This document shows positions 1-64,000 of a stretch of 64,000 nt of DNA, one piece after another (position 1 is the stretch's first letter; each line of letters begins with the position of its first letter). The stretch covers positions 62,001 to 126,000 of the forward strand of contig JAHYJC010000004.1 in assembly GCA_019429275.1 (NCBI GenBank). Direction: 5' to 3'. Origin of the DNA: Lentimicrobium sp. (GTDB taxonomy: Bacteria; Bacteroidota; Bacteroidia; Bacteroidales; Lentimicrobiaceae). Position numbers and translations under genes: made by a program. Below the pieces are notes generated by a model, which was given only the letters and a program-made list of their open reading frames with translations, did no database searches and was not told the DNA's origin.

Positions 1-1
1 T

Positions 2-2017
2 AACGGCATTGAACTCTGGACCATTCACCTGAAAACAGGGGAAGCCGAAAAACTTACATCTCCGGTGCTGAACGGCAGCATGGGATTTTCCTACGTTTGG
101 ATGCCCGATTCTCAATCTCTGCTTGTGCTAACTGTACCCGAGGATCGCAGACCAGTTCCTGAAAACAGAGAAATGCCTTTAGGTCCGGCTGTTCAGGAGT
201 CATCGGGTCGTAAGGCTCCGGTGAGAACCTATCAGGACCTGCTTCGCAATTCTGCAGATGAGGATTTGTTTGATTATTATACACTGTCGCTGGTTTTTAA
301 AACTGATTTGCAGGGAAATCAGACTGAATTTCTGCCATCTGCCATCTACCGTTCCCTGAATTTTTCACCCGATGGTAAATTTCTATTGGTTCAGACCATC
401 AGCAGGCCTTATTCCTATATCGTTCCATCTGGCCGTTTCCCAATGAATAATGCTATTTATAATTCTGAAGGAAAATTAATTATGGATCTTTATCATCGTC
501 CCCTTATCGATGAAATACCCACAGGTTTTGATGCAGTGGAGGTTGGGAAAAGGAGTATTGGCTGGCGGGCTGATACACCGGCCATGCTATTCTGGGCCGA
601 AGCCTGCGATGGTGGAGATCCGGCTGCCGAAGCTGAATACCGTGATGAAATTTATATGTTGAATGCTCCTTTTGATGGGGAGCCGGCACTTTTGGCTCAG
701 ACTCTAAACCGCTTCAGGGGAATCAGCTGGGGAAATGAAAATATTGCTATCTTATACGACGGTTGGAGAAAAAACCGCCGTTCAATATCCTATCTGATTG
801 ATCCATCTATCCGAAATGTGAATCCTCAAATAATTTTTGATCGGTCAACTGAAGATTATTATGGTAATCCGGGGACTTTTTTGCTTAAACAAAATGATTT
901 TGATGCATTTACACTTTGGTTTTCAGCCGATGGTAAAAAGATTTTTCTGAGAGGCGAAGGTTATTCCCCCGAAGGAAATAAACCCTTTCTTGATGAATTT
1001 AATTTGAAAACATTCAAAACCAAACGTTTGTGGCAGGCCGATGGTTTAACCACCTATGAATCTATTATCAGGGTTGTGGATCCCGAAAATAAACTGCTGA
1101 TTACTTCAATTGAAGGCAAAACTCAGAATCCCAACTATTTTCTGCGAAAAGGTAATAAAATAAGCACATTGACTCAATTTCCAAACCCATATACTTCATT
1201 TATGAATGTGAGTAAAGAGTTGATTCGCTACAAACGTAACGATGGTGTTGATCTTTCTGCAACGCTTTATTTACCTGCGGGATATGTCAAAGATCGTGAT
1301 GGAAAACTACCTACCCTGATGTGGGCTTATCCCAGGGAGTTCAAAGATGCCCAACAAGCCGGACAACTCAAAGAATCACCGCATACTTTTGTTCGGTTGA
1401 ATTATGGTTCGCCGGTATTCTGGGCAGCAAGGGGATATGCAATTATTGATGATGCAGACTTTCCTGTTATTGGCGAAGGCGAAAATGAGCCGAATGACCG
1501 GTTTACTGAACAGCTTGTTGCAAATGCTGCTGCAGCCATAGATTATGCAGTTGCGCTGGGAGTTGCCGATTCCAGTAGAGTTGCCATTGGTGGCCATTCC
1601 TACGGCGCCTTTATGACGGCAAATCTGATGGCTCACAGTGATTTGTTTGCTGCAGGAATTGCCCGCAGCGGAGCGTATAACCGCACCCTGACTCCATTTG
1701 GATTTCAGGCCGAAGAAAGGACCTTTTGGGAAGCGTCAGAGGTTTATCTGAAAATGTCTCCGTTTGTGCATGCCGATAAAATCAATGAGCCGCTTTTGCT
1801 GATCCATGGTGAGGCAGATAATAACCCGGGGACATTCACATTACAGAGTGAACGTTTGTACGGAGCCATACAGGGACTGGGTGGCACGGCCCGGCTAGTG
1901 TTGCTTCCCTTCGAAAGCCATGGTTATAGCGCCAGGGAAAATGTACTTCACATGCTTTGGGAAACAGATGCATGGCTGGAAAAATACGTTAAGAACAAAA
2001 GGGTCATTGAAAACTAA
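2..2017 (+). CDS. S9 family serine peptidase, glutamyl-endopeptidase-like (5' end missing)
   Basis: The frame is open from the left edge, so only the last 671 residues are seen and the true start lies upstream. The N-terminal part looks like the beta-propeller of prolyl-oligopeptidase relatives. The C-terminal third is an alpha/beta hydrolase with GGHSYGAF (nucleophile Ser codon at 1598-1600), an acid in HGEADNN and the His in ESHGY. The stretch after the nucleophile (TPFGFQAEERTFWEA) resembles the glutamyl-endopeptidase branch of S9 rather than DPP4 or acyl-peptide hydrolase. The likely role is exported or periplasmic peptide breakdown, but the signal peptide is outside the window. Family is firm; substrate preference is inferred. 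Confidence 0.88.
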   Translation, partial: NGIELWTIHLKTGEAEKLTSPVLNGSMGFSYVWMPDSQSLLVLTVPEDRRPVPENREMPLGPAVQESSGRKAPVRTYQDLLRNSADEDLFDYYTLSLVFKTDLQGNQTEFLPSAIYRSLNFSPDGKFLLVQTISRPYSYIVPSGRFPMNNAIYNSEGKLIMDLYHRPLIDEIPTGFDAVEVGKRSIGWRADTPAMLFWAEACDGGDPAAEAEYRDEIYMLNAPFDGEPALLAQTLNRFRGISWGNENIAILYDGWRKNRRSISYLIDPSIRNVNPQIIFDRSTEDYYGNPGTFLLKQNDFDAFTLWFSADGKKIFLRGEGYSPEGNKPFLDEFNLKTFKTKRLWQADGLTTYESIIRVVDPENKLLITSIEGKTQNPNYFLRKGNKISTLTQFPNPYTSFMNVSKELIRYKRNDGVDLSATLYLPAGYVKDRDGKLPTLMWAYPREFKDAQQAGQLKESPHTFVRLNYGSPVFWAARGYAIIDDADFPVIGEGENEPNDRFTEQLVANAAAAIDYAVALGVADSSRVAIGGHSYGAFMTANLMAHSDLFAAGIARSGAYNRTLTPFGFQAEERTFWEASEVYLKMSPFVHADKINEPLLLIHGEADNNPGTFTLQSERLYGAIQGLGGTARLVLLPFESHGYSARENVLHMLWETDAWLEKYVKNKRVIEN

Positions 2018-2059
2018 CCTGTTTTGTAAAGATTTTTATTTCCATGTCTTAAAAGCATA

Positions 2060-2092
2060 TTGAATAACCAGCTTATTACTTTTATACCTTTG
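2060..2092 (+). promoter_or_regulatory. Bacteroidota-type promoter for the J-domain gene
   Basis: A TTG at 2060-2062 lies 22 nt before TACCTTTG (2085-2092), matching the -33 TTTG and -7 TAnnTTTG pattern of the Bacteroidota housekeeping sigma factor. Transcription would begin about 65 nt before the ATG at 2167. Confidence 0.5.
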
Positions 2093-2166
2093 CAGTTTTG
2101 ATAAGAATCATGGCAATAGATTGTTTGCCATTCAATAATAATTTTAGTTTTTGATTACATAATTTT

Positions 2167-2895
2167 ATGGCTAATATTTCATTTGGGAAATGGATTGGCG
2201 GTGGCCTGGGTTGGGTTTTGGGAGGCCCCATTGGAGGAATTCTTGGCTTTGTGTTTGGATCTTTTTTCGATAACCTTCAAAACGGGTATGAACAGAAAGG
2301 GTTTACTCCTACCCAGGAGGGTGACTTCAAGGTCAGTCTTTTGGTTCTGGTTGCAGCCATTATGAAAGCCGATGGTAAAATTCTGAAATCAGAACTCAAT
2401 TATGTAAAGATTTTTTTATTGAGACAATTTGGTCAGGCAGAGGCTGATCGGCTTTTATTATTGTTGCGCGAGATTCTTCGCCAGGATTTAGATGTTGATG
2501 AAATCTGTGAACAGATACAGGAAAATATGGAGTATCCTTCGCGTTTGCAGCTTGTTCATTTCCTTTTAGGAATAGCAACCTCCGATGGCGAACCCCATGC
2601 TGCTGAGGCTGAAGTCCTGCGAAGGGTTTGTCTTCATATGGGTATAAGGCAAATGGATTTTGAATCGATTAAGGCCATGTTTGTTGTAAAAACCGACAGT
2701 CCTTACCGAATTCTGGAAGTTACTCCTGAAGCTACCGACGAAGAGGTAAAAAAAGCTTATCGAAAAATGGCTCTGAAATATCATCCCGATAAGGTAACTC
2801 ATTTGGGTGAAGATGTTCAGAATGCTGCCAAAGAAAAATTTCAGAAGCTGAATCAGGCGTATGATGAAATTAAAAAACAAAGGGGAATAATCTGA
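2167..2895 (+). CDS. TerB-like / DnaJ-domain co-chaperone (DjlA-like)
   Basis: A 242-residue protein. It starts with a glycine-rich hydrophobic stretch (about residues 9-33, [17 protein letters not shown]) that could anchor it in or at the membrane. Next comes a TerB-like helical domain (about 55-170). It ends in a J domain (about 178-242) with the HPD motif in KYHPDKV, which stimulates the ATPase of DnaK. This architecture is that of DjlA-type co-chaperones. It is transcribed alone, from a recognisable promoter at 2060-2092, and faces a convergent methyltransferase gene. The client is unknown. Confidence 0.85.
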
Positions 2896-2976
2896 GCCGT
2901 ATGCAATGCTAGTTTACCCGCAAACTTCACTAATTAACCAATATATAGAGTAAGCGGTTTTTAACCAAATTGTTTT

Positions 2977-3852
2977 CTAGAATCTAACAACAGTACCAAG
3001 AGGTAATTTTTTTTTATAGCTGTCTTCCAAAAAAAGTTCACCATATTCAAGACTTTCGCGTTTACCAAAAATCTGGTCAATCAGGTTTTTTCCTATTAAA
3101 GAAGAGAATCCCATAGAATAAAGGCTCATCAGCAGAAAATTTTCATCAGGATCAAGCAGTGCATGGCACAGTTTAACCATTTCATTCAGGTTTTCTTCAA
3201 GTACCCATTTTTCTCCATCTGCCCCGCGGCCATATGCAGGAGGGTCCAGAATTATCCCGTTGTAACGCGAATCTCTGCGAACTTCCCTTTTTACAAATTT
3301 CAGGGCATCTTCAACTATCCAGCGGATACCGTCAAGTCCACTTAATTCCATATTTTCTCTGGCCCAACTGATCACAGGTTTCACCGAATCGACATGAACG
3401 ACCTCTGCACCAGCAGCACAAGCAGCCAGTGAAGCACCTCCGGTGTAAGCAAAAAGATTGAGAACTTTTGGCCTGGAATTTTTCATCGATTTGATCTTGT
3501 CATAAATGAAATTCCAGTTGTCGGCCTGTTCAGGGAAAATTCCGATGTGCCTGAAACTTGTCAACCCCAGGCGCATTTTCAAATGCAGAGATTTATAATT
3601 GTATTCAACCGGCCACTGCTCTTTACATCCTTTATTGAGTATCCAGCTACCTTTTTCAGGATCTTTTTTTTCTTTATGAAATTTAGCATCCGATTTTTGG
3701 AGCCAAATTTCACTGCTTAATGATTTATCCCAGACAGCTTGTGGCTCAGGCCTGATAAGTGTCTGGATGCCAAATCGTTCCAGTTTTTCAAAATTACCTG
3801 AGTCAATCAACTCATAATCTTTCCATTGCCCGGGTTTTAGCAGTTTTATCAT
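2977..3852 (-). CDS. class I SAM-dependent methyltransferase, RlmI-like
   Basis: A 291-residue cytosolic protein. The central Rossmann methyltransferase fold has the SAM-binding motif VLNLFAYTGGASLAA (about residues 130-145), an acidic ribose-binding position in VVHVDSV, and the catalytic-type motif ILDPPAYGRG (about 200-210). The ppA-type DPPxY loop and the N-terminal segment place it near the RlmI/RlmK 23S rRNA cytosine methyltransferases, but it lacks the full PUA domain of E. coli RlmI, so the target is uncertain. It is transcribed divergently from the SpoU methyltransferase at 3940, 87 bp away, making a pair of RNA-modification-type genes. Confidence 0.8.
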   Translation of the reverse strand: MIKLLKPGQWKDYELIDSGNFEKLERFGIQTLIRPEPQAVWDKSLSSEIWLQKSDAKFHKEKKDPEKGSWILNKGCKEQWPVEYNYKSLHLKMRLGLTSFRHIGIFPEQADNWNFIYDKIKSMKNSRPKVLNLFAYTGGASLAACAAGAEVVHVDSVKPVISWARENMELSGLDGIRWIVEDALKFVKREVRRDSRYNGIILDPPAYGRGADGEKWVLEENLNEMVKLCHALLDPDENFLLMSLYSMGFSSLIGKNLIDQIFGKRESLEYGELFLEDSYKKKLPLGTVVRF

Positions 3853-3939
3853 TTTAGGATGTGTTGTCAGTCAAAGATACTATGCAAAGATGCGAATTTT
3901 CTCTAATTTTGCTTTCAATCCGCCTTCATTCCATCAACT

Positions 3940-4734
3940 ATGTCAGAAATGATAAGCAGTCCCGGGAACCCGAGGATAAAGAATCTTTTACTTCTTCAGC
4001 AAAAATCGCGCGAAAGACGAAAACAGAACCTTGTTGTCGTGGAAGGAATTCGCGAAGTAGGTATTGCATTCCAGAATGGATTTAAAATATCAGAGTTATA
4101 TGTTTGCCGGGAAATTGCCAAAAATGCTGATTACAGCAAAATGGTTGATCCGGCTGGGATTACTTTTGTGAGTGAAGCTGTATTTGGAAAACTGGCTTAT
4201 CGTGAAGGTTCTGATGGTTGTATTGCACTGCTTGAACCGAAATGGTTAAAAATCCCGGAAGTAAAACTCAGTGCTTTACCTTTGGTGATTGTGTTGGAGT
4301 CGATCGAGAAACCAGGCAACCTTGGAGCAATCCTTCGCACCGCCGATGCGGTTAACGCTGATGCAGTGATTGTTTGTGATCCCCTGACAGATATTTATAA
4401 TCCGAATGTGATCAGAGGCAGTATCGGTTGCGTTTTTTCAAGACAGGTTATAGCCTGCTCAACCGATGATGCCCAAAACTGGCTTAAAGAAAAAAGAATT
4501 GTTTCCTTTGCAGCTGAACTCAAGGCATCAAATCCTTACTTCAATCATGATTATCGCAAGCCTGTTGCTTTTGTGCTGGGGACAGAAGCCAATGGCCTCA
4601 CTCAAAAATGGATTGATTTTTGCGATGAACGCATCATTATTCCTATGCTTGGAAGTATTGATTCACTGAATGTTTCGGTCTCAACTTCGGTAATTGTTTT
4701 TGAAGCCATGCGTCAGAGAGGGTTTCAAAAATAA
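3940..4734 (+). CDS. TrmH/SpoU-family RNA 2'-O-methyltransferase
   Basis: A 264-residue protein with an N-terminal substrate-binding domain (about 1-95, beginning with the typical ISSPGNPRIKNLLLLQQKSRERRK) and a C-terminal SPOUT knot domain. The SPOUT motifs are visible: VLESIEKPGNLGAILRTADA (motif 1), VLGTEANGL (motif 2) and PMLGSIDSLNVSVSTSVIVFE (motif 3). It should methylate a ribose 2'-OH in rRNA or tRNA; family members of this length are usually 23S rRNA methyltransferases, but the site cannot be read from sequence. It starts just upstream of a secreted GH18 gene 38 bp away, with which it may be co-transcribed. Confidence 0.9.
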   Translation: MSEMISSPGNPRIKNLLLLQQKSRERRKQNLVVVEGIREVGIAFQNGFKISELYVCREIAKNADYSKMVDPAGITFVSEAVFGKLAYREGSDGCIALLEPKWLKIPEVKLSALPLVIVLESIEKPGNLGAILRTADAVNADAVIVCDPLTDIYNPNVIRGSIGCVFSRQVIACSTDDAQNWLKEKRIVSFAAELKASNPYFNHDYRKPVAFVLGTEANGLTQKWIDFCDERIIIPMLGSIDSLNVSVSTSVIVFEAMRQRGFQK

Positions 4735-4772
4735 TCTAAGTTTTTCTTTAATTTACTCTGGATAAATTCAAT

Positions 4773-6527
4773 ATGCCAAGAATCCTGTTTGTTTACCTCT
4801 TATCACTTTGCTTCCTGCCGGTTTTTGCCCAGCACTTGTCAATTCATCAGGAAGAATCTGCAAAATATGCCGCTTTGGGCTTAATCAGCGATTGGCAATA
4901 TGATAGTCTGAATAATTATGTTGTGGTAAAATCTTTTGCCAGGCCGTCTCAGTCTCTTCAAAAAAGGGTTTTTGGATATCATCCCTACTGGAGTGGCAGT
5001 GTCTGGCAGAATTATCGCTGGGATTTACTGAGCGATTTAAGTTATTTCTCCTATGAGGTCAACCCTGAAACAGGTGAAGCAATCACAATTCACGACTGGG
5101 CTAATGCCGCAGTATTAGATACTGCAATTTCACGGGGAGTTAAAGTTCATTTGTGTGTTACCTTGTTTTCGGGACATGCAACATTTTTTGGTAATCCACA
5201 GGCTCAGCAAACATTGACATCAAATCTTATTTCACTGATAGCTTCACGGGGTGCTCATGGCATTAACCTTGATTTTGAAGCAGTTCCTGCATCACAGCAA
5301 CAAGGGTTGACTAACTACATTATTCAGTTGTCAGAAGCTTTGCATTCGGCACTTCCCGGGGCTGAACTCAGCATAGCCGCCCCTGCCGTGAACTGGAGCA
5401 ATACTTTCGATCTGCGGGCAATTACACCCTGGCTCGATTTTATCATGATCATGGCCTACGATTATTACTGGAACGGAAGCAGCCTGGCCGGTCCTGTGTC
5501 AGGCTTGTGGCCGCTGGTTTCTTCTTTTGATTATGGTGTCAACAGGTCTCTTTCCTATTATCAGGGAATGGGAGTGCCTGCAAATAAACTGCTGCTTGGT
5601 TTGCCCTACTATGGACGGGAATGGCCTGTAAGTTCAAATTCACTTCCGGCAGCGACAACCGGTTCAGGTTTTGCAGTTACTTACCGGAATATCAGAGCAA
5701 ATGCTACTTTTTATAACCCTTCAAATCTTTACTGGGATTACAGGAGCTACAATCCTTACTACAGTTATTTTACTTCACAATGGCGACAATGCTTTTTTGA
5801 TGATGAGAGAAGCCTTGGAGCAAAATACGACCTCGTAAACAGGAGACAGGTAGCTGGAATAGGGATATGGGCACTTGGTTATGATAATGGCTACAGCGAA
5901 TTGTGGAATCTGATTGAAGAAAAATTTACCGGTGGCCCATTAGATTTTTGCAACGACACCATTTATGATTCTGGTGGCCCATGGTGGAATTATGCCAACA
6001 ACGAAACCTACACCGAAACTATTTTTTCAGCCTGGCCGGGTCAGTTGAGTTTGTCGTTCAATAGCTTAAGCCTGGAGCCTGGTTTTGATTCTCTTTGGAT
6101 TTATGATGGCAACAATACTGATGCTCCTCTGCTAGTTGCAGTTTCTGGAAATGAACTGCCGATACCAGTATTGACAACAGACAATGTTTTCACAATAAAA
6201 TTTTTCTCTGACAACCTGACCACCAGGGCTGGTTATGAGCTGGTGTGGAGCTGCACCACTTCCGGAGTCAATGCGAAGGAGGGGGTTTTGAATTTCAAAA
6301 TAAACCCAAATCCAGTTAATAAAATTCTGAATATCGAACTTCCTGATTCATTAGCCGGTAAGGTTCATGTTTTAATTTTCGATTTAAAAGGCAAGGTCGT
6401 TTTGGCCAAAATTCAGGAAAATACGTCATCAATTCACATTCCGGTTAGCAATCTGAGTTCGGGACTTTATATTCTTCAGATAGAGGTTGACAGTAAAGCC
6501 AATCGAAAAAAAATCGCTGTTTTATAG
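4773..6527 (+). CDS. secreted GH18 glycoside hydrolase with CUB-like and T9SS sorting domains
   Basis: 584 residues. A signal peptide (1-20, ending VFAQ) is followed by a GH18 TIM barrel (about 65-390) with the catalytic motif GINLDFEAV (general acid Glu about residue 169, assisting Asp 167) and the conserved IMAYDYYW strand. Then comes a CUB-like beta-sandwich (about 392-493, CNDTIYDSGG to YELVWSC). The C-terminal about 75 residues (INPNPVNKILNIELP to ASGLYIL-like SSGLYILQI) form a type IX secretion sorting domain. The enzyme is thus exported by Sec, then to the surface by T9SS. Barrels of this subtype act on chitin-like or peptidoglycan glycans; the exact substrate is not shown. Confidence 0.9.
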   Translation: MPRILFVYLLSLCFLPVFAQHLSIHQEESAKYAALGLISDWQYDSLNNYVVVKSFARPSQSLQKRVFGYHPYWSGSVWQNYRWDLLSDLSYFSYEVNPETGEAITIHDWANAAVLDTAISRGVKVHLCVTLFSGHATFFGNPQAQQTLTSNLISLIASRGAHGINLDFEAVPASQQQGLTNYIIQLSEALHSALPGAELSIAAPAVNWSNTFDLRAITPWLDFIMIMAYDYYWNGSSLAGPVSGLWPLVSSFDYGVNRSLSYYQGMGVPANKLLLGLPYYGREWPVSSNSLPAATTGSGFAVTYRNIRANATFYNPSNLYWDYRSYNPYYSYFTSQWRQCFFDDERSLGAKYDLVNRRQVAGIGIWALGYDNGYSELWNLIEEKFTGGPLDFCNDTIYDSGGPWWNYANNETYTETIFSAWPGQLSLSFNSLSLEPGFDSLWIYDGNNTDAPLLVAVSGNELPIPVLTTDNVFTIKFFSDNLTTRAGYELVWSCTTSGVNAKEGVLNFKINPNPVNKILNIELPDSLAGKVHVLIFDLKGKVVLAKIQENTSSIHIPVSNLSSGLYILQIEVDSKANRKKIAVL

Positions 6528-6735
6528 TCGGCTTCTTTAATGTCAGGCATGACTTAAAGCGTATTAACTGATTTTATTTCCTCATTTTCAAAGCAATAAA
6601 GATCTGACAATCTCCTGATTGTTCTAATCATAGTTTGATACATCATGTTTATTAAAATTCCTTGTCATGTAATATAAATATTGACAAAATGTCAGTTTTT
6701 TAATTTATTAACTTCAAATTCTCTCAAGGTTGTAG

Positions 6736-6743
6736 TAACTTTG
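6736..6743 (+). promoter_or_regulatory. -7 box before the sigma-54-type regulator
   Basis: TAACTTTG matches the Bacteroidota -7 consensus TAnnTTTG and lies 28 nt before the ATG at 6772. No convincing -33 TTTG is seen at the right distance. Confidence 0.4.
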
Positions 6744-6771
6744 CCGTTGAAATTATATCATTTTATTTATA

Positions 6772-7998
6772 ATGGATATTCAATCAATTAAACAACGTTT
6801 TGGTATAACCGGTCATTCGCCTTTGCTTGACAGGGCTATAGATGTTGCCCGACAGGTGGCACCCACCGATATAACAGTATTGATAAATGGTGAAAGTGGC
6901 GTGGGTAAAGAAGTTTTTCCCCAGATCATTCATAATCTCAGTTCCCGGAAACATGGTCCTTATATTGCTGTAAACTGTGGTGCAATTCCCGAAGGAACCA
7001 TTGATTCAGAATTGTTTGGTCATGAAAAGGGCTCATTTACAGGAGCACATGAGGCGAGAAAAGGATATTTTGAAGTTGTGAATGGTGGAACCATCTTTCT
7101 TGATGAGGTTGCTGAACTTCCTCTTTCCACGCAGGTCAGATTGCTTCGTGTACTGGAAACCGGAGAGTTTTTTAAAGTAGGTTCTTCCAAAGTTATCAAA
7201 ACCGATGCAAGGGTTGTGGCGGCAACCAATGTTGATATTCCCGAGGCCATTCAAAAAGGAAAATTCAGACAGGATCTGTTTTACAGATTGAATACAGTTC
7301 CAATCTTTATTCCACCTTTGCGGGAGAGAAAAGACGATATTGTTTTGCTTTTTAGGAAATTCGCAGTTGATTTTGCCGAAAAATACCGCATGCCGGCGCT
7401 CGAACTCGATGATTCATCAAGGCAGATGCTAATGAATTACAGATGGCAGGGGAATATTCGTCAGCTTAAAAATATTACTGAACAAATTTCAATTATCGAA
7501 CAAAGCAGATTGATTACCTCTGACATTCTGCAAACGTATTTGCCCCGTGAAAACCGCGATTTGCCGGTTCTTTATAACAAAGAGTCTGCTTCGTCGGATT
7601 TTTCGGAACGTGAATTGCTCTATAAAGTGCTGTTTGACATGAAGCGCGACATCAATGAGATGAAAAAGCTTGTTGTTGATATACTTGAACAGGGAGGAGT
7701 AAGTCACGATCTAAAAAGAGAACATCAACCCATAATTGCTCAGCTCTACAATGAAATTGATAATCAGGGCGATGAAGAGAATATGAATTATACGGGTAAT
7801 CCTTCTGAGCCGATTGTACTCGATACTTTTTATACACATGAGGTGCTTGACGATTCATTGTCTCTTGAAAAAAGAGAGATTGAGCTTATTAAAAGAGCCA
7901 TAGATAAACATGGGGGAAAAAGGAAAAATGCTGCCAGGGAATTGGGCATATCCGAAAGAACCCTTTACAGGAAAATAAAGGAGTATGACATTCATTAA
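6772..7998 (+). CDS. sigma-54-interacting transcriptional activator lacking a receiver domain
   Basis: 408 residues. The AAA+ domain begins almost at the N terminus: Walker A GESGVGKE (about 40-47), sigma-54 contact loop GSFTGA (about 87-92, Ser for the usual Ala), Walker B FLDE (about 109-112) and the arginine-rich PLRERKDDI. A variable linker of about 100 residues follows, then a Fis-type helix-turn-helix (NAARELGISERTLYRKIKEY) at the end. There is no receiver or GAF sensor domain, so activity must be controlled by another protein or by amount. It overlaps lptE by 14 bp, so the genes are translationally coupled; this order with lptE and secG is common in Bacteroidota. Confidence 0.93.
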   Translation: MDIQSIKQRFGITGHSPLLDRAIDVARQVAPTDITVLINGESGVGKEVFPQIIHNLSSRKHGPYIAVNCGAIPEGTIDSELFGHEKGSFTGAHEARKGYFEVVNGGTIFLDEVAELPLSTQVRLLRVLETGEFFKVGSSKVIKTDARVVAATNVDIPEAIQKGKFRQDLFYRLNTVPIFIPPLRERKDDIVLLFRKFAVDFAEKYRMPALELDDSSRQMLMNYRWQGNIRQLKNITEQISIIEQSRLITSDILQTYLPRENRDLPVLYNKESASSDFSERELLYKVLFDMKRDINEMKKLVVDILEQGGVSHDLKREHQPIIAQLYNEIDNQGDEENMNYTGNPSEPIVLDTFYTHEVLDDSLSLEKREIELIKRAIDKHGGKRKNAARELGISERTLYRKIKEYDIH

Positions 7999-8530
7999 AT
8001 ATCTGTCGGTTATTGATTTGAATGGCAGAAATATAAAATTATTGTTGTTGTCCATAGTATTTATGCTGGCAACAGTTGGATGTGGAGTATATTCCTTCAC
8101 CGGAGCATCAGTTCCTCCGGAAGCCAAAACGGTTTCTGTTACGCTGTTTCCGAATAAGGCAGAGATTGTTCAGCCATCGCTCAGTCAAACTTTTACTGAT
8201 GCTTTGCGCGATAAGTTTACTTCTCAAACCAGCCTCAGCATTATTCCCCGTGGCGGAGACCTGCATTTTGAAGGTGAAATCACGAGATACTCAACCGAAC
8301 CGGTGGCCATTACAGGTCAGCAAACTGCCGCACTGATAAGGCTTCAAATTACTGTAAATGTGCGTTATACGAGCAAGTTCAGCACAAAAGATAATTTCGA
8401 AACATCTTTTTCACGGTTTCAGGATTATAACAGTAGCCTGAATCTTAGTGCAGTTGAAGCTGATCTGATCGAAAAAATTTCAGCCGAACTGGTCGATGAT
8501 ATTTTTAATAAAGCAGTAGTAAATTGGTAA
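7985..8530 (+). CDS. lptE: LptE-family outer-membrane LPS assembly lipoprotein
   Basis: 181 residues. An N-terminal hydrophobic stretch leads to a lipobox (ATVGC, Cys at about residue 33), so the mature protein should be an outer-membrane lipoprotein. The remainder (GVYSFTGASVPPEAKTVSV... FTDALRDKFTSQTSL... GEITRYSTEP) matches the LptE-like family of Bacteroidota. LptE plugs the LptD barrel that inserts lipopolysaccharide in the outer leaflet; LptD is not in the window. The ATG lies inside the end of the upstream regulator gene, and the downstream TPR gene begins within 6 bp of its stop. Confidence 0.85.
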   Translation: MTFIKYLSVIDLNGRNIKLLLLSIVFMLATVGCGVYSFTGASVPPEAKTVSVTLFPNKAEIVQPSLSQTFTDALRDKFTSQTSLSIIPRGGDLHFEGEITRYSTEPVAITGQQTAALIRLQITVNVRYTSKFSTKDNFETSFSRFQDYNSSLNLSAVEADLIEKISAELVDDIFNKAVVNW

Positions 8531-8535
8531 ACAAC

Positions 8536-9606
8536 ATGAACCTGAGGCGGTTTGATAATTTTTTGGCTAATCCGGCTTTGCTTGATAACTCGACTTTGCT
8601 TGAATTAGAGCATCTTGTACAAGAATTTCCATACTTTCAGATTGCTCAGATACTGCTTGCTTTAAATTCAAGGATTGTAAATGATATCAGATATAGCACC
8701 CGTTTGAAAGTTGCTGCTGCGTATGCAGGAAACAGAGGTTTGTTAAGAAATCATATTGAAAGACTTGCCGCTGGAGCCACTGGTGAAATTGCAGTTGTTG
8801 ATGATGTGGATGAGAATGTCCTTTCTCCTGATGTCGGAGTCCGTCATGAGGGAGAGTCGGAAAGGCAGCCTGCCAGACCTACTGAAAATGATGTAGTTGT
8901 TGGTGTTGCGGATAAAGAATCCAATGAAAAAAATGACGGGTTTCAGCCCCTGGTATCAGATGCAGAAACAAATGAAATTGCTGAAAATCATGAAGAAGTA
9001 AAAGAAGAAGCTGCCCGATTGCTTCAGCTCAGAAATTTGGTTGACAGACGTCTTGCAGAATTGACCGGTAAAGATGCTGCAGGTCAGGATGCACCTTTGG
9101 TTGAAGACAGCAAAAATGATATTGAATTAAAGGTAAGTGATGGCGCCAAAGATCAATCAACCAATGATGCATCAGAGGATAAAGCCACTGCTTTTCCTGA
9201 TGAATTATTACTTGAAAGCCTCTTGTCAGGCATATACAATCTTGAAGCAGACACAAAAGATGAGAATTCAAGTCAGGCAGAACTTTCAACTGAACATAAA
9301 AAAAGTTCTAAAGATGCTGAAACTGCTTCCGACAGAAATAAGGCAATTATTGACCGGTTCATTGCTGAAGGACCAGTAATCAGTAAGCCCAAAAAGGAAT
9401 TTTTTAATCCTTTGGAAAAGGCAAAAAAGAGTACAATTGATCAGGATAATCTCGTAACTGAAACATTGGCAAAGATTTATCTTCAGCAAAGAAACCCCGA
9501 AAAAGCTATAAAAATTTATCAGAAATTAAGTTTGATTAATCCGGAAAAAAGTAGTTACTTTGCAGCCCAAATTGCGAAAATACAGAATGATCTGTTGAAC
9601 GCTTGA
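8536..9606 (+). CDS. acidic protein with C-terminal TPR-like repeat, lptE-secG neighbour
   Basis: 356 residues from the ATG at 8536; an in-frame TTG at 8524 is possible but overlaps the lptE stop. The N-terminal 80 residues are helical (LEHLVQEFPYFQIAQILLALN). The middle (about 85-290) is low in complexity and rich in Glu, Asp and Lys, probably disordered. The last 50 residues (TETLAKIYLQQRNPEKAIKIYQKLSLINPEKSSYFAAQI) are a TPR-like helical pair. No signal peptide is seen, so it is probably cytosolic. It is widely found between lptE and secG in Bacteroidota; its function is not known to me. Confidence 0.8.
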   Translation: MNLRRFDNFLANPALLDNSTLLELEHLVQEFPYFQIAQILLALNSRIVNDIRYSTRLKVAAAYAGNRGLLRNHIERLAAGATGEIAVVDDVDENVLSPDVGVRHEGESERQPARPTENDVVVGVADKESNEKNDGFQPLVSDAETNEIAENHEEVKEEAARLLQLRNLVDRRLAELTGKDAAGQDAPLVEDSKNDIELKVSDGAKDQSTNDASEDKATAFPDELLLESLLSGIYNLEADTKDENSSQAELSTEHKKSSKDAETASDRNKAIIDRFIAEGPVISKPKKEFFNPLEKAKKSTIDQDNLVTETLAKIYLQQRNPEKAIKIYQKLSLINPEKSSYFAAQIAKIQNDLLNA

Positions 9607-9632
9607 AATAACCTCAAATACAAAACATTAAA

Positions 9633-9956
9633 ATGGGAGCTTATATTTTAGTTTCAGTTCTTATACTGATTACGTGCGTCTTACTGAGTTTAGTAGTTCT
9701 TGTTCAGAATTCGAAAGGTGGCGGACTTGCATCAAACTTTGCTTCATCAAACCAGTTTATGGGAGTCAGAAAAACGGCTGACTTTCTGGAAAAAACAACC
9801 TGGACGCTTGCCATCATTCTGCTGGTTCTGAGTTTATTCTCAATTTTTGTGATTCCAAGAAATATCCAGAGGATAGCTACTGACACTGAACTTCGTGAGC
9901 TCATCAACGAGCAGGCTGCACCGATTCAGGATTTTCAGGCACCTCCGACCGAATAA
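9633..9956 (+). CDS. secG: preprotein translocase subunit SecG
   Basis: 107 residues with two transmembrane helices (about 3-22 and 55-74) and the family hallmark between them, LVVLVQNSKGGGLASNFASSNQ followed by FLEKTTWTLAI. SecG is the small subunit of the SecYEG channel in the inner membrane and helps SecA-driven export. The gene is the last of the regulator-lptE-TPR-secG unit and is followed by a strong hairpin with a T-run at 9977-10012, which ends the operon before groES. Confidence 0.95.
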   Translation: MGAYILVSVLILITCVLLSLVVLVQNSKGGGLASNFASSNQFMGVRKTADFLEKTTWTLAIILLVLSLFSIFVIPRNIQRIATDTELRELINEQAAPIQDFQAPPTE

Positions 9957-9976
9957 TCATACCTTTCTATAATTTC

Positions 9977-10012
9977 AATGTCAGATTGTCACAACAGTCT
10001 GACATTTTTTTG
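9977..10012 (+). terminator. intrinsic terminator after secG
   Basis: A 13-bp stem with one G-T wobble (left arm from AATGTCAGA, right arm ending TCTGACATT), a 4-nt loop and a run of seven or more T. Confidence 0.85.
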
Positions 10013-10200
10013 TCTGGTTTTTTCAAACATTGTGTGATTTTAGTAGTATTACAGAAAATTAAAATACTGATAAACAAATAATTACATAATTCATATCAAC
10101 CAACTTTCTCTTTAGTGGACAATTCTTTTCACTTTGGCACAGATTGTGACAAATGGCGGATCAAAGAGATTTAAATTGTAAAACTTAAAATTTCATACGA

Positions 10201-10479
10201 ATGACTCAAGTAAACGTAAAACCATTGGCTGATCGTGTTTTAATACAACCATCAGCAGCAGAGCAGAAAACTGCCGGCGGAATCATTATTCCCGATACAG
10301 CAAAGGAAAAACCTCAACGTGGCAGTGTTGTAGCAGTTGGCCCGGGGAAAAAAGATGAGCCCATGACTGTAAAAATTGGAGATCTTGTTCTTTATGGTAA
10401 ATATTCAGGAACTGAAATCACAATTGACGGAAACGATTATCTGATCATGCGAGAATCGGACATTGTAGCTATTATCTGA
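10201..10479 (+). CDS. groES: co-chaperonin GroES
   Basis: 92 residues, the normal length. It begins with [12 protein letters not shown], contains the mobile loop [19 protein letters not shown] and the roof-forming [13 protein letters not shown]. It forms the heptameric lid of the GroEL chamber. groEL follows 38 bp downstream, as the usual bicistronic unit. I see no CIRCE operator in the 190 bp upstream, which fits with Bacteroidota not commonly using HrcA-CIRCE here. Confidence 0.97.
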
Positions 10480-10496
10480 TCATCTTAAATTTTTAA

Positions 10497-12152
<1,656 letters not shown>

Positions 12153-12174
12153 AAATAAGTTCCTTCGACATATC

Positions 12175-12205
12175 AAAAAAGCCTTGCATCTGCAGGGCTT
12201 TTTTC
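12175..12205 (+). terminator. intrinsic terminator after groEL
   Basis: AAAAAAGCC and GGGCTTTTTT form a long stem extended by TGCA pairs around a short loop, ending in six T. Confidence 0.85.
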
Positions 12206-12353
12206 TTGATATTCAGCGCCTTATCGAACTTATTTCAGTATTTGGAAATCAAAATTAAAGTTGAGGTTAGAACTGATTTTTGTTAATGATTATCTTTGGC
12301 ATGATTTTCTCTTAACTGATTTTCTATATTTAGTCCTCAAAAATTCATTTATC

Positions 12354-12902
12354 ATGTTAAAAAAGTTTTTTTTAATCCTGCAGGTGGCCTTATTTGTAAA
12401 TCTTTTTTCATCTGTAGCTCAGGATGCCCCACTAGGATATCCGGTTGATAAAGATACTCAATTGATTACCTATCAGGATGTTATCCCGATGGCAGGGACG
12501 GCTGATGAACTATACATCAGGTGTATAGAATGGATCAATACACAATATAAAAATCCGGCAGATGCATGCCGCGTGCGTAATAGGGAAAGCGGAGTCATTG
12601 AAATTCTTCATCGTTTTGAGCTTCTGAATGATGAAGAAGGAGACAGGTTAAAGGCCGGGAGCGTGAATTATACACTTAAACTGGAATTTAAACCCGGGAG
12701 GTATCGCTATACACTCAGCGATCTCACCTGGAAGCAGACAACACGTTACCCTGTTGAGAAATGGATGGACAAGGAGGATAAAATGTATTCACATGTCTAT
12801 GATTCTTACCTTGTTCAGGTAAACAGGCAGGCAACGGAACTTATCAAAAGCCTGAAAGCTGGCATGGAGCCTCCGGTTGTAAAGCAGGAGGAAAAGTGGT
12901 AG
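12354..12902 (+). CDS. secreted DUF4468-like protein
   Basis: 182 residues from the ATG at 12354, chosen because it directly precedes a good signal peptide (MLKKFFLILQVALFVNLFSSVAQ); a longer TTG-started frame from 12261 adds sequence that does not fit. The mature part is a single alpha/beta domain (about 45-160, with TADELYIRCIEWINTQYK, LKLEFKPGRYRYTLSDLTW) that resembles the DUF4468 domain, a TBP-like fold frequent in Bacteroidota periplasmic proteins. Its role is unknown. It stands alone between the groEL terminator and its own terminator at 12932. Confidence 0.7.
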   Translation: MLKKFFLILQVALFVNLFSSVAQDAPLGYPVDKDTQLITYQDVIPMAGTADELYIRCIEWINTQYKNPADACRVRNRESGVIEILHRFELLNDEEGDRLKAGSVNYTLKLEFKPGRYRYTLSDLTWKQTTRYPVEKWMDKEDKMYSHVYDSYLVQVNRQATELIKSLKAGMEPPVVKQEEKW

Positions 12903-12931
12903 TTTTCCCTTTGCTTAAAAATCTTAATTAT

Positions 12932-12958
12932 AATCCGGCTAGTCCGGATTTTTTTTTG
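12932..12958 (+). terminator. intrinsic terminator after the DUF4468-like gene
   Basis: Perfect 7-bp stem AATCCGG / CCGGATT with a 5-nt loop, followed by eight T. It lies between two convergent genes. Confidence 0.85.
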
Positions 12959-12982
12959 ATCAGACTTTAATTTACTAATGAA

Positions 12983-14425
12983 CTAATCTTCTTCACTTTT
13001 AGCGAAAGCTCTCACAGCTCCATGGTAATCAACTTCCTTTGCCAGTTTAATATAATTGATAAGCGATTGGGCTGTAATTGTATACAATGAGCGTCCTTCA
13101 TCTGTATGGTCAAAAGTATAGCTTGATGCAATGTAGCTGCTTATACCAACAATAAAAGTTCTGTTTTCAATTGCCTGATTGCCATCGGCAAAAGTAAGAA
13201 TGGCATCTTTGGCAAACCCATCTTTATCAGTAACCACTGTGTAAGAAAGGCCAGAAACCTGCAGATCAATTTCTTTGTCACGATTATATGCATTGATAAT
13301 CAATGATTTAATTTCTTTTGCAGTCATCTGATATAGAATGATTTCATTACCAAAAGGATCCAGTTTGTAAACATCCTTTATTCTGATTTCGCCTTTTGGC
13401 AAACGGTCAATCCTGATGCCTCCGTTATTCTGAAAAGCAATTTCAATTGGATGAATCGCAGCCATTGCATCTGTCATTAAACATCCCAACTCATCTTTTC
13501 CTACAATATCGCTTATTGCTTTGCCGATCACTTCGTTGAGCTCCCTGTTGTCATTGTAAATTTCAAGGAGTGATTCAAGTTCTGCATCGCTTCTCGAGTG
13601 TTTATCCACCTGAAGTATTTGCGATTTTTTACTTATAATTTTTTTATCAACCAAACAGAAAGTGGTCATGGTAACATACCTTACACCTGAGCCTCCCTGC
13701 ATCACCATAACCCCGTTGTATTCTTTTGGGTTGGTAACCAGGGTGTGTGTGTGACCGCCAACAATCAGATCAAATTCACCCATTTTCTCAGCCAGTTTCA
13801 CATCTGCCTCAAAACCCAGGTGCGAAAGCCCGATGAAAATATTACAACTGTCAGCAAGCCAATTGTATTCCTGAGCAACTTCAATGCCTGCACTGAACTC
13901 TATTCCTGTGAGCCTTGACGGATGAGTGTCAGGCAACCCAGCTTCATTTATCTGTATTAATCCCAGAATTCCTGCTTTGAGGCCATTATTAAGAGTGATA
14001 ATGGTATAAGGTTTAATATCCAATGGCGTTTGACCGGTATAAAAGAGGTTGGCTGCCAGGAAAGGAAATTCTGCCTGGAAGAGTCTGGCTGCCAGTACAT
14101 CCTGACCATAATCAAATTCATGATTTCCTAAAGCACTGGCATCAAATCCGGTTAGATTCATCATTTCTACAATGGGGTATCCTTTTTCAGGATATTGATC
14201 TACCACCGGATTTCCAGTAAAATTATCACCTGCCGATAGTAGCAAAACGTAGGGATGTACCGACCGTATGCTGTCGACCAGAGATTTGAATTTTGGGAAA
14301 TTATCGATTTTTGCATGCATATCGTTCACCGATAAAACGACAACACGCGTCGTGTCGTTACCAGCATTTAATATCAAACCTGGCATCAAAAATATAAAGT
14401 AAAGGCAGAATTTAAGGATTTTCAT
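12983..14425 (-). CDS. secreted bifunctional metallophosphatase / 5'-nucleotidase (UshA-like)
   Basis: 480 residues. A signal peptide (about 1-21) precedes a calcineurin-type metallophosphatase domain with the metal ligands of SVNDMHAKID, LLSAGDNF, ALGNHEFDYG, GLSHLG and VGGHTHT (about 28-225). A C-terminal 5'-nucleotidase domain (about 290-460) has the substrate-binding AFQNNGGIRID and DPFGNEIILYQMTAKEI. The enzyme should dephosphorylate nucleotides outside the inner membrane to salvage nucleosides. Both domains are in one chain, although many Bacteroidota carry them as two separate genes. The upstream small gene overlaps its start by 14 bp, indicating coupled translation. Confidence 0.92.
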   Translation of the reverse strand: MKILKFCLYFIFLMPGLILNAGNDTTRVVVLSVNDMHAKIDNFPKFKSLVDSIRSVHPYVLLLSAGDNFTGNPVVDQYPEKGYPIVEMMNLTGFDASALGNHEFDYGQDVLAARLFQAEFPFLAANLFYTGQTPLDIKPYTIITLNNGLKAGILGLIQINEAGLPDTHPSRLTGIEFSAGIEVAQEYNWLADSCNIFIGLSHLGFEADVKLAEKMGEFDLIVGGHTHTLVTNPKEYNGVMVMQGGSGVRYVTMTTFCLVDKKIISKKSQILQVDKHSRSDAELESLLEIYNDNRELNEVIGKAISDIVGKDELGCLMTDAMAAIHPIEIAFQNNGGIRIDRLPKGEIRIKDVYKLDPFGNEIILYQMTAKEIKSLIINAYNRDKEIDLQVSGLSYTVVTDKDGFAKDAILTFADGNQAIENRTFIVGISSYIASSYTFDHTDEGRSLYTITAQSLINYIKLAKEVDYHGAVRAFAKSEED

Positions 14426-14645
14426 ATTGATCGGCTTTATTTAAAACTTGAGGGTCAATGATGTAAAGTCTTTGAAGATTTAATAATTCCCCGTCAAAAT
14501 CAATTATATTTCCATAATGATCAACAATAACAGGTAATTCTTTAGGGATTTCTTCATAAATACCTGAGTAATATAACTTAATGGCATTCATTACTCTGGC
14601 TCCCCTGAATACTTTTATTTCGAGATTATTAACGAATACGGTCAT
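14412..14645 (-). CDS. small ubiquitin-like (beta-grasp) protein coupled to the 5'-nucleotidase
   Basis: 77 residues from the ATG at 14645; a TTG at 14669 would add eight residues. The opening MTVFVNNLEIKVFRGARVMNAIKLYY has the beta-hairpin then helix pattern of ThiS, MoaD or 2Fe-2S beta-grasp folds, and ends with a strand (LQRLYIIDP). It has no cysteines for a cluster and no C-terminal Gly-Gly, so it is neither a ferredoxin nor a sulfur carrier. No signal peptide is seen. Its last 14 bp overlap the start of the 5'-nucleotidase gene. The fold is inferred by eye and the function is unknown. Confidence 0.6.
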   Translation of the reverse strand: MTVFVNNLEIKVFRGARVMNAIKLYYSGIYEEIPKELPVIVDHYGNIIDFDGELLNLQRLYIIDPQVLNKADQYENP

Positions 14646-14979
14646 TATTTGTTGGGTATTTATGGTCAATATTACGAATTTTTATGAATTGGTTTACTTT
14701 TTTTATCATGAAACAAAATTTTGTTTTGCAATTATCAGTCCACCAGATTTAACCTGGAGATATAAAAGGCAATCTTATAAAGTGTACGATCTGTCCTATG
14801 ATGCATTTTGTTTAATAATTTTATACAATAAATTGAACAAAACTCCAAACATATGGTTAAATGTTTGTTTTGCCAGAGTTGCTGGGAGGACTTGGTTTAA
14901 ACATTTGAGCAAGCTCTTACGAACAAATTGTTAATTTTGCAATATGTTACTTGGAAATTTACAGACAAATAAAAGTATA
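14646..14979. promoter_or_regulatory. 334-bp divergent intergenic region before the mevalonate operon
   Basis: It holds an inverted repeat CAAACAT (14846-14852) / ATGTTTG (14861-14867), a related AAACATTTG at 14900-14908, and a -7 box TAATTTTG at 14932-14939. No gene is supported here. The inverted repeat is a plausible operator or hairpin for the mevalonate genes. Confidence 0.45.
14932..14939 (+). promoter_or_regulatory. -7 box of the mevalonate operon; decides the HMG-CoA reductase start
   Basis: TAATTTTG fits TAnnTTTG. It ends 4 nt before an in-frame ATG at 14944, which therefore could not be on a translatable leader; the next ATG at 14980 is the likely start. Confidence 0.5.
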
Positions 14980-16302
14980 ATGGATCATTCCAAAATTATT
15001 TCCGGTTTTTCAAAGTTAAACAAGAATCAAAAACTTGGTTTGATTTCCCGTTATTCTGAAAATCCGGATCAGGCTCTGAATGATTTGAAATCATTCTGGC
15101 ACAGCAATGCTGACATGCAAAAAATGCTTGATGAGTTTAGTGAGAATACACTTACGAACTACTTTTTTCCTTATGGTGTGGCTCCAAACGTAATGATTAA
15201 CGGCAAGGTTTATATTGTTCCAATGGTTATTGAAGAGAGTTCAGTTATTGCAGCCGCTTCAAACGGTGCAAAATACTGGGCTGGCAAGGGTGGTTTTCAC
15301 TCTGAAGTGCTTTCGGTTACCAAGTTGGGTCAGGTTCATTTTATCTGGAAAGGTGATTTTAATCGCTTAAAGTCTTTATTTCCGGAGCTCAGAAAGCTTT
15401 TGCTTGCCAGGTCAGCACCGCTTACGGCGAATATGGAAAAAAGAGGCGGGGGCGTTTTGGATATGGAACTGGTAGATAAGACCGATGTTCTGGACAATTA
15501 CTATCAGCTATCAGTAAAATTTGATACCCGTGATTCAATGGGAGCAAACTTTATTAATTCATGTCTCGAAGAATATGCTGCTGGTATCAAGTCTTTTGTC
15601 AACGAAAGCGGACTTTTTGAAGGTGAACCTCTTCAGGTAATTATGTCAATTTTGTCTAACTATACTCCTGAATGCCTGGTAAAGACATGGGTGGAATGTG
15701 ATGTGAGTGAGTTCTCTGACATCGATAAAAGTCTGAAAGCCGAAGACTTTGTCTGGAAGTTTGAAAAAGCAGTTCAGATAGCCAATGTCGACACACACAG
15801 GGCCGCTACCCACAATAAAGGAATATTCAACGGAATTGATGCGGTTGCTTTGGCAACCGGAAATGATTTTCGGGCGATAGAAGCATGCGGACACGCGTGG
15901 GCTGCAAGAACCGGAAAATATAAAAGCCTCACAGAGGTGAAGGTTGAAAATGGAAAATTTCACTATAGTCTTACCCTCCCTCTTGCAATTGGAACAGTAG
16001 GCGGACTAACTTCGCTTCATCCGATGGCGAAATTTTCGCTCGAATTGCTTGGCAATCCCCAGGCTCCTGAATTGATGCAGATTGCTTCAGCTGTGGGGCT
16101 TGCCAATAATTTTGGAGCCATTAAATCGTTGACTACCAAGGGAATTCAAATAGGCCACATGAAAATGCACCTGCTGAATGTTCTCAATTCTTTCAATGCC
16201 GCTGATTATGAAAAACTGCTGGCTGTTGAATATTTTAAAAATCATAAAGTTTCTTACAGCGGAGTTTCCGGATTTTTGGCATCAATCAGAAACGGGAATT
16301 AG
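14980..16302 (+). CDS. hydroxymethylglutaryl-CoA reductase, class II type
   Basis: 440 residues from the ATG at 14980. Catalytic landmarks are visible: Glu in VIEESSVIAAAS (about residue 86), DSMGANFIN (Asp about 186), the Lys of HNKGIFNGIDA (about 280) and the His of IQIGHMKMHL near the C terminus. There are no membrane segments and the length fits the soluble class II enzymes. It reduces HMG-CoA to mevalonate, or runs the reverse in organisms that degrade mevalonate; the three kinase or decarboxylase genes directly downstream show that here it is biosynthetic. It is the first gene of the operon. Confidence 0.95.
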   Translation: MDHSKIISGFSKLNKNQKLGLISRYSENPDQALNDLKSFWHSNADMQKMLDEFSENTLTNYFFPYGVAPNVMINGKVYIVPMVIEESSVIAAASNGAKYWAGKGGFHSEVLSVTKLGQVHFIWKGDFNRLKSLFPELRKLLLARSAPLTANMEKRGGGVLDMELVDKTDVLDNYYQLSVKFDTRDSMGANFINSCLEEYAAGIKSFVNESGLFEGEPLQVIMSILSNYTPECLVKTWVECDVSEFSDIDKSLKAEDFVWKFEKAVQIANVDTHRAATHNKGIFNGIDAVALATGNDFRAIEACGHAWAARTGKYKSLTEVKVENGKFHYSLTLPLAIGTVGGLTSLHPMAKFSLELLGNPQAPELMQIASAVGLANNFGAIKSLTTKGIQIGHMKMHLLNVLNSFNAADYEKLLAVEYFKNHKVSYSGVSGFLASIRNGN

Positions 16303-16315
16303 AAAATTGACCATA

Positions 16316-17263
16316 ATGTCATTGACACAGAACATTTACGCTCACGGAAAATTGTTGCTAACTGGTGAATATCTGGTTTTGAAAGGTGCTCAATCGTTGG
16401 CTTTGCCACTGATCCTGGGGCAAAAAATGACCATATCAGCCATTGCGCCTGTAAGGCTGGAGTGGCAGGCCAGGGATATCAACGGGGTTTGGTATAGGGG
16501 TTTTTATAATCTTCCGGGACTAGAGCCGATTACTGTTAGTGATGAAATGGTCAGTAGGCGTTTGGTTTCATTGCTGGAAGCTGCCCGCAAATTAAATCCT
16601 GATTTTCTGAATGGTGAAAGTGGTTTCAAAATAGAGACAATACTTGAATTTGACAGACGATGGGGATTTGGAAGCAGTTCAACCCTGATTGCACTTGTGG
16701 CAGAGTTTGCCAATGTTGATGCTTTCAGGCTGCATAACCTGGTTTCGAACGGATCAGGTTACGACATTGCCTGTGCCATTGCGGCCAATCCCATCATCTT
16801 TAGCCAGAAAGAAAATAATAGTTCATTCAGGGAAGTTTCGTTTTTTCCTGAATTTTCTGATTCCCTGTATTTTGTTTATTTGGGTAATAAGCAAAGCAGT
16901 ACTGCCGAAGTTGAATCCTTCCTCATGAGAAGTCCGGAAGAACTTAGCGATGAGATAAACGAAATATCTGTAATTACTTCACAGATGATTTCAGTACAAA
17001 ACCAGAATAATTTCAATAGTCTTATTCAAAGACATGAGCAATTGATGTCAAAGGTGTTAAATGTTCCTTCAGTTGCCGAAAAATTATTTGCCGATTTTCA
17101 GGGTGTTGTTAAATCACTGGGCGCATGGGGAGGCGATTTTATTCTTGTCTCTTCAGTTTTGGATTCAGATTATGTTAATAATTATTTTTTTGGCAAAGGT
17201 CTTACAACAATCTTCAGATATAAAGATTTGGTTTTAAATTCAAAAGGCAAAAATTCAATCTAA
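16316..17263 (+). CDS. GYDIA-family GHMP kinase (probable phosphomevalonate kinase step)
   Basis: 315 residues from the ATG at 16316, 13 bp after the HMG-CoA reductase stop; a longer frame opening at 16178 would lie inside that gene. The N terminus (YAHGKLLLTGEYLVLKGAQSLALPL) and the ATP loop (RRWGFGSSSTLIALV) are of GHMP kinases, and NGSGYDIACAIA carries the GYDIA signature of a Bacteroidota subfamily. The operon already holds a mevalonate kinase and a diphosphomevalonate decarboxylase, and no other gene for the phosphomevalonate kinase reaction is present, so that reaction is the inferred role. Confidence 0.88.
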   Translation: MSLTQNIYAHGKLLLTGEYLVLKGAQSLALPLILGQKMTISAIAPVRLEWQARDINGVWYRGFYNLPGLEPITVSDEMVSRRLVSLLEAARKLNPDFLNGESGFKIETILEFDRRWGFGSSSTLIALVAEFANVDAFRLHNLVSNGSGYDIACAIAANPIIFSQKENNSSFREVSFFPEFSDSLYFVYLGNKQSSTAEVESFLMRSPEELSDEINEISVITSQMISVQNQNNFNSLIQRHEQLMSKVLNVPSVAEKLFADFQGVVKSLGAWGGDFILVSSVLDSDYVNNYFFGKGLTTIFRYKDLVLNSKGKNSI

Positions 17264-17276
17264 AATTCCGGCTAAA

Positions 17277-18350
17277 ATGAATGGCGATAAACTTATTTCT
17301 TCTGGTGTTTTTTCATCTGCCTGGCAAAGCCCCTCAAATATTGCCCTCATCAAATATTGGGGTAAGTACAGCAATCAGCTTCCCCGGAATGCATCTCTCA
17401 GCATAACATTGAAAAATGCGGTAACCCGAACTTCCGTTAAAGTCTTTGCATTGCACGAAAGCGAATCGGGACTTAAACTTGAATTTAGTTTTGGAGGTGA
17501 GTCAAAGTCTGCTTTTTCCAAAAAAATTGAATCCTTTCTGAATTCAGTTTCTGATGAATTTACGTTTCTGAAAAACTGCAGAATAGAAATAATTTCCGAA
17601 AACAGTTTTCCTCATTCTGCTGGTATTGCTTCATCTGCCTCATCAATGAGCGCATTGGCACTGTGCCTTTGCGATATTCGAAATCAGATTTCAGGCGTTG
17701 AAGAAAGCGAAGATACATTTTTTCGAAATGCATCAAATCTTGCCAGATTAGGATCCGGAAGTGCCTCACGTTCAGTGTTTGGAGGATTTTCGATATGGGG
17801 AAAGCATGAAAATATTATTGGATCATCCGATCAATTTGCTATACCTTTGCCTGTTGAGATTCACGATATTTACAAAGGATTAAGAAATACAATTTTAATA
17901 GTTGATTCATCCGAAAAGAAAGTTTCAAGCAGCATTGGTCATAATCTATTGAATGGCCATCCCTTCGCTGAAGCAAGATTTCAACAGGCAAATAAAAATC
18001 TTTCAAAACTATTGACAGTGCTTGGAAATGGTAATTGGGATGAATTCATGAAAATAACCGAGAATGAGGCATTGAGTTTACATGCTATGATGATGAGTTC
18101 TGACCCTGGATACATGCTGATTCATCCTAACACGCTGATTATCATAAACAAAATAAAAGAATACAGAGAAAAGAAAAATACAAAAGTATGTTTTACCCTC
18201 GACGCCGGCCCTAATATTCACATGCTATATCCTGAATCTGAAATAAATGGCATAGCCCCTTTATTGAAAGAGGTTCAGGGATTATGTGTTAACCGGTTGA
18301 TGATGGAAGATTGTATTGGAAATGGACCCGAAAAGTTAACAAACTATTAA
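17277..18350 (+). CDS. mvaD: diphosphomevalonate decarboxylase
   Basis: 357 residues, GHMP superfamily. The start of the domain reads PSNIALIKYWGK, with the substrate Lys typical of this enzyme, followed by the ATP-loop segment FPHSAGIASSASSMSALAL and the catalytic Asp in CFTLDAGPNIH. It converts mevalonate 5-diphosphate to isopentenyl diphosphate with ATP. It sits 13 bp after the GYDIA kinase and one base before the mevalonate kinase, so the four genes are clearly one transcript. Confidence 0.95.
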   Translation: MNGDKLISSGVFSSAWQSPSNIALIKYWGKYSNQLPRNASLSITLKNAVTRTSVKVFALHESESGLKLEFSFGGESKSAFSKKIESFLNSVSDEFTFLKNCRIEIISENSFPHSAGIASSASSMSALALCLCDIRNQISGVEESEDTFFRNASNLARLGSGSASRSVFGGFSIWGKHENIIGSSDQFAIPLPVEIHDIYKGLRNTILIVDSSEKKVSSSIGHNLLNGHPFAEARFQQANKNLSKLLTVLGNGNWDEFMKITENEALSLHAMMMSSDPGYMLIHPNTLIIINKIKEYREKKNTKVCFTLDAGPNIHMLYPESEINGIAPLLKEVQGLCVNRLMMEDCIGNGPEKLTNY

Positions 18351-18351
18351 A

Positions 18352-19329
18352 ATGAAGAACAGATCCGGAATTTTTTATGCCAAAATCCTCCTTTTTGGGG
18401 AGTATAGTATTCTATGTGATTCAATGGCACTCACCATACCCTACACACACTTCAGAGGAGAGCTGAGTTTTATCAAAGAGGATAAATATACTGATTATGA
18501 TTTTGCTGTAAGTTCAAATCGTCTGCTCAAAGAGTATGCCGTGTATCTCCGTGAACTGAAAGAAAAGGGTGATTTGCTTTGTGATTTTGACATTGATGCT
18601 CTTGACAATGATATTCAGCACAGTCTCTATTTTGAATCAACCATTCCACAGGGATATGGGGTAGGTAGTTCGGGAGCTTTGGTTGCAGCACTATACGAAA
18701 GATATGTTCAAGGGCATGTTTCGGGCCAGAAAAAGATGCCCAAGGAAGAAGTGATTAAGCTTAAGGAAATATTCTCGCAAATGGAATCCTATTTCCATGG
18801 CACCAGCTCAGGAATGGATCCATTGAATTGCTTTATAAAACATCCTTTGTTGATTCACAACCGCAAAGATGTTTGCATGGTGGGTATTCCGAGAAATAAA
18901 CATGACAAAAAAGGAGCAATTTTTCTTATAAATACCGGAACTACCGGAAAAACCGGCCCTCTGGTAAACTTATTTCTGGATAAGTGCAAGATTGATAATT
19001 TCAATGATCGGGTTAAGCAGGAAATGATTCCCTTGAATGATGCCTGCATTAAAAGCCTGATAAAAGGTGAAACAAAGCGCTTTTTTGAAACTCTGAAAGA
19101 ATTATCAAAGTTTCTTTATGATAATCTTGATCCGATGATTCCGGAAACATTCAAGAAGATATGGCATTATGGACTTGAATCTCAGTCATTTTACCTAAAA
19201 CTTTGCGGTTCTGGCGGTGGTGGATTTTTGCTGGGTTTTACCGAGAATTTTCAAAAGGCAAAGCAGGAATTAAAACAACTTGATATTGATATCATTCCTG
19301 TTTACAGAAACCTTCAGGAGATTGAGTAA
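18352..19329 (+). CDS. mvk: mevalonate kinase
   Basis: 325 residues. AKILLFGEYSILCDSMALTIPY opens the GHMP domain, the phosphate loop is PQGYGVGSSGALVAALY, GTSSGMDPLN carries the catalytic Asp region, and LCGSGGGGFLLGF is motif 3. These features, in particular the GVGSSGA loop, are those of mevalonate kinase, which phosphorylates mevalonate at C5. It begins one base after the mvaD stop and is the last gene of the operon. The possibility that it and the GYDIA kinase have exchanged roles cannot be excluded from sequence. Confidence 0.9.
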   Translation: MKNRSGIFYAKILLFGEYSILCDSMALTIPYTHFRGELSFIKEDKYTDYDFAVSSNRLLKEYAVYLRELKEKGDLLCDFDIDALDNDIQHSLYFESTIPQGYGVGSSGALVAALYERYVQGHVSGQKKMPKEEVIKLKEIFSQMESYFHGTSSGMDPLNCFIKHPLLIHNRKDVCMVGIPRNKHDKKGAIFLINTGTTGKTGPLVNLFLDKCKIDNFNDRVKQEMIPLNDACIKSLIKGETKRFFETLKELSKFLYDNLDPMIPETFKKIWHYGLESQSFYLKLCGSGGGGFLLGFTENFQKAKQELKQLDIDIIPVYRNLQEIE

Positions 19330-19462
19330 AATTTTTGTAATTATCGGTCTTATAGCCTTTTGGTAGTGTTTAAGCCGAAAGGTTTTGGTGTTTATCCTCG
19401 GAGCTTATCAATATAATTTTGTCTATTTATTTTTAGTGATTCATAACTTCAACCTGAATTGA

Positions 19463-21106
19463 ATGATGAACAAAAAAGAATTTTCAATCAGCGGACAAAT
19501 TGTTGATGTGGTTTCGGGTAAAATATTTCCCGGTAAACTGACGGTAAACAGTGGAAGAATAACCTCGGTAGTACAAACAGAAAATGCTGATGATCAATAT
19601 ATTATTCCCGGATTGATCGATGCTCATGTGCACATTGAGAGTTCCATGCTTCTGCCCTCAGAGTTTGCCCGCCTGGCAGTGGTTCATGGGACAACAGCCA
19701 CTGTTTCTGACCCCCATGAAATTGCCAATGTACTTGGTATACAGGGCGTTAAATTCATGATTGAAAATGGTAAAAAGGTAAACTTCCGCTTCTATTTTGG
19801 GGCACCTTCCTGTGTGCCAGCAACCTCTTTTGAGACCTCGGGCGCAAACCTTGGCCCCGATGAAGTGGCCGAAATGCTTTCCTGGCCTGAAATTTATTAT
19901 CTTTCCGAAATGATGAATTTTCCGGGAGTGATTCATGGAGATGCTGAAGTAATTCAAAAACTTGAACTTGCAAAACAACACAAAAAGCCAATCGATGGCC
20001 ATGCTCCGGGTTTGACAGGAAATAATGCCAAAATTTATGCTTCAGCAGGCATAACCACTGATCATGAATGCTTTACCCCTGAAGAAGCAATTGACAAAAT
20101 AAATTCAGGAGTGAAAATTCTGATCAGGGAAGGAAGTGCAGCCAGAAATTTTGATGCACTCATTCCATTAATTGAGAAGTGCCCTGAAATGATTATGTTT
20201 TGTTCTGACGATAAGCATCCTGATGACCTTGCATTGGGGCACATCAACCTGCTCATAAAGAGAGCTGTTTTGGCCGGTTATGATTTTATGAATATTATCA
20301 GAGCTTGTACCCTTAATCCTGTAAACCATTATAAACTCGACTCCGGTTTGTTGCAGGTGGGTGATTTTGCTGATTTTGCCGTGATTGATAATCCTGAAAA
20401 TTTTACAGTAAAGAAGGTGTTTATTGGTGGAGAAAAAGTTTCGGAATCAGGAAAGTCACTGATTGCAAGTGTGAAAGAAGAAACCCCGAATAATTTCAAT
20501 GCACTCATGTTAACTGAAGACATGCTGAAAATCAAGGCCAGATCTTCAAAAATCAAAATACAGCAAGCCCTTGAGGGGCAACTGATTACACAGATGAAAA
20601 TCGTAAATGCCAAAATTTATGATGGATATGTGGTAAGTGATACACACAATGATGTGCTTAAAATGATGGTCATGAACAGGTATAATCCGGCCTTACCTGC
20701 TGTTAATTTTGTATCCGGATTCGGAATTAAACGGGGAGCGCTTGCTTCAACCGTAGCGCACGACAGTCACAACATCATTGCAATTGGAGTTGATGATGCT
20801 TCAACTGCCTTAGCTGTAAATGCCTTGATTAAATGCAAAGGCGGTATTGCGGTTTTTGATGGGACCAAGGTTGAAGTATTGCCTCTTCCTGTGGCCGGTA
20901 TAATTTCACCCGATGATGGCTATAAAGTAGCCGAAGCTTATGACAGTATAAACAGACTGGCAAAGCAATTGGGAACCCCACTTAAGGCTCCGTTTATGAC
21001 TCTTTCATTCATGGCGTTACTGGTTATTCCGGCATTAAAACTCAGTGATAAAGGACTTTTCGATGGCAATTCGTTTGAATATATAGATTTATTTGAATTA
21101 AGTTAA
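19463..21106 (+). CDS. ade: adenine deaminase
   Basis: 547 residues, amidohydrolase superfamily. Metal ligands appear in PGLIDAHVHIESSMLLPSEFA (HxH), the middle DGHAPG and TDHECF, and the Asp of MFCSDDKHPDDL. The C-terminal extension (about 380-547, with VAHDSHNIIAIG and MALLVIPALKLSDKGLFD) is the part that distinguishes the Ade family from adenosine deaminases. It deaminates adenine to hypoxanthine for purine salvage, which fits with the secreted 5'-nucleotidase a few kilobases away. Two adjacent ATG codons (19463, 19466) are possible starts. Confidence 0.95.
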   Translation: MMNKKEFSISGQIVDVVSGKIFPGKLTVNSGRITSVVQTENADDQYIIPGLIDAHVHIESSMLLPSEFARLAVVHGTTATVSDPHEIANVLGIQGVKFMIENGKKVNFRFYFGAPSCVPATSFETSGANLGPDEVAEMLSWPEIYYLSEMMNFPGVIHGDAEVIQKLELAKQHKKPIDGHAPGLTGNNAKIYASAGITTDHECFTPEEAIDKINSGVKILIREGSAARNFDALIPLIEKCPEMIMFCSDDKHPDDLALGHINLLIKRAVLAGYDFMNIIRACTLNPVNHYKLDSGLLQVGDFADFAVIDNPENFTVKKVFIGGEKVSESGKSLIASVKEETPNNFNALMLTEDMLKIKARSSKIKIQQALEGQLITQMKIVNAKIYDGYVVSDTHNDVLKMMVMNRYNPALPAVNFVSGFGIKRGALASTVAHDSHNIIAIGVDDASTALAVNALIKCKGGIAVFDGTKVEVLPLPVAGIISPDDGYKVAEAYDSINRLAKQLGTPLKAPFMTLSFMALLVIPALKLSDKGLFDGNSFEYIDLFELS

Positions 21107-21145
21107 TTATATATATAACATATTCAAAACAGAAGGATTTTTATT

Positions 21146-21153
21146 TATCTTTG
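21146..21153 (+). promoter_or_regulatory. -7 box of the ArsR gene
   Basis: TATCTTTG, a match to TAnnTTTG, 26 nt before the ATG at 21180. Confidence 0.45.
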
Positions 21154-21179
21154 ACCAAAATTTATCAACACTTTTTGTT

Positions 21180-21479
21180 ATGGCTAAAGATATTGTACTG
21201 GATATTGTTAAGTTGGAAGCTGCAGCGAGCAAGCTTCGCGCTATTGCCCACCCCATGAGAATTGCTATCATTGATCTGCTCAATGAGAAGAAAAAGCTGA
21301 GTGTTACTGAGATTTATGAATATCTTAAGATTGAACAGGCTGCTGCATCTCACCATTTGAATATTCTGAAAAGCAAAGGTGTACTCATTTCAAAACGCGA
21401 AGGCAAACAGATTCACTATTCTGTTAAGTCTTCCTCTCTTGCCGAAGTTGTGCAGTGCATTGATAAATGCAACGGATAA
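21180..21479 (+). CDS. ArsR-family winged-helix repressor
   Basis: 99 residues. The winged helix-turn-helix is complete: LRAIAHPMRIAIIDLL, LSVTEIYEYLKIEQAAASHHLNILKSKGVL as the recognition unit, and the wing SKREGKQIHYSVK. Two cysteines near the C terminus (VVQCIDKCNG) could bind a metal or react to oxidants; the usual ELCVC-type metal site of helix 3 is absent. It is transcribed alone with its own -7 box and terminator, so its targets are not obvious from context. Confidence 0.85.
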   Translation: MAKDIVLDIVKLEAAASKLRAIAHPMRIAIIDLLNEKKKLSVTEIYEYLKIEQAAASHHLNILKSKGVLISKREGKQIHYSVKSSSLAEVVQCIDKCNG

Positions 21480-21509
21480 TTTTATCTCTGTTTCAATAAG
21501 TCAAAAAAC

Positions 21510-21547
21510 AATCCGGAAAGCTTCAAACGGTGCTTCCCGGATTTTCT
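21510..21547 (+). terminator. intrinsic terminator after the ArsR gene
   Basis: AATCCGGAAAGC pairs with GCTTCCCGGATT (one A-C mismatch) and is followed by TTTTC. It lies between convergent genes. Confidence 0.75.
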
Positions 21548-21600
21548 ATTGCCATGAAAAATACTTTCTTTTCTTTAGTGGGAAACAATACAATGATCGC

Positions 21601-23430
21601 TTACTTTATCAGCCATTCTTCCTCAATGGTCCAGTTCGTTCTGAGCTCAATGTCTTTGGCAAAGTAATAGACTTTTTCGGGTTGCAGTTTTCGCAGATAG
21701 TTTCCTGTATCCCATTTACCGTTGCTGTTTTTGTCGTAGACAGCTTTTAACTTATACTTCCGTGCCGAAAGATAATTATAGGTTAATTCTGTACTTCCGG
21801 TAATGGTTCGTTCTTCAAGCAAGGCTTCCTTATCATCAAGCAGTTGAATAATATAGCTGCCCAGCTCTTCAAGAGTAATGACCATTTTCAGGGAGCCCGT
21901 TTCGGCTTCAGTCATTGTGGTGAATTTATAACCACTGCTGTCATTATAGTGGCCAAATAAACTTATAAATGTGCTGTCGGGTATTTCAAGCCGGTAATTT
22001 TCAGCCTCTTTCCACTTGTGGTGAATTGCCAGAATAAGTTTCAGCGAATCAAGGAATTCAATTTTAGGCGAAAGTAGAATGGTATCTGCAAAGAGCCTGA
22101 TTTCAGATGAATTATAGGAGGATACAGGATCTGCAAAAGTAAGTCTGAGCATTTGGTCAGGCCTGATTTTTGACCCTTTAAGGTTTGTTTTAAATGACAA
22201 ACCATCGGGTTTGGCTATCTGTTGCCTGCCTCTTGACGTGGACTGTGCAGAGGGTTTTAGTGCCAAATCAAGCGTATCAAGCACTGCGTTATTGTCCGAA
22301 ACTTCTGCCATGAGGCTGTCAGTCAATGGTTCGGGTATCCATATAGTTATGGTATCGCGTGTTTTGTTGAAATTAATGACAGACCAGTTTTCTCCATAAG
22401 CGGGTTCAATAGGAGTGAAAGAAAAATTCTTAACAGGATACCTGAATGACAATCCAATAACATTCTCGCGCAGTAAACCCCCTTTCAGCAATCGCTGTGT
22501 AGTGTCTGCTTCCCTGAAAAGACGCATCGTATATGATGGAATATCAACAGATTGCATTTTAATTCCGGAATTTGAAATTGTATCATTTTCAGGTTCAGGC
22601 TGTAATTTCAAACTATCTGCATCTGACTTTAATAGGCTGTCTGGAAATTGAGAAATTCCGGCAGAATGCAATGAATCATTCTTCAAATCCAGGCTGTCGT
22701 TACTTTGAATTGCCGGTTGAGATAATTGTTTTTTGGAACTACCAAAATGTACCGGCCTGATTAGTGAGTCTGCAAATGCAATTTCCTCTGTTGGGAGGTC
22801 ATAAAGATAATTTCCGTTGATATCTTTTATGGCAAACATGCGATACTCCAAATCACGAAGATTATTCAGGGTATATTCACCGCTGCTGTTTGTTCTTGCC
22901 AGATAATAGGGCCGCTGCTTGTAAGGCACCGAGTCATAAATTGTGTCGTAAAGCAACACAAACGCATTGTTTACTGGTTTCAGATCAAATGCATTAATAA
23001 GCTTTCCTTTTATAGATAATGAGTCAAGGACAGGTCCGGTTGAAAAGCTGAATGTAAATCCAGGCAAAGGATTACTTTCGGTTAGATCAACAATGGCATC
23101 TCCAAAAAAGAAGCTGTAGGTGGAATTTTCACGCAGGGGTTCTTTAAATTTCATGCTCAGATTTTTTCCGCGCATGGTAAATTCCGGAGGCGTAGAGAGT
23201 GGAGGCGAAACCACCAGTTGATTGTTAATATCCTTGAGTGAGACAAACTCGCTGAAAGTATATACAATCCGGTCGCCTTCAAAGTTCACGCTTTGGTTGG
23301 GTGGAACAGATTTCAGTACCTTGGGAGGTGTAACATCTTTTGGCCCGCCGGTGGGCGCAACCGGATTTGCACAGGCTGCTATTACTAACAAAACTGTTGT
23401 CAGAAAATAAAAAAGAGAGCGTTGATTCAT
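21601..23430 (-). CDS. Ig-like (SbsA-type) domain lipoprotein
   Basis: 609 residues from the ATG at 23430, which directly precedes a lipoprotein signal (LLVIAACANPVAPTGG); a longer frame to 23475 has no signal. The lipidated Cys is at about residue 20. The first 110 residues are an SbsA-type Ig domain (DVTPPKVLKSVPPNQSVNF... YTFSEFVSL), followed by a carboxypeptidase-regulatory-like segment (LRDLEYRMFAIKDINGNYLYD) and further beta domains. The family is widespread and conserved in Bacteroidota as an outer-membrane or periplasmic lipoprotein. No enzyme motif is seen and no precise role is known to me. Confidence 0.8.
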   Translation of the reverse strand: MNQRSLFYFLTTVLLVIAACANPVAPTGGPKDVTPPKVLKSVPPNQSVNFEGDRIVYTFSEFVSLKDINNQLVVSPPLSTPPEFTMRGKNLSMKFKEPLRENSTYSFFFGDAIVDLTESNPLPGFTFSFSTGPVLDSLSIKGKLINAFDLKPVNNAFVLLYDTIYDSVPYKQRPYYLARTNSSGEYTLNNLRDLEYRMFAIKDINGNYLYDLPTEEIAFADSLIRPVHFGSSKKQLSQPAIQSNDSLDLKNDSLHSAGISQFPDSLLKSDADSLKLQPEPENDTISNSGIKMQSVDIPSYTMRLFREADTTQRLLKGGLLRENVIGLSFRYPVKNFSFTPIEPAYGENWSVINFNKTRDTITIWIPEPLTDSLMAEVSDNNAVLDTLDLALKPSAQSTSRGRQQIAKPDGLSFKTNLKGSKIRPDQMLRLTFADPVSSYNSSEIRLFADTILLSPKIEFLDSLKLILAIHHKWKEAENYRLEIPDSTFISLFGHYNDSSGYKFTTMTEAETGSLKMVITLEELGSYIIQLLDDKEALLEERTITGSTELTYNYLSARKYKLKAVYDKNSNGKWDTGNYLRKLQPEKVYYFAKDIELRTNWTIEEEWLIK

Positions 23431-23624
23431 GAATATCAATCCCGTATTGTAATTTGCTGATGCAAAGATGATCATTTTTTGCTACTGATGACAGAATAGA
23501 GTTGAGAACCTTTGGCAAATGTTGCTGCAAAAAGGGATTTATTTTCAGGTTTTTTTTTCTGTTAAAGAAATGGATAAGTTCATACTTTATACAGTGATGA
23601 ATCTACCTTTTTTTTGTTACTTTT

Positions 23625-25559
23625 ATGCAAAGAAATATGACAACCATCTATCGCTTTTTTCTGCCCTTATTACTTGCCATGCTCTGTTTAACTGCTGTTG
23701 CGCAGGTTGATTTAGGCTCAGGAGTTATGCATTGTGCCTCTAAAAGTTTATGCAGGCCCGCAATGCATCATAAAAATTCCATAACAAAAGCGTTTGGTTA
23801 CGATGTACATTATTTGAAATTTAATCTGAATATTGATCCGGCACAAGAAGAAATTCATGGATCGGTACTTACGCGTTTTAAGATAACCGGGGACTTGTCG
23901 CAGGGGATTGAAATGGAACTCAGTACCTCATACACCATTGATTCAGTTGTTTATAATGGATTGCGTGTATCATATATTCATTCCGGCGATTACAATCTGA
24001 ATATAAATTATGATGGAAATCAAACTGTAGGGACCACAGGAAATGTGGAAGTTTTTTACCATGGTATACCTCCGGGGGGAGATGGTTTTGGATCGGTTGG
24101 CCGTGCAATGCATAACAATGTATGGGCAATGTGGACCTTGTCAGAACCTTATGGCAGCCGAGACTGGTGGCCGGGAAAGAATGATTTGACAGACAAGGCA
24201 GATTCTATTGATGTTTTTGTGCGCTCGCCCGAAATGTACCGTACCGCCTCCAATGGTTTACTCAATTCAGATGCTGTTGAACAAGGCTATCGCACCTGCC
24301 ACTGGAAGCACAGATTCCCTATTGTTCCTTACCTGATTGCCGTTGCGGTAACAAACTATGATGTGTATTCCGAAGTTTCTCATCCGGCCGGCATTCCGGT
24401 TGAAATACTGAATTATGTGTATCCCGAAAACAAGACCACCATCATGCAGCAAACGGCTCAAACAGCTATGGTTATGGAGCTTTTCAGCGATCTTTTTACA
24501 CCATATCCATTTACAGGCGAAAAATACGGGCATGCGCAGTTCGGATGGGGTGGAGGTATGGAGCATCAAACCATGTCGTTTATGGGTCGGTTCGATTATG
24601 AGATCATTGCCCATGAACTGGCGCACCAGTGGTTTGGAAATGCCGTTACATTGAATTCATGGCAGGATATCTGGCTGAATGAGGGATTTGCCACCTATCT
24701 GGCAGGGATGTCGTACGAACACTTTTTCGATGGATTTTACTGGCCAAGGTGGAAATTCCTCAGCATAGGATTTGTGACTTCCGAACCCGGAGGAAAAGTT
24801 TTCGTTGAAGATACCACAAATGTAAACCGCATCTTCGATCCAAGGCTTTCCTATTATAAAGGCGCCCTTTTGCTTCATATGCTACGCTGGAAAACAGGTG
24901 ATGATGCTTTTTTTGCCGCATGCCGCAATTATTTAAATGACAGTCGGTTAAGTTATGGATTTGCCGGCACTTCAGATTTTAAATATCATTTAGAAGCGGT
25001 ATCAGGCAAAGATCTGACCGGCTTTTTTGACGATTGGTATTATGGCGAAGGGTTTCCATCGTATCATGTAAAGTGCAACCAACTGGCCGGGAAAGATTAT
25101 CGGGTAACCATTTCACAGTCGCAATCACATCCTTCGGTTTCGTTTTTTGAGATGCCTCTTGCTGTGAAGTTTAAGGGCGCAGATCGTGATACAACCATTG
25201 TTTTTGAGCCTATGCTAAACGATCAGTCATGGATAATTTATCCTGGCTTTGAAATTGATTCTGTTTTTATCGATCCCGATCAGTGGCTTGTTTCAGCTAA
25301 CAATACCAATGAACTGATCAATAAATCAGGCGAAGTGGATTTATATCCCAATCCATCATCTGCGCAAATGCGCCTGATTTTAAGTGTAGAACATCAATCA
25401 ATCAGGGCTTATGATCTGGCCGGGCGGGAAGTGCCTGTTGATTTTTCGCTTGAGGGATCGGGTGTAACTTTTGATGTGAGCTCATTACGGCAGGGTTTGT
25501 ATTTTATCAGATACGTGCTTGAAGGGCGAACCGGAGTTGTCAGGTTCATTAAGAATTGA
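23625..25559 (+). CDS. secreted M1-family metallo-aminopeptidase with T9SS domain
   Basis: 644 residues. A signal peptide (about 1-27, ending AVAQ) is followed by the M1 N-terminal beta domain, the substrate-binding GGGMEH segment (about 309-314, in place of GAMEN), and the zinc motif HELAHQWFGN (His 330, Glu 331, His 334) with the third ligand Glu 353 in WLNEGFATY. The final 75 residues (LYPNPSSAQMRLILS to LRQGLYFIRYVL) are a T9SS sorting domain, so the enzyme reaches the cell surface or medium. It removes N-terminal amino acids from peptides. A CotH-protein gene with the same export signal follows 42 bp on. Confidence 0.93.
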   Translation: MQRNMTTIYRFFLPLLLAMLCLTAVAQVDLGSGVMHCASKSLCRPAMHHKNSITKAFGYDVHYLKFNLNIDPAQEEIHGSVLTRFKITGDLSQGIEMELSTSYTIDSVVYNGLRVSYIHSGDYNLNINYDGNQTVGTTGNVEVFYHGIPPGGDGFGSVGRAMHNNVWAMWTLSEPYGSRDWWPGKNDLTDKADSIDVFVRSPEMYRTASNGLLNSDAVEQGYRTCHWKHRFPIVPYLIAVAVTNYDVYSEVSHPAGIPVEILNYVYPENKTTIMQQTAQTAMVMELFSDLFTPYPFTGEKYGHAQFGWGGGMEHQTMSFMGRFDYEIIAHELAHQWFGNAVTLNSWQDIWLNEGFATYLAGMSYEHFFDGFYWPRWKFLSIGFVTSEPGGKVFVEDTTNVNRIFDPRLSYYKGALLLHMLRWKTGDDAFFAACRNYLNDSRLSYGFAGTSDFKYHLEAVSGKDLTGFFDDWYYGEGFPSYHVKCNQLAGKDYRVTISQSQSHPSVSFFEMPLAVKFKGADRDTTIVFEPMLNDQSWIIYPGFEIDSVFIDPDQWLVSANNTNELINKSGEVDLYPNPSSAQMRLILSVEHQSIRAYDLAGREVPVDFSLEGSGVTFDVSSLRQGLYFIRYVLEGRTGVVRFIKN

Positions 25560-25601
25560 GTAGCTTTGTCCTGACGTATCGGCTTCACTAAATTTCAAAC
25601 A

Positions 25602-27956
25602 ATGATCAATTCCGGAATAATTCGAAAGGTTCTGATTTTATTTTTCATCACAATTTTTGTCAAAAATTATTGCTTTTCACAAACCAACGATACCATTACA
25701 AACTGGGACGGGATCACTGAAAACTGGATAGTATGGGCCGGCTCTCACGAAGTGGTTGAAAACCCATATCCTGATGAAATCAATGCTTCGGGACATTGTA
25801 TGAAAGTTGTTACCTCGACCGAACCCTATGACCTGATGCTTCTTGATATGAACGAAGCGGCAAATTTCAACAGCTTTCCACGCTACAATATTTCGGTTTA
25901 TGCTCCTTCTTCAGGTGGAAATGTAGTTTTGAAATTTGAGAACAGCAACAATACTTCCTCAAAAGAGTTGTTGCTCACTCCTACGCCCGGGCAATGGAGC
26001 AGACTTGAATTTAATTTTGCAGGTTTGGCCTTTGAAAATTACACCCGCATGGTCATTTTTCCTGATATAACAGGCACTACAGCTGGCAATGAATGGTTTA
26101 TCGATGACATTGTAAAACTGGAAGTTGAACCGCTGCAGTTTTCGTCGAACCTGCCCATCGTGGTCATTGATACCTACGGCGCTGCTATTGTTGATGAACC
26201 AAAAATTCCGGGCTTTATGGGTGTGATTGATAACGGACCCGGAGTAATAAACAATTTCAGTGATCCGTTTAATCATTATAATGGACATATTGGTATAGAA
26301 ATCAGAGGTCAGTCATCCCAGATGTTCCCCAAAAAGTCTTATTCTATGGTAACAAGAACAGCTTCAGGGGATAATCTGAATGTTCCATTGCTGGGTATGC
26401 CTTCAGAGAACGATTGGGTGCTTTATGCGCCTTACACCGATAAATCGATGCTTCGCAATGTTGTGACTTTCGAGCTTGGCAGAAAAATGAGTACCTACTG
26501 CACCCGCACCCGGTTTTGTGAAGTTGTGATAAATAACGACTATAAAGGAATTTATGTTTTGATGGAGAGAATAAAGCGCGACAACAACCGTGTTAACATT
26601 GCAAGCCTTGATCCCAATGAAATCAGTGGAGAAAATCTTACAGGAGGATATATTCTGAGGGTTGATAAAATGGATCCCGGTTTTTCATACCTCACTGATG
26701 GCTGGCTTTCAACGGTAACTCCTTCATATCCGGCAGCTCAACAATCAACTTTCCAGTATTTTTATCCCAAAGCAAATAAAATTGTTCCTCAGCAAAGGGA
26801 GTATATAAAAAATTACGTTACCGGATTTGAGAATTCATTGACAAGTAGTGGCTTTCGTGATGCGGAGCATGGATATCAAAAGTTTATGGATGTTCCTTCT
26901 TTCATTGATTTTATGCTGCTGAGCGAAATATCTAAGGAGGTGGATAAGTACAAATTCAGCACCTATTTTTACAAGGAAAAAAACAGCGATGGTGGTAAAC
27001 TTTTTGCTGGTCCGGCATGGGATTTTAACCTGGGCTATGGCAATGTGGATTATTGGCCGGCCGGATTAAATACCTCGGGTTGGTTGTATTCAATGGTTAC
27101 ATCGGGTAATCCAGCCATGATGTACTGGTGGAAAAGGCTTATGGAAGATGATTATTTCAGGGATCTGGCAAAAACACGATGGGTTCATCTGAGAGAAACC
27201 AGCCTGACCAATTCTTTTGTTCAACAGGCAATCGATTCATTGATCCTTGAAATCGACGAAGCCAAAGTAAGGAATTACGAGCGTTGGCCGATTCTGGGGC
27301 AGTATGTCTGGCCAAATTATGACTGGCAAAATAATACTTACGATGATGAGGTTGAATATTTTTCAACGTTTCTGTTCAATCGCCTGAGTTGGATGGACGC
27401 TAACATGCCAGGAAACCTGATTGAGGCCTGGGCAGGAATTTATGCCACAGCCAATAAAATCAGTTTTACCTTGTTTGGCGATTATTTCAGAAGGCCAAAG
27501 CTGGATAAAAGTCAGTTTAAGTTGAATGATGCCCCGGCTTATGTGAGCATTCAGGGTGTTGAATATGTGAGTCCATCACAATGTATGCTTACTTTAAGTT
27601 CTGATGCGGCTGCTCATGGTAATTTGTCAGTAACTGTTTTGGGTGAAGCCATAAATACGCTGACCGAAGTTGAAAGCAATAAGATTGCGACCATTGGTAT
27701 TAACGAACAGATTACTGAAAAACAGAACATTACGGTTCATGAATCCAATGGAAGTATCACTTTAATAAATACTTCGGACAGGATAGAGTCAGGCACAGCT
27801 GAAATTATAAATTTATCGGGTCAGGTTTGTGGCAGATTCATCCTTCAAAATCAAACGGTAATTACATTTTCGCATTCGCTGAAACCCGGAATTTATTATC
27901 TGATGCTCAGGTATGGCGGCTATGTTTATGTCAGGCGCGTTGTAATTCTGTTTTAA
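25602..27956 (+). CDS. secreted CotH-like kinase-fold protein with T9SS-type C terminus
   Basis: 784 residues. A signal peptide (1-27, ending CFSQ) precedes a jelly-roll domain (about 30-185) that may bind carbohydrate, then the CotH domain (about 190-600) with IEIRGQSSQMFPKKSYSM, YVLMERIKRDNNRVNI, GGYILRVDKMD and the catalytic-type PAWDFNLGYGN. CotH proteins are atypical protein kinases first known from spore coats and occur widely as secreted proteins of unknown target in Bacteroidota. The last 75 residues end in a sorting-domain-like SLKPGIYYLMLRYGG. It probably shares a transcript with the M1 peptidase. Confidence 0.88.
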   Translation: MINSGIIRKVLILFFITIFVKNYCFSQTNDTITNWDGITENWIVWAGSHEVVENPYPDEINASGHCMKVVTSTEPYDLMLLDMNEAANFNSFPRYNISVYAPSSGGNVVLKFENSNNTSSKELLLTPTPGQWSRLEFNFAGLAFENYTRMVIFPDITGTTAGNEWFIDDIVKLEVEPLQFSSNLPIVVIDTYGAAIVDEPKIPGFMGVIDNGPGVINNFSDPFNHYNGHIGIEIRGQSSQMFPKKSYSMVTRTASGDNLNVPLLGMPSENDWVLYAPYTDKSMLRNVVTFELGRKMSTYCTRTRFCEVVINNDYKGIYVLMERIKRDNNRVNIASLDPNEISGENLTGGYILRVDKMDPGFSYLTDGWLSTVTPSYPAAQQSTFQYFYPKANKIVPQQREYIKNYVTGFENSLTSSGFRDAEHGYQKFMDVPSFIDFMLLSEISKEVDKYKFSTYFYKEKNSDGGKLFAGPAWDFNLGYGNVDYWPAGLNTSGWLYSMVTSGNPAMMYWWKRLMEDDYFRDLAKTRWVHLRETSLTNSFVQQAIDSLILEIDEAKVRNYERWPILGQYVWPNYDWQNNTYDDEVEYFSTFLFNRLSWMDANMPGNLIEAWAGIYATANKISFTLFGDYFRRPKLDKSQFKLNDAPAYVSIQGVEYVSPSQCMLTLSSDAAAHGNLSVTVLGEAINTLTEVESNKIATIGINEQITEKQNITVHESNGSITLINTSDRIESGTAEIINLSGQVCGRFILQNQTVITFSHSLKPGIYYLMLRYGGYVYVRRVVILF

Positions 27957-27979
27957 AAATTTTATAAAACAGAATTTTT
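27944..27979 (+). terminator. hairpin terminator overlapping the CotH stop codon
   Basis: A perfect 12-bp inverted repeat (AATTCTGTTTTA at 27944-27955, TAAAACAGAATT at 27965-27976) with a 9-nt loop, then T-rich sequence. The TAA stop lies within its left arm and loop. Confidence 0.7.
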
Positions 27980-28095
27980 AACAACGCCTTAAATTCTTCA
28001 CAACACGTGTTTTTAACCCCTGTTTTCGTTTAAGAATTTAATTGTTTGAAGTCTGGCTAAATTTCTACTTTTATTACATATAATTTAATACGTCA

Positions 28096-28127
28096 TTTGT
28101 TTCGTTCGTCAGATTTTCTTATTTTTG
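28096..28127 (+). promoter_or_regulatory. strong Bacteroidota promoter in the gap before mscS
   Basis: TTTG (28096-28099), a 20-nt spacer and TATTTTTG (28120-28127): the best -33/-7 match in the window. Transcription should start near 28134, 200 nt before the next start codon. Confidence 0.65.
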
Positions 28128-28133
28128 CACAAT

Positions 28134-28231
28134 TACCAAGGCATAACGAAATACACAGAACTGTATGTTTCAAAATCAGGTAATATAAAAGGCTTAAAAT
28201 AAACCCGTTTATCAGGGTTTTATTATTTTTT
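28134..28231 (+). ncRNA. candidate small RNA of about 95 nt
   Basis: This sits in a 377-bp gap without a gene. It begins just after a strong promoter (28096-28127), contains a hairpin (AAATACA / TGTATGTTT, 28149-28170), and ends in a terminator-like hairpin (arms 28196-28206 and 28215-28224) followed by a T-rich run to 28231. No open frame covers it. It could be a free small RNA, or a leader that controls the mscS gene at 28334 by early termination: AAGGCTT at 28189-28195 can pair with AAGCCTT at 28253-28259, downstream of the hairpin. It is not one I recognise by name. The rest of the gap (28232-28333) shows nothing further. Confidence 0.45.
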
Positions 28232-28333
28232 CTGACAATTCAGTTTGTCTCGAAGCCTTCCATCAAAAAGAACATATTCATAACAGTTTGCCTTCACATT
28301 GTGGCGGCAATATCATTATAATTATCAATTAAT

Positions 28334-29164
28334 ATGAAAAAACTAATAAATCTTATTCCCGCTTCGGGTGAGTTGAGTTCACTTATTATGAACTACGGTG
28401 GAAAGTTACTACTTGCCTTAATCACTCTTATTATCGGCCTCTGGCTGATTGGTCGATTCAAACGACTTTTGAAAAAGGTTTTTGAAATGAGATCTTACGA
28501 AAAAACCCTTCAGGAATTTTTACTGCAGCTCATTTCCGTGACCCTGAAGGTCTTATTGCTGATCAGTGTGATTTCGATGGTTGGTATTCAGATGACTTCT
28601 TTTATAGCTCTGTTGGGAGCGGCCGGACTTGCTTTTGGCATGGCTCTTTCGGGAACCCTTCAGAATTTTGCCGGTGGTGTGATGCTGTTGATCCTAAAGC
28701 CTTTTAAAGTAGGAGATTACATTGAAGCTCAGGATTATGCCGGCACCGTTCATGAAATTCAGATATTTCATACCATACTTCATACGCCTGATAAAAAGAC
28801 CATCATCATTCCGAACGGTCCTCTGAGCAATGGTGCGGCAGTCAATTTCTCTGCTTCGCCTGTACGCCGGGTTGACTGGACTTTTGGCATTGGCTACTCT
28901 GATAATATTGACAAGGCAAAGCAGCTGATTCAGGATTTACTAAAGAATGATCAGCGCATTTTACCTGATCCTTCTCCTTTTACAGGAATTATTTCACTGG
29001 GCGATAGTTCGGTAAATATTGTTACCCGCGCATGGGTAAATTCCGGAGATTATTGGGATGTATTTTTTGAGATCAATGAACTCGTAAAAAAAACATTCGA
29101 TGCCCAGGGTGTATCCATTCCTTTTCCGCAAAGAGATGTACATATTATACAACCTAAACAGTAA
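28334..29164 (+). CDS. mscS: MscS-family mechanosensitive channel
   Basis: 276 residues, the size of E. coli MscS. Three transmembrane helices (about 22-42, 62-84, 92-115) are followed by the pore helix GAAGLAFGMALSGTLQNFAGGVMLLI with its Gly/Ala packing pattern, and the cytosolic beta domain beginning KPFKVGDYIE. It opens under membrane tension to release solutes after osmotic downshift. It has a possible 200-nt leader with the candidate small RNA described above. Confidence 0.94.
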   Translation: MKKLINLIPASGELSSLIMNYGGKLLLALITLIIGLWLIGRFKRLLKKVFEMRSYEKTLQEFLLQLISVTLKVLLLISVISMVGIQMTSFIALLGAAGLAFGMALSGTLQNFAGGVMLLILKPFKVGDYIEAQDYAGTVHEIQIFHTILHTPDKKTIIIPNGPLSNGAAVNFSASPVRRVDWTFGIGYSDNIDKAKQLIQDLLKNDQRILPDPSPFTGIISLGDSSVNIVTRAWVNSGDYWDVFFEINELVKKTFDAQGVSIPFPQRDVHIIQPKQ

Positions 29165-29183
29165 TAATTTTTGTCGGTAAATT

Positions 29184-29204
29184 ATGATGAAGGCCATCAT
29201 TTTT
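29184..29204 (+). terminator. weak hairpin terminator after mscS
   Basis: ATGATG / CATCAT (6 bp, 5-nt loop) followed by TTTT, between convergent genes. Confidence 0.5.
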
Positions 29205-29214
29205 ATCAGTAAGT

Positions 29215-29835
29215 CTATTTCTCAGGAATAACCGAAAATCTATATCCTTTCAGGGTAAAATGCTCAAGAAACTCAGGCAGGGCATAAAAAAGGTTAGCAG
29301 CGGCTTTCTGGCTGTCGTGAAAAACAACGATGCTGCCATCGGTGGTGTTTTCGGTAGCGTTTTTCAGTACCTGTGCGGGAGTCAGCGTTTTGTCGTAATC
29401 TCCTGTTAGTACCGACCACATAACTATCCGGTAATCGTTGCTGATGTATTTGATAAATGAAGGCCTTATTCTTCCGTAGGGAGGCCTGAAAAGTTTGCTA
29501 CTTACTAACTGATTGCATTTTTTTATATCAGCAAGATATTCTTCAAGTGTTTTTTTCCATCCGTTAAGGTGGTGGAAGGTGTGGTTCCCGGTGGAATGGC
29601 CCGCATCCAATAATAGTTGGTGAACTTCAGGATACTTTGCAACATTGTCGCCTACACAGAAAAAAGTGGCTCGTGCATTGAACTGTTTGAGGATTTCAAT
29701 GACTCTTGGTGTGATTTCAGGAACCGGGCCATCATCGAAAGTCAGAAAAATTTCACCAGGCCTGTCAGTAATGTCCCAGGTCAAATTTTTGCGGGTTAAG
29801 CTGCGGAGTAAGGCCGGTGATTTGGAGATGTGCAT
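29215..29835 (-). CDS. polysaccharide deacetylase (NodB domain)
   Basis: 206 residues from the ATG at 29835; a longer frame runs up to 29943 but into the end of the upstream gene. The NodB motifs are all present: TFDDGP (motif 1, metal and catalytic Asp), GNHTFHH (metal His pair), RPPYGRIRP (motif 3), WSVLTGDYD and the final IVVFHDS. It should remove acetyl groups from N-acetylglucosamine-type sugars of peptidoglycan or surface polysaccharide. No signal peptide or membrane helix is seen with this start, so export is unclear. It follows the COG0523 GTPase gene on the same strand, 64 bp on. Confidence 0.9.
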   Translation of the reverse strand: MHISKSPALLRSLTRKNLTWDITDRPGEIFLTFDDGPVPEITPRVIEILKQFNARATFFCVGDNVAKYPEVHQLLLDAGHSTGNHTFHHLNGWKKTLEEYLADIKKCNQLVSSKLFRPPYGRIRPSFIKYISNDYRIVMWSVLTGDYDKTLTPAQVLKNATENTTDGSIVVFHDSQKAAANLFYALPEFLEHFTLKGYRFSVIPEK

Positions 29836-29899
29836 TCCTCGATATTTTGAAAATTCAATTTTCCGTTTTGATATAATCTGAATTTTGTGATTTTGATGT

Positions 29900-30964
29900 T
29901 TAATCAACTCTTTGCAATAAAGAAACACTTCGTTGCAATTCACCGCTCAGCAATTCAATCAGGCTTTCCTCAAGTTTCAGCTTTCCGAGGTTTTTACCAA
30001 TAAAGATAATCCGGCTCAGCCTTTCTTCGGTTTCCCAGAGATCGCCGGCCGATATCATAATGTGATCTCTGACCGATTGTACTACTACTTTTTGAGAAAC
30101 ATGATCAAAACTAATGATTCCTTTAATGCGATAAATGCCGGCTCCATAATACTCAATCAGGTGATCGAGCCAGAAATTGAATTTGTGCGGATCAAAATTG
30201 CGTGAAAAGGTGTAGCTGTGCGATTCAATTTCATGATGAGGGTTTTGCTGCTTTTGAACCATCGCAAAACCTGATGGCCTGAAAACGCCATTGGAAAGTT
30301 TCAGATTGCCGGCGTTTACCGAAAATTTTTCTATTACCGGAGGTGCATATGTAAAGTTGTCAAGTAGTTTGATTCCATCAATGTTTCCAAAGCTGGTTTT
30401 GAAAATTCCGGCAAACGGATTGAATGATTTAACGAGCGCTTCAATTTCTGAGAGTTCAGTTTGCGAAACAAGGTCGGTTTTATTGATCAGAATGGTGTCG
30501 GCATAAGATATCTGTTTGGCAGGAAGATCGGTGTCGTCTGCAATGGCTTTGATATTTCGGGCATCAACCATGCAAACTACGCTATCGATGCGGTAAAACG
30601 TTTCAATCTGCTCTGACGACATAAATGCCTGCACAACTGTTGAGGGGTCTGCAATACCTGTGGTTTCAACAATCAAATGGGTGAGTTTGTGTCGTATATT
30701 CAGCAGGTCAAAGAGCAGTTCGGCCAGTTCTCCATTCAGTGAGCAGCAAATACAGCCATTTGACATTTCATAAATGTTTTCATTTTGAACACCAACAATA
30801 AGGTCGTTGTCAATAGGAACCTCGCCAAATTCATTTTCAATGATGGCAAATCTGAATTCAGGATCTGATTTGACCAGGTTATTGAGAAGTGTTGTTTTAC
30901 CGGCTCCCAGAAAACCGGTCAGTATGGTAACCGGCAGACGGTCATCGTCCTTGTAATCTTCCAT
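29900..30964 (-). CDS. COG0523 (CobW/ZigA-like) GTP-binding metallochaperone
   Basis: 354 residues from the ATG at 30964, right before the GTPase domain; extra upstream frame to 31141 is unlike the family. Motifs are Walker A GFLGAGKTTLL (about 16-26), the metal-binding GCICC (about 70-74), ETTGIADP and NKTDLV for guanine recognition. The C-terminal CobW_C domain covers about 245-340. Members insert or deliver zinc, cobalt or iron. There is no adjacent cobalamin or zinc-transport gene, so which metal it serves cannot be told. Confidence 0.9.
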   Translation of the reverse strand: MEDYKDDDRLPVTILTGFLGAGKTTLLNNLVKSDPEFRFAIIENEFGEVPIDNDLIVGVQNENIYEMSNGCICCSLNGELAELLFDLLNIRHKLTHLIVETTGIADPSTVVQAFMSSEQIETFYRIDSVVCMVDARNIKAIADDTDLPAKQISYADTILINKTDLVSQTELSEIEALVKSFNPFAGIFKTSFGNIDGIKLLDNFTYAPPVIEKFSVNAGNLKLSNGVFRPSGFAMVQKQQNPHHEIESHSYTFSRNFDPHKFNFWLDHLIEYYGAGIYRIKGIISFDHVSQKVVVQSVRDHIMISAGDLWETEERLSRIIFIGKNLGKLKLEESLIELLSGELQRSVSLLQRVD

Positions 30965-31158
30965 TTGGTTTATGAATTGGCTGCAAAGGTACTTTTTTAT
31001 CCTGCTATACATTACAGGGAATTTCCGCACGAGTATGCCTGATGAATTGGATTTAACAGATATTATGGTTATACAGAGGAAATATTCTTCTTCTTTACTA
31101 ATTGAAGTCAGGAAATGATTAGATTTATTGCTGATAAACATTCATAAACAATAAAATC

Positions 31159-31608
31159 ATGCTCAATCAATTAATTAAAATTGTTAAGGAGAATGCCGGA
31201 GATGCCATCGTCAATAATCCTGCAATTCCAAATGAACGTAATAATGAGGCCATTCAGACTGCAGCTCAGGCGTTACTCAAAAATCTGCAAGGACAAGCAG
31301 CAGGTGGAAACCTTAACGCTGTATTGGATATCTTTAAAGGGGGAGGGGCTGCCTCTTCAAGTCCTTTGGTAAACAATATAAGTTCTGGTGTCGCCGGAGA
31401 ACTGATGAAAAAATTCGGACTCGATAACGCTGCTGCCAAAAGCATCGTCAATCAGCTGATACCCGTAGTTATGGATAAGCTGAAAAACAAAACCAACGAC
31501 CCCAACGACAAGAGCATTGATCTAAACGGGATAATCGGAGCTCTTTCGGGAAAGAAAAGTGGCGGACTGCTTGGAACCCTCTCGGGCCTGCTTTTTAAAA
31601 GGAAATAA
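31159..31608 (+). CDS. DUF937/YidB-like protein
   Basis: 149 residues without a signal peptide. A helical N-terminal half (LIKIVKENAGDAIVNNPAIPNERNNEAIQ) leads to a Gly/Ala-rich core, and the end is glycine-rich (GLLGTLSGLLFKRK). The pattern, in which MKKFGLDNAAAKSIVNQLIPVVMDKLKNK is a conserved helix, is that of DUF937-type proteins, whose function is unknown. It is divergent from the COG0523 GTPase and followed by a hairpin terminator at 31631. Confidence 0.7.
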   Translation: MLNQLIKIVKENAGDAIVNNPAIPNERNNEAIQTAAQALLKNLQGQAAGGNLNAVLDIFKGGGAASSSPLVNNISSGVAGELMKKFGLDNAAAKSIVNQLIPVVMDKLKNKTNDPNDKSIDLNGIIGALSGKKSGGLLGTLSGLLFKRK

Positions 31609-31630
31609 TTGGTTAAAGGTTGAATTGATC

Positions 31631-31656
31631 AGTCTGCAGCTTTGCAGGCTTTTTGT
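31631..31656 (+). terminator. intrinsic terminator after the DUF937 gene
   Basis: AGTCTGCA / TGCAGGCT (8 bp with one G-U pair) around GCTT, then TTTTTG. Confidence 0.75.
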
Positions 31657-31735
31657 GTTTCATTCTGTCAATGGGCAAGTACTGCGATAAATTGAATTTT
31701 AATGATGGTTTATTCGGTCTCTCAGCAAAATTCAA

Positions 31736-33424
31736 TCAATAGCCGGCAGCTTGACCGTCTTTTCGCGATTCTGATGCACCAAAGTAAACCTTTCTGGAAT
31801 TATCAAACATTATGGCCTGATAACCGCCAAAATCGCCTAACGACCAGCTGACTTTGTGGCCCATATTCATCAACTCACGGATGACCTCATAATCAATTCT
31901 GCTTTCAAGCAGGATTTCTCCCTTACCGGGATGCTTTCCACCGGTTGGATCGGAAGAGCCATTGTGGCTGATGCGTGGTGCATCTCCTGCTTCCTGAAGA
32001 TTCATCCCAAAATCGACCATATTCATCACAATCTGCACATGTCCCATTGGCTGAAAGTCTCCGCCCATAACACCGAAGCTCATAAAGGGAAGTCCATCTT
32101 TGGTAACAAACCCCGGAATTATGGTATGAAACGGTCGCTTGCCCGGTGCATAAATATTGGCATGTCCATCCTCCAGACTAAACAATTCTCCTCTGTCCTG
32201 AAGCATAAATCCCAGCCCCGGAGGCACCATTCCTGAACCCAATCCACGGTAGTTGCTTTGAATAAGCGACACCATGTTTCCATTCTTGTCGGCAACGGTA
32301 AGGTAAATGGTCCCACCCTCCATTGGAATACCGGCTTCAAAACTCCCGGCTTTATTTTCATTAATCAGTTTCCGGCGTTCTGATGCATATTTTTCAGAAA
32401 CAAGCTCTTCTACCGGAACATCTGCAAATTTCATGTCGGCATAATAGCGTGCGCGATCTTCAAACGCAAGTTTTTTTGTTTCTGTAAACAGATGAATGTG
32501 CCTAGCTGAGCCGAAAGGAATATTTGAAAAATCATAACCTTCCAGTATATTTAGCATCTGTAGCGCGGCAATTCCCTGCCCGTTGGGAGGTAGCTCCCAC
32601 ACATCATAGCCCCGGTAATTGACCGAAACCGGCTCTACCCATTCTGAGTTGTGCGAAGCCATATCATTGTACGAAAGAAAACCTCCCTGTTCTTTGATAA
32701 ATGTTGCAATGGCCTGGGCAATTTCACCTTTGTAAAAAGCATTGCGGCCACCCTCAATCAATTTTCTGTAAGTATTTGCAAGGTGTGGATTTTTGAAAAT
32801 ATCACCTTTTTGGGGAACTGTTTTTCCATCAAGGGTATAGGTTTCCAGCACATTTGGAAACCGGCTGGCGTGCATTGAAACGCCACGTTTAAGGTAGTAT
32901 GCTACCAGTTCAGTAACAGGAAAGCCATTTTCTGCATATCCGATAGCGGGTGTCAGAATCTCATTTATCGTAAGTTTTCCGAAGCGGTTGTGCAATTCAA
33001 ACCAGCCATCAACGCAGCCGGGAACACTTAAAGGAAGTGGCCCGTAGGCAGGAATTTTATCTATTTTTTGCTGCCTGAAATACTCGATTGTAAGTGATTT
33101 TGGTGACCGTCCTGAAGCATTTAAACCGTATAATTTTTCGGTTTTGGCATCCCAGACTATGGCAAACAAATCACCCCCGATTCCACAGCCGGTTGGTTCC
33201 ATTAAACCCAGTGCGGCATTGGCCGCAATGGCTGCATCAACAGCTGATCCACCCTTTTTCAGAATGTCAAGTCCAATCTGGGTGGCAAGAGGATGGCTGG
33301 TGGCGACCATTCCGTTTTGTCCGATTATCTCAGAACGGGTAGCAAATGTTTTTCCGGTAATGCGATCCTGCGAATGAACTGAAAATGTTAACATTGCCAG
33401 TATTAAAGAGATGCTTTTTTTCAT
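31736..33424 (-). CDS. ggt: gamma-glutamyltransferase (glutathione hydrolase)
   Basis: 562 residues from the ATG at 33424, which opens a signal peptide (MKKSISLILAMLTFSVHSQ). N-terminal-nucleophile hydrolase family: the precursor part carries GMVATSHPLATQIGLDILKKGGSAVDAAIAANAALG, and the self-cleavage site lies before the catalytic Thr in EGGTIYLTVAD, followed by SNYRGLGSGMVPPGLGFMLQDRG. It cleaves the gamma-glutamyl bond of glutathione and related peptides in the periplasm. A PIF1-like helicase gene ends 44 bp upstream on the same strand, with no obvious functional link. Confidence 0.94.
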   Translation of the reverse strand: MKKSISLILAMLTFSVHSQDRITGKTFATRSEIIGQNGMVATSHPLATQIGLDILKKGGSAVDAAIAANAALGLMEPTGCGIGGDLFAIVWDAKTEKLYGLNASGRSPKSLTIEYFRQQKIDKIPAYGPLPLSVPGCVDGWFELHNRFGKLTINEILTPAIGYAENGFPVTELVAYYLKRGVSMHASRFPNVLETYTLDGKTVPQKGDIFKNPHLANTYRKLIEGGRNAFYKGEIAQAIATFIKEQGGFLSYNDMASHNSEWVEPVSVNYRGYDVWELPPNGQGIAALQMLNILEGYDFSNIPFGSARHIHLFTETKKLAFEDRARYYADMKFADVPVEELVSEKYASERRKLINENKAGSFEAGIPMEGGTIYLTVADKNGNMVSLIQSNYRGLGSGMVPPGLGFMLQDRGELFSLEDGHANIYAPGKRPFHTIIPGFVTKDGLPFMSFGVMGGDFQPMGHVQIVMNMVDFGMNLQEAGDAPRISHNGSSDPTGGKHPGKGEILLESRIDYEVIRELMNMGHKVSWSLGDFGGYQAIMFDNSRKVYFGASESRKDGQAAGY

Positions 33425-33468
33425 GGTTTTATTTTTGTAATTCGGTTTTCCCGAAACTTTAAATTTCA

Positions 33469-35319
33469 TCAAAATGGTTTTATCTTTAAGCTGAATTTTC
33501 TTTTCGTGGCTTTTACTGCTTTTAAAGCAGTGTTAAGATTTTTCATGCGTGTGCTGAGTTCGGCTGACATATCGTGATCGAAAATTTCGATGCTGAAACG
33601 TTCCGAGAGTGCAGAGATAAGATTACTGAATGCTTCAGTCAGCAGAATTTGCTCTTTTAGCCTGGCTTCCATTCCCGACAAAATTTTTCGCTGATCTGGT
33701 TTGACATTATCAGGATTCTGCATAATTCCGGCAATCTCTGATTCTGCCTGTTGCTGAATGATCTGATCGTTTCTGGAAGTCCTTTCAACGGAGTACCTTA
33801 TCAACGTAAGCAAGCGAACCTGATTTGAATCTTTAAGCTGGTCTATTGTTTCTATTATCAACTGGCCGGCTTTGTTCAGGTTTCGGTTAAGGTATGCCTT
33901 AAGGACTGGTTTAAAAAAATAACTGATTTTTCCTGAATCCAGTTCGCTGATCAAAAGTGTTTCAGGAGTAACCTGACTGGCAAACTCAAGTACTTCAGGG
34001 TCGGTAAGAATAACAGAGCGACTTATTGGTGATTTAAGCAAAACTCCCGAAAAGGTAGTACATCTGCTGAGAGCAACATAAACTTGCCCGGGTGCAAATG
34101 CTTCGGCAAGATCAGCAATAATTTTATTGAATGTAAGTCCCTGGCTTTTGTGTACCGTGATGGCCCACGCAAGCTTTATCGGATATTGTACAAAACTACC
34201 GATAATTTCTTCAACTACCTTATTCTCTGAGCCATCCCACGAATATCTGATATTAGACCATTCTTCCTGTTCAACTGTGATGATATCTCCTTCGGGCAAA
34301 GCAACCACAATCCCTTCGTCGGATATTTCGAGTACATGCCCGATTTTACCATTGTAGTATCGTTTATTTCTGTCGTTTCTCAAAAACATCACCTGTGCGC
34401 CTTCTTTGAGTTTGAGTATTTCGTCGGCCGGAAAGCTGTTTTGAGGGAAAACGCCATCTACCATAGCTTCAAAACGGTGAAGAGGCTCATTTATTTCATA
34501 CAGTTTTCTTTCATTGGTCTCTTCAACCATCCGGTTGTGTGTTGCCAGAATGATATACTCTTCCTCTTTTTCAGGAATAAACCCATGAAGGTAACGGCTG
34601 TTGAGAAGTTCGAGATCTGAAGGCTGTAATCTGCTGATTCTGATTCTGTTCAGAAGTTCTATAAAATCCTGATCTGTTTGCCTGTATATCTTTTTGAGTT
34701 CAATGTACAGTGGTTTTTGTTCCAGCATAACTCTGGCACTAAAAAAGAACGGGCTTTTATAGAACTGTCCGAGTATGCTCCAGTCTTCCTGGTTTGAAAT
34801 CGGGGGTAGCTGGAAATTGTCGCCTATCAGCACAACCTGTACTCCACCGAATGGCAGACTTTGCTTTTTCCTGAAAACCCTGAGCAAACGGTCAACTACA
34901 TCCAATAGATCGCATCTTACCATTGATATTTCATCTATGACCAGCAACTCAAGATTTTTTAAAATCTCAAGTTTTTCTTTGTGATACCTAAAGTTGTCGT
35001 AGATCAGGCTTTTATCAGGATCTTCAGGGGGTGCGAAAGTCCTGAGCCTTTTATCACCGGGTACATAAACTGAAGGTTTGATGTTGAAAAATGAGTGTAT
35101 GGTTTGTCCGCCGGCATTTACAGCTGCAACTCCGGTAGGGGCAAGGACCACCATATTTTTCCCGGATCTCGATTTCAGATATTTCAGAAAAGTGGTTTTT
35201 CCCGTACCGGCCTTTCCTGTGAGGAATAACATTTTACTGGTATGCTCCGCTATTTCAGCAGCATAGCCAAATTCCAGGTTATCGGGGTCGAATTGTATGT
35301 GTTCAATTTCTTCTGTCAC
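33469..35319 (-). CDS. PIF1/RecD-like AAA helicase
   Basis: 616 residues. N-terminal helicase core: Walker A GKAGTGKTTFLKYL (about 33-46), PTGVAAVNAGGQTIHSFF (motif Ia), LLVIDEISMVRCDLLD (Walker B), VVLIGDNFQLPP, and near residue 390-420 the motifs AWAITVHKSQGLTFNK and VYVALSRCT (motifs V and VI). The C-terminal 170 residues contain helices resembling an HRDC-type accessory domain but I cannot confirm it. Related Pif1-like enzymes unwind DNA 5' to 3', including G-quadruplexes. No phage or plasmid genes accompany it, so it looks like a core genome helicase. Confidence 0.9.
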   Translation of the reverse strand: MTEEIEHIQFDPDNLEFGYAAEIAEHTSKMLFLTGKAGTGKTTFLKYLKSRSGKNMVVLAPTGVAAVNAGGQTIHSFFNIKPSVYVPGDKRLRTFAPPEDPDKSLIYDNFRYHKEKLEILKNLELLVIDEISMVRCDLLDVVDRLLRVFRKKQSLPFGGVQVVLIGDNFQLPPISNQEDWSILGQFYKSPFFFSARVMLEQKPLYIELKKIYRQTDQDFIELLNRIRISRLQPSDLELLNSRYLHGFIPEKEEEYIILATHNRMVEETNERKLYEINEPLHRFEAMVDGVFPQNSFPADEILKLKEGAQVMFLRNDRNKRYYNGKIGHVLEISDEGIVVALPEGDIITVEQEEWSNIRYSWDGSENKVVEEIIGSFVQYPIKLAWAITVHKSQGLTFNKIIADLAEAFAPGQVYVALSRCTTFSGVLLKSPISRSVILTDPEVLEFASQVTPETLLISELDSGKISYFFKPVLKAYLNRNLNKAGQLIIETIDQLKDSNQVRLLTLIRYSVERTSRNDQIIQQQAESEIAGIMQNPDNVKPDQRKILSGMEARLKEQILLTEAFSNLISALSERFSIEIFDHDMSAELSTRMKNLNTALKAVKATKRKFSLKIKPF

Positions 35320-35547
35320 AGGTAATTTCTTCTATATGCTGCTAAATTATAGATTCTTCGGATAGAAAAAAGCCGGTTAAAATCTTTATTTTAAGAACCT
35401 GATTTCAACAATTCAAAACACTTCCCTTTGCTTTTGAAACAATTCAGGCTGGCCGTAAACCAGGGAAAGAAAATCAGTTCAATGAATTTTTTAAAAGGAA
35501 TTATAATATTGATATTCAGATTCTTATATTTCGTATTCAACATTACA

Positions 35548-36126
35548 TTAAAAATTCTCTGAAAGCCAGTTTTCAATAATTTGACGTCCCTGGTTTGTCA
35601 TTACAGATTCAGGATGGAACTGCACCCCTCTGACATTATAGTGGCGGTGTCTTAAAGCCATGAGAACTTTTCTGGAATCAAAAGCTGTAATTTCAAGTTC
35701 GGGGGGAATGCCATGTGCATCAACAGCCCAGCTGTGGTATAGGCCAGCCTCAAAGCCGCTGTCAAGCCCTTTGAAAATGGTATCGGCTGGCTTTTCAGGA
35801 AAAATTTTTGTCGCAACACCGTGAAGAATCTGTCCGGGCTGAATCAGACTTCCTCCGTAAACTGTTGCAATGGCCTGCATTCCAAGGCAAACACCAAGTA
35901 TTTTATGGCTGCTTCCAAGATTTTGAATCAATTGGCATGTGATGCCTGCATCTTTTGGCAGGCCAGGTCCCGGTGAAATGACGATGGCATCATATTTTGC
36001 AGCTTCACTTATGGTAATGTTATCGTTTGAAATCACATCCACCTTATCTGCTCCTGCTTCGCACAGAAGCTGCAGCAAATTGAAAGTGAATGAATCGTAA
36101 TTGTCGAGGAGCAAAATTCTCATCAT
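35548..36126 (-). CDS. pabA: glutamine amidotransferase, aminodeoxychorismate/anthranilate synthase component II
   Basis: 192 residues from the first of two adjacent ATG codons (36126, 36123). Class I amidotransferase with LLLDNYDSFTFNLLQ, the nucleophile Cys in GVCLGMQAIA (about residue 80), and the His-Glu pair in GVQFHPESV. It supplies ammonia from glutamine to the synthase component. It faces away from the pabB-pabC pair that begins 131 bp on the other side, which strongly suggests it serves p-aminobenzoate synthesis rather than tryptophan synthesis. Confidence 0.93.
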   Translation of the reverse strand: MMRILLLDNYDSFTFNLLQLLCEAGADKVDVISNDNITISEAAKYDAIVISPGPGLPKDAGITCQLIQNLGSSHKILGVCLGMQAIATVYGGSLIQPGQILHGVATKIFPEKPADTIFKGLDSGFEAGLYHSWAVDAHGIPPELEITAFDSRKVLMALRHRHYNVRGVQFHPESVMTNQGRQIIENWLSENF

Positions 36127-36256
36127 AAAAAAGAAGATGCACAAAATTAGTCAGTTGAAATGAAATAATACAGCTTAAAATGCCTTTTCGCAATAAAAAT
36201 GTCAACCACTGATGCTTTTCTGTTTTTTGTAATTTCGCGTAAATTTATCAGGAAAC

Positions 36257-37234
36257 ATGTTCAACAGAAGTCAGGCATACGACACTATGAATCATCTGGG
36301 AAAACTTGGCATTCCCTTCCTGTTTATTATTGATTTTGAATGCGAAAGCCCCCTGGTTATTCCTTTAAAAGATGTCAATGAGAATGACATTCTTTACAAT
36401 TTCAAAGGTTTTACCAATGTTAAACAAATTTTCGGGGAAGAAACATCTCCTCTTGAATTTGCTAAAGCCCCAATAGATTTTGATATCTATCGAAAATCAT
36501 TCAGTAAGGTAATCATGGAACTGAATTTTGGAAATTCTTACCTGCTTAATCTCACTTTTCCTACACCAATTACCATTAACCGAACCCTTGAGCAGATTTT
36601 TCATCAAAGCAGCGCACCTTACCGTCTGCTGTTCAGAGATAAGTTTACTTTTTTCTCTCCCGAGCCTTTCGTAAGAATCATTGACGAGACCATCACATCG
36701 TGCCCGATGAAAGGTACAATTGACTGTAGCATTCCTGATGCAGCAAAGGTTTTGTTAAATGACCCTAAGGAACTTGCCGAGCACAATACAATCGTTGATC
36801 TTATTCGCAACGATTTGAGTATGGTTGCCGAAAATGTGAGGGTTATAAAATTTCGTTATCTGGAAAAACTGACAACCAATCAGAGGAATCTCTTTCAGAC
36901 AAGCTCCGAAATTTCGGGCAAGGTACCCTTTGGCTGGCAATCTATACTTGGTGATATTATGTTTAGGTTGTTGCCTGCAGGAAGTATAAGCGGTGCACCC
37001 AAAAGAAAAACCATACAAATAATTAAAGATGCAGAATCAGGCCCTCGGGGCTATTATACAGGAGTTTGTGGAATTTTTGACGGCCATTCGGTCGATTCTG
37101 CTGTGATGATCAGGTTCATTGAAAAAACTGAAGGAGAATTTATATTCCGAAGCGGTGGAGGAATTACCGTTAATAGTGATGCTGAAAAAGAGTACCGTGA
37201 ATTAATTGATAAAGTGTATGTCACTTTTGTTTGA
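36257..37234 (+). CDS. pabB: aminodeoxychorismate synthase component I
   Basis: 325 residues, the chorismate-binding domain with only a short N-terminal segment; full-length PabB is usually 420-470, so the N-terminal domain is much reduced. Key motifs: CPMKGTID (about 150), AEHNTIVDLIRNDLS, PAGSISGAPKRKTIQII, GPRGYYTGVCGIFDG and FRSGGGITVNSDAEKEY. It converts chorismate to aminodeoxychorismate with ammonia from the divergent pabA product. Its stop overlaps the pabC start by 17 bp. Confidence 0.92.
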   Translation: MFNRSQAYDTMNHLGKLGIPFLFIIDFECESPLVIPLKDVNENDILYNFKGFTNVKQIFGEETSPLEFAKAPIDFDIYRKSFSKVIMELNFGNSYLLNLTFPTPITINRTLEQIFHQSSAPYRLLFRDKFTFFSPEPFVRIIDETITSCPMKGTIDCSIPDAAKVLLNDPKELAEHNTIVDLIRNDLSMVAENVRVIKFRYLEKLTTNQRNLFQTSSEISGKVPFGWQSILGDIMFRLLPAGSISGAPKRKTIQIIKDAESGPRGYYTGVCGIFDGHSVDSAVMIRFIEKTEGEFIFRSGGGITVNSDAEKEYRELIDKVYVTFV

Positions 37235-37817
37235 AACCATAAGCATTCGCGACGGTTTTCCCGAAAACCTTGAATGGCATCAGCAGAGGCTGGAAAAATC
37301 TATAAGAGCGTTATTTAAGGTCCGGCCTTCTCTTAAACTGGCCGAAATACTTGAAATACCATCTGAATTACGCATTGGCCATTATCGGTGCAGGGTAGAA
37401 TATGATACAAAATTTCGGAATATTTTTTTCAAAAAGTGCAACAGTGTAAAGGTCAGAAGTCTCAAGCTGATTGAGGATAACGATATAACTTATGATTACA
37501 AATTTGCTGACCGGAGCAGACTTGATTTATTGTTTGAACAGCGGAGAGATTGCGATGATGTTTTGATAGTAAAAAATGGTTGTATCACCGATACCAGCTT
37601 TGCCAATGTCATTTTCAGGAACGGGGAAAGATGGGAAACACCTGATACAACTTTGCTTTTTGGTACCTGTCAGGCACGATTGCTGGCTGCCGGTTTAATT
37701 TCTCAAACCAGAATAACACCCGCTGACCTGATAAAATATTCTGAATTCCGCCTCATCAATGCCCTGCGGGGGATGAATGATGGTGAAGCAATCCCGGTTT
37801 CATCAATTCAGTTTTAG
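37218..37817 (+). CDS. pabC: aminotransferase class IV, aminodeoxychorismate-lyase-like
   Basis: 199 residues, short for a fold-IV enzyme (usually about 270). Start ATG at 37218 (MSLLFETISIRDG) lies inside the pabB end, so the two are translated together. The PLP Lys lies in YDYKFADRSRL (about 95-100) and the C-terminal part keeps KNGCITDTSFANVIF and TTLLFGTCQARLL. It should cleave aminodeoxychorismate to p-aminobenzoate and pyruvate for folate. The N-terminal part of the fold is trimmed compared with E. coli PabC. Assignment is strong from context. Confidence 0.88.
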   Translation: MSLLFETISIRDGFPENLEWHQQRLEKSIRALFKVRPSLKLAEILEIPSELRIGHYRCRVEYDTKFRNIFFKKCNSVKVRSLKLIEDNDITYDYKFADRSRLDLLFEQRRDCDDVLIVKNGCITDTSFANVIFRNGERWETPDTTLLFGTCQARLLAAGLISQTRITPADLIKYSEFRLINALRGMNDGEAIPVSSIQF

Positions 37818-37859
37818 CTTTTTCAAATGAAGGTTTTGCCATTTTAAAACAAAGAGATA

Positions 37860-39113
37860 ATGGGAATCACATACCAAAAGGACCTTCAGTATTATAAGTT
37901 TTGTGCTTATGGTTTTTTCAAGAACCTTAGGTTTTTCGAACCTTTTCTGGTATTATTTCTTTTGTCGAAAGGCATGACATTTCTGCAGATCGGAACCTTG
38001 TATGCCATCAGGGAAATAACCATTAATATTTTTGAAATTCCCACCGGAGTGATGGCCGATAGCATTGGCCGCCGGAGGAGCATGATTTCAGCATTCATTT
38101 TTTATATTATTTCATTCGTTGTTTTCTACTTTTCTGCCTCATTCTGGATGTTTGTCTTAGCCATGTTGTTTTATGCGTATGGCGATGCTTTTCGCACTGG
38201 CACTCATAAGGCAATGATTTTTGAATATCTGAAAATTAATGGCTGGCAGGATCAGAAAGTTCACTATTACGGGCACACCCGTTCCTGGTCGCAAATGGGT
38301 TCAGCCTTTTCAGCCATTCTGGCAGCCATTATTGTATTTATCACCCGCGATTATCGTTCGGTATTTCTATTTGCTTTAATTCCTTATCTGATTGATCTTG
38401 CCATTCTTACAACTTATCCAAGAGAACTCGATGGACAGCGTTCAGGGTTTGATCATTCAAAAATCCTTGAAAGTTTCAAATTGACCATCAGAGATTTTAT
38501 AACCTCCTTCAGGAATGTGCACATGCTTAAGGCGGTGATGTCACAGGCGGTTTATTCAGGATACTATAAGGCGGTAAAGGATTACCTGCAGCCGGTGGTG
38601 AAGACCTTTGCACTTAGCCTTCCTTTTTTTATGTATCTTGAAACCGGCCAAAGATCTGCCATTTTAATCGGTATAGTTTACTCACTGATTTACTTTTCTA
38701 CTTCGTTCACTGCCCGTAATGCCGGAAAATATGCCTCCCGTTTTTCAAATCTTGGCCGGCCAATGAATATTACCATGTTTTCAGGTTTGCTTTTGGGTCT
38801 TATCAGTGGGCTGTTCTTTTATTACTCAGTCTATCTGGGGGCAATCATTTTCTATGCTGGAATATACCTGATTGAGAATCTGCGCAAACCCATCGGAATT
38901 TCGTTGGTTGCCGACCGGCTTGAGAAAGATATTATGGCCACTGCTCTGTCAGCCGAATCTCAGGCCGAAACGCTTGTTGCAGCGCTTCTTGCTCCGGCTA
39001 TGGGCTTTGCTGCTGATAAATGGGGCGTTGGGGTGGCCCTGATGCTTATTTCCTGCATTCTCATTCTCCTCATGCCATTGTATTCAGCCGGAAAATCAAA
39101 ACCCGCAGTCTGA
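37860..39113 (+). CDS. MFS transporter
   Basis: 417 residues with about 12 hydrophobic helices. The loop after helix 2 reads EIPTGVMADSIGRRRSM, the standard MFS motif A-like (GxxADxxGRR), and the second half begins near RNVHMLKAVMSQAV. It is an inner-membrane antiporter or symporter of the major facilitator type; substrates of this subgroup are not evident. It lies downstream of pabC with a 42-bp gap on the same strand, so it may be in the same transcript by position, with no metabolic link seen. Confidence 0.85.
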   Translation: MGITYQKDLQYYKFCAYGFFKNLRFFEPFLVLFLLSKGMTFLQIGTLYAIREITINIFEIPTGVMADSIGRRRSMISAFIFYIISFVVFYFSASFWMFVLAMLFYAYGDAFRTGTHKAMIFEYLKINGWQDQKVHYYGHTRSWSQMGSAFSAILAAIIVFITRDYRSVFLFALIPYLIDLAILTTYPRELDGQRSGFDHSKILESFKLTIRDFITSFRNVHMLKAVMSQAVYSGYYKAVKDYLQPVVKTFALSLPFFMYLETGQRSAILIGIVYSLIYFSTSFTARNAGKYASRFSNLGRPMNITMFSGLLLGLISGLFFYYSVYLGAIIFYAGIYLIENLRKPIGISLVADRLEKDIMATALSAESQAETLVAALLAPAMGFAADKWGVGVALMLISCILILLMPLYSAGKSKPAV

Positions 39114-39214
39114 ATGAATCTATTACAAAATACTTCAGACAGTTTTCATCCTGAGAAAAGTTGTATCAAAAGAGTTTTCGTTCACGCTGAACCAATTGAA
39201 TGGTTTAAAATCAT

Positions 39215-39222
39215 TAATTTTG
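39215..39222 (+). promoter_or_regulatory. -7 box before ridA
   Basis: TAATTTTG, 41 nt before the ATG at 39264; a TTG at 39196-39198 is only 16 nt upstream, shorter than usual. Confidence 0.35.
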
Positions 39223-39263
39223 GACACTAAATCAGACAATCCAAACAATCATAAAAATTTATA

Positions 39264-39641
39264 ATGAAAAAAGTAATCCACACCGAACATGCTCCCAAAG
39301 CCGTTGGCCCTTATAGCCAGGCAATTGAGTCGAACCAGACGCTATATGTATCCGGTCAGATTCCAATCGATCCTGCAACAGGTAAAATTGTTGAAGGTGG
39401 AATAAAGGAGCAAACAACACAGGTAATGAAAAATATAGGAGCCATCCTAAATGCTGCGGGTTATACCTACAATGATGTGGTAAAGTCAACCTGTTTACTT
39501 TCTGACATGGAGAACTTTGTGCCTATGAATGAGGTATATGCACAGTTTTATCCCGAAAATCCCCCAGCCCGCGCTGCTTACGGAGTTGTCAGGCTTCCGT
39601 TGGGCGCCCTTGTCGAAATAGAAACCATAGCCACCCGATAA
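39264..39641 (+). CDS. ridA: RidA-family enamine/imine deaminase
   Basis: 125 residues, typical length. The family pattern is clear: [63 protein letters not shown] and the active-site Arg in [21 protein letters not shown]. It hydrolyses reactive enamines released by PLP enzymes in the cytosol, such as serine/threonine dehydratase. It is transcribed alone with its own promoter. Confidence 0.95.
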
Positions 39642-39726
39642 AATCCGGTAATGTTCTGTTTTTAATATTATAATCTCTGAATTCAGCCACCATTATATCT
39701 GGTGATGCGCTGTTAAATATAAATAT

Positions 39727-41889
39727 ATGAAGAAACAATCTCTTGTATTAGTGATATTTTTGTTTTCGTTTCGTTTGGCATTTGCCGTTGAGGGTATGTG
39801 GCTTCCAATGCTGCTTCAGCAACTCAATGAGGATGAAATGAAAAGCATGGGGATGAAAATCAGTGCCGAAGATATTTACAGTATCAATCAGTCAAGCCTC
39901 AAAGATGCCATACTGTTGTTTGGCCGCGGTTGCACTGCTGAAATTATTTCTGATGAAGGCCTGATACTTACCAACCATCATTGTGGTTATGGTCAGATAC
40001 AAAGGCATAGTTCAATTGAGTTTGATTACCTCACGGATGGATTTTGGGCAATGAGCAGAGCCGAAGAGCTGCCAAATCCTGGCTTGAGTGTTACCTTGCT
40101 CATTCGAATGGAAGATGTAACCTCCAAAGTCCTTGAAGGGGTCAAACCTGATATGACAGAAAAACTCCGTGAGGATAAAATAAAAAACAACATCAGGCTG
40201 ATTGAGAAAAATGCCATGGAGGGTACTTCCTATGCTGCAAAAGTAAGACCGTTTTATTATGGAAATGAATTTTATCTTTTCATAACTGAAACATTCAACG
40301 ATGTAAGGCTTGTTGGAGCACCACCATCGAATATCGGCAAATTCGGGGGCGACACCGATAACTGGATGTGGCCGAGACATACAGGAGATTTTTCACTTTT
40401 CAGAATCTATGTCAATAAAAACAATGAACCGGCTGATTATTCACCTGAAAATGTTCCCTATAAACCCAAACACCACCTGCCGGTCTCACTCAAAGGAGCT
40501 GAAAAAGGCGATTTTACCTTTGTCTTTGGCTATCCCGGAACTACCAAAGAATACTTGCCTTCGTATGGTGTCGAAATGATTACTGAACATCAGAATCCTC
40601 CTGCCATAAGGCTCAGGGAAAAGCGGCTTGATATATTCGATAGTTTTATGAAACAAAGCGATCTGGTCAGGATTCAATATTCGGCGAAACACGCTGGAGT
40701 TGCCAACTTCTGGAAGAAAATGATCGGTGAAAACCGGGGAATCAAAAAACTGGATGCCTTGAACAAAAAGAGACAACTGGAGGATGATTTTAATAAATGG
40801 GCAGCTGAAGATCCGCGCCGAATCGAAAAGTTTGGCAGATTATTATCGGAATTTGAGGCCATTTACTCGAAACTTACCAGCCTGAAAACAGATGAAACTT
40901 ATTTGATAGAGGCCGGCCTGAGCGTGGAAACTTTCAGGTTTTCCTATGCATTCGGACAGTTACAAGCATATAATAAAAACAGCAAAACCACCGATGCTGA
41001 ATTAAATGAACTGATTGGCAAACTGAAAACTTCAGGAGATAATTTTTTCAAAAATTTTCATCAGCCGGTCGATCAGCATGTGTTTGCTGAAATGATGAAA
41101 GACTGGTTCAGTCACAGAGAAGCAGGCAGCATTCCGGCAGGTCTGCTGTCAGCCTCTAAAAAATATGGTGAAAATTTTGATGCCTGGGCAGAAGCTACTT
41201 ATTCGAACAGTATGTTTACCGATCAATCAAAATTGAATGCTTTCCTTGATGGCTATAAGCCATCAAAGTACAGGAAAATTGAAAAAGATCCGGTTTTTAT
41301 TCTTGCCGGTTCGGTTTACGATCATTATATCCGGGTCATACAACCAGAAGTCAGGCTATTAAATGCACGGTTGGATAGCCTGCAAAGGATTTATATGGAA
41401 GGCCTGATGGAATTTCAGCCTGACAAACGATTTTATCCTGATGCAAATTCAACACTGAGGGTTAGTTATGGATTGGTTGATGATTATTCACCAGCCGATG
41501 CAATACACTATCGCCACTACACCACCCTTGAAGGAATCATGGAAAAGGAAGATCCTGATATTGATGATTATGTGGTTGATCCTAAACTCAGGGCGCTTTT
41601 CCAAAGCCGCAATTATGGCAGATATGCCGCACCCGATGGAACCATGCGAATTGCTTTTATTGCCAGCAATCACACTACAGGTGGTAATTCAGGAAGCCCG
41701 GTGCTTAATGCCGATGGCCATCTGATTGGCGTTAACTTTGACCGCAACTGGGAAGGCACCATGAGCGATCTGATGTATGATCCCGATCAGTGCAGAAATA
41801 TAAGCCTCGACATCAGGTATTGTCTGTTTGTTATTGATAAACTGGCCGGTGCCGGCCACCTGGTTAGTGAAATGACGATTATTGAATAA
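39727..41889 (+). CDS. S46 dipeptidyl-peptidase, DPP11-like (acidic specificity predicted)
   Basis: 720 residues. A signal peptide (about 1-20, ending AFA) precedes a double beta-barrel chymotrypsin-like fold interrupted by a helical domain. The catalytic His is His 85 in LTNHHCGYG, the Asp is Asp 221 in RHTGDFSLFR and the nucleophile Ser 655 in GGNSGSPVLNADGH. Arg 673 in GVNFDRNWEG is the residue that in P. gingivalis DPP11 selects Asp or Glu at P1, while DPP7 has Gly. The enzyme should release dipeptides in the periplasm. A terminator follows. Confidence 0.93.
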   Translation: MKKQSLVLVIFLFSFRLAFAVEGMWLPMLLQQLNEDEMKSMGMKISAEDIYSINQSSLKDAILLFGRGCTAEIISDEGLILTNHHCGYGQIQRHSSIEFDYLTDGFWAMSRAEELPNPGLSVTLLIRMEDVTSKVLEGVKPDMTEKLREDKIKNNIRLIEKNAMEGTSYAAKVRPFYYGNEFYLFITETFNDVRLVGAPPSNIGKFGGDTDNWMWPRHTGDFSLFRIYVNKNNEPADYSPENVPYKPKHHLPVSLKGAEKGDFTFVFGYPGTTKEYLPSYGVEMITEHQNPPAIRLREKRLDIFDSFMKQSDLVRIQYSAKHAGVANFWKKMIGENRGIKKLDALNKKRQLEDDFNKWAAEDPRRIEKFGRLLSEFEAIYSKLTSLKTDETYLIEAGLSVETFRFSYAFGQLQAYNKNSKTTDAELNELIGKLKTSGDNFFKNFHQPVDQHVFAEMMKDWFSHREAGSIPAGLLSASKKYGENFDAWAEATYSNSMFTDQSKLNAFLDGYKPSKYRKIEKDPVFILAGSVYDHYIRVIQPEVRLLNARLDSLQRIYMEGLMEFQPDKRFYPDANSTLRVSYGLVDDYSPADAIHYRHYTTLEGIMEKEDPDIDDYVVDPKLRALFQSRNYGRYAAPDGTMRIAFIASNHTTGGNSGSPVLNADGHLIGVNFDRNWEGTMSDLMYDPDQCRNISLDIRYCLFVIDKLAGAGHLVSEMTIIE

Positions 41890-41921
41890 CCTGGAATTCC
41901 TGAACTTCTGTTAAAACAGTT

Positions 41922-41955
41922 AAGCCCCGCTGATTATTTCAGGGGGGCTTTTTTA
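41922..41955 (+). terminator. intrinsic terminator after the S46 peptidase gene
   Basis: AAGCCCC-g-CTGA pairs with TCAG-g-GGGGCTT (11 pairs, one G-G mismatch) around a 5-nt loop, followed by a run of TTTT with A. A second small hairpin (CTGTTAAAACAG, 41908-41919) stands just before it. Confidence 0.85.
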
Positions 41956-42039
41956 GTGTCAGTGTTGATGAAGAAATTCCAAAGTATTATTGATGCAATT
42001 TGATAAAACAAGTGTTATAAATATTCAGATTTGAAGCTT

Positions 42040-43419
42040 TTATTTTTTAATATTCTTTCTTTTACGTGGGTTGGTAGATTTTAAACCGTAGCGCAAAATT
42101 TTTGCATTAAGCGTAGGGCGTGTAATTTCAAGTACTCTGGATGCTTCCAGTTTATTCCAGTTTAGTTTATCCAGCACCTTTTGAATGTGATTCTTTTCAA
42201 TAACGGAAATTGGGACCAAAACCGTTTGTTCGTCCACCGTTTCAGATTGCATATGCGGGCTTATGATAATATTCTCTTTTTCAAGTACATCGCTACGGGT
42301 CATGATCATGGCCTGTAAAAGTACGTTTTCAAGTTCTCTCACATTTCCCGGCCAGGAGTGTGCTTTGAGTTTATCGATTACCCCATTGCCAACCTTCAGG
42401 ATTTTCTTGTTCATCTTTTGGTTAAGCTTCTGCATCAGGTGCCTGACAAGTTCATCAATATCATCTTTACGGGATCGCAACGGAGGCATGGTTATGGTAA
42501 ACACTTTAAGCCTATAGTAGAGTTCCTCTCTGAATTTTCCTTCCTTTACCAGCTTTTCAAGGTTTTTACTGGTTGAGGAAATTATCCTTGCTTTAAGCGG
42601 GACAGGTTGTTGAGCGCCGGGCTTTTCAAATTCCATATCCTGAATAACCCTCAGCAGCCGGGTTTGCATGGCTTCATCCAGGTCGGAGATGTTATCCAGA
42701 AAAATTGTACCTTCCTGTGCCAACTCGAATTTGCCCGTTTTGCCGGTTGAAGCATTTGGAGAAGCACCTGCCTCATATCCGAAAAGATCTTCTTCAATAA
42801 GTCTTTGGTTTATTGCAGAACAATTAACCAATACCAGAGGATGCTCGCGGGTTTTGCCGCTGAAGTGTATAAGCTTGGCAATAAGTTCTTTACCTGTCCC
42901 GGTTTCGCCGGTAATTAAAACGTTAACTTTGTTGATAGAAATCCGCCCGATGTTCTTGAAAATTTCGCGCATTGATGGTGCTTTTCCAACCAGCAGATTA
43001 GATTCAATTGCTTTTCTGATCTCAGGTGTGATGATTTCACTTAAAGTCTGGCTCTGAAGCGAAACTTCAAGTCCGTTTTTGATGATTTCAAGTAATTCTG
43101 GCATTTGAATGGGCTTTTCTATATAATCATATGCGCCCATTTGTATCGATTTTATAGTTAGAGGAACATCGCCAAACGCAGTAAGCACAATGACAGGAAT
43201 ACCCGGCATGGCTTTCTTTAATTCTGTGAGTACATCCAGACCAGAAATTCCAGGCATTTGGTAATCGGTTATGATGATGTCAGGTTTTTCAGTTTCTGCT
43301 TTTATAAGCCCCGATTCACCGTCTGAAGCTGTGATTACCTCATATCCCGCACTGGAAAGGCTACCTGAAATCAACGTTCTGATAATGGAATCATCATCAA
43401 TGGCTAAAATTTTGCTCAT
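42040..43419 (-). CDS. NtrC-like response regulator with a degenerate AAA+ core
   Basis: 459 residues: receiver domain (1-115, phospho-acceptor Asp 52 in ITDYQMPG), AAA+ domain (about 140-370) and a Fis-type HTH at the C terminus (LEASRVLEITRPTLNAKI). Walker A GETGTGKE (171-178) is intact, but the sigma-54 contact loop, normally GAFTGA, reads GASPNAS (218-224) and the Walker B box reads FLDN (N243 in place of the catalytic Glu). The arginine region PLRSRKDDI is kept. So it probably binds ATP and DNA and responds to phosphorylation but should not remodel sigma-54 polymerase in the usual way. No histidine kinase gene is adjacent. Confidence 0.9.
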   Translation of the reverse strand: MSKILAIDDDSIIRTLISGSLSSAGYEVITASDGESGLIKAETEKPDIIITDYQMPGISGLDVLTELKKAMPGIPVIVLTAFGDVPLTIKSIQMGAYDYIEKPIQMPELLEIIKNGLEVSLQSQTLSEIITPEIRKAIESNLLVGKAPSMREIFKNIGRISINKVNVLITGETGTGKELIAKLIHFSGKTREHPLVLVNCSAINQRLIEEDLFGYEAGASPNASTGKTGKFELAQEGTIFLDNISDLDEAMQTRLLRVIQDMEFEKPGAQQPVPLKARIISSTSKNLEKLVKEGKFREELYYRLKVFTITMPPLRSRKDDIDELVRHLMQKLNQKMNKKILKVGNGVIDKLKAHSWPGNVRELENVLLQAMIMTRSDVLEKENIIISPHMQSETVDEQTVLVPISVIEKNHIQKVLDKLNWNKLEASRVLEITRPTLNAKILRYGLKSTNPRKRKNIKK

Positions 43420-44105
43420 CGCACTGTGATTTATAATTTTGGATATTTAAACAAATATACAACAAAAAGAGTCAAATACAGTAAAAGTTTTTAACTTATA
43501 ATAATAAGCTCATTTTACAATTTTTGAATTCATCTTTATAAAAGGGATTAAGCGACTTAAAGTATTGAAATCATGGGTAAAAATGGATTTTTGATTCTTA
43601 AGAGATGCCTTTTTATTAACGTCATTATTTCCACCGTTCAGTAAATTTTTCAGCCATTCAGTTTTAGGGTGGTTTTTCTACAGTTTGTTTATTTTACTCC
43701 ATAAATCTGACAAGTGAAATTTGACATTTTTAATTCAACCAATGGAATTTATCATATGATTTCTATTGATAAAAAGTCACAAATTCAAATGACTCTAATG
43801 GTAAATAATTTAGATTATCTCTTTTCCGGAATTGCATTATTATGTCTAATATTCGTAAAACCTGGTGAATAGAAATAAATATTTGTATATCTTCCAAAAG
43901 ATTTTCTTTTGTCTTTACAAACCAATGATTTAACCGGAATCGATGATTCAAAATAAAAAATAGTGTTAACCGTTTTTTAATTTGATATTCTTTAAATGGC
44001 CCGATTTTTGAGCATACCGATTTCGGTCATTTTAGTTTATCTTTGCATTACTAATTTTTACCGAACTGAATCAACCCAAAATAAAATTAACTAAAACAAG
44101 AAAAA
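43420..44105. promoter_or_regulatory. 686-bp intergenic region between the response regulator and a lipoprotein gene
   Basis: AT-rich, no supported gene (a 62-codon minus-strand frame at 43763-43951 has no family features). It holds the -7 box TATCTTTG at 44038-44045 before the lipoprotein gene. I see no RNA gene, terminator or clear operator in the rest. Confidence 0.5.
44038..44045 (+). promoter_or_regulatory. -7 box of the lipoprotein gene
   Basis: TATCTTTG matches TAnnTTTG, 60 nt before the ATG at 44106. Confidence 0.45.
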
Positions 44106-44999
44106 ATGAAAAAGTGGAATTATTTATTTATGGCTCTGCTCATGTCAGCAGCGGTTATGGTCTCCTCCTGTGGTGATGACGAAGAAGAAGATCCGGGTCC
44201 AACCCTTACTCTTAAAGGTGGTACTGGATATACATCTACCGATGCAACTGTTCAAATCAATGAAGCAATTACTGTAGGAGTTATTGGAACCAAGAGCCCG
44301 GTTTCAGGTCAGAAGCTTACCAGGTTTAAATTTTCGGTTATCGCAAATAATGTGCCCACTCCAATGATTGACTCTACTTTCTCATCTGATTCATTTACAT
44401 GGGAAAGTGATCTTTCATTTACCGGTGTTGGCGATGCAAGGTTACTTTTCGAAATGTGGGACAAAGGTGGCATGAAAGCTGAAAAGTCTTTTAACGTTAC
44501 CGTAGAAGATCCGGGTACTGAGATCAACAAATATGTCAATGTAGAATTCGGATCCTGGAATGATGTTGTCGGAAGTTTCTTCTCTTCAACCGAAGGCATA
44601 ACCTACAATGTAACCCAGACATCAACTTCATCGGCAAACCAGCTGAAAATTGATTTCATTTTCTTCAAAGGTGTTACCAATGCCAATACTTTTGCTTCAC
44701 CTGATGATACTGATGTCAATACTATCAACGACCTGAAAGTTAATTTATGGCCGGTTGCAAACAAGAATCAAACCCGGTTCAATCCGACCAACATTACTGC
44801 ATCTCAGTTTGATGCCATCGGTGCAACTTACCAGTTCCCGACATTCAGTCTGAATGACCAAACCACGAAAATGAACAATCTTTCAGTTGGCCAGGTATTC
44901 CTGTTTAAAACCAAAAACAATAAACTAGGCCTGGTAAAGGTTGTTGACCTATACAGCCGTGGCGATCGCGCCAAAGCAAGCATTATTGTGCAGAAGTAA
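44106..44999 (+). CDS. putative lipoprotein with acidic linker
   Basis: 297 residues. The lipoprotein signal (MKKWNYLFMALLMSAAVMVSSC, lipid-carrying Cys about residue 22) is followed by an acidic stretch DDEEEDP, a common surface-exposure-type signal of Bacteroidota lipoproteins, then two beta-rich segments (about 35-140 and 145-297) of Ig-like or PKD-like character. No enzyme motif is recognised. Isolated, with its own -7 box and terminator. I cannot assign a function. Confidence 0.75.
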   Translation: MKKWNYLFMALLMSAAVMVSSCGDDEEEDPGPTLTLKGGTGYTSTDATVQINEAITVGVIGTKSPVSGQKLTRFKFSVIANNVPTPMIDSTFSSDSFTWESDLSFTGVGDARLLFEMWDKGGMKAEKSFNVTVEDPGTEINKYVNVEFGSWNDVVGSFFSSTEGITYNVTQTSTSSANQLKIDFIFFKGVTNANTFASPDDTDVNTINDLKVNLWPVANKNQTRFNPTNITASQFDAIGATYQFPTFSLNDQTTKMNNLSVGQVFLFKTKNNKLGLVKVVDLYSRGDRAKASIIVQK

Positions 45000-45019
45000 T
45001 TTTCTGAAACTAAAATATC

Positions 45020-45054
45020 ACAAAGGCTGCCCTTGGGTGGCCTTTGTTGTTTTT
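45020..45054 (+). terminator. intrinsic terminator after the lipoprotein gene
   Basis: ACAAAGGC (45020-45027) pairs with GCCTTTGT (45040-45047); an inner CCC/GGG pair extends it. TTGTTTTT follows. Confidence 0.8.
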
Positions 45055-45077
45055 CTCTCCTTTCCCGCCGAAATCAC

Positions 45078-45085
45078 TATTTTTG
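45078..45085 (+). promoter_or_regulatory. -7 box of the lipid-kinase gene
   Basis: TATTTTTG matches TAnnTTTG, 24 nt before the ATG at 45110. Confidence 0.4.
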
Positions 45086-45109
45086 CAGATTCTTAAATGA
45101 TCTCATTTT

Positions 45110-46000
45110 ATGCCCAAAGCTCCTAAAAGAGTGCTGTTTCTTGTCAATCCCGGTTCTGGAGTGAATCAATCGCGGAAAGCTCTACTTGCAGATTTTGCCT
45201 CCCAACATCTCGATCAGGAAAAATATACCTGGGAAATCAGTTTTAGTGAATCGCCGTCTCATCTGTTTGAATTAAGCCGCAATGCAGCTGATCAGGGGGT
45301 GGATATCATCGCTGCTGTTGGTGGAGACGGCACCGTGAATCAGGTTGCCAAAGGAATGATTGGTTCTCAGTCAGTACTGGGAATTGTACCTTTGGGTTCC
45401 GGAAACGGACTGGGGCATCATTTGCATATCCCCATTGAAATTCCGGGAGCACTGGAGATTCTCAACCGCGGTAAAATAAAGGAAATTGACACAGGATCGA
45501 TCAATGATGAGTTGTTTGTTTCCATTGCCGGAGTTGGCTTTGATGCCCTGGTGGCTAAAAAATTTGCAATGGCAAAAAGGCGGGGTTTCCTTTCTTACCT
45601 GAGTATTGTAACCAATGAATATTCCTATTATCGTCCGCGAAAATACAAACTGATGATCGATGGTCAGGTCATCCGTCGCGAAGCTTTATTTGTGAGTTTT
45701 GCCAATACCAACCAGTTTGGGTACAATACAATAATTTCTCCTGATGCTTTAATCGATGATGGCCTGATTGACGTTTGTATCATGAAAAAAGTCCCTCTTA
45801 TTCTTGCACCCGGAATTATTGGCCTCCTTCTTACCCGCAAAATTGACTCCTCGGGATATGTGGAAATCATCAAGGCCAAAGAAATCAGCTTTAGCCGCCG
45901 TAAAAACAGGCCCGTAAATATTGACGGTGAACCTGTTAAACTTACCAAAGACATTCATATAAAAGTGAATCCTGCATCACTTAAAGTAATTGTTCCCTGA
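45110..46000 (+). CDS. diacylglycerol kinase-family lipid kinase (YegS/DgkB-like)
   Basis: 296 residues, soluble. N-terminal catalytic domain with VLFLVNPGSG, the nucleotide motif AAVGGDGTVNQVAKG (about 65-79) and IVPLGSGNGLGHHL (about 92-105). The C-terminal beta-sandwich has GDRKNRPVNIDGEP-like FSRRKNRPVNIDGEPV near the end. It phosphorylates a lipid such as diacylglycerol in phospholipid turnover. The SUI1-like gene begins 10 bp after its stop, so the two are probably co-transcribed. Confidence 0.9.
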   Translation: MPKAPKRVLFLVNPGSGVNQSRKALLADFASQHLDQEKYTWEISFSESPSHLFELSRNAADQGVDIIAAVGGDGTVNQVAKGMIGSQSVLGIVPLGSGNGLGHHLHIPIEIPGALEILNRGKIKEIDTGSINDELFVSIAGVGFDALVAKKFAMAKRRGFLSYLSIVTNEYSYYRPRKYKLMIDGQVIRREALFVSFANTNQFGYNTIISPDALIDDGLIDVCIMKKVPLILAPGIIGLLLTRKIDSSGYVEIIKAKEISFSRRKNRPVNIDGEPVKLTKDIHIKVNPASLKVIVP

Positions 46001-46010
46001 ATTTAAACTT

Positions 46011-46367
46011 ATGAACTCAAAGAAATCAGGAATTTCAGGCAAGACCGGAGGTATTGTTTACTCTACCAACCCAAATTTTCAATACCGTGACGAAAGTGAA
46101 CCTGAGATGGCAACACTCCCTCCGCAGCAGCAGAACCTCAGGATCATGCTCGATAAAAAACTAAAAGGTGGAAAAAAAGCCACCCTGGTTACTGGATTTA
46201 CCGGAACTTCAGCCGATCTGTCTGATTTGGCCAAACAACTGAAAAACCTATGCGCGGCAGGCGGTAACGTCGTGGATGGTAACATACTGATACAGGGAGA
46301 TTTCAGACAGAAAATCATGGATTTTTTCCTTAAAAAGGGATATAAGGTCAAACTTGCCGGAGGTTAA
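46011..46367 (+). CDS. SUI1/YciH-family translation initiation factor-like protein
   Basis: 118 residues from the ATG at 46011, reached right after the lipid-kinase stop. The N terminus (GGIVYSTNPNFQY) is the Bacteroidota version, and the C-terminal SUI1 fold spans about 45-118 with LKGGKKATLVTGFTG, LKNLCAAGGNVVDGNILIQGDFR and KIMDFFLKKGYKVKLAGG. It is the bacterial relative of eIF1 and is thought to influence start-site selection on the 30S subunit, with few direct data. Confidence 0.9.
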   Translation: MNSKKSGISGKTGGIVYSTNPNFQYRDESEPEMATLPPQQQNLRIMLDKKLKGGKKATLVTGFTGTSADLSDLAKQLKNLCAAGGNVVDGNILIQGDFRQKIMDFFLKKGYKVKLAGG

Positions 46368-46394
46368 AAAATGAGTTTTGTCGTTTAGCAATTT

Positions 46395-48029
46395 ATGAGA
46401 AATATGACGTCACGCATTTTTGAATTTTTTAATAAAAACACCTGGTTTTTCTATGCTCTGGGTATAATTATGCTATTTCCGGCCTTGTTTTGGCATTTGG
46501 GCTTTCTGGCCATCAATTTCCCGACCGATGAACCCACCCGTTCAATCGTTGCACTTGAAATGATCCTCAGCGGAAATTACATTACACCCACCATAAACGG
46601 CGAATTCTATTATAACAAACCTCCATTATATAACTGGATCATAATCCTGTATTATAAAATGGCCGGCAATTATTCTGAATTTACGCTCAGGCTCCCCGTG
46701 GTCATTCACCTCCTGCTTTTTGGTTTAACTATTTTTCTGTTTGTCAGAAAGCATTACGGAAACAGGCAGGGATTTATGGTGGCCATGGTTTTTATAACTT
46801 CGGGCCGTATCCTTTTCTGGGATTCATTTTTAGGCCTTATTGATATTACTTTTTCATGGTTGGTTTACACTTCGTTTATGGTGATCTATCATTTTCACCG
46901 GAAAAAGAATTACCTGGCACTTTTCCTCATATCTTACCTGATTACTGCTATGGCTTTTTTGATGAAAGGCTTGCCCTCGCTGGTTTTTCAGGGCATAACC
47001 CTGCTGGTGTTTTTTATTTACAATAAGGAGTTTAAGAAGCTTTTTTCGTGGCAGCATTTCCTGGGGATAGGATTACTGCTTTTGCTGGTGGGCAGTTATT
47101 ATCTGGCTTATTTTCAATACAATACGTTGGAAAATGTATTTACTACACTTTTTAATGAATCAGAAAAGAGAACAATCATCAACTATGGCTGGCAACGATT
47201 CATTTCGCACCTGTTTACTTTTCCGTTTGAAATGTTTTATCATTTTTTCCCCTGGTCGGTTCTCTGGATTTTCTTTTTCAGGAAGGGTTTCAGGACTATG
47301 CTGGCAGAAGATCCCTTTTTGAAGTTTAATTTTTTGATTTTCATTTTTAACATAATCATCTACTGGACTTCACCTGAATCCTATCCCCGGTACATTTTTA
47401 TGCTTTTTCCGCCATTGTTTACCATCCTTGTCTATATGTTTTTCAAAGACAAAGCTACCAACGGAATTTACAGCCGGATTGTCGAATACTTTTTAATGGG
47501 CGTTATGATTCTGGGAATCATTGCAGCCATACCTATGCCCCTGCTTGAGCAGACAAATTTTGTGGATCATGCCTGGTTGAAGGCCGTGGTTTTGTTTTTT
47601 GTAATGTCAGTGCTTACGTGGTTTTATTTTAGATTAAAAGAGCAAAGAATGGTAATTTTTGTGGTTGCCATGCTGATGCTACGCGTTGGATTTGACTGGT
47701 TTATCATTCCACCCAGATATGACGATTTTCAGGTTCACAAAACAGGTGCCCTCAAAGCTGCTGAAATTACCGGTGATGGTAATCTTTATATTTTCAAGGA
47801 TTCAGAAACCGAACACGCTACATCATTTTACATTGCCCTGGGTAAAAAACAGGTACTTAAATTTAAGCACAATAATTTCAGCGTCGAAGATTTTTATTAT
47901 CTTGACCCACGTTTGTTGCCTGAAGAATCTTACATCAGCCATTATGATTTTCAACTTTATCGTCACGATCAGCCATTGAAAATTGTAAAGCTGAAAGAGG
48001 AAACTGTTCAGCAACTCAATAAAGAATAA
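46395..48029 (+). CDS. GT39/ArnT-like membrane glycosyltransferase
   Basis: 544 residues with about 10-12 transmembrane helices. The first external loop has LAINFPTDEPTRSIVALEMILSG, the Asp-Glu pair typical of the PMT/ArnT family, followed by FYYNKPPLYNWIIILYYK. Such enzymes transfer a sugar or 4-aminoarabinose from a polyprenyl carrier to lipid A or to proteins in the periplasm. The C-terminal 100 residues form a soluble domain. No polyprenyl-sugar synthesis genes are adjacent, so the donor is unknown. An ATG at 46404 is an alternative start. Confidence 0.88.
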   Translation: MRNMTSRIFEFFNKNTWFFYALGIIMLFPALFWHLGFLAINFPTDEPTRSIVALEMILSGNYITPTINGEFYYNKPPLYNWIIILYYKMAGNYSEFTLRLPVVIHLLLFGLTIFLFVRKHYGNRQGFMVAMVFITSGRILFWDSFLGLIDITFSWLVYTSFMVIYHFHRKKNYLALFLISYLITAMAFLMKGLPSLVFQGITLLVFFIYNKEFKKLFSWQHFLGIGLLLLLVGSYYLAYFQYNTLENVFTTLFNESEKRTIINYGWQRFISHLFTFPFEMFYHFFPWSVLWIFFFRKGFRTMLAEDPFLKFNFLIFIFNIIIYWTSPESYPRYIFMLFPPLFTILVYMFFKDKATNGIYSRIVEYFLMGVMILGIIAAIPMPLLEQTNFVDHAWLKAVVLFFVMSVLTWFYFRLKEQRMVIFVVAMLMLRVGFDWFIIPPRYDDFQVHKTGALKAAEITGDGNLYIFKDSETEHATSFYIALGKKQVLKFKHNNFSVEDFYYLDPRLLPEESYISHYDFQLYRHDQPLKIVKLKEETVQQLNKE

Positions 48030-48033
48030 AATT

Positions 48034-49305
48034 ATGATATTACTTCAAATGGGAACAACACTGAAGGATTGGCTGATAAAAAAGGGTTTTTCTTTAAGTT
48101 TTGCCGATGGATCCCGCGATGTTACAGACTTTGTAATCGCATTTGTGCTCATTATGGCATTTTATTACATCCTCAGATACGGAGTTTTGGCCCTGATAAG
48201 AAAGCTAACCCGCAAATCAAGCACAACCTGGGACGATGCACTTTTTTCAAGCCGTTTTTTTAACAAAGTGCTGCTTTTGGTACCCGGGGTAATGGTTGGA
48301 TTTGTGGCTCCTCTCACTTTAACTGAATTTCCTGATGCGCTTAACAGACTTCTTCAGTTTACACAGATATTCATTGTCATAGTTACTTTGCTAGCCATCA
48401 ATTCATTTCTTAACGCCATTTATGAAATTTATCAGGGCTATGAAGTTTCCAAAGCAAAACCCATCAAAGGATATCTGCAGGTATTTAAAATCATTCTTTT
48501 TTTAGTAGGTACAATTATTGCCATTGCGCTGCTGCTGGGTAAATCACCCATTTACCTGTTGGGTGGCCTGGGTGCATTTTCTGCAATTTTGCTCCTGATA
48601 TTTAAAGATCCGATTCTTGGACTGGTCGGAGGTATACAGCTTTCGGCAAATGATATGGTGCGGCCGGGCGACTGGATAGTTCAGCCCAAGTCTGGAGCCG
48701 ATGGTGTGGTGATCGAAATTTCGCTCACAACCGTTAAAGTTCAGAACTGGGATAAAACCATCACCACTGTTCCGACCTATTCACTGGTTTCGGAGAGTTT
48801 TACCAACTATCGTGGTATGGAAGAGTCGGGTGGACGGAGGATTAAAAGATCCATCAACATTGACATGAACAGTGTAAAATTCTGCTCAAATCAGATGATG
48901 GATCGTTTTAGAAAAATTAAACTGGTAAGTAATTATGTCGATTCAAAGGAAAAGGAGCTTTCGGAATTCAATGTTTCCAACAAAATAGACAATAGTGTGC
49001 TGGTGAATGGCAGGCGGCAGACAAATCTTGGTGTTTTCAGGGCTTATCTTACCGCTTATCTTAAAAACAATTCTGACATCAGACAGGATATGACCTTTCT
49101 GGTGAGGCAATTACAGCCACAGGAAAGCGGAATTCCCATGGAAATTTATGTTTTCAGCAAAGTTCAGGAATGGGCCGGATATGAAGAAGTACAATCAGAT
49201 ATCTTTGATCATATACTTGCATCAATCCCTGAATTCGAATTACAGGTATTTCAGAATCCTTCGGGTGCCGATTTCAGGAAGTCAGGGTTCACTTTACCGT
49301 CTTAG
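48034..49305 (+). CDS. MscS-family mechanosensitive channel with larger N-terminal region
   Basis: 423 residues. Four to five transmembrane helices (about 25-45, 70-92, 105-125, 145-165, 170-195) precede the pore helix, in which GGLGAFSAILLLIFKDPILGLVGGIQL replaces the usual Gly/Ala repeat, then the beta domain (MVRPGDWIVQPKSGADGVVIEI) and a soluble C terminus. It belongs to the YbdG-type MscS subfamily. It starts 4 bp after the glycosyltransferase stop. The last 17 bp overlap the end of the carotenoid operon on the other strand. Confidence 0.9.
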   Translation: MILLQMGTTLKDWLIKKGFSLSFADGSRDVTDFVIAFVLIMAFYYILRYGVLALIRKLTRKSSTTWDDALFSSRFFNKVLLLVPGVMVGFVAPLTLTEFPDALNRLLQFTQIFIVIVTLLAINSFLNAIYEIYQGYEVSKAKPIKGYLQVFKIILFLVGTIIAIALLLGKSPIYLLGGLGAFSAILLLIFKDPILGLVGGIQLSANDMVRPGDWIVQPKSGADGVVIEISLTTVKVQNWDKTITTVPTYSLVSESFTNYRGMEESGGRRIKRSINIDMNSVKFCSNQMMDRFRKIKLVSNYVDSKEKELSEFNVSNKIDNSVLVNGRRQTNLGVFRAYLTAYLKNNSDIRQDMTFLVRQLQPQESGIPMEIYVFSKVQEWAGYEEVQSDIFDHILASIPEFELQVFQNPSGADFRKSGFTLPS

Positions 49306-49990
49306 GTTTGTTGCTGCGCGATCTCAGCCACTCATAAATGGTGGTATTCATTAATAACATCAGCAGGCCATACACCGAATCTTCAATGGGAATGGTGCCT
49401 AATCTGATGCCCAGATTCCGGGTATCGTCATACCAAACTACCGGTTCGGCAGTGAACATGCCTGTAAGTGCTCCATTCACAATAAAAAAAGGCACCAGTG
49501 TAGCAAAATACATTACATAGAACCTTCCAAGATAATCGGCCTTAATAACGAACAGGTGGAAAGTAAGAAATACCGCTGTAAAGATAAAAGTAATGAAAGT
49601 GTACCAGCGATCGGGATTAAAGGCAGCCACAACCACAAGCACCGTGATAATTACAAGGGTAATGGTTTTTGCATATTTGCCGAGCAGATCCTTTTTAATC
49701 AGGTACTCAAAAGAATGATACGTGAAAAGACACGCATAGGGTATGGCAATGAAAAAGAACCACTCTTCAATTGGCAGGTTAATCAGGTAAATGCCCTGTA
49801 GATGAACCGGATTGAATCCCCAGACTGCCAGATCGGTTTTCATGATATCCCAGGGGATAAAAACCGCCATTGTGGCCAAAATCGCCGGAAACAGATATTT
49901 CCAGTTTTTGTAAAACTGCAGGCGTTTATCAAATCCCACAAGAAAAGGGACAGAAATAGACAGAAGGTTTATCCAGAAATAATATGACAC
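49289..49990 (-). CDS. crtYcd: lycopene beta-cyclase, CrtYcd fused type
   Basis: 233 residues with about seven transmembrane helices. Two copies of the membrane cyclase domain are fused, each with the PxE(E/D) motif: NLPIEEWFFFIAIPY near residue 75 and GTIPIEDSVYGLLML near residue 205. In Actinobacteria the halves are separate CrtYc and CrtYd; Bacteroidota carry the fusion. It forms beta-rings at the ends of lycopene. Start is a GTG at 49990, 6 bp after the crtZ stop; no suitable ATG is nearby. Last gene of the operon, overlapping the convergent mscS gene by 17 bp. Confidence 0.9.
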   Translation of the reverse strand: MSYYFWINLLSISVPFLVGFDKRLQFYKNWKYLFPAILATMAVFIPWDIMKTDLAVWGFNPVHLQGIYLINLPIEEWFFFIAIPYACLFTYHSFEYLIKKDLLGKYAKTITLVIITVLVVVAAFNPDRWYTFITFIFTAVFLTFHLFVIKADYLGRFYVMYFATLVPFFIVNGALTGMFTAEPVVWYDDTRNLGIRLGTIPIEDSVYGLLMLLMNTTIYEWLRSRSNKPKTVK

Positions 49991-49996
49991 GATCTG

Positions 49997-50470
49997 TTAT
50001 TTTTGAGTTTTGGCTTTTCTGTTTTTCGAGAATTCTTCCATGTAATATTTTGCAGGGGCAACAAGAAAACCATAATTGTAATGGGCATGCGGGTTATGAT
50101 GCTCAAGGTGTGCTTTTACGGTTGCCCTCAGGTAGCGGTTTGAGAAGTTCTTTAAAATGGGGATGCGCTGATGCACGTAAACATCGTGAAACATCATGTA
50201 GGCAAATCCATAAAGAAATATTCCGATGCCCAGGCTCAGCAGATAGGAGTTCGGATTCATGACTCCGAAATAGATAAGCAGGATACTTGGCACGGCAAAA
50301 ATTACAGCAAAAAGATCGTTCCATTCAAATTTACGACCATCGCGGATGTGGTGATCTTTATGTAGTACCCAGAGAAATCCGTGCATTACATATTTATGGG
50401 TAAACCAGGCCATGAATTCCATAAAGAAGAAGGCCGTCAAAACCAAAAGAATGTTGATTATCATATTCAT
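49997..50470 (-). CDS. crtZ: beta-carotene 3-hydroxylase
   Basis: 157 residues with four membrane segments and the di-iron His boxes of the fatty-acid hydroxylase superfamily: HKYVMH (about 26-31), HKDHH (about 37-41), HDVYVHQR (about 94-101) and HLEHHNPHAH (about 117-126). It places hydroxyl groups on beta-rings; with the cyclase directly downstream the predicted product is zeaxanthin. The gene lies 72 bp after idi, a gap that holds a 16-bp tandem repeat, the only sizeable gap in the operon. Confidence 0.92.
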   Translation of the reverse strand: MNMIINILLVLTAFFFMEFMAWFTHKYVMHGFLWVLHKDHHIRDGRKFEWNDLFAVIFAVPSILLIYFGVMNPNSYLLSLGIGIFLYGFAYMMFHDVYVHQRIPILKNFSNRYLRATVKAHLEHHNPHAHYNYGFLVAPAKYYMEEFSKNRKAKTQK

Positions 50471-50484
50471 TTTCTCATGTTTTA

Positions 50485-50515
50485 TTTAAAAATTGGTTAT
50501 TTTAAAAATTGGTTA
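50485..50515. repeat. tandem repeat of a 16-bp unit between idi and crtZ
   Basis: TTTAAAAATTGGTTAT at 50485-50500 is repeated immediately at 50501-50515 (15 identical positions, then T becomes A). It lies upstream of the crtZ start on the minus strand. Confidence 0.8.
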
Positions 50516-50542
50516 AAAATTACTTTTGCCAGGACTATAGCT

Positions 50543-51073
50543 TTATGCCTGCCCCGCAATGTTTCCGTAGAATTCAACAACCCGGTCAAATGCAATTCTG
50601 AACCAGACGGTAAATTGTTCAGGTTTTGATCTCATTAGTTTTTTAATATTCTCCAGTGTGTCAAACCTGAAGGATTCAACTTCTTCGCGATTGACGACAG
50701 GTGTTTTATCCGAAATTCCAAAAAACACATGATCTACTTCGTGCTCGGTAAGGTCATTGTCGAAAGGGGCTTTGTAGGTAAAGTGAAAGGCTTTTTCAAG
50801 TTTGCAGTCAAATCCCATTTCTTCCACCAGTCTTCTGTGGGCCGCTGCTTCAGTGTCTTCGCCCGGGCGCGGGTGGCTGCAACAGGTGTTGGACCATAGA
50901 CCCGGAGAGTGGTATTTGGTCAGGGCCCTTTGCTGAAGCATTAACTCGCCCCTGGTATTAAAAACAAATACAGAAAAAGCCCGGTGAAGCATGGCTTCAC
51001 GGTGTGCCTTCATTTTTTCCATAACGCCCGTTTGCCGGTCATCCTGATCCACTAAAATTACCAGTTCTTCCAT
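50543..51073 (-). CDS. idi: isopentenyl-diphosphate delta-isomerase, type 1
   Basis: 176 residues, Nudix superfamily. It has the Cys nucleophile in WSNTCCSHPRPGE (about residue 67) and the Nudix-like metal-binding AAHRRLVEEMGFDC, followed by the Glu in TEHEVDHVFFG (about 116). Type 1 enzymes need metal but no flavin. It interconverts isopentenyl and dimethylallyl diphosphate, joining the mevalonate operon at 14.9-19.3 kb to the carotenoid genes around it. It begins 3 bp after the stop of the unknown exported protein gene. Confidence 0.95.
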   Translation of the reverse strand: MEELVILVDQDDRQTGVMEKMKAHREAMLHRAFSVFVFNTRGELMLQQRALTKYHSPGLWSNTCCSHPRPGEDTEAAAHRRLVEEMGFDCKLEKAFHFTYKAPFDNDLTEHEVDHVFFGISDKTPVVNREEVESFRFDTLENIKKLMRSKPEQFTVWFRIAFDRVVEFYGNIAGQA

Positions 51074-51076
51074 TGG

Positions 51077-51595
51077 TCAGTTCATTATTTTCCGTATTTC
51101 CGATTTTTCATCTATTGTCAACTCCCCCGAATCAAGCATAAACTTTCCGATGTGATGCAGCAGCATTTCATTTCCTTTTATTTCTCCGAAGGCTTTAAAA
51201 TTGCTAAGAATAAACTTTTTATCTTCCTTTAGGTTTGAATTATACCCAAGGAAAGAGGGTGCTTTGCTCTGTGTTGAAAAACGCAGAAACCTGATTTCCA
51301 GATTGTCCGGAGCACTTTGCACAGCCGATTCTAACAGTTGTTTTCCTTTTTTAAAATTTGATAATTTCTTGGCAATATTTGAAATGCATGCAGGAGAGGC
51401 AGCTGCCGAAGTTCCGTAATAGGCAAGCAGTAAGGGTTCCTTTGGCGGATTTTTATCGAAGGCATTGATCAATTCCAGTGAGTTACATTCGTTTTTGTCC
51501 ATTCCAAAGTACAGTATTCTGGCTTCAGCTATTGACACCTGTGAAGTTGCGTTGAAAGCGATGGTCATTAAACTCATTACCAAAAGTTTCTTCAT
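51077..51595 (-). CDS. exported protein of unknown function in the carotenoid operon
   Basis: 172 residues. A signal peptide (MKKLLVMSLMTIAFNATSQ, cleavage near 19) is followed by a helical, TPR-like domain (IAEARILYFGMDKNECNSL, NIAKKLSNFKKGKQLLESAVQSAPDNLEIRFLRFSTQSKAPSFLGYNSN) with two cysteines (about residues 37 and 70). It lies 6 bp after crtB and 3 bp before idi, so it must be translated with them. I recall similar proteins beside crtB in other Bacteroidota but cannot name a family. It may assist carotenoid handling at the membrane; this is inference only. Confidence 0.75.
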   Translation of the reverse strand: MKKLLVMSLMTIAFNATSQVSIAEARILYFGMDKNECNSLELINAFDKNPPKEPLLLAYYGTSAAASPACISNIAKKLSNFKKGKQLLESAVQSAPDNLEIRFLRFSTQSKAPSFLGYNSNLKEDKKFILSNFKAFGEIKGNEMLLHHIGKFMLDSGELTIDEKSEIRKIMN

Positions 51596-51601
51596 AAAAT
51601 T

Positions 51602-52438
51602 CTAAATCATATTAAGCTGATGTCTGATATATGAAGTAAAAAGCAGCAGGTATTTGGTGTAGTCCGGAATTCTTATCCTTTCCTGCATAATTTTGTTTGA
51701 ATGTGTTCTTCTGATTTTCAGGAACAATTCATGAAAATATACGTATGCCATATAAACCCCGAATCTTGCACCTTTGGGTAGTTTTTTTATTCCTTCAAGA
51801 CCAGCGGCAAAGTCGATTTCAATGTCTTCTTCAATTTTTTTCTTGGTTTCTTCGTTGAATTTCGAAAGGTCTACTCCCGGAAAGTATGAACGCCCGAGTT
51901 CTTTATAATCCGCTTTCAGGTCGCGCAGAAAGTTAATTTTCTGAAATGCAGAGCCAAGGCTCATGGCAGAATCTTTAAGTTCGTTGTATTTCTGTGCATC
52001 TCTTTCACAAAAAACTCTTAGACACATCAGTCCGACAACTTCGGCTGAGCCAAGTATGTATGTTTCATATGTAGGCTGATCATAAGTAATATCTTGCAAA
52101 TCCATTTCCATGCTGTGCAGAAATTTTTCTATCAGATTCCATTCAATATTATATTCATTTACAACCCATTGAAAGTTGTTGAGAATGGGATTGAGGCTTA
52201 TTTTTTCTTCAATGGCCAGCAGGGTATCTGATTTGAACCTGGCCAGCAGTTTACCTTTATCGAAACCATGAAATGAGTCAACAATTTCATCGGCAAACCT
52301 TACAAATCCGTAAATGGCATAAATTGGATCATGAAATCTTCGACTAAAGAACCTGATTCCCAATGAAAAGGAGGTTGAATATGTAACTGTAGCCAGTTTA
52401 CTCGACTTTTTGGAAATCATATCAAACAAATATTTCAT
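51602..52438 (-). CDS. crtB: phytoene synthase
   Basis: 278 residues, squalene/phytoene synthase family. Two Asp-rich motifs bind the Mg-diphosphates: YGFVRFADEIVDSF (about 45-58) and NFLRDLKADYKELGRSYFP (about 170-188). It joins two C20 diphosphates head to head to make phytoene. The position between the desaturase and the carotenoid isomerase, cyclase and hydroxylase genes separates it from squalene synthase. It starts 6 bp after the crtI stop. The C20 donor synthase is not in the window. Confidence 0.94.
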   Translation of the reverse strand: MKYLFDMISKKSSKLATVTYSTSFSLGIRFFSRRFHDPIYAIYGFVRFADEIVDSFHGFDKGKLLARFKSDTLLAIEEKISLNPILNNFQWVVNEYNIEWNLIEKFLHSMEMDLQDITYDQPTYETYILGSAEVVGLMCLRVFCERDAQKYNELKDSAMSLGSAFQKINFLRDLKADYKELGRSYFPGVDLSKFNEETKKKIEEDIEIDFAAGLEGIKKLPKGARFGVYMAYVYFHELFLKIRRTHSNKIMQERIRIPDYTKYLLLFTSYIRHQLNMI

Positions 52439-52444
52439 GGCGGC

Positions 52445-53917
52445 TCAGTTTAGTCTTATGATTTCACGGGCAGCCATTTGTCCCGAAATAATGGCAGGAG
52501 GTACTCCCGGGCCGGGAACCGTCAGCTGACCAGCAAAAAGCAGATTTTTTACTTTAGAGTTTCTCATTTTTGGTTTCAGAAAAGCGGTTTGCAAAAGGGT
52601 ATTGGCCAGTCCGTATGCATTGCCTTTGAATGCGTTATAATCTTTTTCAAAATCGGAATGTGCGTAGCTTCTGTTGTAAACCAGGTGATTACGAAGCGAT
52701 AGTCCTGCGTACTTTTCCATGCGTTCAATTACCATATTAAAATAGTGCTCCCTGGTTTCCGGGGTGTCTGACAATCCGGGGGCAACCGGTATCAAAGCCA
52801 TCACATTTTCGTGACCTTTTGGCGCAACATTATCATCGGAGCGCGAAGTGCAACTGAGATAAATTGAAGGTTTCTCGGGCCATCGGGGGTTGTTGTAAAT
52901 TGAATCTGCATGTCCTTCAAAATCTTCATCAAAAAGCAGGGTGTGGTGATTTAGCTTGGGGATACGCGTATTGAATCCAAAATAAAAAATGAGTGATGAT
53001 GGAGATAGCACCCTGCTTTCCCAGTATTTTGCACTGTATTTTCTGAATGCTTCAGGAAGCAAATGCTGCTCAAAAAATTGATAATCGGCCGAAGCAATCA
53101 CATAATCAGCAGTATAGGCTTTATCTGTGGTTATAACCGATTTTATCTGATTTCCTTCGAATGAGAAGGAAGTAACGTTTGCATTGTATACAAATTTAAC
53201 ACCATACTCTTTGGCAAGATTTTCCATAGCTTCAACCACAGCATACATGCCTTTTTCGGGATACCAGGTTCCCTGAACCATGTCGCTGTAATTCATCAGA
53301 CTGTAAAGTGCCGGAGTTGTTTTGGCTGTGCCGCCCAAAAAAAGTACCGGAAATTCAAGCAGGCGGTTGATTTTTTTGCTTTTGAAAAATTTGCGTGTAT
53401 ACGCTCCGAAAGAACTGAACATATTAAGCTTGAGTCCGGCTGCCAGAATTTTCCAACTAAAATATTCTGTTATAGAATGGCTGGGTTTTTTTACAAATTC
53501 ACCGATACCGATCCGGTATTTATATTCTGATTCTGCGAGAAATTTTCTCAAACCTTCTGAAGCTCCCGGCTCAATGGAATCGTACAATTTGTAAATTTCA
53601 GATAGTTCAGTCGGTAAAACAACTTCATCGCCCGGGCCGAAATAAATTTTGTACGATGGATCAATACGCAGCAATTTGTAATAATCCGAAACTTTTTTTC
53701 CGAACGAAGCAAAATAATCTTCAAAGATATCAGGCATCCAATACCAGCTGGGGCCCATATCAAAAGTAAATCCTTCTTCAGTAAATTTTCGGGCCCTTCC
53801 GCCGGCAATCGAGTTCTTTTCCAAAACCGTGACCTGATGTCCTGCGGCGGCAAGCGTTGCTGCTGCTGACAGTCCGGAAAAACCGGCTCCGATTACAATG
53901 ATTTGCTTTGCTGCCAT
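52445..53917 (-). CDS. crtI: phytoene desaturase
   Basis: 490 residues, the FAD-dependent amine-oxidase-like desaturase family. N-terminal dinucleotide-binding motif VIGAGFSGLSAAATLAAAGHQVTVLEKN (6-33), GGRARKFTEEGFTFDMGPSWYWM substrate-entry region, and C-terminal FAD-contact GQLTVPGPGVPPAIISGQMAARE. It converts phytoene to lycopene by successive double bonds. It is the first gene of the minus-strand carotenoid operon and is divergent from the RND efflux operon across a 300-bp region with repeats. Confidence 0.95.
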   Translation of the reverse strand: MAAKQIIVIGAGFSGLSAAATLAAAGHQVTVLEKNSIAGGRARKFTEEGFTFDMGPSWYWMPDIFEDYFASFGKKVSDYYKLLRIDPSYKIYFGPGDEVVLPTELSEIYKLYDSIEPGASEGLRKFLAESEYKYRIGIGEFVKKPSHSITEYFSWKILAAGLKLNMFSSFGAYTRKFFKSKKINRLLEFPVLFLGGTAKTTPALYSLMNYSDMVQGTWYPEKGMYAVVEAMENLAKEYGVKFVYNANVTSFSFEGNQIKSVITTDKAYTADYVIASADYQFFEQHLLPEAFRKYSAKYWESRVLSPSSLIFYFGFNTRIPKLNHHTLLFDEDFEGHADSIYNNPRWPEKPSIYLSCTSRSDDNVAPKGHENVMALIPVAPGLSDTPETREHYFNMVIERMEKYAGLSLRNHLVYNRSYAHSDFEKDYNAFKGNAYGLANTLLQTAFLKPKMRNSKVKNLLFAGQLTVPGPGVPPAIISGQMAAREIIRLN

Positions 53918-54217
53918 TTTTTAGTTTTAATTTCAGAAATTAGCCTGATAAAGTTAATAATAATTCTTCAGTTAAACATTAAACCTGTTGTTTTGTTTAA
54001 AATAAGTAGATTTAAATTAAACAAAAAGTTTACTTGATGATTAATATTTAAAATCTTCAAATGAATTGACATTTTGCCGGTTTATGCTTGTTAAGTTTAT
54101 TATAAATGGCTAATGTTGCCTTGAGTGTATTTTGATTTATCATAGCTTTGCGAACTAAAAATACTCCCTGACTATAACAAAATTCTTAGTCTTTTGACTT
54201 TATAATTCAACACAAAG
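53918..54217. promoter_or_regulatory. 300-bp divergent control region of crtI and the RND operon
   Basis: It contains TTAAAC-type half-sites: GTTAAAC (53971-53977), TTAAAC (53979-53984), the perfect 10-bp inverted repeat TTTTGTTTAA (53991-54000) / TTAAACAAAA (54017-54026) with a 16-nt spacer, and GTTTAC (54028-54033). Toward the RND side is the promoter at 54121-54150. On the minus strand, TAACTTTA (complement of 53949-53956) is a fair -7 box for crtI, without a clear -33. The half-sites probably bind a regulator, which I do not see encoded here. Confidence 0.55.
54121..54150 (+). promoter_or_regulatory. promoter of the RND efflux operon
   Basis: TTG (54121-54123), 19-nt spacer, then TAGCTTTG (54143-54150), a match to TAnnTTTG. 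It lies 68 nt before the ATG at 54218. Confidence 0.55.
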
Positions 54218-55303
54218 ATGAACAAAAATTTAAAGCGGTTAATTTCGATAATTATCATTGTGGCCGTTTTGTTGGTAATCATTGGTAATAAAGCCGGATG
54301 GTTTTCTCCCGCCTCTCCACAGGATCAGCAATCAAAATCATCCGGGCCTGAAGCGCTTATAGTAAGTGCCCAGATAATTGTTCCCGGAGGATTGTCGGAT
54401 GTTATTGTTTCGACCGGTTCAATCATAGCTGATGAACAGGTTGATCTGAGTGCAGAGGTATCCGGGCGCATCACTTCAATCCGGTTTACAGAAGGTGCCT
54501 ACGTAAATAAAGGAGAGTTGCTTGCTACCATAAACGATACTGAATTGCTGGCCCATCTCAGAAAAAATGCCTATACCCTCAAACTTGCCGAGGAACGGGA
54601 AGCCCGGCAAAAATCATTGTTATTGAAAGAGGCTGTTAGTCAGGAAGTTTATGATCGTGCATTGACCGAATTAAATACTGTACAGGCTGAGGCTGCATTA
54701 ATCGAAGCACAGTTGCTGAAAACACGCATTGTAGCCCCTTTCAATGGAACCATTGGATTGCGCCAGGTAAGTGAAGGCGCTTATGTAACACCTGGGCAAA
54801 GAATTGCCAGCCTTACCCGTACCGTACCTGTAAAGCTTGAATTTTCAGTTCCTGAGCGTTTTTCAGGTTCAGTAACCAAAGGCTCAAAGGTTCAATTTGA
54901 GGTTGAAGGAATTGACCGCAGGCTTGAAGCTGTGGTATATGCCGCCGAACCACGCATCGATCCTGTAACAAGGGCGCTTACGGTCAGAGCTACCTATCCG
55001 AACTCCAGAAATGAACTCAATCCCGGTGCCTATGCAAGGGTTGAATTCATATTGAATCACCTTTCTGAAGCCATCACCGTGCCGGCTCAGGCATTGATTC
55101 CTGAACTGGGTGGGTTTAAAATTTATGTTTATAACAATGGTAAAGCCGCCCTTCGAAATATAACTGTTGGTATTCGTACCAGCAATCAGGTGCAGATAAC
55201 CACCGGGTTGAATGCCGGCGATACCATTATAACTACCGGAATCTTACAGTTAAGGGATGGCATGCCCTTAACCATTGATAAACTTACCAATACAAACCAA
55301 TGA
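54218..55303 (+). CDS. RND efflux periplasmic adaptor (membrane fusion protein)
   Basis: 361 residues. One N-terminal membrane anchor (about 8-24) leads to the barrel-sandwich hybrid domain with SAEVSGRITSIRFTEGAYVNKGELLATI, the helical hairpin (LAEEREARQKSLLLKEAVSQEVYDRALTELNTVQAEAAL) and VAPFNGTIGLRQVSEGAYVTPGQRI, and the beta-barrel and membrane-proximal domains to the end. It bridges pump and outer-membrane channel in the periplasm. The stop overlaps the pump start by 4 bp (ATGA). Confidence 0.95.
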   Translation: MNKNLKRLISIIIIVAVLLVIIGNKAGWFSPASPQDQQSKSSGPEALIVSAQIIVPGGLSDVIVSTGSIIADEQVDLSAEVSGRITSIRFTEGAYVNKGELLATINDTELLAHLRKNAYTLKLAEEREARQKSLLLKEAVSQEVYDRALTELNTVQAEAALIEAQLLKTRIVAPFNGTIGLRQVSEGAYVTPGQRIASLTRTVPVKLEFSVPERFSGSVTKGSKVQFEVEGIDRRLEAVVYAAEPRIDPVTRALTVRATYPNSRNELNPGAYARVEFILNHLSEAITVPAQALIPELGGFKIYVYNNGKAALRNITVGIRTSNQVQITTGLNAGDTIITTGILQLRDGMPLTIDKLTNTNQ

Positions 55304-58300
55304 GCATTTCCTCGCTAAGCATTAAACGTCCGGTTCTGGCGACAGTCATGTCAATAGTGATTGTCCTTTTTGGGGTAATCGGACTTGTTTCAGTTGGAGT
55401 CAGGGAGTATCCCAGTGTTGATCCGCCAATCGTCAGCATTAGCACTTCTTATGTCGGGGCAAGCGCTGATGTTATAGAATCGCAGATAACCGAACCTCTT
55501 GAGGAATCGGTCAACGGCATTGCCGGAATCAGAACCCTTACCTCAACCAGTCGTGATGGCCGGAGCAACATCAGGGTCGAGTTTGATCTTGATGTTGACC
55601 TTGAAACTGCAGCCAATGACGTTCGCGATAAAGTTTCAGCTGCCACCCGGAGACTTCCGCCCGATGTTGACCCGCCTGTAGTAACCAAAGCCGATGCCGA
55701 TGCAAGCCCCATTATTTTTGTCAATATCCGCAGTGAGCAAAGAAGCCTGCTCGAACTGAATGAAGTAGCTGAACGTGTTTTTAAAGAACGTCTGCAGACC
55801 ATTCCCGGAGTAAGTCAGATTCAGATTTGGGGCTCCCGGAGATATTCCATGAGGCTATGGATGGATCCGTCCCGGCTTACAGCTTTTAAACTTACACCGG
55901 TCGATATCAGAAATGCACTTCTCCGGGAAAACGTAGAACTCCCTTCAGGCCGTATCGAAGGTCAAAACATCGAACTCACTGTCCGTACCATGGGACGGCT
56001 TGAAACCCCGGAGGATTTTAACAACCTGATTCTGAAGCAGGACGGAGACAACATCATTAGGTTCCGCGATGTGGGTTATGCCGAACTCTGGCCTGAAAAT
56101 GACAGATCAATTCTAAGAAGAGATGGGGTGCCTATGGTAGGAACGGTAATCGTTCCTCAACCAGGTTCCAACCATATTGAAATTGCTGATGAATTTTACA
56201 AGCGTCTGGAACTGATAAAAAAAGATTTACCAGAAGATATTACTGTAGGCATTGGTTTTGATACCACTGAGTTTATCAGAGACTCAATCAAAGAAGTGGA
56301 ACAATCGATCTATATTGCTTTTATCCTGGTTGTTTTTATTATTTTCTTCTTTTTACGCGATTGGCGTACTACAATCATACCTGTAATCGTAATTCCGATT
56401 TCACTCATCGGTTCATTCTTTATCATGTATATTGCTGATTTTTCAATCAATGTTCTGACATTACTAGGCATTGTTCTTGCCATAGGACTGGTTGTGGACG
56501 ATGCTATTGTGGTGCTTGAGAATATCTACACAAAGATTGAAAAGGGGATGCCTCCGTTACAGGCCGGTATTCAGGGTTCTGCCGAAATTTTCTTTGCTGT
56601 AATTGCTACCACCATTGCCCTGGCTACCGTTTTCCTACCCGTTATTTTTCTAGAGGGAATCACCGGAAGGCTCTTCCGTGAATTTGGAATTGTACTTGCC
56701 GGTTCTGTTATCATATCGTCGTTTGTGGCGCTTACGCTCACACCCATGCTTGGAACAAAGATTCTCAAGCGCCGCGAAAAACACAACTACATCTACAATG
56801 TTACCGAACCTTTCTTTGTCAGTCTGAACAAAGCTTATACCGATTCACTGAATTGGTTTCTGGCGCACAAATGGCTTGCGTGGGTAATAAGTGTTGGCGC
56901 AGTAGTGTTGATCGTTGGTCTGGGTAGTCTTCTTCAGTCTGAGTTGGCACCCCTCGAAGACCGTTCAGGAATGAGACTTGTCTCATCTGCCCCCGAAGGA
57001 ATTACTTTCGACTACATGGACGCCTATATGAAGGAAGTTACGGCCATGGTTCAGGAAAAAGTACCTGAAGCACAGGCCATTGTATCCATCACATCACCAG
57101 GATGGAGCGGGGGGACCAATTCAGGTTTTATCAGAATCAGGCTTGTGAATCCCGATCAACGTACCCGAAGTCAGCAGGAAATTGCCGGAGCATTGACCAA
57201 AGAAGCCCGAAAATACAGTGCAGCCAGGTCATATATTGCCCAGGATCAGTCTATTGGTGGAGGTGGAGGAGGAGGATTGCCTGTTCAATATGTCATTCAG
57301 GCCCCGAATCTTGAAAAGCTTAAAAAAATACTTCCCGACTTTATGGCAGAAGTGCAAAAAAGCGATAAATTTTCGTTTGCCGATCTTAATCTTAGATTCA
57401 ATAAACCCGAAGTCAGGGTTAACATCAATCGCGAAAAAGCAAGAATTGCGGGCGTATCTGTACGCGACATTGCCGAAACACTGCAACTCGGGCTTAGCGG
57501 CCAAAGGTTTGGATATTTTATTATGGATGGCAGGCAATATCAGGTAATCGGCCTTGTTGAACGTCCTTACCGAAGCCAGCCTCTTGACCTTCGATCACTT
57601 TCGGTTCGGAATGCTGCAGGAGATATGCTTCAGCTCGATAATTTTGTAACCCTAACCGAAGATATAAATCCACCTCAACTATTCAGGTACAACCGTTTTG
57701 TTTCAGCTACAGTTTCGGCAAACCCTGTTGAAGGCCTTACTATCGGTGATGGAATTGCAGAAATGGACCGCATAGCTGATCTGGTACTCGATGATACTTA
57801 CTCTACCTCGCTATCAGGAGCTTCAAAGGATTTTGCCGAAAGTTCCTCGAGCCTGGTTTTTGCATTTTTACTTGCCCTTGTGCTGATTTACCTGGTTCTA
57901 TCCGCGCAGTTTGAAAGCTTCCGCGATCCTTTCATCATCATGTTTACCGTACCTCTTGCACTTGCGGGTGCGGTGCTGACTTTATGGTATTTTGACAAAA
58001 CCCTCAATATCTTCAGCCAGATTGGTATCATCATGCTTATCGGACTGGTGACCAAGAATGGTATTTTGATCGTTGAATTTGCCAATCAGCGCAAATCTGC
58101 CGGCTTATCGCGTCTGGCTGCCATCTCCGATGCTGCGTCCAGCAGGTTCAGGCCCATTCTTATGACCAGTTTATCTACCATTTTAGGTGCATTGCCTATT
58201 GCGCTCGCACTTGGGGCAGGCTCGGCAAGCCGCGTTTCTATGGGAACAGCCATCATTGGCGGCCTCACACTCTCAACCCTGCTCACCCTTTATGTAGTTC

Positions 58301-58389
58301 CGGCTATGTATGATTATATTTCGGGCAAAACAAAATCAGTGTCCAATGTCAGTGATCTTTCTGAATCAAGTCAATCTGAAAATGAATAA
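55300..58389 (+). CDS. RND multidrug efflux permease, HAE1-type
   Basis: 1029 residues, full length. Topology is that of AcrB: 12 helices with two large periplasmic loops after helices 1 and 7. SSLSIKRPVLATVMSIVIVLFGVIG opens the chain, the helix 4 proton-relay motif reads GIVLAIGLVVDDAIVVLEN (Asp pair kept), and the second half has GIIMLIGLVTKNGILIVEFANQ. A glycine run (GGGGGGG) lies in the second periplasmic loop at about residues 652-658. The substrate cannot be read from sequence. The terminal region overlaps the tolC-type gene by 8 bp. Confidence 0.96.
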   Translation: MSISSLSIKRPVLATVMSIVIVLFGVIGLVSVGVREYPSVDPPIVSISTSYVGASADVIESQITEPLEESVNGIAGIRTLTSTSRDGRSNIRVEFDLDVDLETAANDVRDKVSAATRRLPPDVDPPVVTKADADASPIIFVNIRSEQRSLLELNEVAERVFKERLQTIPGVSQIQIWGSRRYSMRLWMDPSRLTAFKLTPVDIRNALLRENVELPSGRIEGQNIELTVRTMGRLETPEDFNNLILKQDGDNIIRFRDVGYAELWPENDRSILRRDGVPMVGTVIVPQPGSNHIEIADEFYKRLELIKKDLPEDITVGIGFDTTEFIRDSIKEVEQSIYIAFILVVFIIFFFLRDWRTTIIPVIVIPISLIGSFFIMYIADFSINVLTLLGIVLAIGLVVDDAIVVLENIYTKIEKGMPPLQAGIQGSAEIFFAVIATTIALATVFLPVIFLEGITGRLFREFGIVLAGSVIISSFVALTLTPMLGTKILKRREKHNYIYNVTEPFFVSLNKAYTDSLNWFLAHKWLAWVISVGAVVLIVGLGSLLQSELAPLEDRSGMRLVSSAPEGITFDYMDAYMKEVTAMVQEKVPEAQAIVSITSPGWSGGTNSGFIRIRLVNPDQRTRSQQEIAGALTKEARKYSAARSYIAQDQSIGGGGGGGLPVQYVIQAPNLEKLKKILPDFMAEVQKSDKFSFADLNLRFNKPEVRVNINREKARIAGVSVRDIAETLQLGLSGQRFGYFIMDGRQYQVIGLVERPYRSQPLDLRSLSVRNAAGDMLQLDNFVTLTEDINPPQLFRYNRFVSATVSANPVEGLTIGDGIAEMDRIADLVLDDTYSTSLSGASKDFAESSSSLVFAFLLALVLIYLVLSAQFESFRDPFIIMFTVPLALAGAVLTLWYFDKTLNIFSQIGIIMLIGLVTKNGILIVEFANQRKSAGLSRLAAISDAASSRFRPILMTSLSTILGALPIALALGAGSASRVSMGTAIIGGLTLSTLLTLYVVPAMYDYISGKTKSVSNVSDLSESSQSENE

Positions 58390-59719
58390 GTTAAATTATA
58401 AATTTACAGAACCGGTTATTGTTGTATTGGTTTTGCTTTGCATCATTTGTGCTGGATCATTTCATGCAGGTGCACAGGTATTCACAGCCGGCGATGCTGT
58501 GATAACAGCACTTGAAAATAACTACAATATCCGGATAGCCAGGCTGGGAGAAGAGGAGCTTCGCAATAACCTTACCCTTGGCAATGCCGGTTTTTTGCCT
58601 GGTGTGGGACTGAATGCAGGACAGTCAAACAGCGTTACCAATTCCAGACAGGAATATTTATCAGGCCAGATCAATGAAAGGGAAAATGCAAAATCAAATT
58701 CATTTTCGACAAGTGTAAATATGAACTGGACCATTTTCGACGGTTTCAGAATGTTTAACAATTATTCAATGCTTTCAAATCAGCTGAAAGCCGGTGAATA
58801 CAGTACCCGTCTGGCAGTTGAAAACACAATATCTCAGGTGTTGAATAACTACTACAATATTGTTCAGCTGAATCAAAAAGTAAAGGTTTTTGAAAAGGCG
58901 GTTTCCCTTGGCGAAGAGCGCACGGTAATTGCCCGAGAAATGCTGATGATCGGCTCAGGTTCAAGGCTCGATCTGTTGCAGGCTGAAGTCGATCTGAATA
59001 CCGATAAATCTCAGTTGCTCGATCTGCAGGAGCGGATTTCCGAAGCTTCTATCGCTCTGAATCAGCTTCTTGCCCGTGATGCAGGTATAACTTTTGCCGT
59101 GGAAGATACATTTAGTCTTATGCCCGGATTTGAATACGAGCGGCTTCTCAAAAAGATGGAAACCGAAAATGTATCCTTACTCATGTCGAACCTGGATATT
59201 GAATTGGCGATGAATCAATTGAAAGATATCAGGGGAAGCCGTTTACCGGGTGTCGGAGTAAATCTGGGTTATAATTTCAATGTGCAGGCCAGTGAATCCG
59301 GCTTTGTAAAATCAGGAAGAACATCCGGGCTGAATTACGGAATTACCGCCTCAATGAACCTGTTCGATGGCTTTAACCTGAACCGGCAGCAAAAGAATGC
59401 AAAAATAAGGATTGAGGTTGCAGAAATGCAAAAGCAGTCTTATTTAAGTGAATTCAGGGCTGCGCTTCTTTCAACCTATACCGCTTATAACTACAGGTTA
59501 AAAATGGTTGAATTTGAGAAACTAAACCTGCAAACAGCAAATATTAATTTCGACATTGCCGGGGAGCGCTATCGCCTAGGCGAATTATCGGGCATTGAAT
59601 ACCGCGAAGCACAGAAAAATCTGCTGCTGGCCAACGAAAGGCTGATCAATGCACAGTTTGAAGTCCGCTTACTCGAAATCATGTTGCTTCAGATCAGTGG
59701 TTCAATCTTGCCGGAGTAA
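58382..59719 (+). CDS. TolC-family outer-membrane efflux protein
   Basis: 445 residues from the ATG at 58382, which lies in the last 8 bp of the pump gene; a longer upstream frame overlaps the pump by 80 bp and has no signal. The signal peptide region ends FHAGAQ (about residue 32). Two repeats of coiled helical hairpins, each about 190 residues, carry the TolC pattern (LENNYNIRIARLGEEELRNNLTLGNAGFLPGVGLNAG and VSLLMSNLDIELAMNQLKDIRGSRLPGVGVNLGYN). It is the exit duct of the RND pump; the three genes form one operon. Confidence 0.94.
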   Translation: MNKLNYKFTEPVIVVLVLLCIICAGSFHAGAQVFTAGDAVITALENNYNIRIARLGEEELRNNLTLGNAGFLPGVGLNAGQSNSVTNSRQEYLSGQINERENAKSNSFSTSVNMNWTIFDGFRMFNNYSMLSNQLKAGEYSTRLAVENTISQVLNNYYNIVQLNQKVKVFEKAVSLGEERTVIAREMLMIGSGSRLDLLQAEVDLNTDKSQLLDLQERISEASIALNQLLARDAGITFAVEDTFSLMPGFEYERLLKKMETENVSLLMSNLDIELAMNQLKDIRGSRLPGVGVNLGYNFNVQASESGFVKSGRTSGLNYGITASMNLFDGFNLNRQQKNAKIRIEVAEMQKQSYLSEFRAALLSTYTAYNYRLKMVEFEKLNLQTANINFDIAGERYRLGELSGIEYREAQKNLLLANERLINAQFEVRLLEIMLLQISGSILPE

Positions 59720-59806
59720 TTCTTTAGTTTGATAATCAGGGTATTATCTGTAAGATTAAGATATGCTTTATGCTAATGGCATTCTGTTACATTTCACTTT
59801 CTTTAC

Positions 59807-59814
59807 TATCTTTG
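59807..59814 (+). promoter_or_regulatory. -7 box of the GH30 gene
   Basis: TATCTTTG, a match to TAnnTTTG, 70 nt before the ATG at 59885. Confidence 0.45.
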
Positions 59815-59884
59815 CATTGTTATTCTTAGTGTAATGATTACACTATCTGTTTGCATATGCATTTAATTTTTAATACGATAAATC

Positions 59885-61345
59885 ATGAAACACTTGTTTA
59901 TCTTAGCCGGAATGGCTTTTTTATGGGGATGTACAAATACAAAGGAGCCTGTAAAGGAGAATGCAAAATATACACTCCCCGAAGGAAATAAGACTGCAGT
60001 ATATACAACTGCAATGGATACTGATCTGCGTTTGGTAAAAGGAGAGGATTCAGAATTCACCGATTTTGGGCAACCCCTCGAAACCCAGATTTGTGTATTT
60101 GTAGATCCGACCAAAACCTTTCAGGAGTATCTGGGAATTGGCGGAGCCATAACCGATGCCTCGGCCGAAACATTCTACAAATTATCTGAGCAAAAACAAC
60201 AGGAAGTGCTCGATGCTTACTTCAGCAGGGATAAAGGAATCGGCTACAACATTGTGCGCACCAACATTCACAGTTGCGACTTTTCAAGTGCCAGTTATAC
60301 TTATGTGAATGACGGGGATGCCGAACTGGCTTCATTTTCCGTTGAACCCGACAAAAAATACAGAATCCCGATGATAAAAGCGGCAATAGAAAAAGTAGGC
60401 GACGAGGTTGTTTTTTATGCCAGCCCATGGAGTCCACCGGCATGGATGAAAGACAACAACAGTATGCTTCAGGGCGGAAAGTTGAAAAAAGAGTTTTACC
60501 AGAATTGGGCTGAATATTTTGTGAAGTTCATTAAAAGTTACGAAGCTGAAGGAATCCCTGTATGGGGCGTAACCATTCAGAATGAACCCATGGCAAAGCA
60601 AACCTGGGAATCCTGTATCTGGACAGCTGAAGAAGAGCGTGATTTTCTGAATTATAACCTGGGCCCGACCATGCACAAATCAGGGCTGGCCGACAAAAAA
60701 ATTGTGATGTGGGACCACAACCGCGACCTGATCTATCAGAGGGCCTCAACCTACTTTGCCGATGAAGAAGTCCGCAAATACGCCTGGGGTATCGGATTTC
60801 ACTGGTACGAAGACTGGAGTGGCGGAGTTCCGGTATATGAAAACATACAAAGAGTTCAGGAAGCCTTTCCGGATATGCATTTGCTGTTTACCGAAGGAAC
60901 TGCCGAAAGTTTTAATGCAGAACAATATTCTGACTGGTTTTTGGGTGAAGAATACGGGCGCTCAATGATACACGATTTTAACAACGGTGCAGTGGGTTGG
61001 ACCGACTGGAACATTCTGCTCGATGAAACCGGCGGACCAAATCATGTGGGTAATTTCTGTTTCGCTCCCATGCATGGCGATACCCAAACCGGGGAACTGA
61101 TTTATACCAATTCCTATTTCTATATCGGCCATTTCTCAAAATTTATTCAACCCGGCGCAAAACGAATCATTGCCTCGCCCAGCCGCAGTCAGTTGATCAG
61201 CACAGCATTTCTGAATCCTGACGGTACAGTGGTTGTGATAGTTATGAATGAAAGTGAGATCAAAACCGATTTCTCTTTATGGATTGATGGAAAAGCGGCT
61301 CCGGCAACAAGTCTGCCAAGATCGATTATGACATTTGTAATTTAA
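59885..61345 (+). CDS. GH30-family glucosylceramidase-like lipoprotein
   Basis: 486 residues. A short lipoprotein signal (MKHLFILAGMAFLWGC, Cys 16) is followed by the GH30 domain: FQEYLGIGGAITDASAETF, the acid-base Glu in WGVTIQNEPMAKQTWESC (about 235) and the nucleophile Glu in LLFTEGTAESF (about 340), then the beta-sandwich C-terminal domain (from about 420). GH30 enzymes hydrolyse beta-glucosides, beta-1,6-glucans or related chains; the subgroup is not identifiable by eye. No SusC/SusD pair is adjacent, so it is not part of a typical polysaccharide-use locus within the window. Confidence 0.92.
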   Translation: MKHLFILAGMAFLWGCTNTKEPVKENAKYTLPEGNKTAVYTTAMDTDLRLVKGEDSEFTDFGQPLETQICVFVDPTKTFQEYLGIGGAITDASAETFYKLSEQKQQEVLDAYFSRDKGIGYNIVRTNIHSCDFSSASYTYVNDGDAELASFSVEPDKKYRIPMIKAAIEKVGDEVVFYASPWSPPAWMKDNNSMLQGGKLKKEFYQNWAEYFVKFIKSYEAEGIPVWGVTIQNEPMAKQTWESCIWTAEEERDFLNYNLGPTMHKSGLADKKIVMWDHNRDLIYQRASTYFADEEVRKYAWGIGFHWYEDWSGGVPVYENIQRVQEAFPDMHLLFTEGTAESFNAEQYSDWFLGEEYGRSMIHDFNNGAVGWTDWNILLDETGGPNHVGNFCFAPMHGDTQTGELIYTNSYFYIGHFSKFIQPGAKRIIASPSRSQLISTAFLNPDGTVVVIVMNESEIKTDFSLWIDGKAAPATSLPRSIMTFVI

Positions 61346-61411
61346 TCATTTAACTAATTTTACTTAGCAAGGCTGCCAATGGTGTTTTGATGGCATATTG
61401 CCTTTTTTTAA

Positions 61412-61443
61412 CACAAAAAGCCCTTAATTAAGGGCTTTTTGTG
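61412..61443 (+). terminator. intrinsic terminator after the GH30 gene (bidirectional)
   Basis: A perfect 32-nt palindrome from CACAAAAAGCCCTTAA to its complement; the arms include AAAAA and TTTTT, so it can serve transcripts from either side. Confidence 0.88.
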
Positions 61444-61539
61444 TTTACATCTTAATAATGCATAAAGCTAACACAACAATTTTTACTTCGTAAAATAACG
61501 GACAATTTTTTTGGCGTAATGTACATTTTTCAGACCTTT

Positions 61540-61547
61540 TATTTTTG
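61540..61547 (+). promoter_or_regulatory. -7 box before the broken T9SS gene
   Basis: TATTTTTG, 71 nt before the ATG at 61619. A TTTG at 61510-61513 is 26 nt upstream, longer than usual. Confidence 0.35.
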
Positions 61548-61618
61548 CCTGACCTCCTCCCGCAAAGTCGGTCAATTATAAAATATCTTTATCTTTAATC
61601 TTTTAAAAATTCGATATT

Positions 61619-62809
61619 ATGAAAAAGGTCGCTAGCTTTATTACATTTCTGTTCCTTTACAGTTGTGTATTTTCCCAGTTCCCGATTCCTATTATTGACC
61701 TAAACCCAGACTCAACGTTTAATGACTATCCAATTAACAGCAAAACCCAATCACAACTGGTTACTTTAATTGACGATGGTGATACCCCTCTTCTGGTAAA
61801 TAGTATAACAAGCTCAGCGCCTTTCGAAGCGTTGTTGCTACATGATGAGTTGATGAATACATCTCCGTATCTTAGTGATACAGCCCTGATTGAAGCCGGG
61901 AAGAAAGAGGAAGTATTAAACAGCGCCCTGGTGCGTGATATAACGGTGGCCAACCCGCATTCAGCAAAATCACCTGAAGTAATTTCAGCGCTTGAACATC
62001 GAAACGAATCCTTGCCTGAAGGTATATGGGAAGAAATCAAAGCCGGTAAAAATCAAATCAGTGCCAGACAGGCGCTTGAAATCAGCATTTCTGATCTTTC
62101 GGCAGATAAGGCCTTATTCAAAACTCTGCTGATGCAGGCTTATCAGGAAGAAAACAAAAACGACAGTTTACGATGGCTGCTGAATCAAATTCCCGATGAG
62201 CTTTCTGCCTACAAATCTACCTGGACCTGGTTTGATGAGGGAAATGCAGGCTATGGACTGATTGCAATTCAGAATGTTGATTTAACAACTGTACCCGAAA
62301 GTCACCGAAATTACCAAAACGGGTATGTTCAGCTTGCTGAAATTATAAATCAACTGGCAACCGATACATCCTATGTTCTACAGAATGACACTTCAGCGCT
62401 AAATACCCTTCAGAATCTTGCCTTAGGCGACAATCCTGCCGGCATCTCAGCCCGTAACCTGCTTACAGCTTAACGTTTGATGAATTATGAAGCGGTTATT
62501 CCGGTTCCTGACACTACCCTGAAGTCAGCAGCATCATCATTTGATACTCCCCGAAAGGCAAAGGATGATAAAACAGGTATCCATGTTTTCCCTAACCCTG
62601 CCAACGATTACACCATAGTAAGTTACAATATGGAAGGAATCGTTGTTATGGAACTATTAAGCCAGGATGGGCGTGTAATCAGGTCGGAGAATCTGAAACC
62701 CGGCATCAACCAGCACCTTTTCCGCACTGAAGGTTTGCCATCAGGAGTCTATACTTTAAACCTAAAAGGTGGCAGTAAAGTTTTAACCACCAAATTGATA
62801 ATCAGGTAA
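61619..62809 (+). pseudogene. T9SS cargo protein, cut by an in-frame TAA
   Basis: The first part (284 codons) has a signal peptide (1-19, ending VFSQ), then a helical region (ALLLHDELMNTSPYLSDTALIEAGKKEEVLNSALVRDITVANP, a pattern seen near the ends of long T9SS proteins). A TAA at 62471-62473 follows DNPAGISARNLLTA, and the same frame continues after it through NYEAVIPVPD to a complete sorting domain (HVFPNPANDYTIV to GLPSGVYTLNLKG) ending at 62809. One substitution, for example TAC or TAT to TAA, would explain it. The signal peptide joined almost directly to this late region also suggests loss of a longer middle. A decayed or alternatively two-part gene is likely. Confidence 0.75.
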
Positions 62810-62828
62810 TTTGCTCAAACCGACAATC

Positions 62829-62852
62829 CTGCAGGCGGCTTTGTGCCTGCAG
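62829..62852 (+). terminator. hairpin after the broken T9SS gene
   Basis: CTGCAGGC (62829-62836) and GCCTGCAG (62845-62852) form a perfect 8-bp stem with an 8-nt loop, but only a weak T stretch follows, so termination may be partial. Confidence 0.45.
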
Positions 62853-62874
62853 CATTGATTTAAAATTGACTAGA

Positions 62875-64000
62875 ATGAAAATCAAGATATTCCTATTATT
62901 TTCTTTTTTTCTTTTATTGCCGGTTTTGGTTATTTCCCAAATATGGCCTAAAATATACATCAATCCCGGGATATATTCAACCGGCAAGGTAGCTTTTGAG
63001 ACTTACGACAATGGTATCATACTTCTTTCTGAGAATTTTAGCCAGATTAAGGAATCTGGCTGGCTGATTAAAACAGATGTTAATGGAGAAGTATTATGGG
63101 AAAGGTTATTGGGCAAGCCTTCACAATATCTTTCATTAGTTGATAACATGTCACTAACCAGTGATTCAGGTGTAATAATTGCTATGGGAACACGGTTTCT
63201 TGAACCAAACCCAAATGAAGTCCTTGGTGATCCTGTATATGTTAAACTGAATAACTGCGGTCAGTTAGACTGGTGTATGCTCATAAGCATTCAGGGAACC
63301 AGTAATTCCGGAACAGATGTTGTTCAGACCAACGATGGATTTACAGGTCTTTACACAAATTGGAATGTACCCACCAACTCAATAGGAGTTGTTAAAATGG
63401 ATAATAATGGCCAGATACAATGGATGTTTACCTATGACTCCGATACAATTGTTGATAATATGCCTTTTGATATTCTTGCCCTGGATGATGGTTCTACCAT
63501 AATAACCGGCTATGGTTATTATGATGATGGGCAATCTGCTACTGTGAGTTTAAAGCCAATAAAGCTGCATATTGCTACGGACGGTGAAGTAATAAGCTGG
63601 CAGGCAGTGCATTACAATAATGACTCATTAAGAGGAGCAGACTACCAGACCGTTAAGGACAACAGGGGAAATCTGTATTCAGCCGGATACACCGTTACCA
63701 CACAGACATACCCATATAATTTTGGCAAAAAAACGCTAAGAAAACAAAAGATAGATGGAACAGCTTTGGCGTATTATGTACTGATGGATACGTTAAGCAC
63801 TTATGGTTTATTAGACTGGATGGTTGACAGTACCATAGTTATCACAGGGTCATTTGAGATATATGAAAATAACTGGTGGAGATACCCATCTGACTTGTCC
63901 ATAATTGATAAATTGGGGAATGTCATTTACCACCGTAGATTACTTGATGATTATTGGGGATCCTCTTACAGGGTATCAACCACCCATGACAATAAAATCC
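62875..64000 (+). CDS. secreted repeat protein, beta-propeller-like (3' end missing)
   Basis: The frame from the ATG at 62875 is open to the right edge (375 codons). A signal peptide (MKIKIFLLFSFFLLLPVLVISQ) is followed by blades of about 50 residues with repeated patterns such as DNGIILLSEN, GWLIKTDVNGEVLWER, GVVKMDNNGQIQWMF and DDGSTIITGYGY. These resemble the Bacteroidota delayed-beta-propeller T9SS proteins, with the sorting domain expected beyond the window. Binding partner and function are unknown. It lies 65 bp after the broken T9SS gene, which may be a relative. Confidence 0.75.
   Translation, partial: MKIKIFLLFSFFLLLPVLVISQIWPKIYINPGIYSTGKVAFETYDNGIILLSENFSQIKESGWLIKTDVNGEVLWERLLGKPSQYLSLVDNMSLTSDSGVIIAMGTRFLEPNPNEVLGDPVYVKLNNCGQLDWCMLISIQGTSNSGTDVVQTNDGFTGLYTNWNVPTNSIGVVKMDNNGQIQWMFTYDSDTIVDNMPFDILALDDGSTIITGYGYYDDGQSATVSLKPIKLHIATDGEVISWQAVHYNNDSLRGADYQTVKDNRGNLYSAGYTVTTQTYPYNFGKKTLRKQKIDGTALAYYVLMDTLSTYGLLDWMVDSTIVITGSFEIYENNWWRYPSDLSIIDKLGNVIYHRRLLDDYWGSSYRVSTTHDNKI

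Follow-up and report, generated by a model that had tools for sequence, protein, structure and literature searches.

Several NtrC-type regulators that lack GAFTGA, including NtrC of Rhodobacter capsulatus, NtrC of Caulobacter and VpsR of Vibrio cholerae, act at sigma-70 promoters (PMC10274813), and the GAFTGA-deviant homologues HupR, TyrR and DhaR have also been reported to be sigma-70 dependent (PMC3162934). Among about 110 GAFTGA-deviant homologues, replacement of Thr/Ser by Pro was the preferred change at position 4 of the motif (PMC3162934). A literature search found no treatment of GAFTGA-less activators in Bacteroidota.

In this study, we analyzed a response regulator encoded in a 64,000-nucleotide stretch of DNA (hereafter, the window) and compared it with these systems. 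Like R. capsulatus and Caulobacter NtrC, which work at sigma-70 promoters, it is an NtrC-family response regulator without a usable GAFTGA (PMC10274813). However, those two proteins carry loop deletions, whereas the loop of the window family is full length and substituted (GAFPxA); phylum and regulon also differ, and an Asn in Walker B is peculiar to the window clade. VpsR is likewise a GAFTGA-less member of the sigma-54 activators (bEBPs) and acts at sigma-70 promoters of surface (biofilm) genes (PMC10274813, PMC3162934), but it uses c-di-GMP and its sequence similarity to the window regulator is weak (132 bits). HupR, TyrR and DhaR are not orthologous to the window regulator, and TyrR and DhaR are not response regulators. 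The closest solved full-length relative, NtrC1 of Aquifex aeolicus (4l4u, 1ny5), shares the receiver-AAA+-HTH order but, unlike the window regulator, keeps the canonical loop and Walker B.

Domains and motifs of the window regulator

Pfam analysis of the 459-aa protein identified Response_reg (residues 4-114), Sigma54_activat (143-309; 193 bits against a cut-off of 20.2), AAA_lid_14 and HTH_8, which is the combination of receiver, sigma-54-type AAA+ domain and Fis-type HTH found in sigma-54-dependent bEBPs. Walker A, the arginine fingers and sensor II (WPGNVRE) are all retained, as in bEBPs, whereas the loop has no Thr/Ser at position 4 and Walker B reads Asp-Asn instead of Asp-Glu (Table 1). 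As in the GAFTGA-less group, loop 1 has no sigma-54 contact, here by substitution rather than deletion, and the phospho-acceptor Asp is retained. Judged by its motifs, the window regulator lacks two features that define sigma-54 activators (loop Thr and Walker B Glu) and most likely groups with the sigma-70-acting kind.

An earlier sequence-only reading had reported the GASPNAS loop, the FLDN box and the preservation of Walker A, D52 and the HTH, all of which were borne out, and its description of the receiver-less regulator at 6772-7998 as intact also proved correct (GSFTGA and FLDE). It had missed the sensor-I strand, which is STS in the window regulator versus ATN in most relatives. A structure predicted from a shallow alignment had a plausible fold (pLDDT 77.9, pTM 0.54) and was left out of our reading of loop details.

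Table 1 Positions of the regulator gene, its motifs and its upstream elements in the window
Feature	Position	Strand	Basis or remark
Response regulator gene, 459 aa	42040..43419	-	ORF and Pfam; receiver, AAA+ (sigma-54-interaction type), lid, Fis-type HTH
Receiver phospho-acceptor Asp52 (D52)	43264..43266	-	Invariant in 18 genus orthologues
Walker A GETGTGK, residues 171-177	42889..42909	-	Kept
Loop 1 GASPNA(S) for GAFTGA, residues 218-224	42748..42768	-	Codons: G218 42766-42768; A219 42763-42765; S220 42760-42762; P221 42757-42759; N222 42754-42756; A223 42751-42753; S224 42748-42750
Walker B FLDN for FLDE, residues 240-243	42691..42702	-	Second acidic residue replaced by Asn; codons: F240 42700-42702; D242 42694-42696; N243 42691-42693
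Arginine-finger segment FREELYYRL, residues 296-304	42505..42531	-	Kept across genus; coordinates derived from codon numbering
Fis-type HTH segment, about residues 420-446 (...ITRPTLNAKI...)	42082..42162	-	Signature of orthologous family
Candidate Bacteroidota -7 element TATATTTG, own promoter	43452..43459	-	Consensus from PMC6847099
Half-conserved dyad AGTTAAAAACTTTTACT, candidate autoregulatory	43480..43496	-	Conserved island, also in G010 and G015

Distribution and phylogeny of the orthologous family

The taxonomic family of the window genome consists of one genus with 19 genomes. Full-length orthologues were present in 17 genomes besides the window genome (57-79% identity), far above the next paralogues (31-40%), and the remaining genome (G017) contained only a fragment (68% identical). 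Loop position 4 lacked Thr in all 18 orthologues (15 Pro, 1 Leu, 1 Asn and 1 Gln), the predominant Pro being the same change that is preferred among the surveyed deviant homologues, and the Phe-to-Ser change in the loop was confined to the window regulator. Since Thr was gone from every orthologue and kept in paralogues of the same genomes, the loop change is beyond chance. At the second acidic residue of Walker B, 12 orthologues had Asp and 4 had Glu, and Asn was limited to 2, those of the window and its nearest relative, G010. Thus, two events of different age can be distinguished, an old one in the loop and a young one in Walker B. From this distribution it appears that the loop loss is old and predates diversification of the genus, and that the double loss is local.

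The sequence-only reading had implied that the two losses belong together and had proposed an alignment of orthologues as a check. The pattern within the genus (DD in 12, DE in 4 and DN in 2) did not agree with this: the loss of the loop Thr was conserved, the loss of both motifs was not. That reading had also named orthologues with intact GAFTGA and DE as evidence against it, and the only such proteins that we found belong to families f8, f58 and f119, outside the genus. Because they form a sister branch, they indicate descent from a sigma-54 activator and do not rescue a sigma-54 function for the window regulator. In PspF, the loop change T86A prevents engagement of the sigma-54 closed complex, and E108 variants, including E108D, show lower ATPase activity and lower activation on duplex DNA (PMC4132715), so even the DD orthologues may be weak ATPases.

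The loop loss was not caused by loss of the sigma factor, because both rpoN and intact paralogues were present. We detected rpoN in 18 of the 19 genus genomes (the window genome copy lies on G000:C50) and in most genomes with degenerate orthologues, and the window genome encodes seven other strong sigma-54-domain proteins. Among its paralogues, L002 (G000:C19; about 388 aa) combines a GSFTSA loop with the Walker A sequence GNNGTGKE and ends without a Fis-type HTH. Genome G136 (96% complete) has several intact bEBPs and no rpoN match, which may be an assembly gap or a real loss.

A search of 247 genomes of the order revealed ten more members outside the genus, and at the cut-off used no orthologue was found outside the order among 345 genomes of the class. 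Phylogenetic analysis placed the genus and order members in one orthologous clade of 28 rows (support 100/100), which splits into an intact-motif branch and a loop-lost branch, the latter supported at 99/95. Members of the intact branch (families f119, f8 and f58) have the loops GSFTGS (L089), GAFTDS (L091), GSFTGA (L092) and GSFTDA (L097), all with DE and the arginine-finger segment FREDL(Y/F)YRLK. The loop-lost branch comprises the genus and three other families: f48 reads GLVDSA in the loop and has lost the arginine fingers, f32 has no loop at all, and f86 retains neither loop nor Walker B; receiver and HTH are conserved in this branch. A tree calculated without the AAA+ core was compatible with a single loop-lost clade (p-AU 0.42) and does not settle the branching order, so there may have been one or two losses.

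Domain conservation differed between the two branches. The AAA+ core was the most conserved domain in the intact branch (81-86% versus 54-59% for the receiver), whereas the loop-lost families reversed this ranking, as illustrated by the identities between L093 and the window regulator (AAA+ core 40, receiver 59 and HTH 66). In the most degenerate members the AAA+ core was the least conserved part, while receiver and HTH held; in the genus, the core was about as conserved as the receiver (76.5% versus 73.7%). Such a reversal is expected if the remodelling task of the ring was dropped and DNA binding was kept. We tentatively suggest, as an idea with somewhat less than even odds, that this one family might record a stepwise change from a sigma-54 activator to an ordinary DNA-binding regulator, in which the loop Thr would have been lost before Walker B, the arginine fingers or the whole loop, with receiver, HTH and a surface-gene dyad regulon kept throughout.

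Gene neighbourhood, predicted dyad and promoters

The regulator adjoins a cluster of surface genes in deep members of the genus (G006, G014 and G018), as well as in G174, G239, G103 and partly G136. This cluster encodes DUF4402 proteins, a PapD-like chaperone (a call based on a sub-threshold PapD_N match), large secreted proteins and a large usher-like protein (about 1060 aa) that contains a SPOR domain. In many cluster loci the next gene after the regulator encodes a small secreted DUF4402-like protein. This neighbour is absent beside the regulator in the window, G010 and G015, the G010 copy being located elsewhere, and DUF4402 had no match in the window genome, the same search being positive in 13 of the 19 genus genomes. 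No histidine-kinase partner was found beside the genus orthologues. Three genes (L127:10606-11010, L130:2584-3018 and L170:2418-2837) represent a small secreted family of 130-163 aa that is weakly DUF4402-like, has the motif (V/A)TGH..AE(V/I)V(E/D) and is tied to the dyad described below and to the regulator. At window positions 44106-44999, a secreted protein without a Pfam match is encoded, which is kept beside the regulator in 13 loci in all; in L119, a sigma-54-like site (TGGAACGGTTTTTGCA) lies 103 bp upstream of its counterpart.

An inverted repeat, ATGTAAA-N5-TTTACAT, recurs upstream of the DUF4402-like neighbour gene. It matched 13-14 of 14 positions in 10 of 12 DUF4402-like loci from at least three taxonomic families, and in each of these 10 loci its score was equalled by only 0-2 of 300 dinucleotide shuffles. 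G006, G014, G018 and G010 each have a pair of copies with a spacing of 39-45 bp, and in G010 the dyad had moved together with the relocated gene. Weaker versions of the dyad also occur upstream of the regulator gene itself, the strongest in f32 (13/14), where no DUF4402-like gene follows, and others at 11-12/14 in six genus loci; it is chiefly these copies that connect the dyad with the regulator. Its layout, TGTAA-N7-TTACA, is the same as that of NtrC sites (TGCAC-N7-GTGCA). Other copies precede genes of large secreted proteins with PKD, GEVED/fn3, cleaved-adhesin or SprB repeats. Across the genus, with one mismatch allowed, there were 90 matches versus 39 for a reversed-pattern control; exact matches in the wider order, outside the clade, were at background level.

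With regard to promoters, no sigma-54-like site above threshold was present in 24 regulator upstream regions or in 10 regions upstream of DUF4402-like neighbour genes. At the loop-lost loci (regulator, DUF4402-like neighbour and cluster genes), the only exception was the f86 locus L137, beside an intact bEBP, with a good sigma-54-like site (TGGCACGATCATTGCG) at a DUF4402 gene. Since no convincing sigma-54 promoter was found beside the intact-loop orthologues either, the two branches do not contrast cleanly in promoter type. The element TAnnTTTG, the -7 element of the Bacteroidota housekeeping sigma (PMC6847099), lay between dyad and start at 5 loci against 1.3 expected, and the predicted promoters at candidate targets are of the housekeeping type rather than of the sigma-54 type.

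In the window genome, a one-mismatch dyad precedes a SprB-repeat adhesin gene (G000:C103:73796), and alignment with G008 and G013 revealed that dyad and TAnnTTTG are conserved amid more diverged sequence. The dyad was not enriched in this genome (4 versus 3 in the control), and the 64 kb of the window contained 6 matches with at most 3 mismatches (8.2 expected). The window, G010 and G015 share a conserved island upstream of the regulator gene, AGTyAAAAwCTTTTAC, with TATATTTG some 20 bp further downstream; by motif score alone, the dyad in this region of the window was at chance level (232 of 300 shuffles), and autoregulation is therefore a suggestion. Given the missing enrichment, the absence of DUF4402 and the chance-level upstream dyad, the regulon of the window genome may have shrunk.

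Proposed mechanism and alternative explanations

The reading that we favor, with a probability of roughly 0.6, is that the window regulator descends from a sigma-54 activator that was uncoupled from sigma-54 before the genus diversified, and that it is a phosphorylation-gated protein which binds the predicted dyad near housekeeping promoters and adjusts surface or adhesin genes. As a dimer or higher oligomer, the phosphorylated protein would bind a dyad of 17-19 bp, either ATGTAAA-N5-TTTACAT or a variant of it, close to promoters that the housekeeping (sigmaABfr-type) RNA polymerase uses. Genes of DUF4402-like, SprB-repeat or PKD-type secreted proteins, and possibly the regulator itself, would be its targets. 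ATP might still be bound and promote assembly, since the protein has kept Walker A, the arginine fingers and sensor II, whereas hydrolysis would be dispensable, and the window protein probably hydrolyses ATP weakly or not at all. That this regulator binds the dyad, the sign of its effect on transcription and its loss of ATPase activity are inferences, and the dyad could instead be bound by another regulator. With respect to the earlier proposal of a regulator working without sigma-54, the genus-wide Thr loss, the presence of rpoN and the housekeeping-type promoters speak for it, and the pairing of the two motif losses is not supported.

A variant loop of the GAFPxA type might still engage sigma-54, and the regulator would then remain a sigma-54 activator. 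In its favor, the loop retains its length, Gly-Ala and usually Phe and Ala, the genus has conserved Walker A, the arginine fingers and sensor II, four orthologues keep DE, the AAA+ core is about as conserved as the receiver and rpoN is present. We nevertheless regard this as rather improbable: position 4 varies freely among Pro, Leu, Asn and Gln, which would not be expected of a constrained contact, the change from Thr/Ser to Pro is the most frequent one in homologues that were set apart from true activators (PMC3162934), candidate targets have no sigma-54 promoter nearby, and the loop later disappeared altogether in sister families of this branch. Still less probable is an ATPase-dead, dominant modulator that would act on intact bEBPs through mixed hexamers or site competition, and not at housekeeping promoters. 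This idea draws on f86, where a strongly degenerate member and an intact bEBP are immediate neighbours (L133 and L137) and a DUF4402 gene has the sigma-54-like site noted above; no such pairing exists in the window genus, and the HTH signature is unlike that of the paralogues. The f86 pairs themselves (L133:2203-5064 and L137:7722-10689; intact partner with GSFTGA and DE) have receiver and kinase genes upstream, and a division of labour between intact and degenerate regulator is possible.

Decay of the gene deserves slightly more weight than either of these, although we consider it unlikely. Here, targets would have been lost in the window lineage and the double motif loss would reflect relaxed selection on the way to a pseudogene. 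This agrees with the absence of DUF4402 proteins and of the DUF4402-like neighbour, and with the restriction of accumulating Walker B and sensor-I changes to the window clade. The window regulator also has 50 private changes versus 18 in G010, and it carries 9 private changes at sites invariant in the other 17 orthologues (0-3 in five others checked). However, the adjacent peptidase (66 versus 25) and lipoprotein gene (45 versus 17) are likewise richer in changes on the window branch, so that this fast branch is weak evidence for relaxation. Moreover, the frame is open, one of 42 HTH sites carries a private change, dN relative to G010 is about 0.15 with dN/dS far below 1 (a qualitative statement, as dS is saturated), and the loop loss, common to 18 of 18 orthologues, is older than the window lineage. 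The earlier view that the rest of the gene is constrained and not a pseudogene thus agrees with the purifying selection observed.

Implications

A phosphorylation-gated, sigma-54-independent regulator of surface adhesins, as favored above, would most likely be a new lineage of a known kind, represented by VpsR and by R. capsulatus and Caulobacter NtrC. Its novelty lies in the lineage, in a loop of unchanged length, in orthologues that form a graded series and in the regulon predicted for it. All these proteins are labelled as sigma-54 activators by Pfam and NCBI models, which calls for caution in annotation. To our knowledge, conversions of a sigma-54 activator into a sigma-70 regulator are few, and each is known as an isolated end point. 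With intact, intermediate and fully degenerate orthologues that have a common predicted DNA site, this family makes both the order of loss and the residual use of ATP directly testable.
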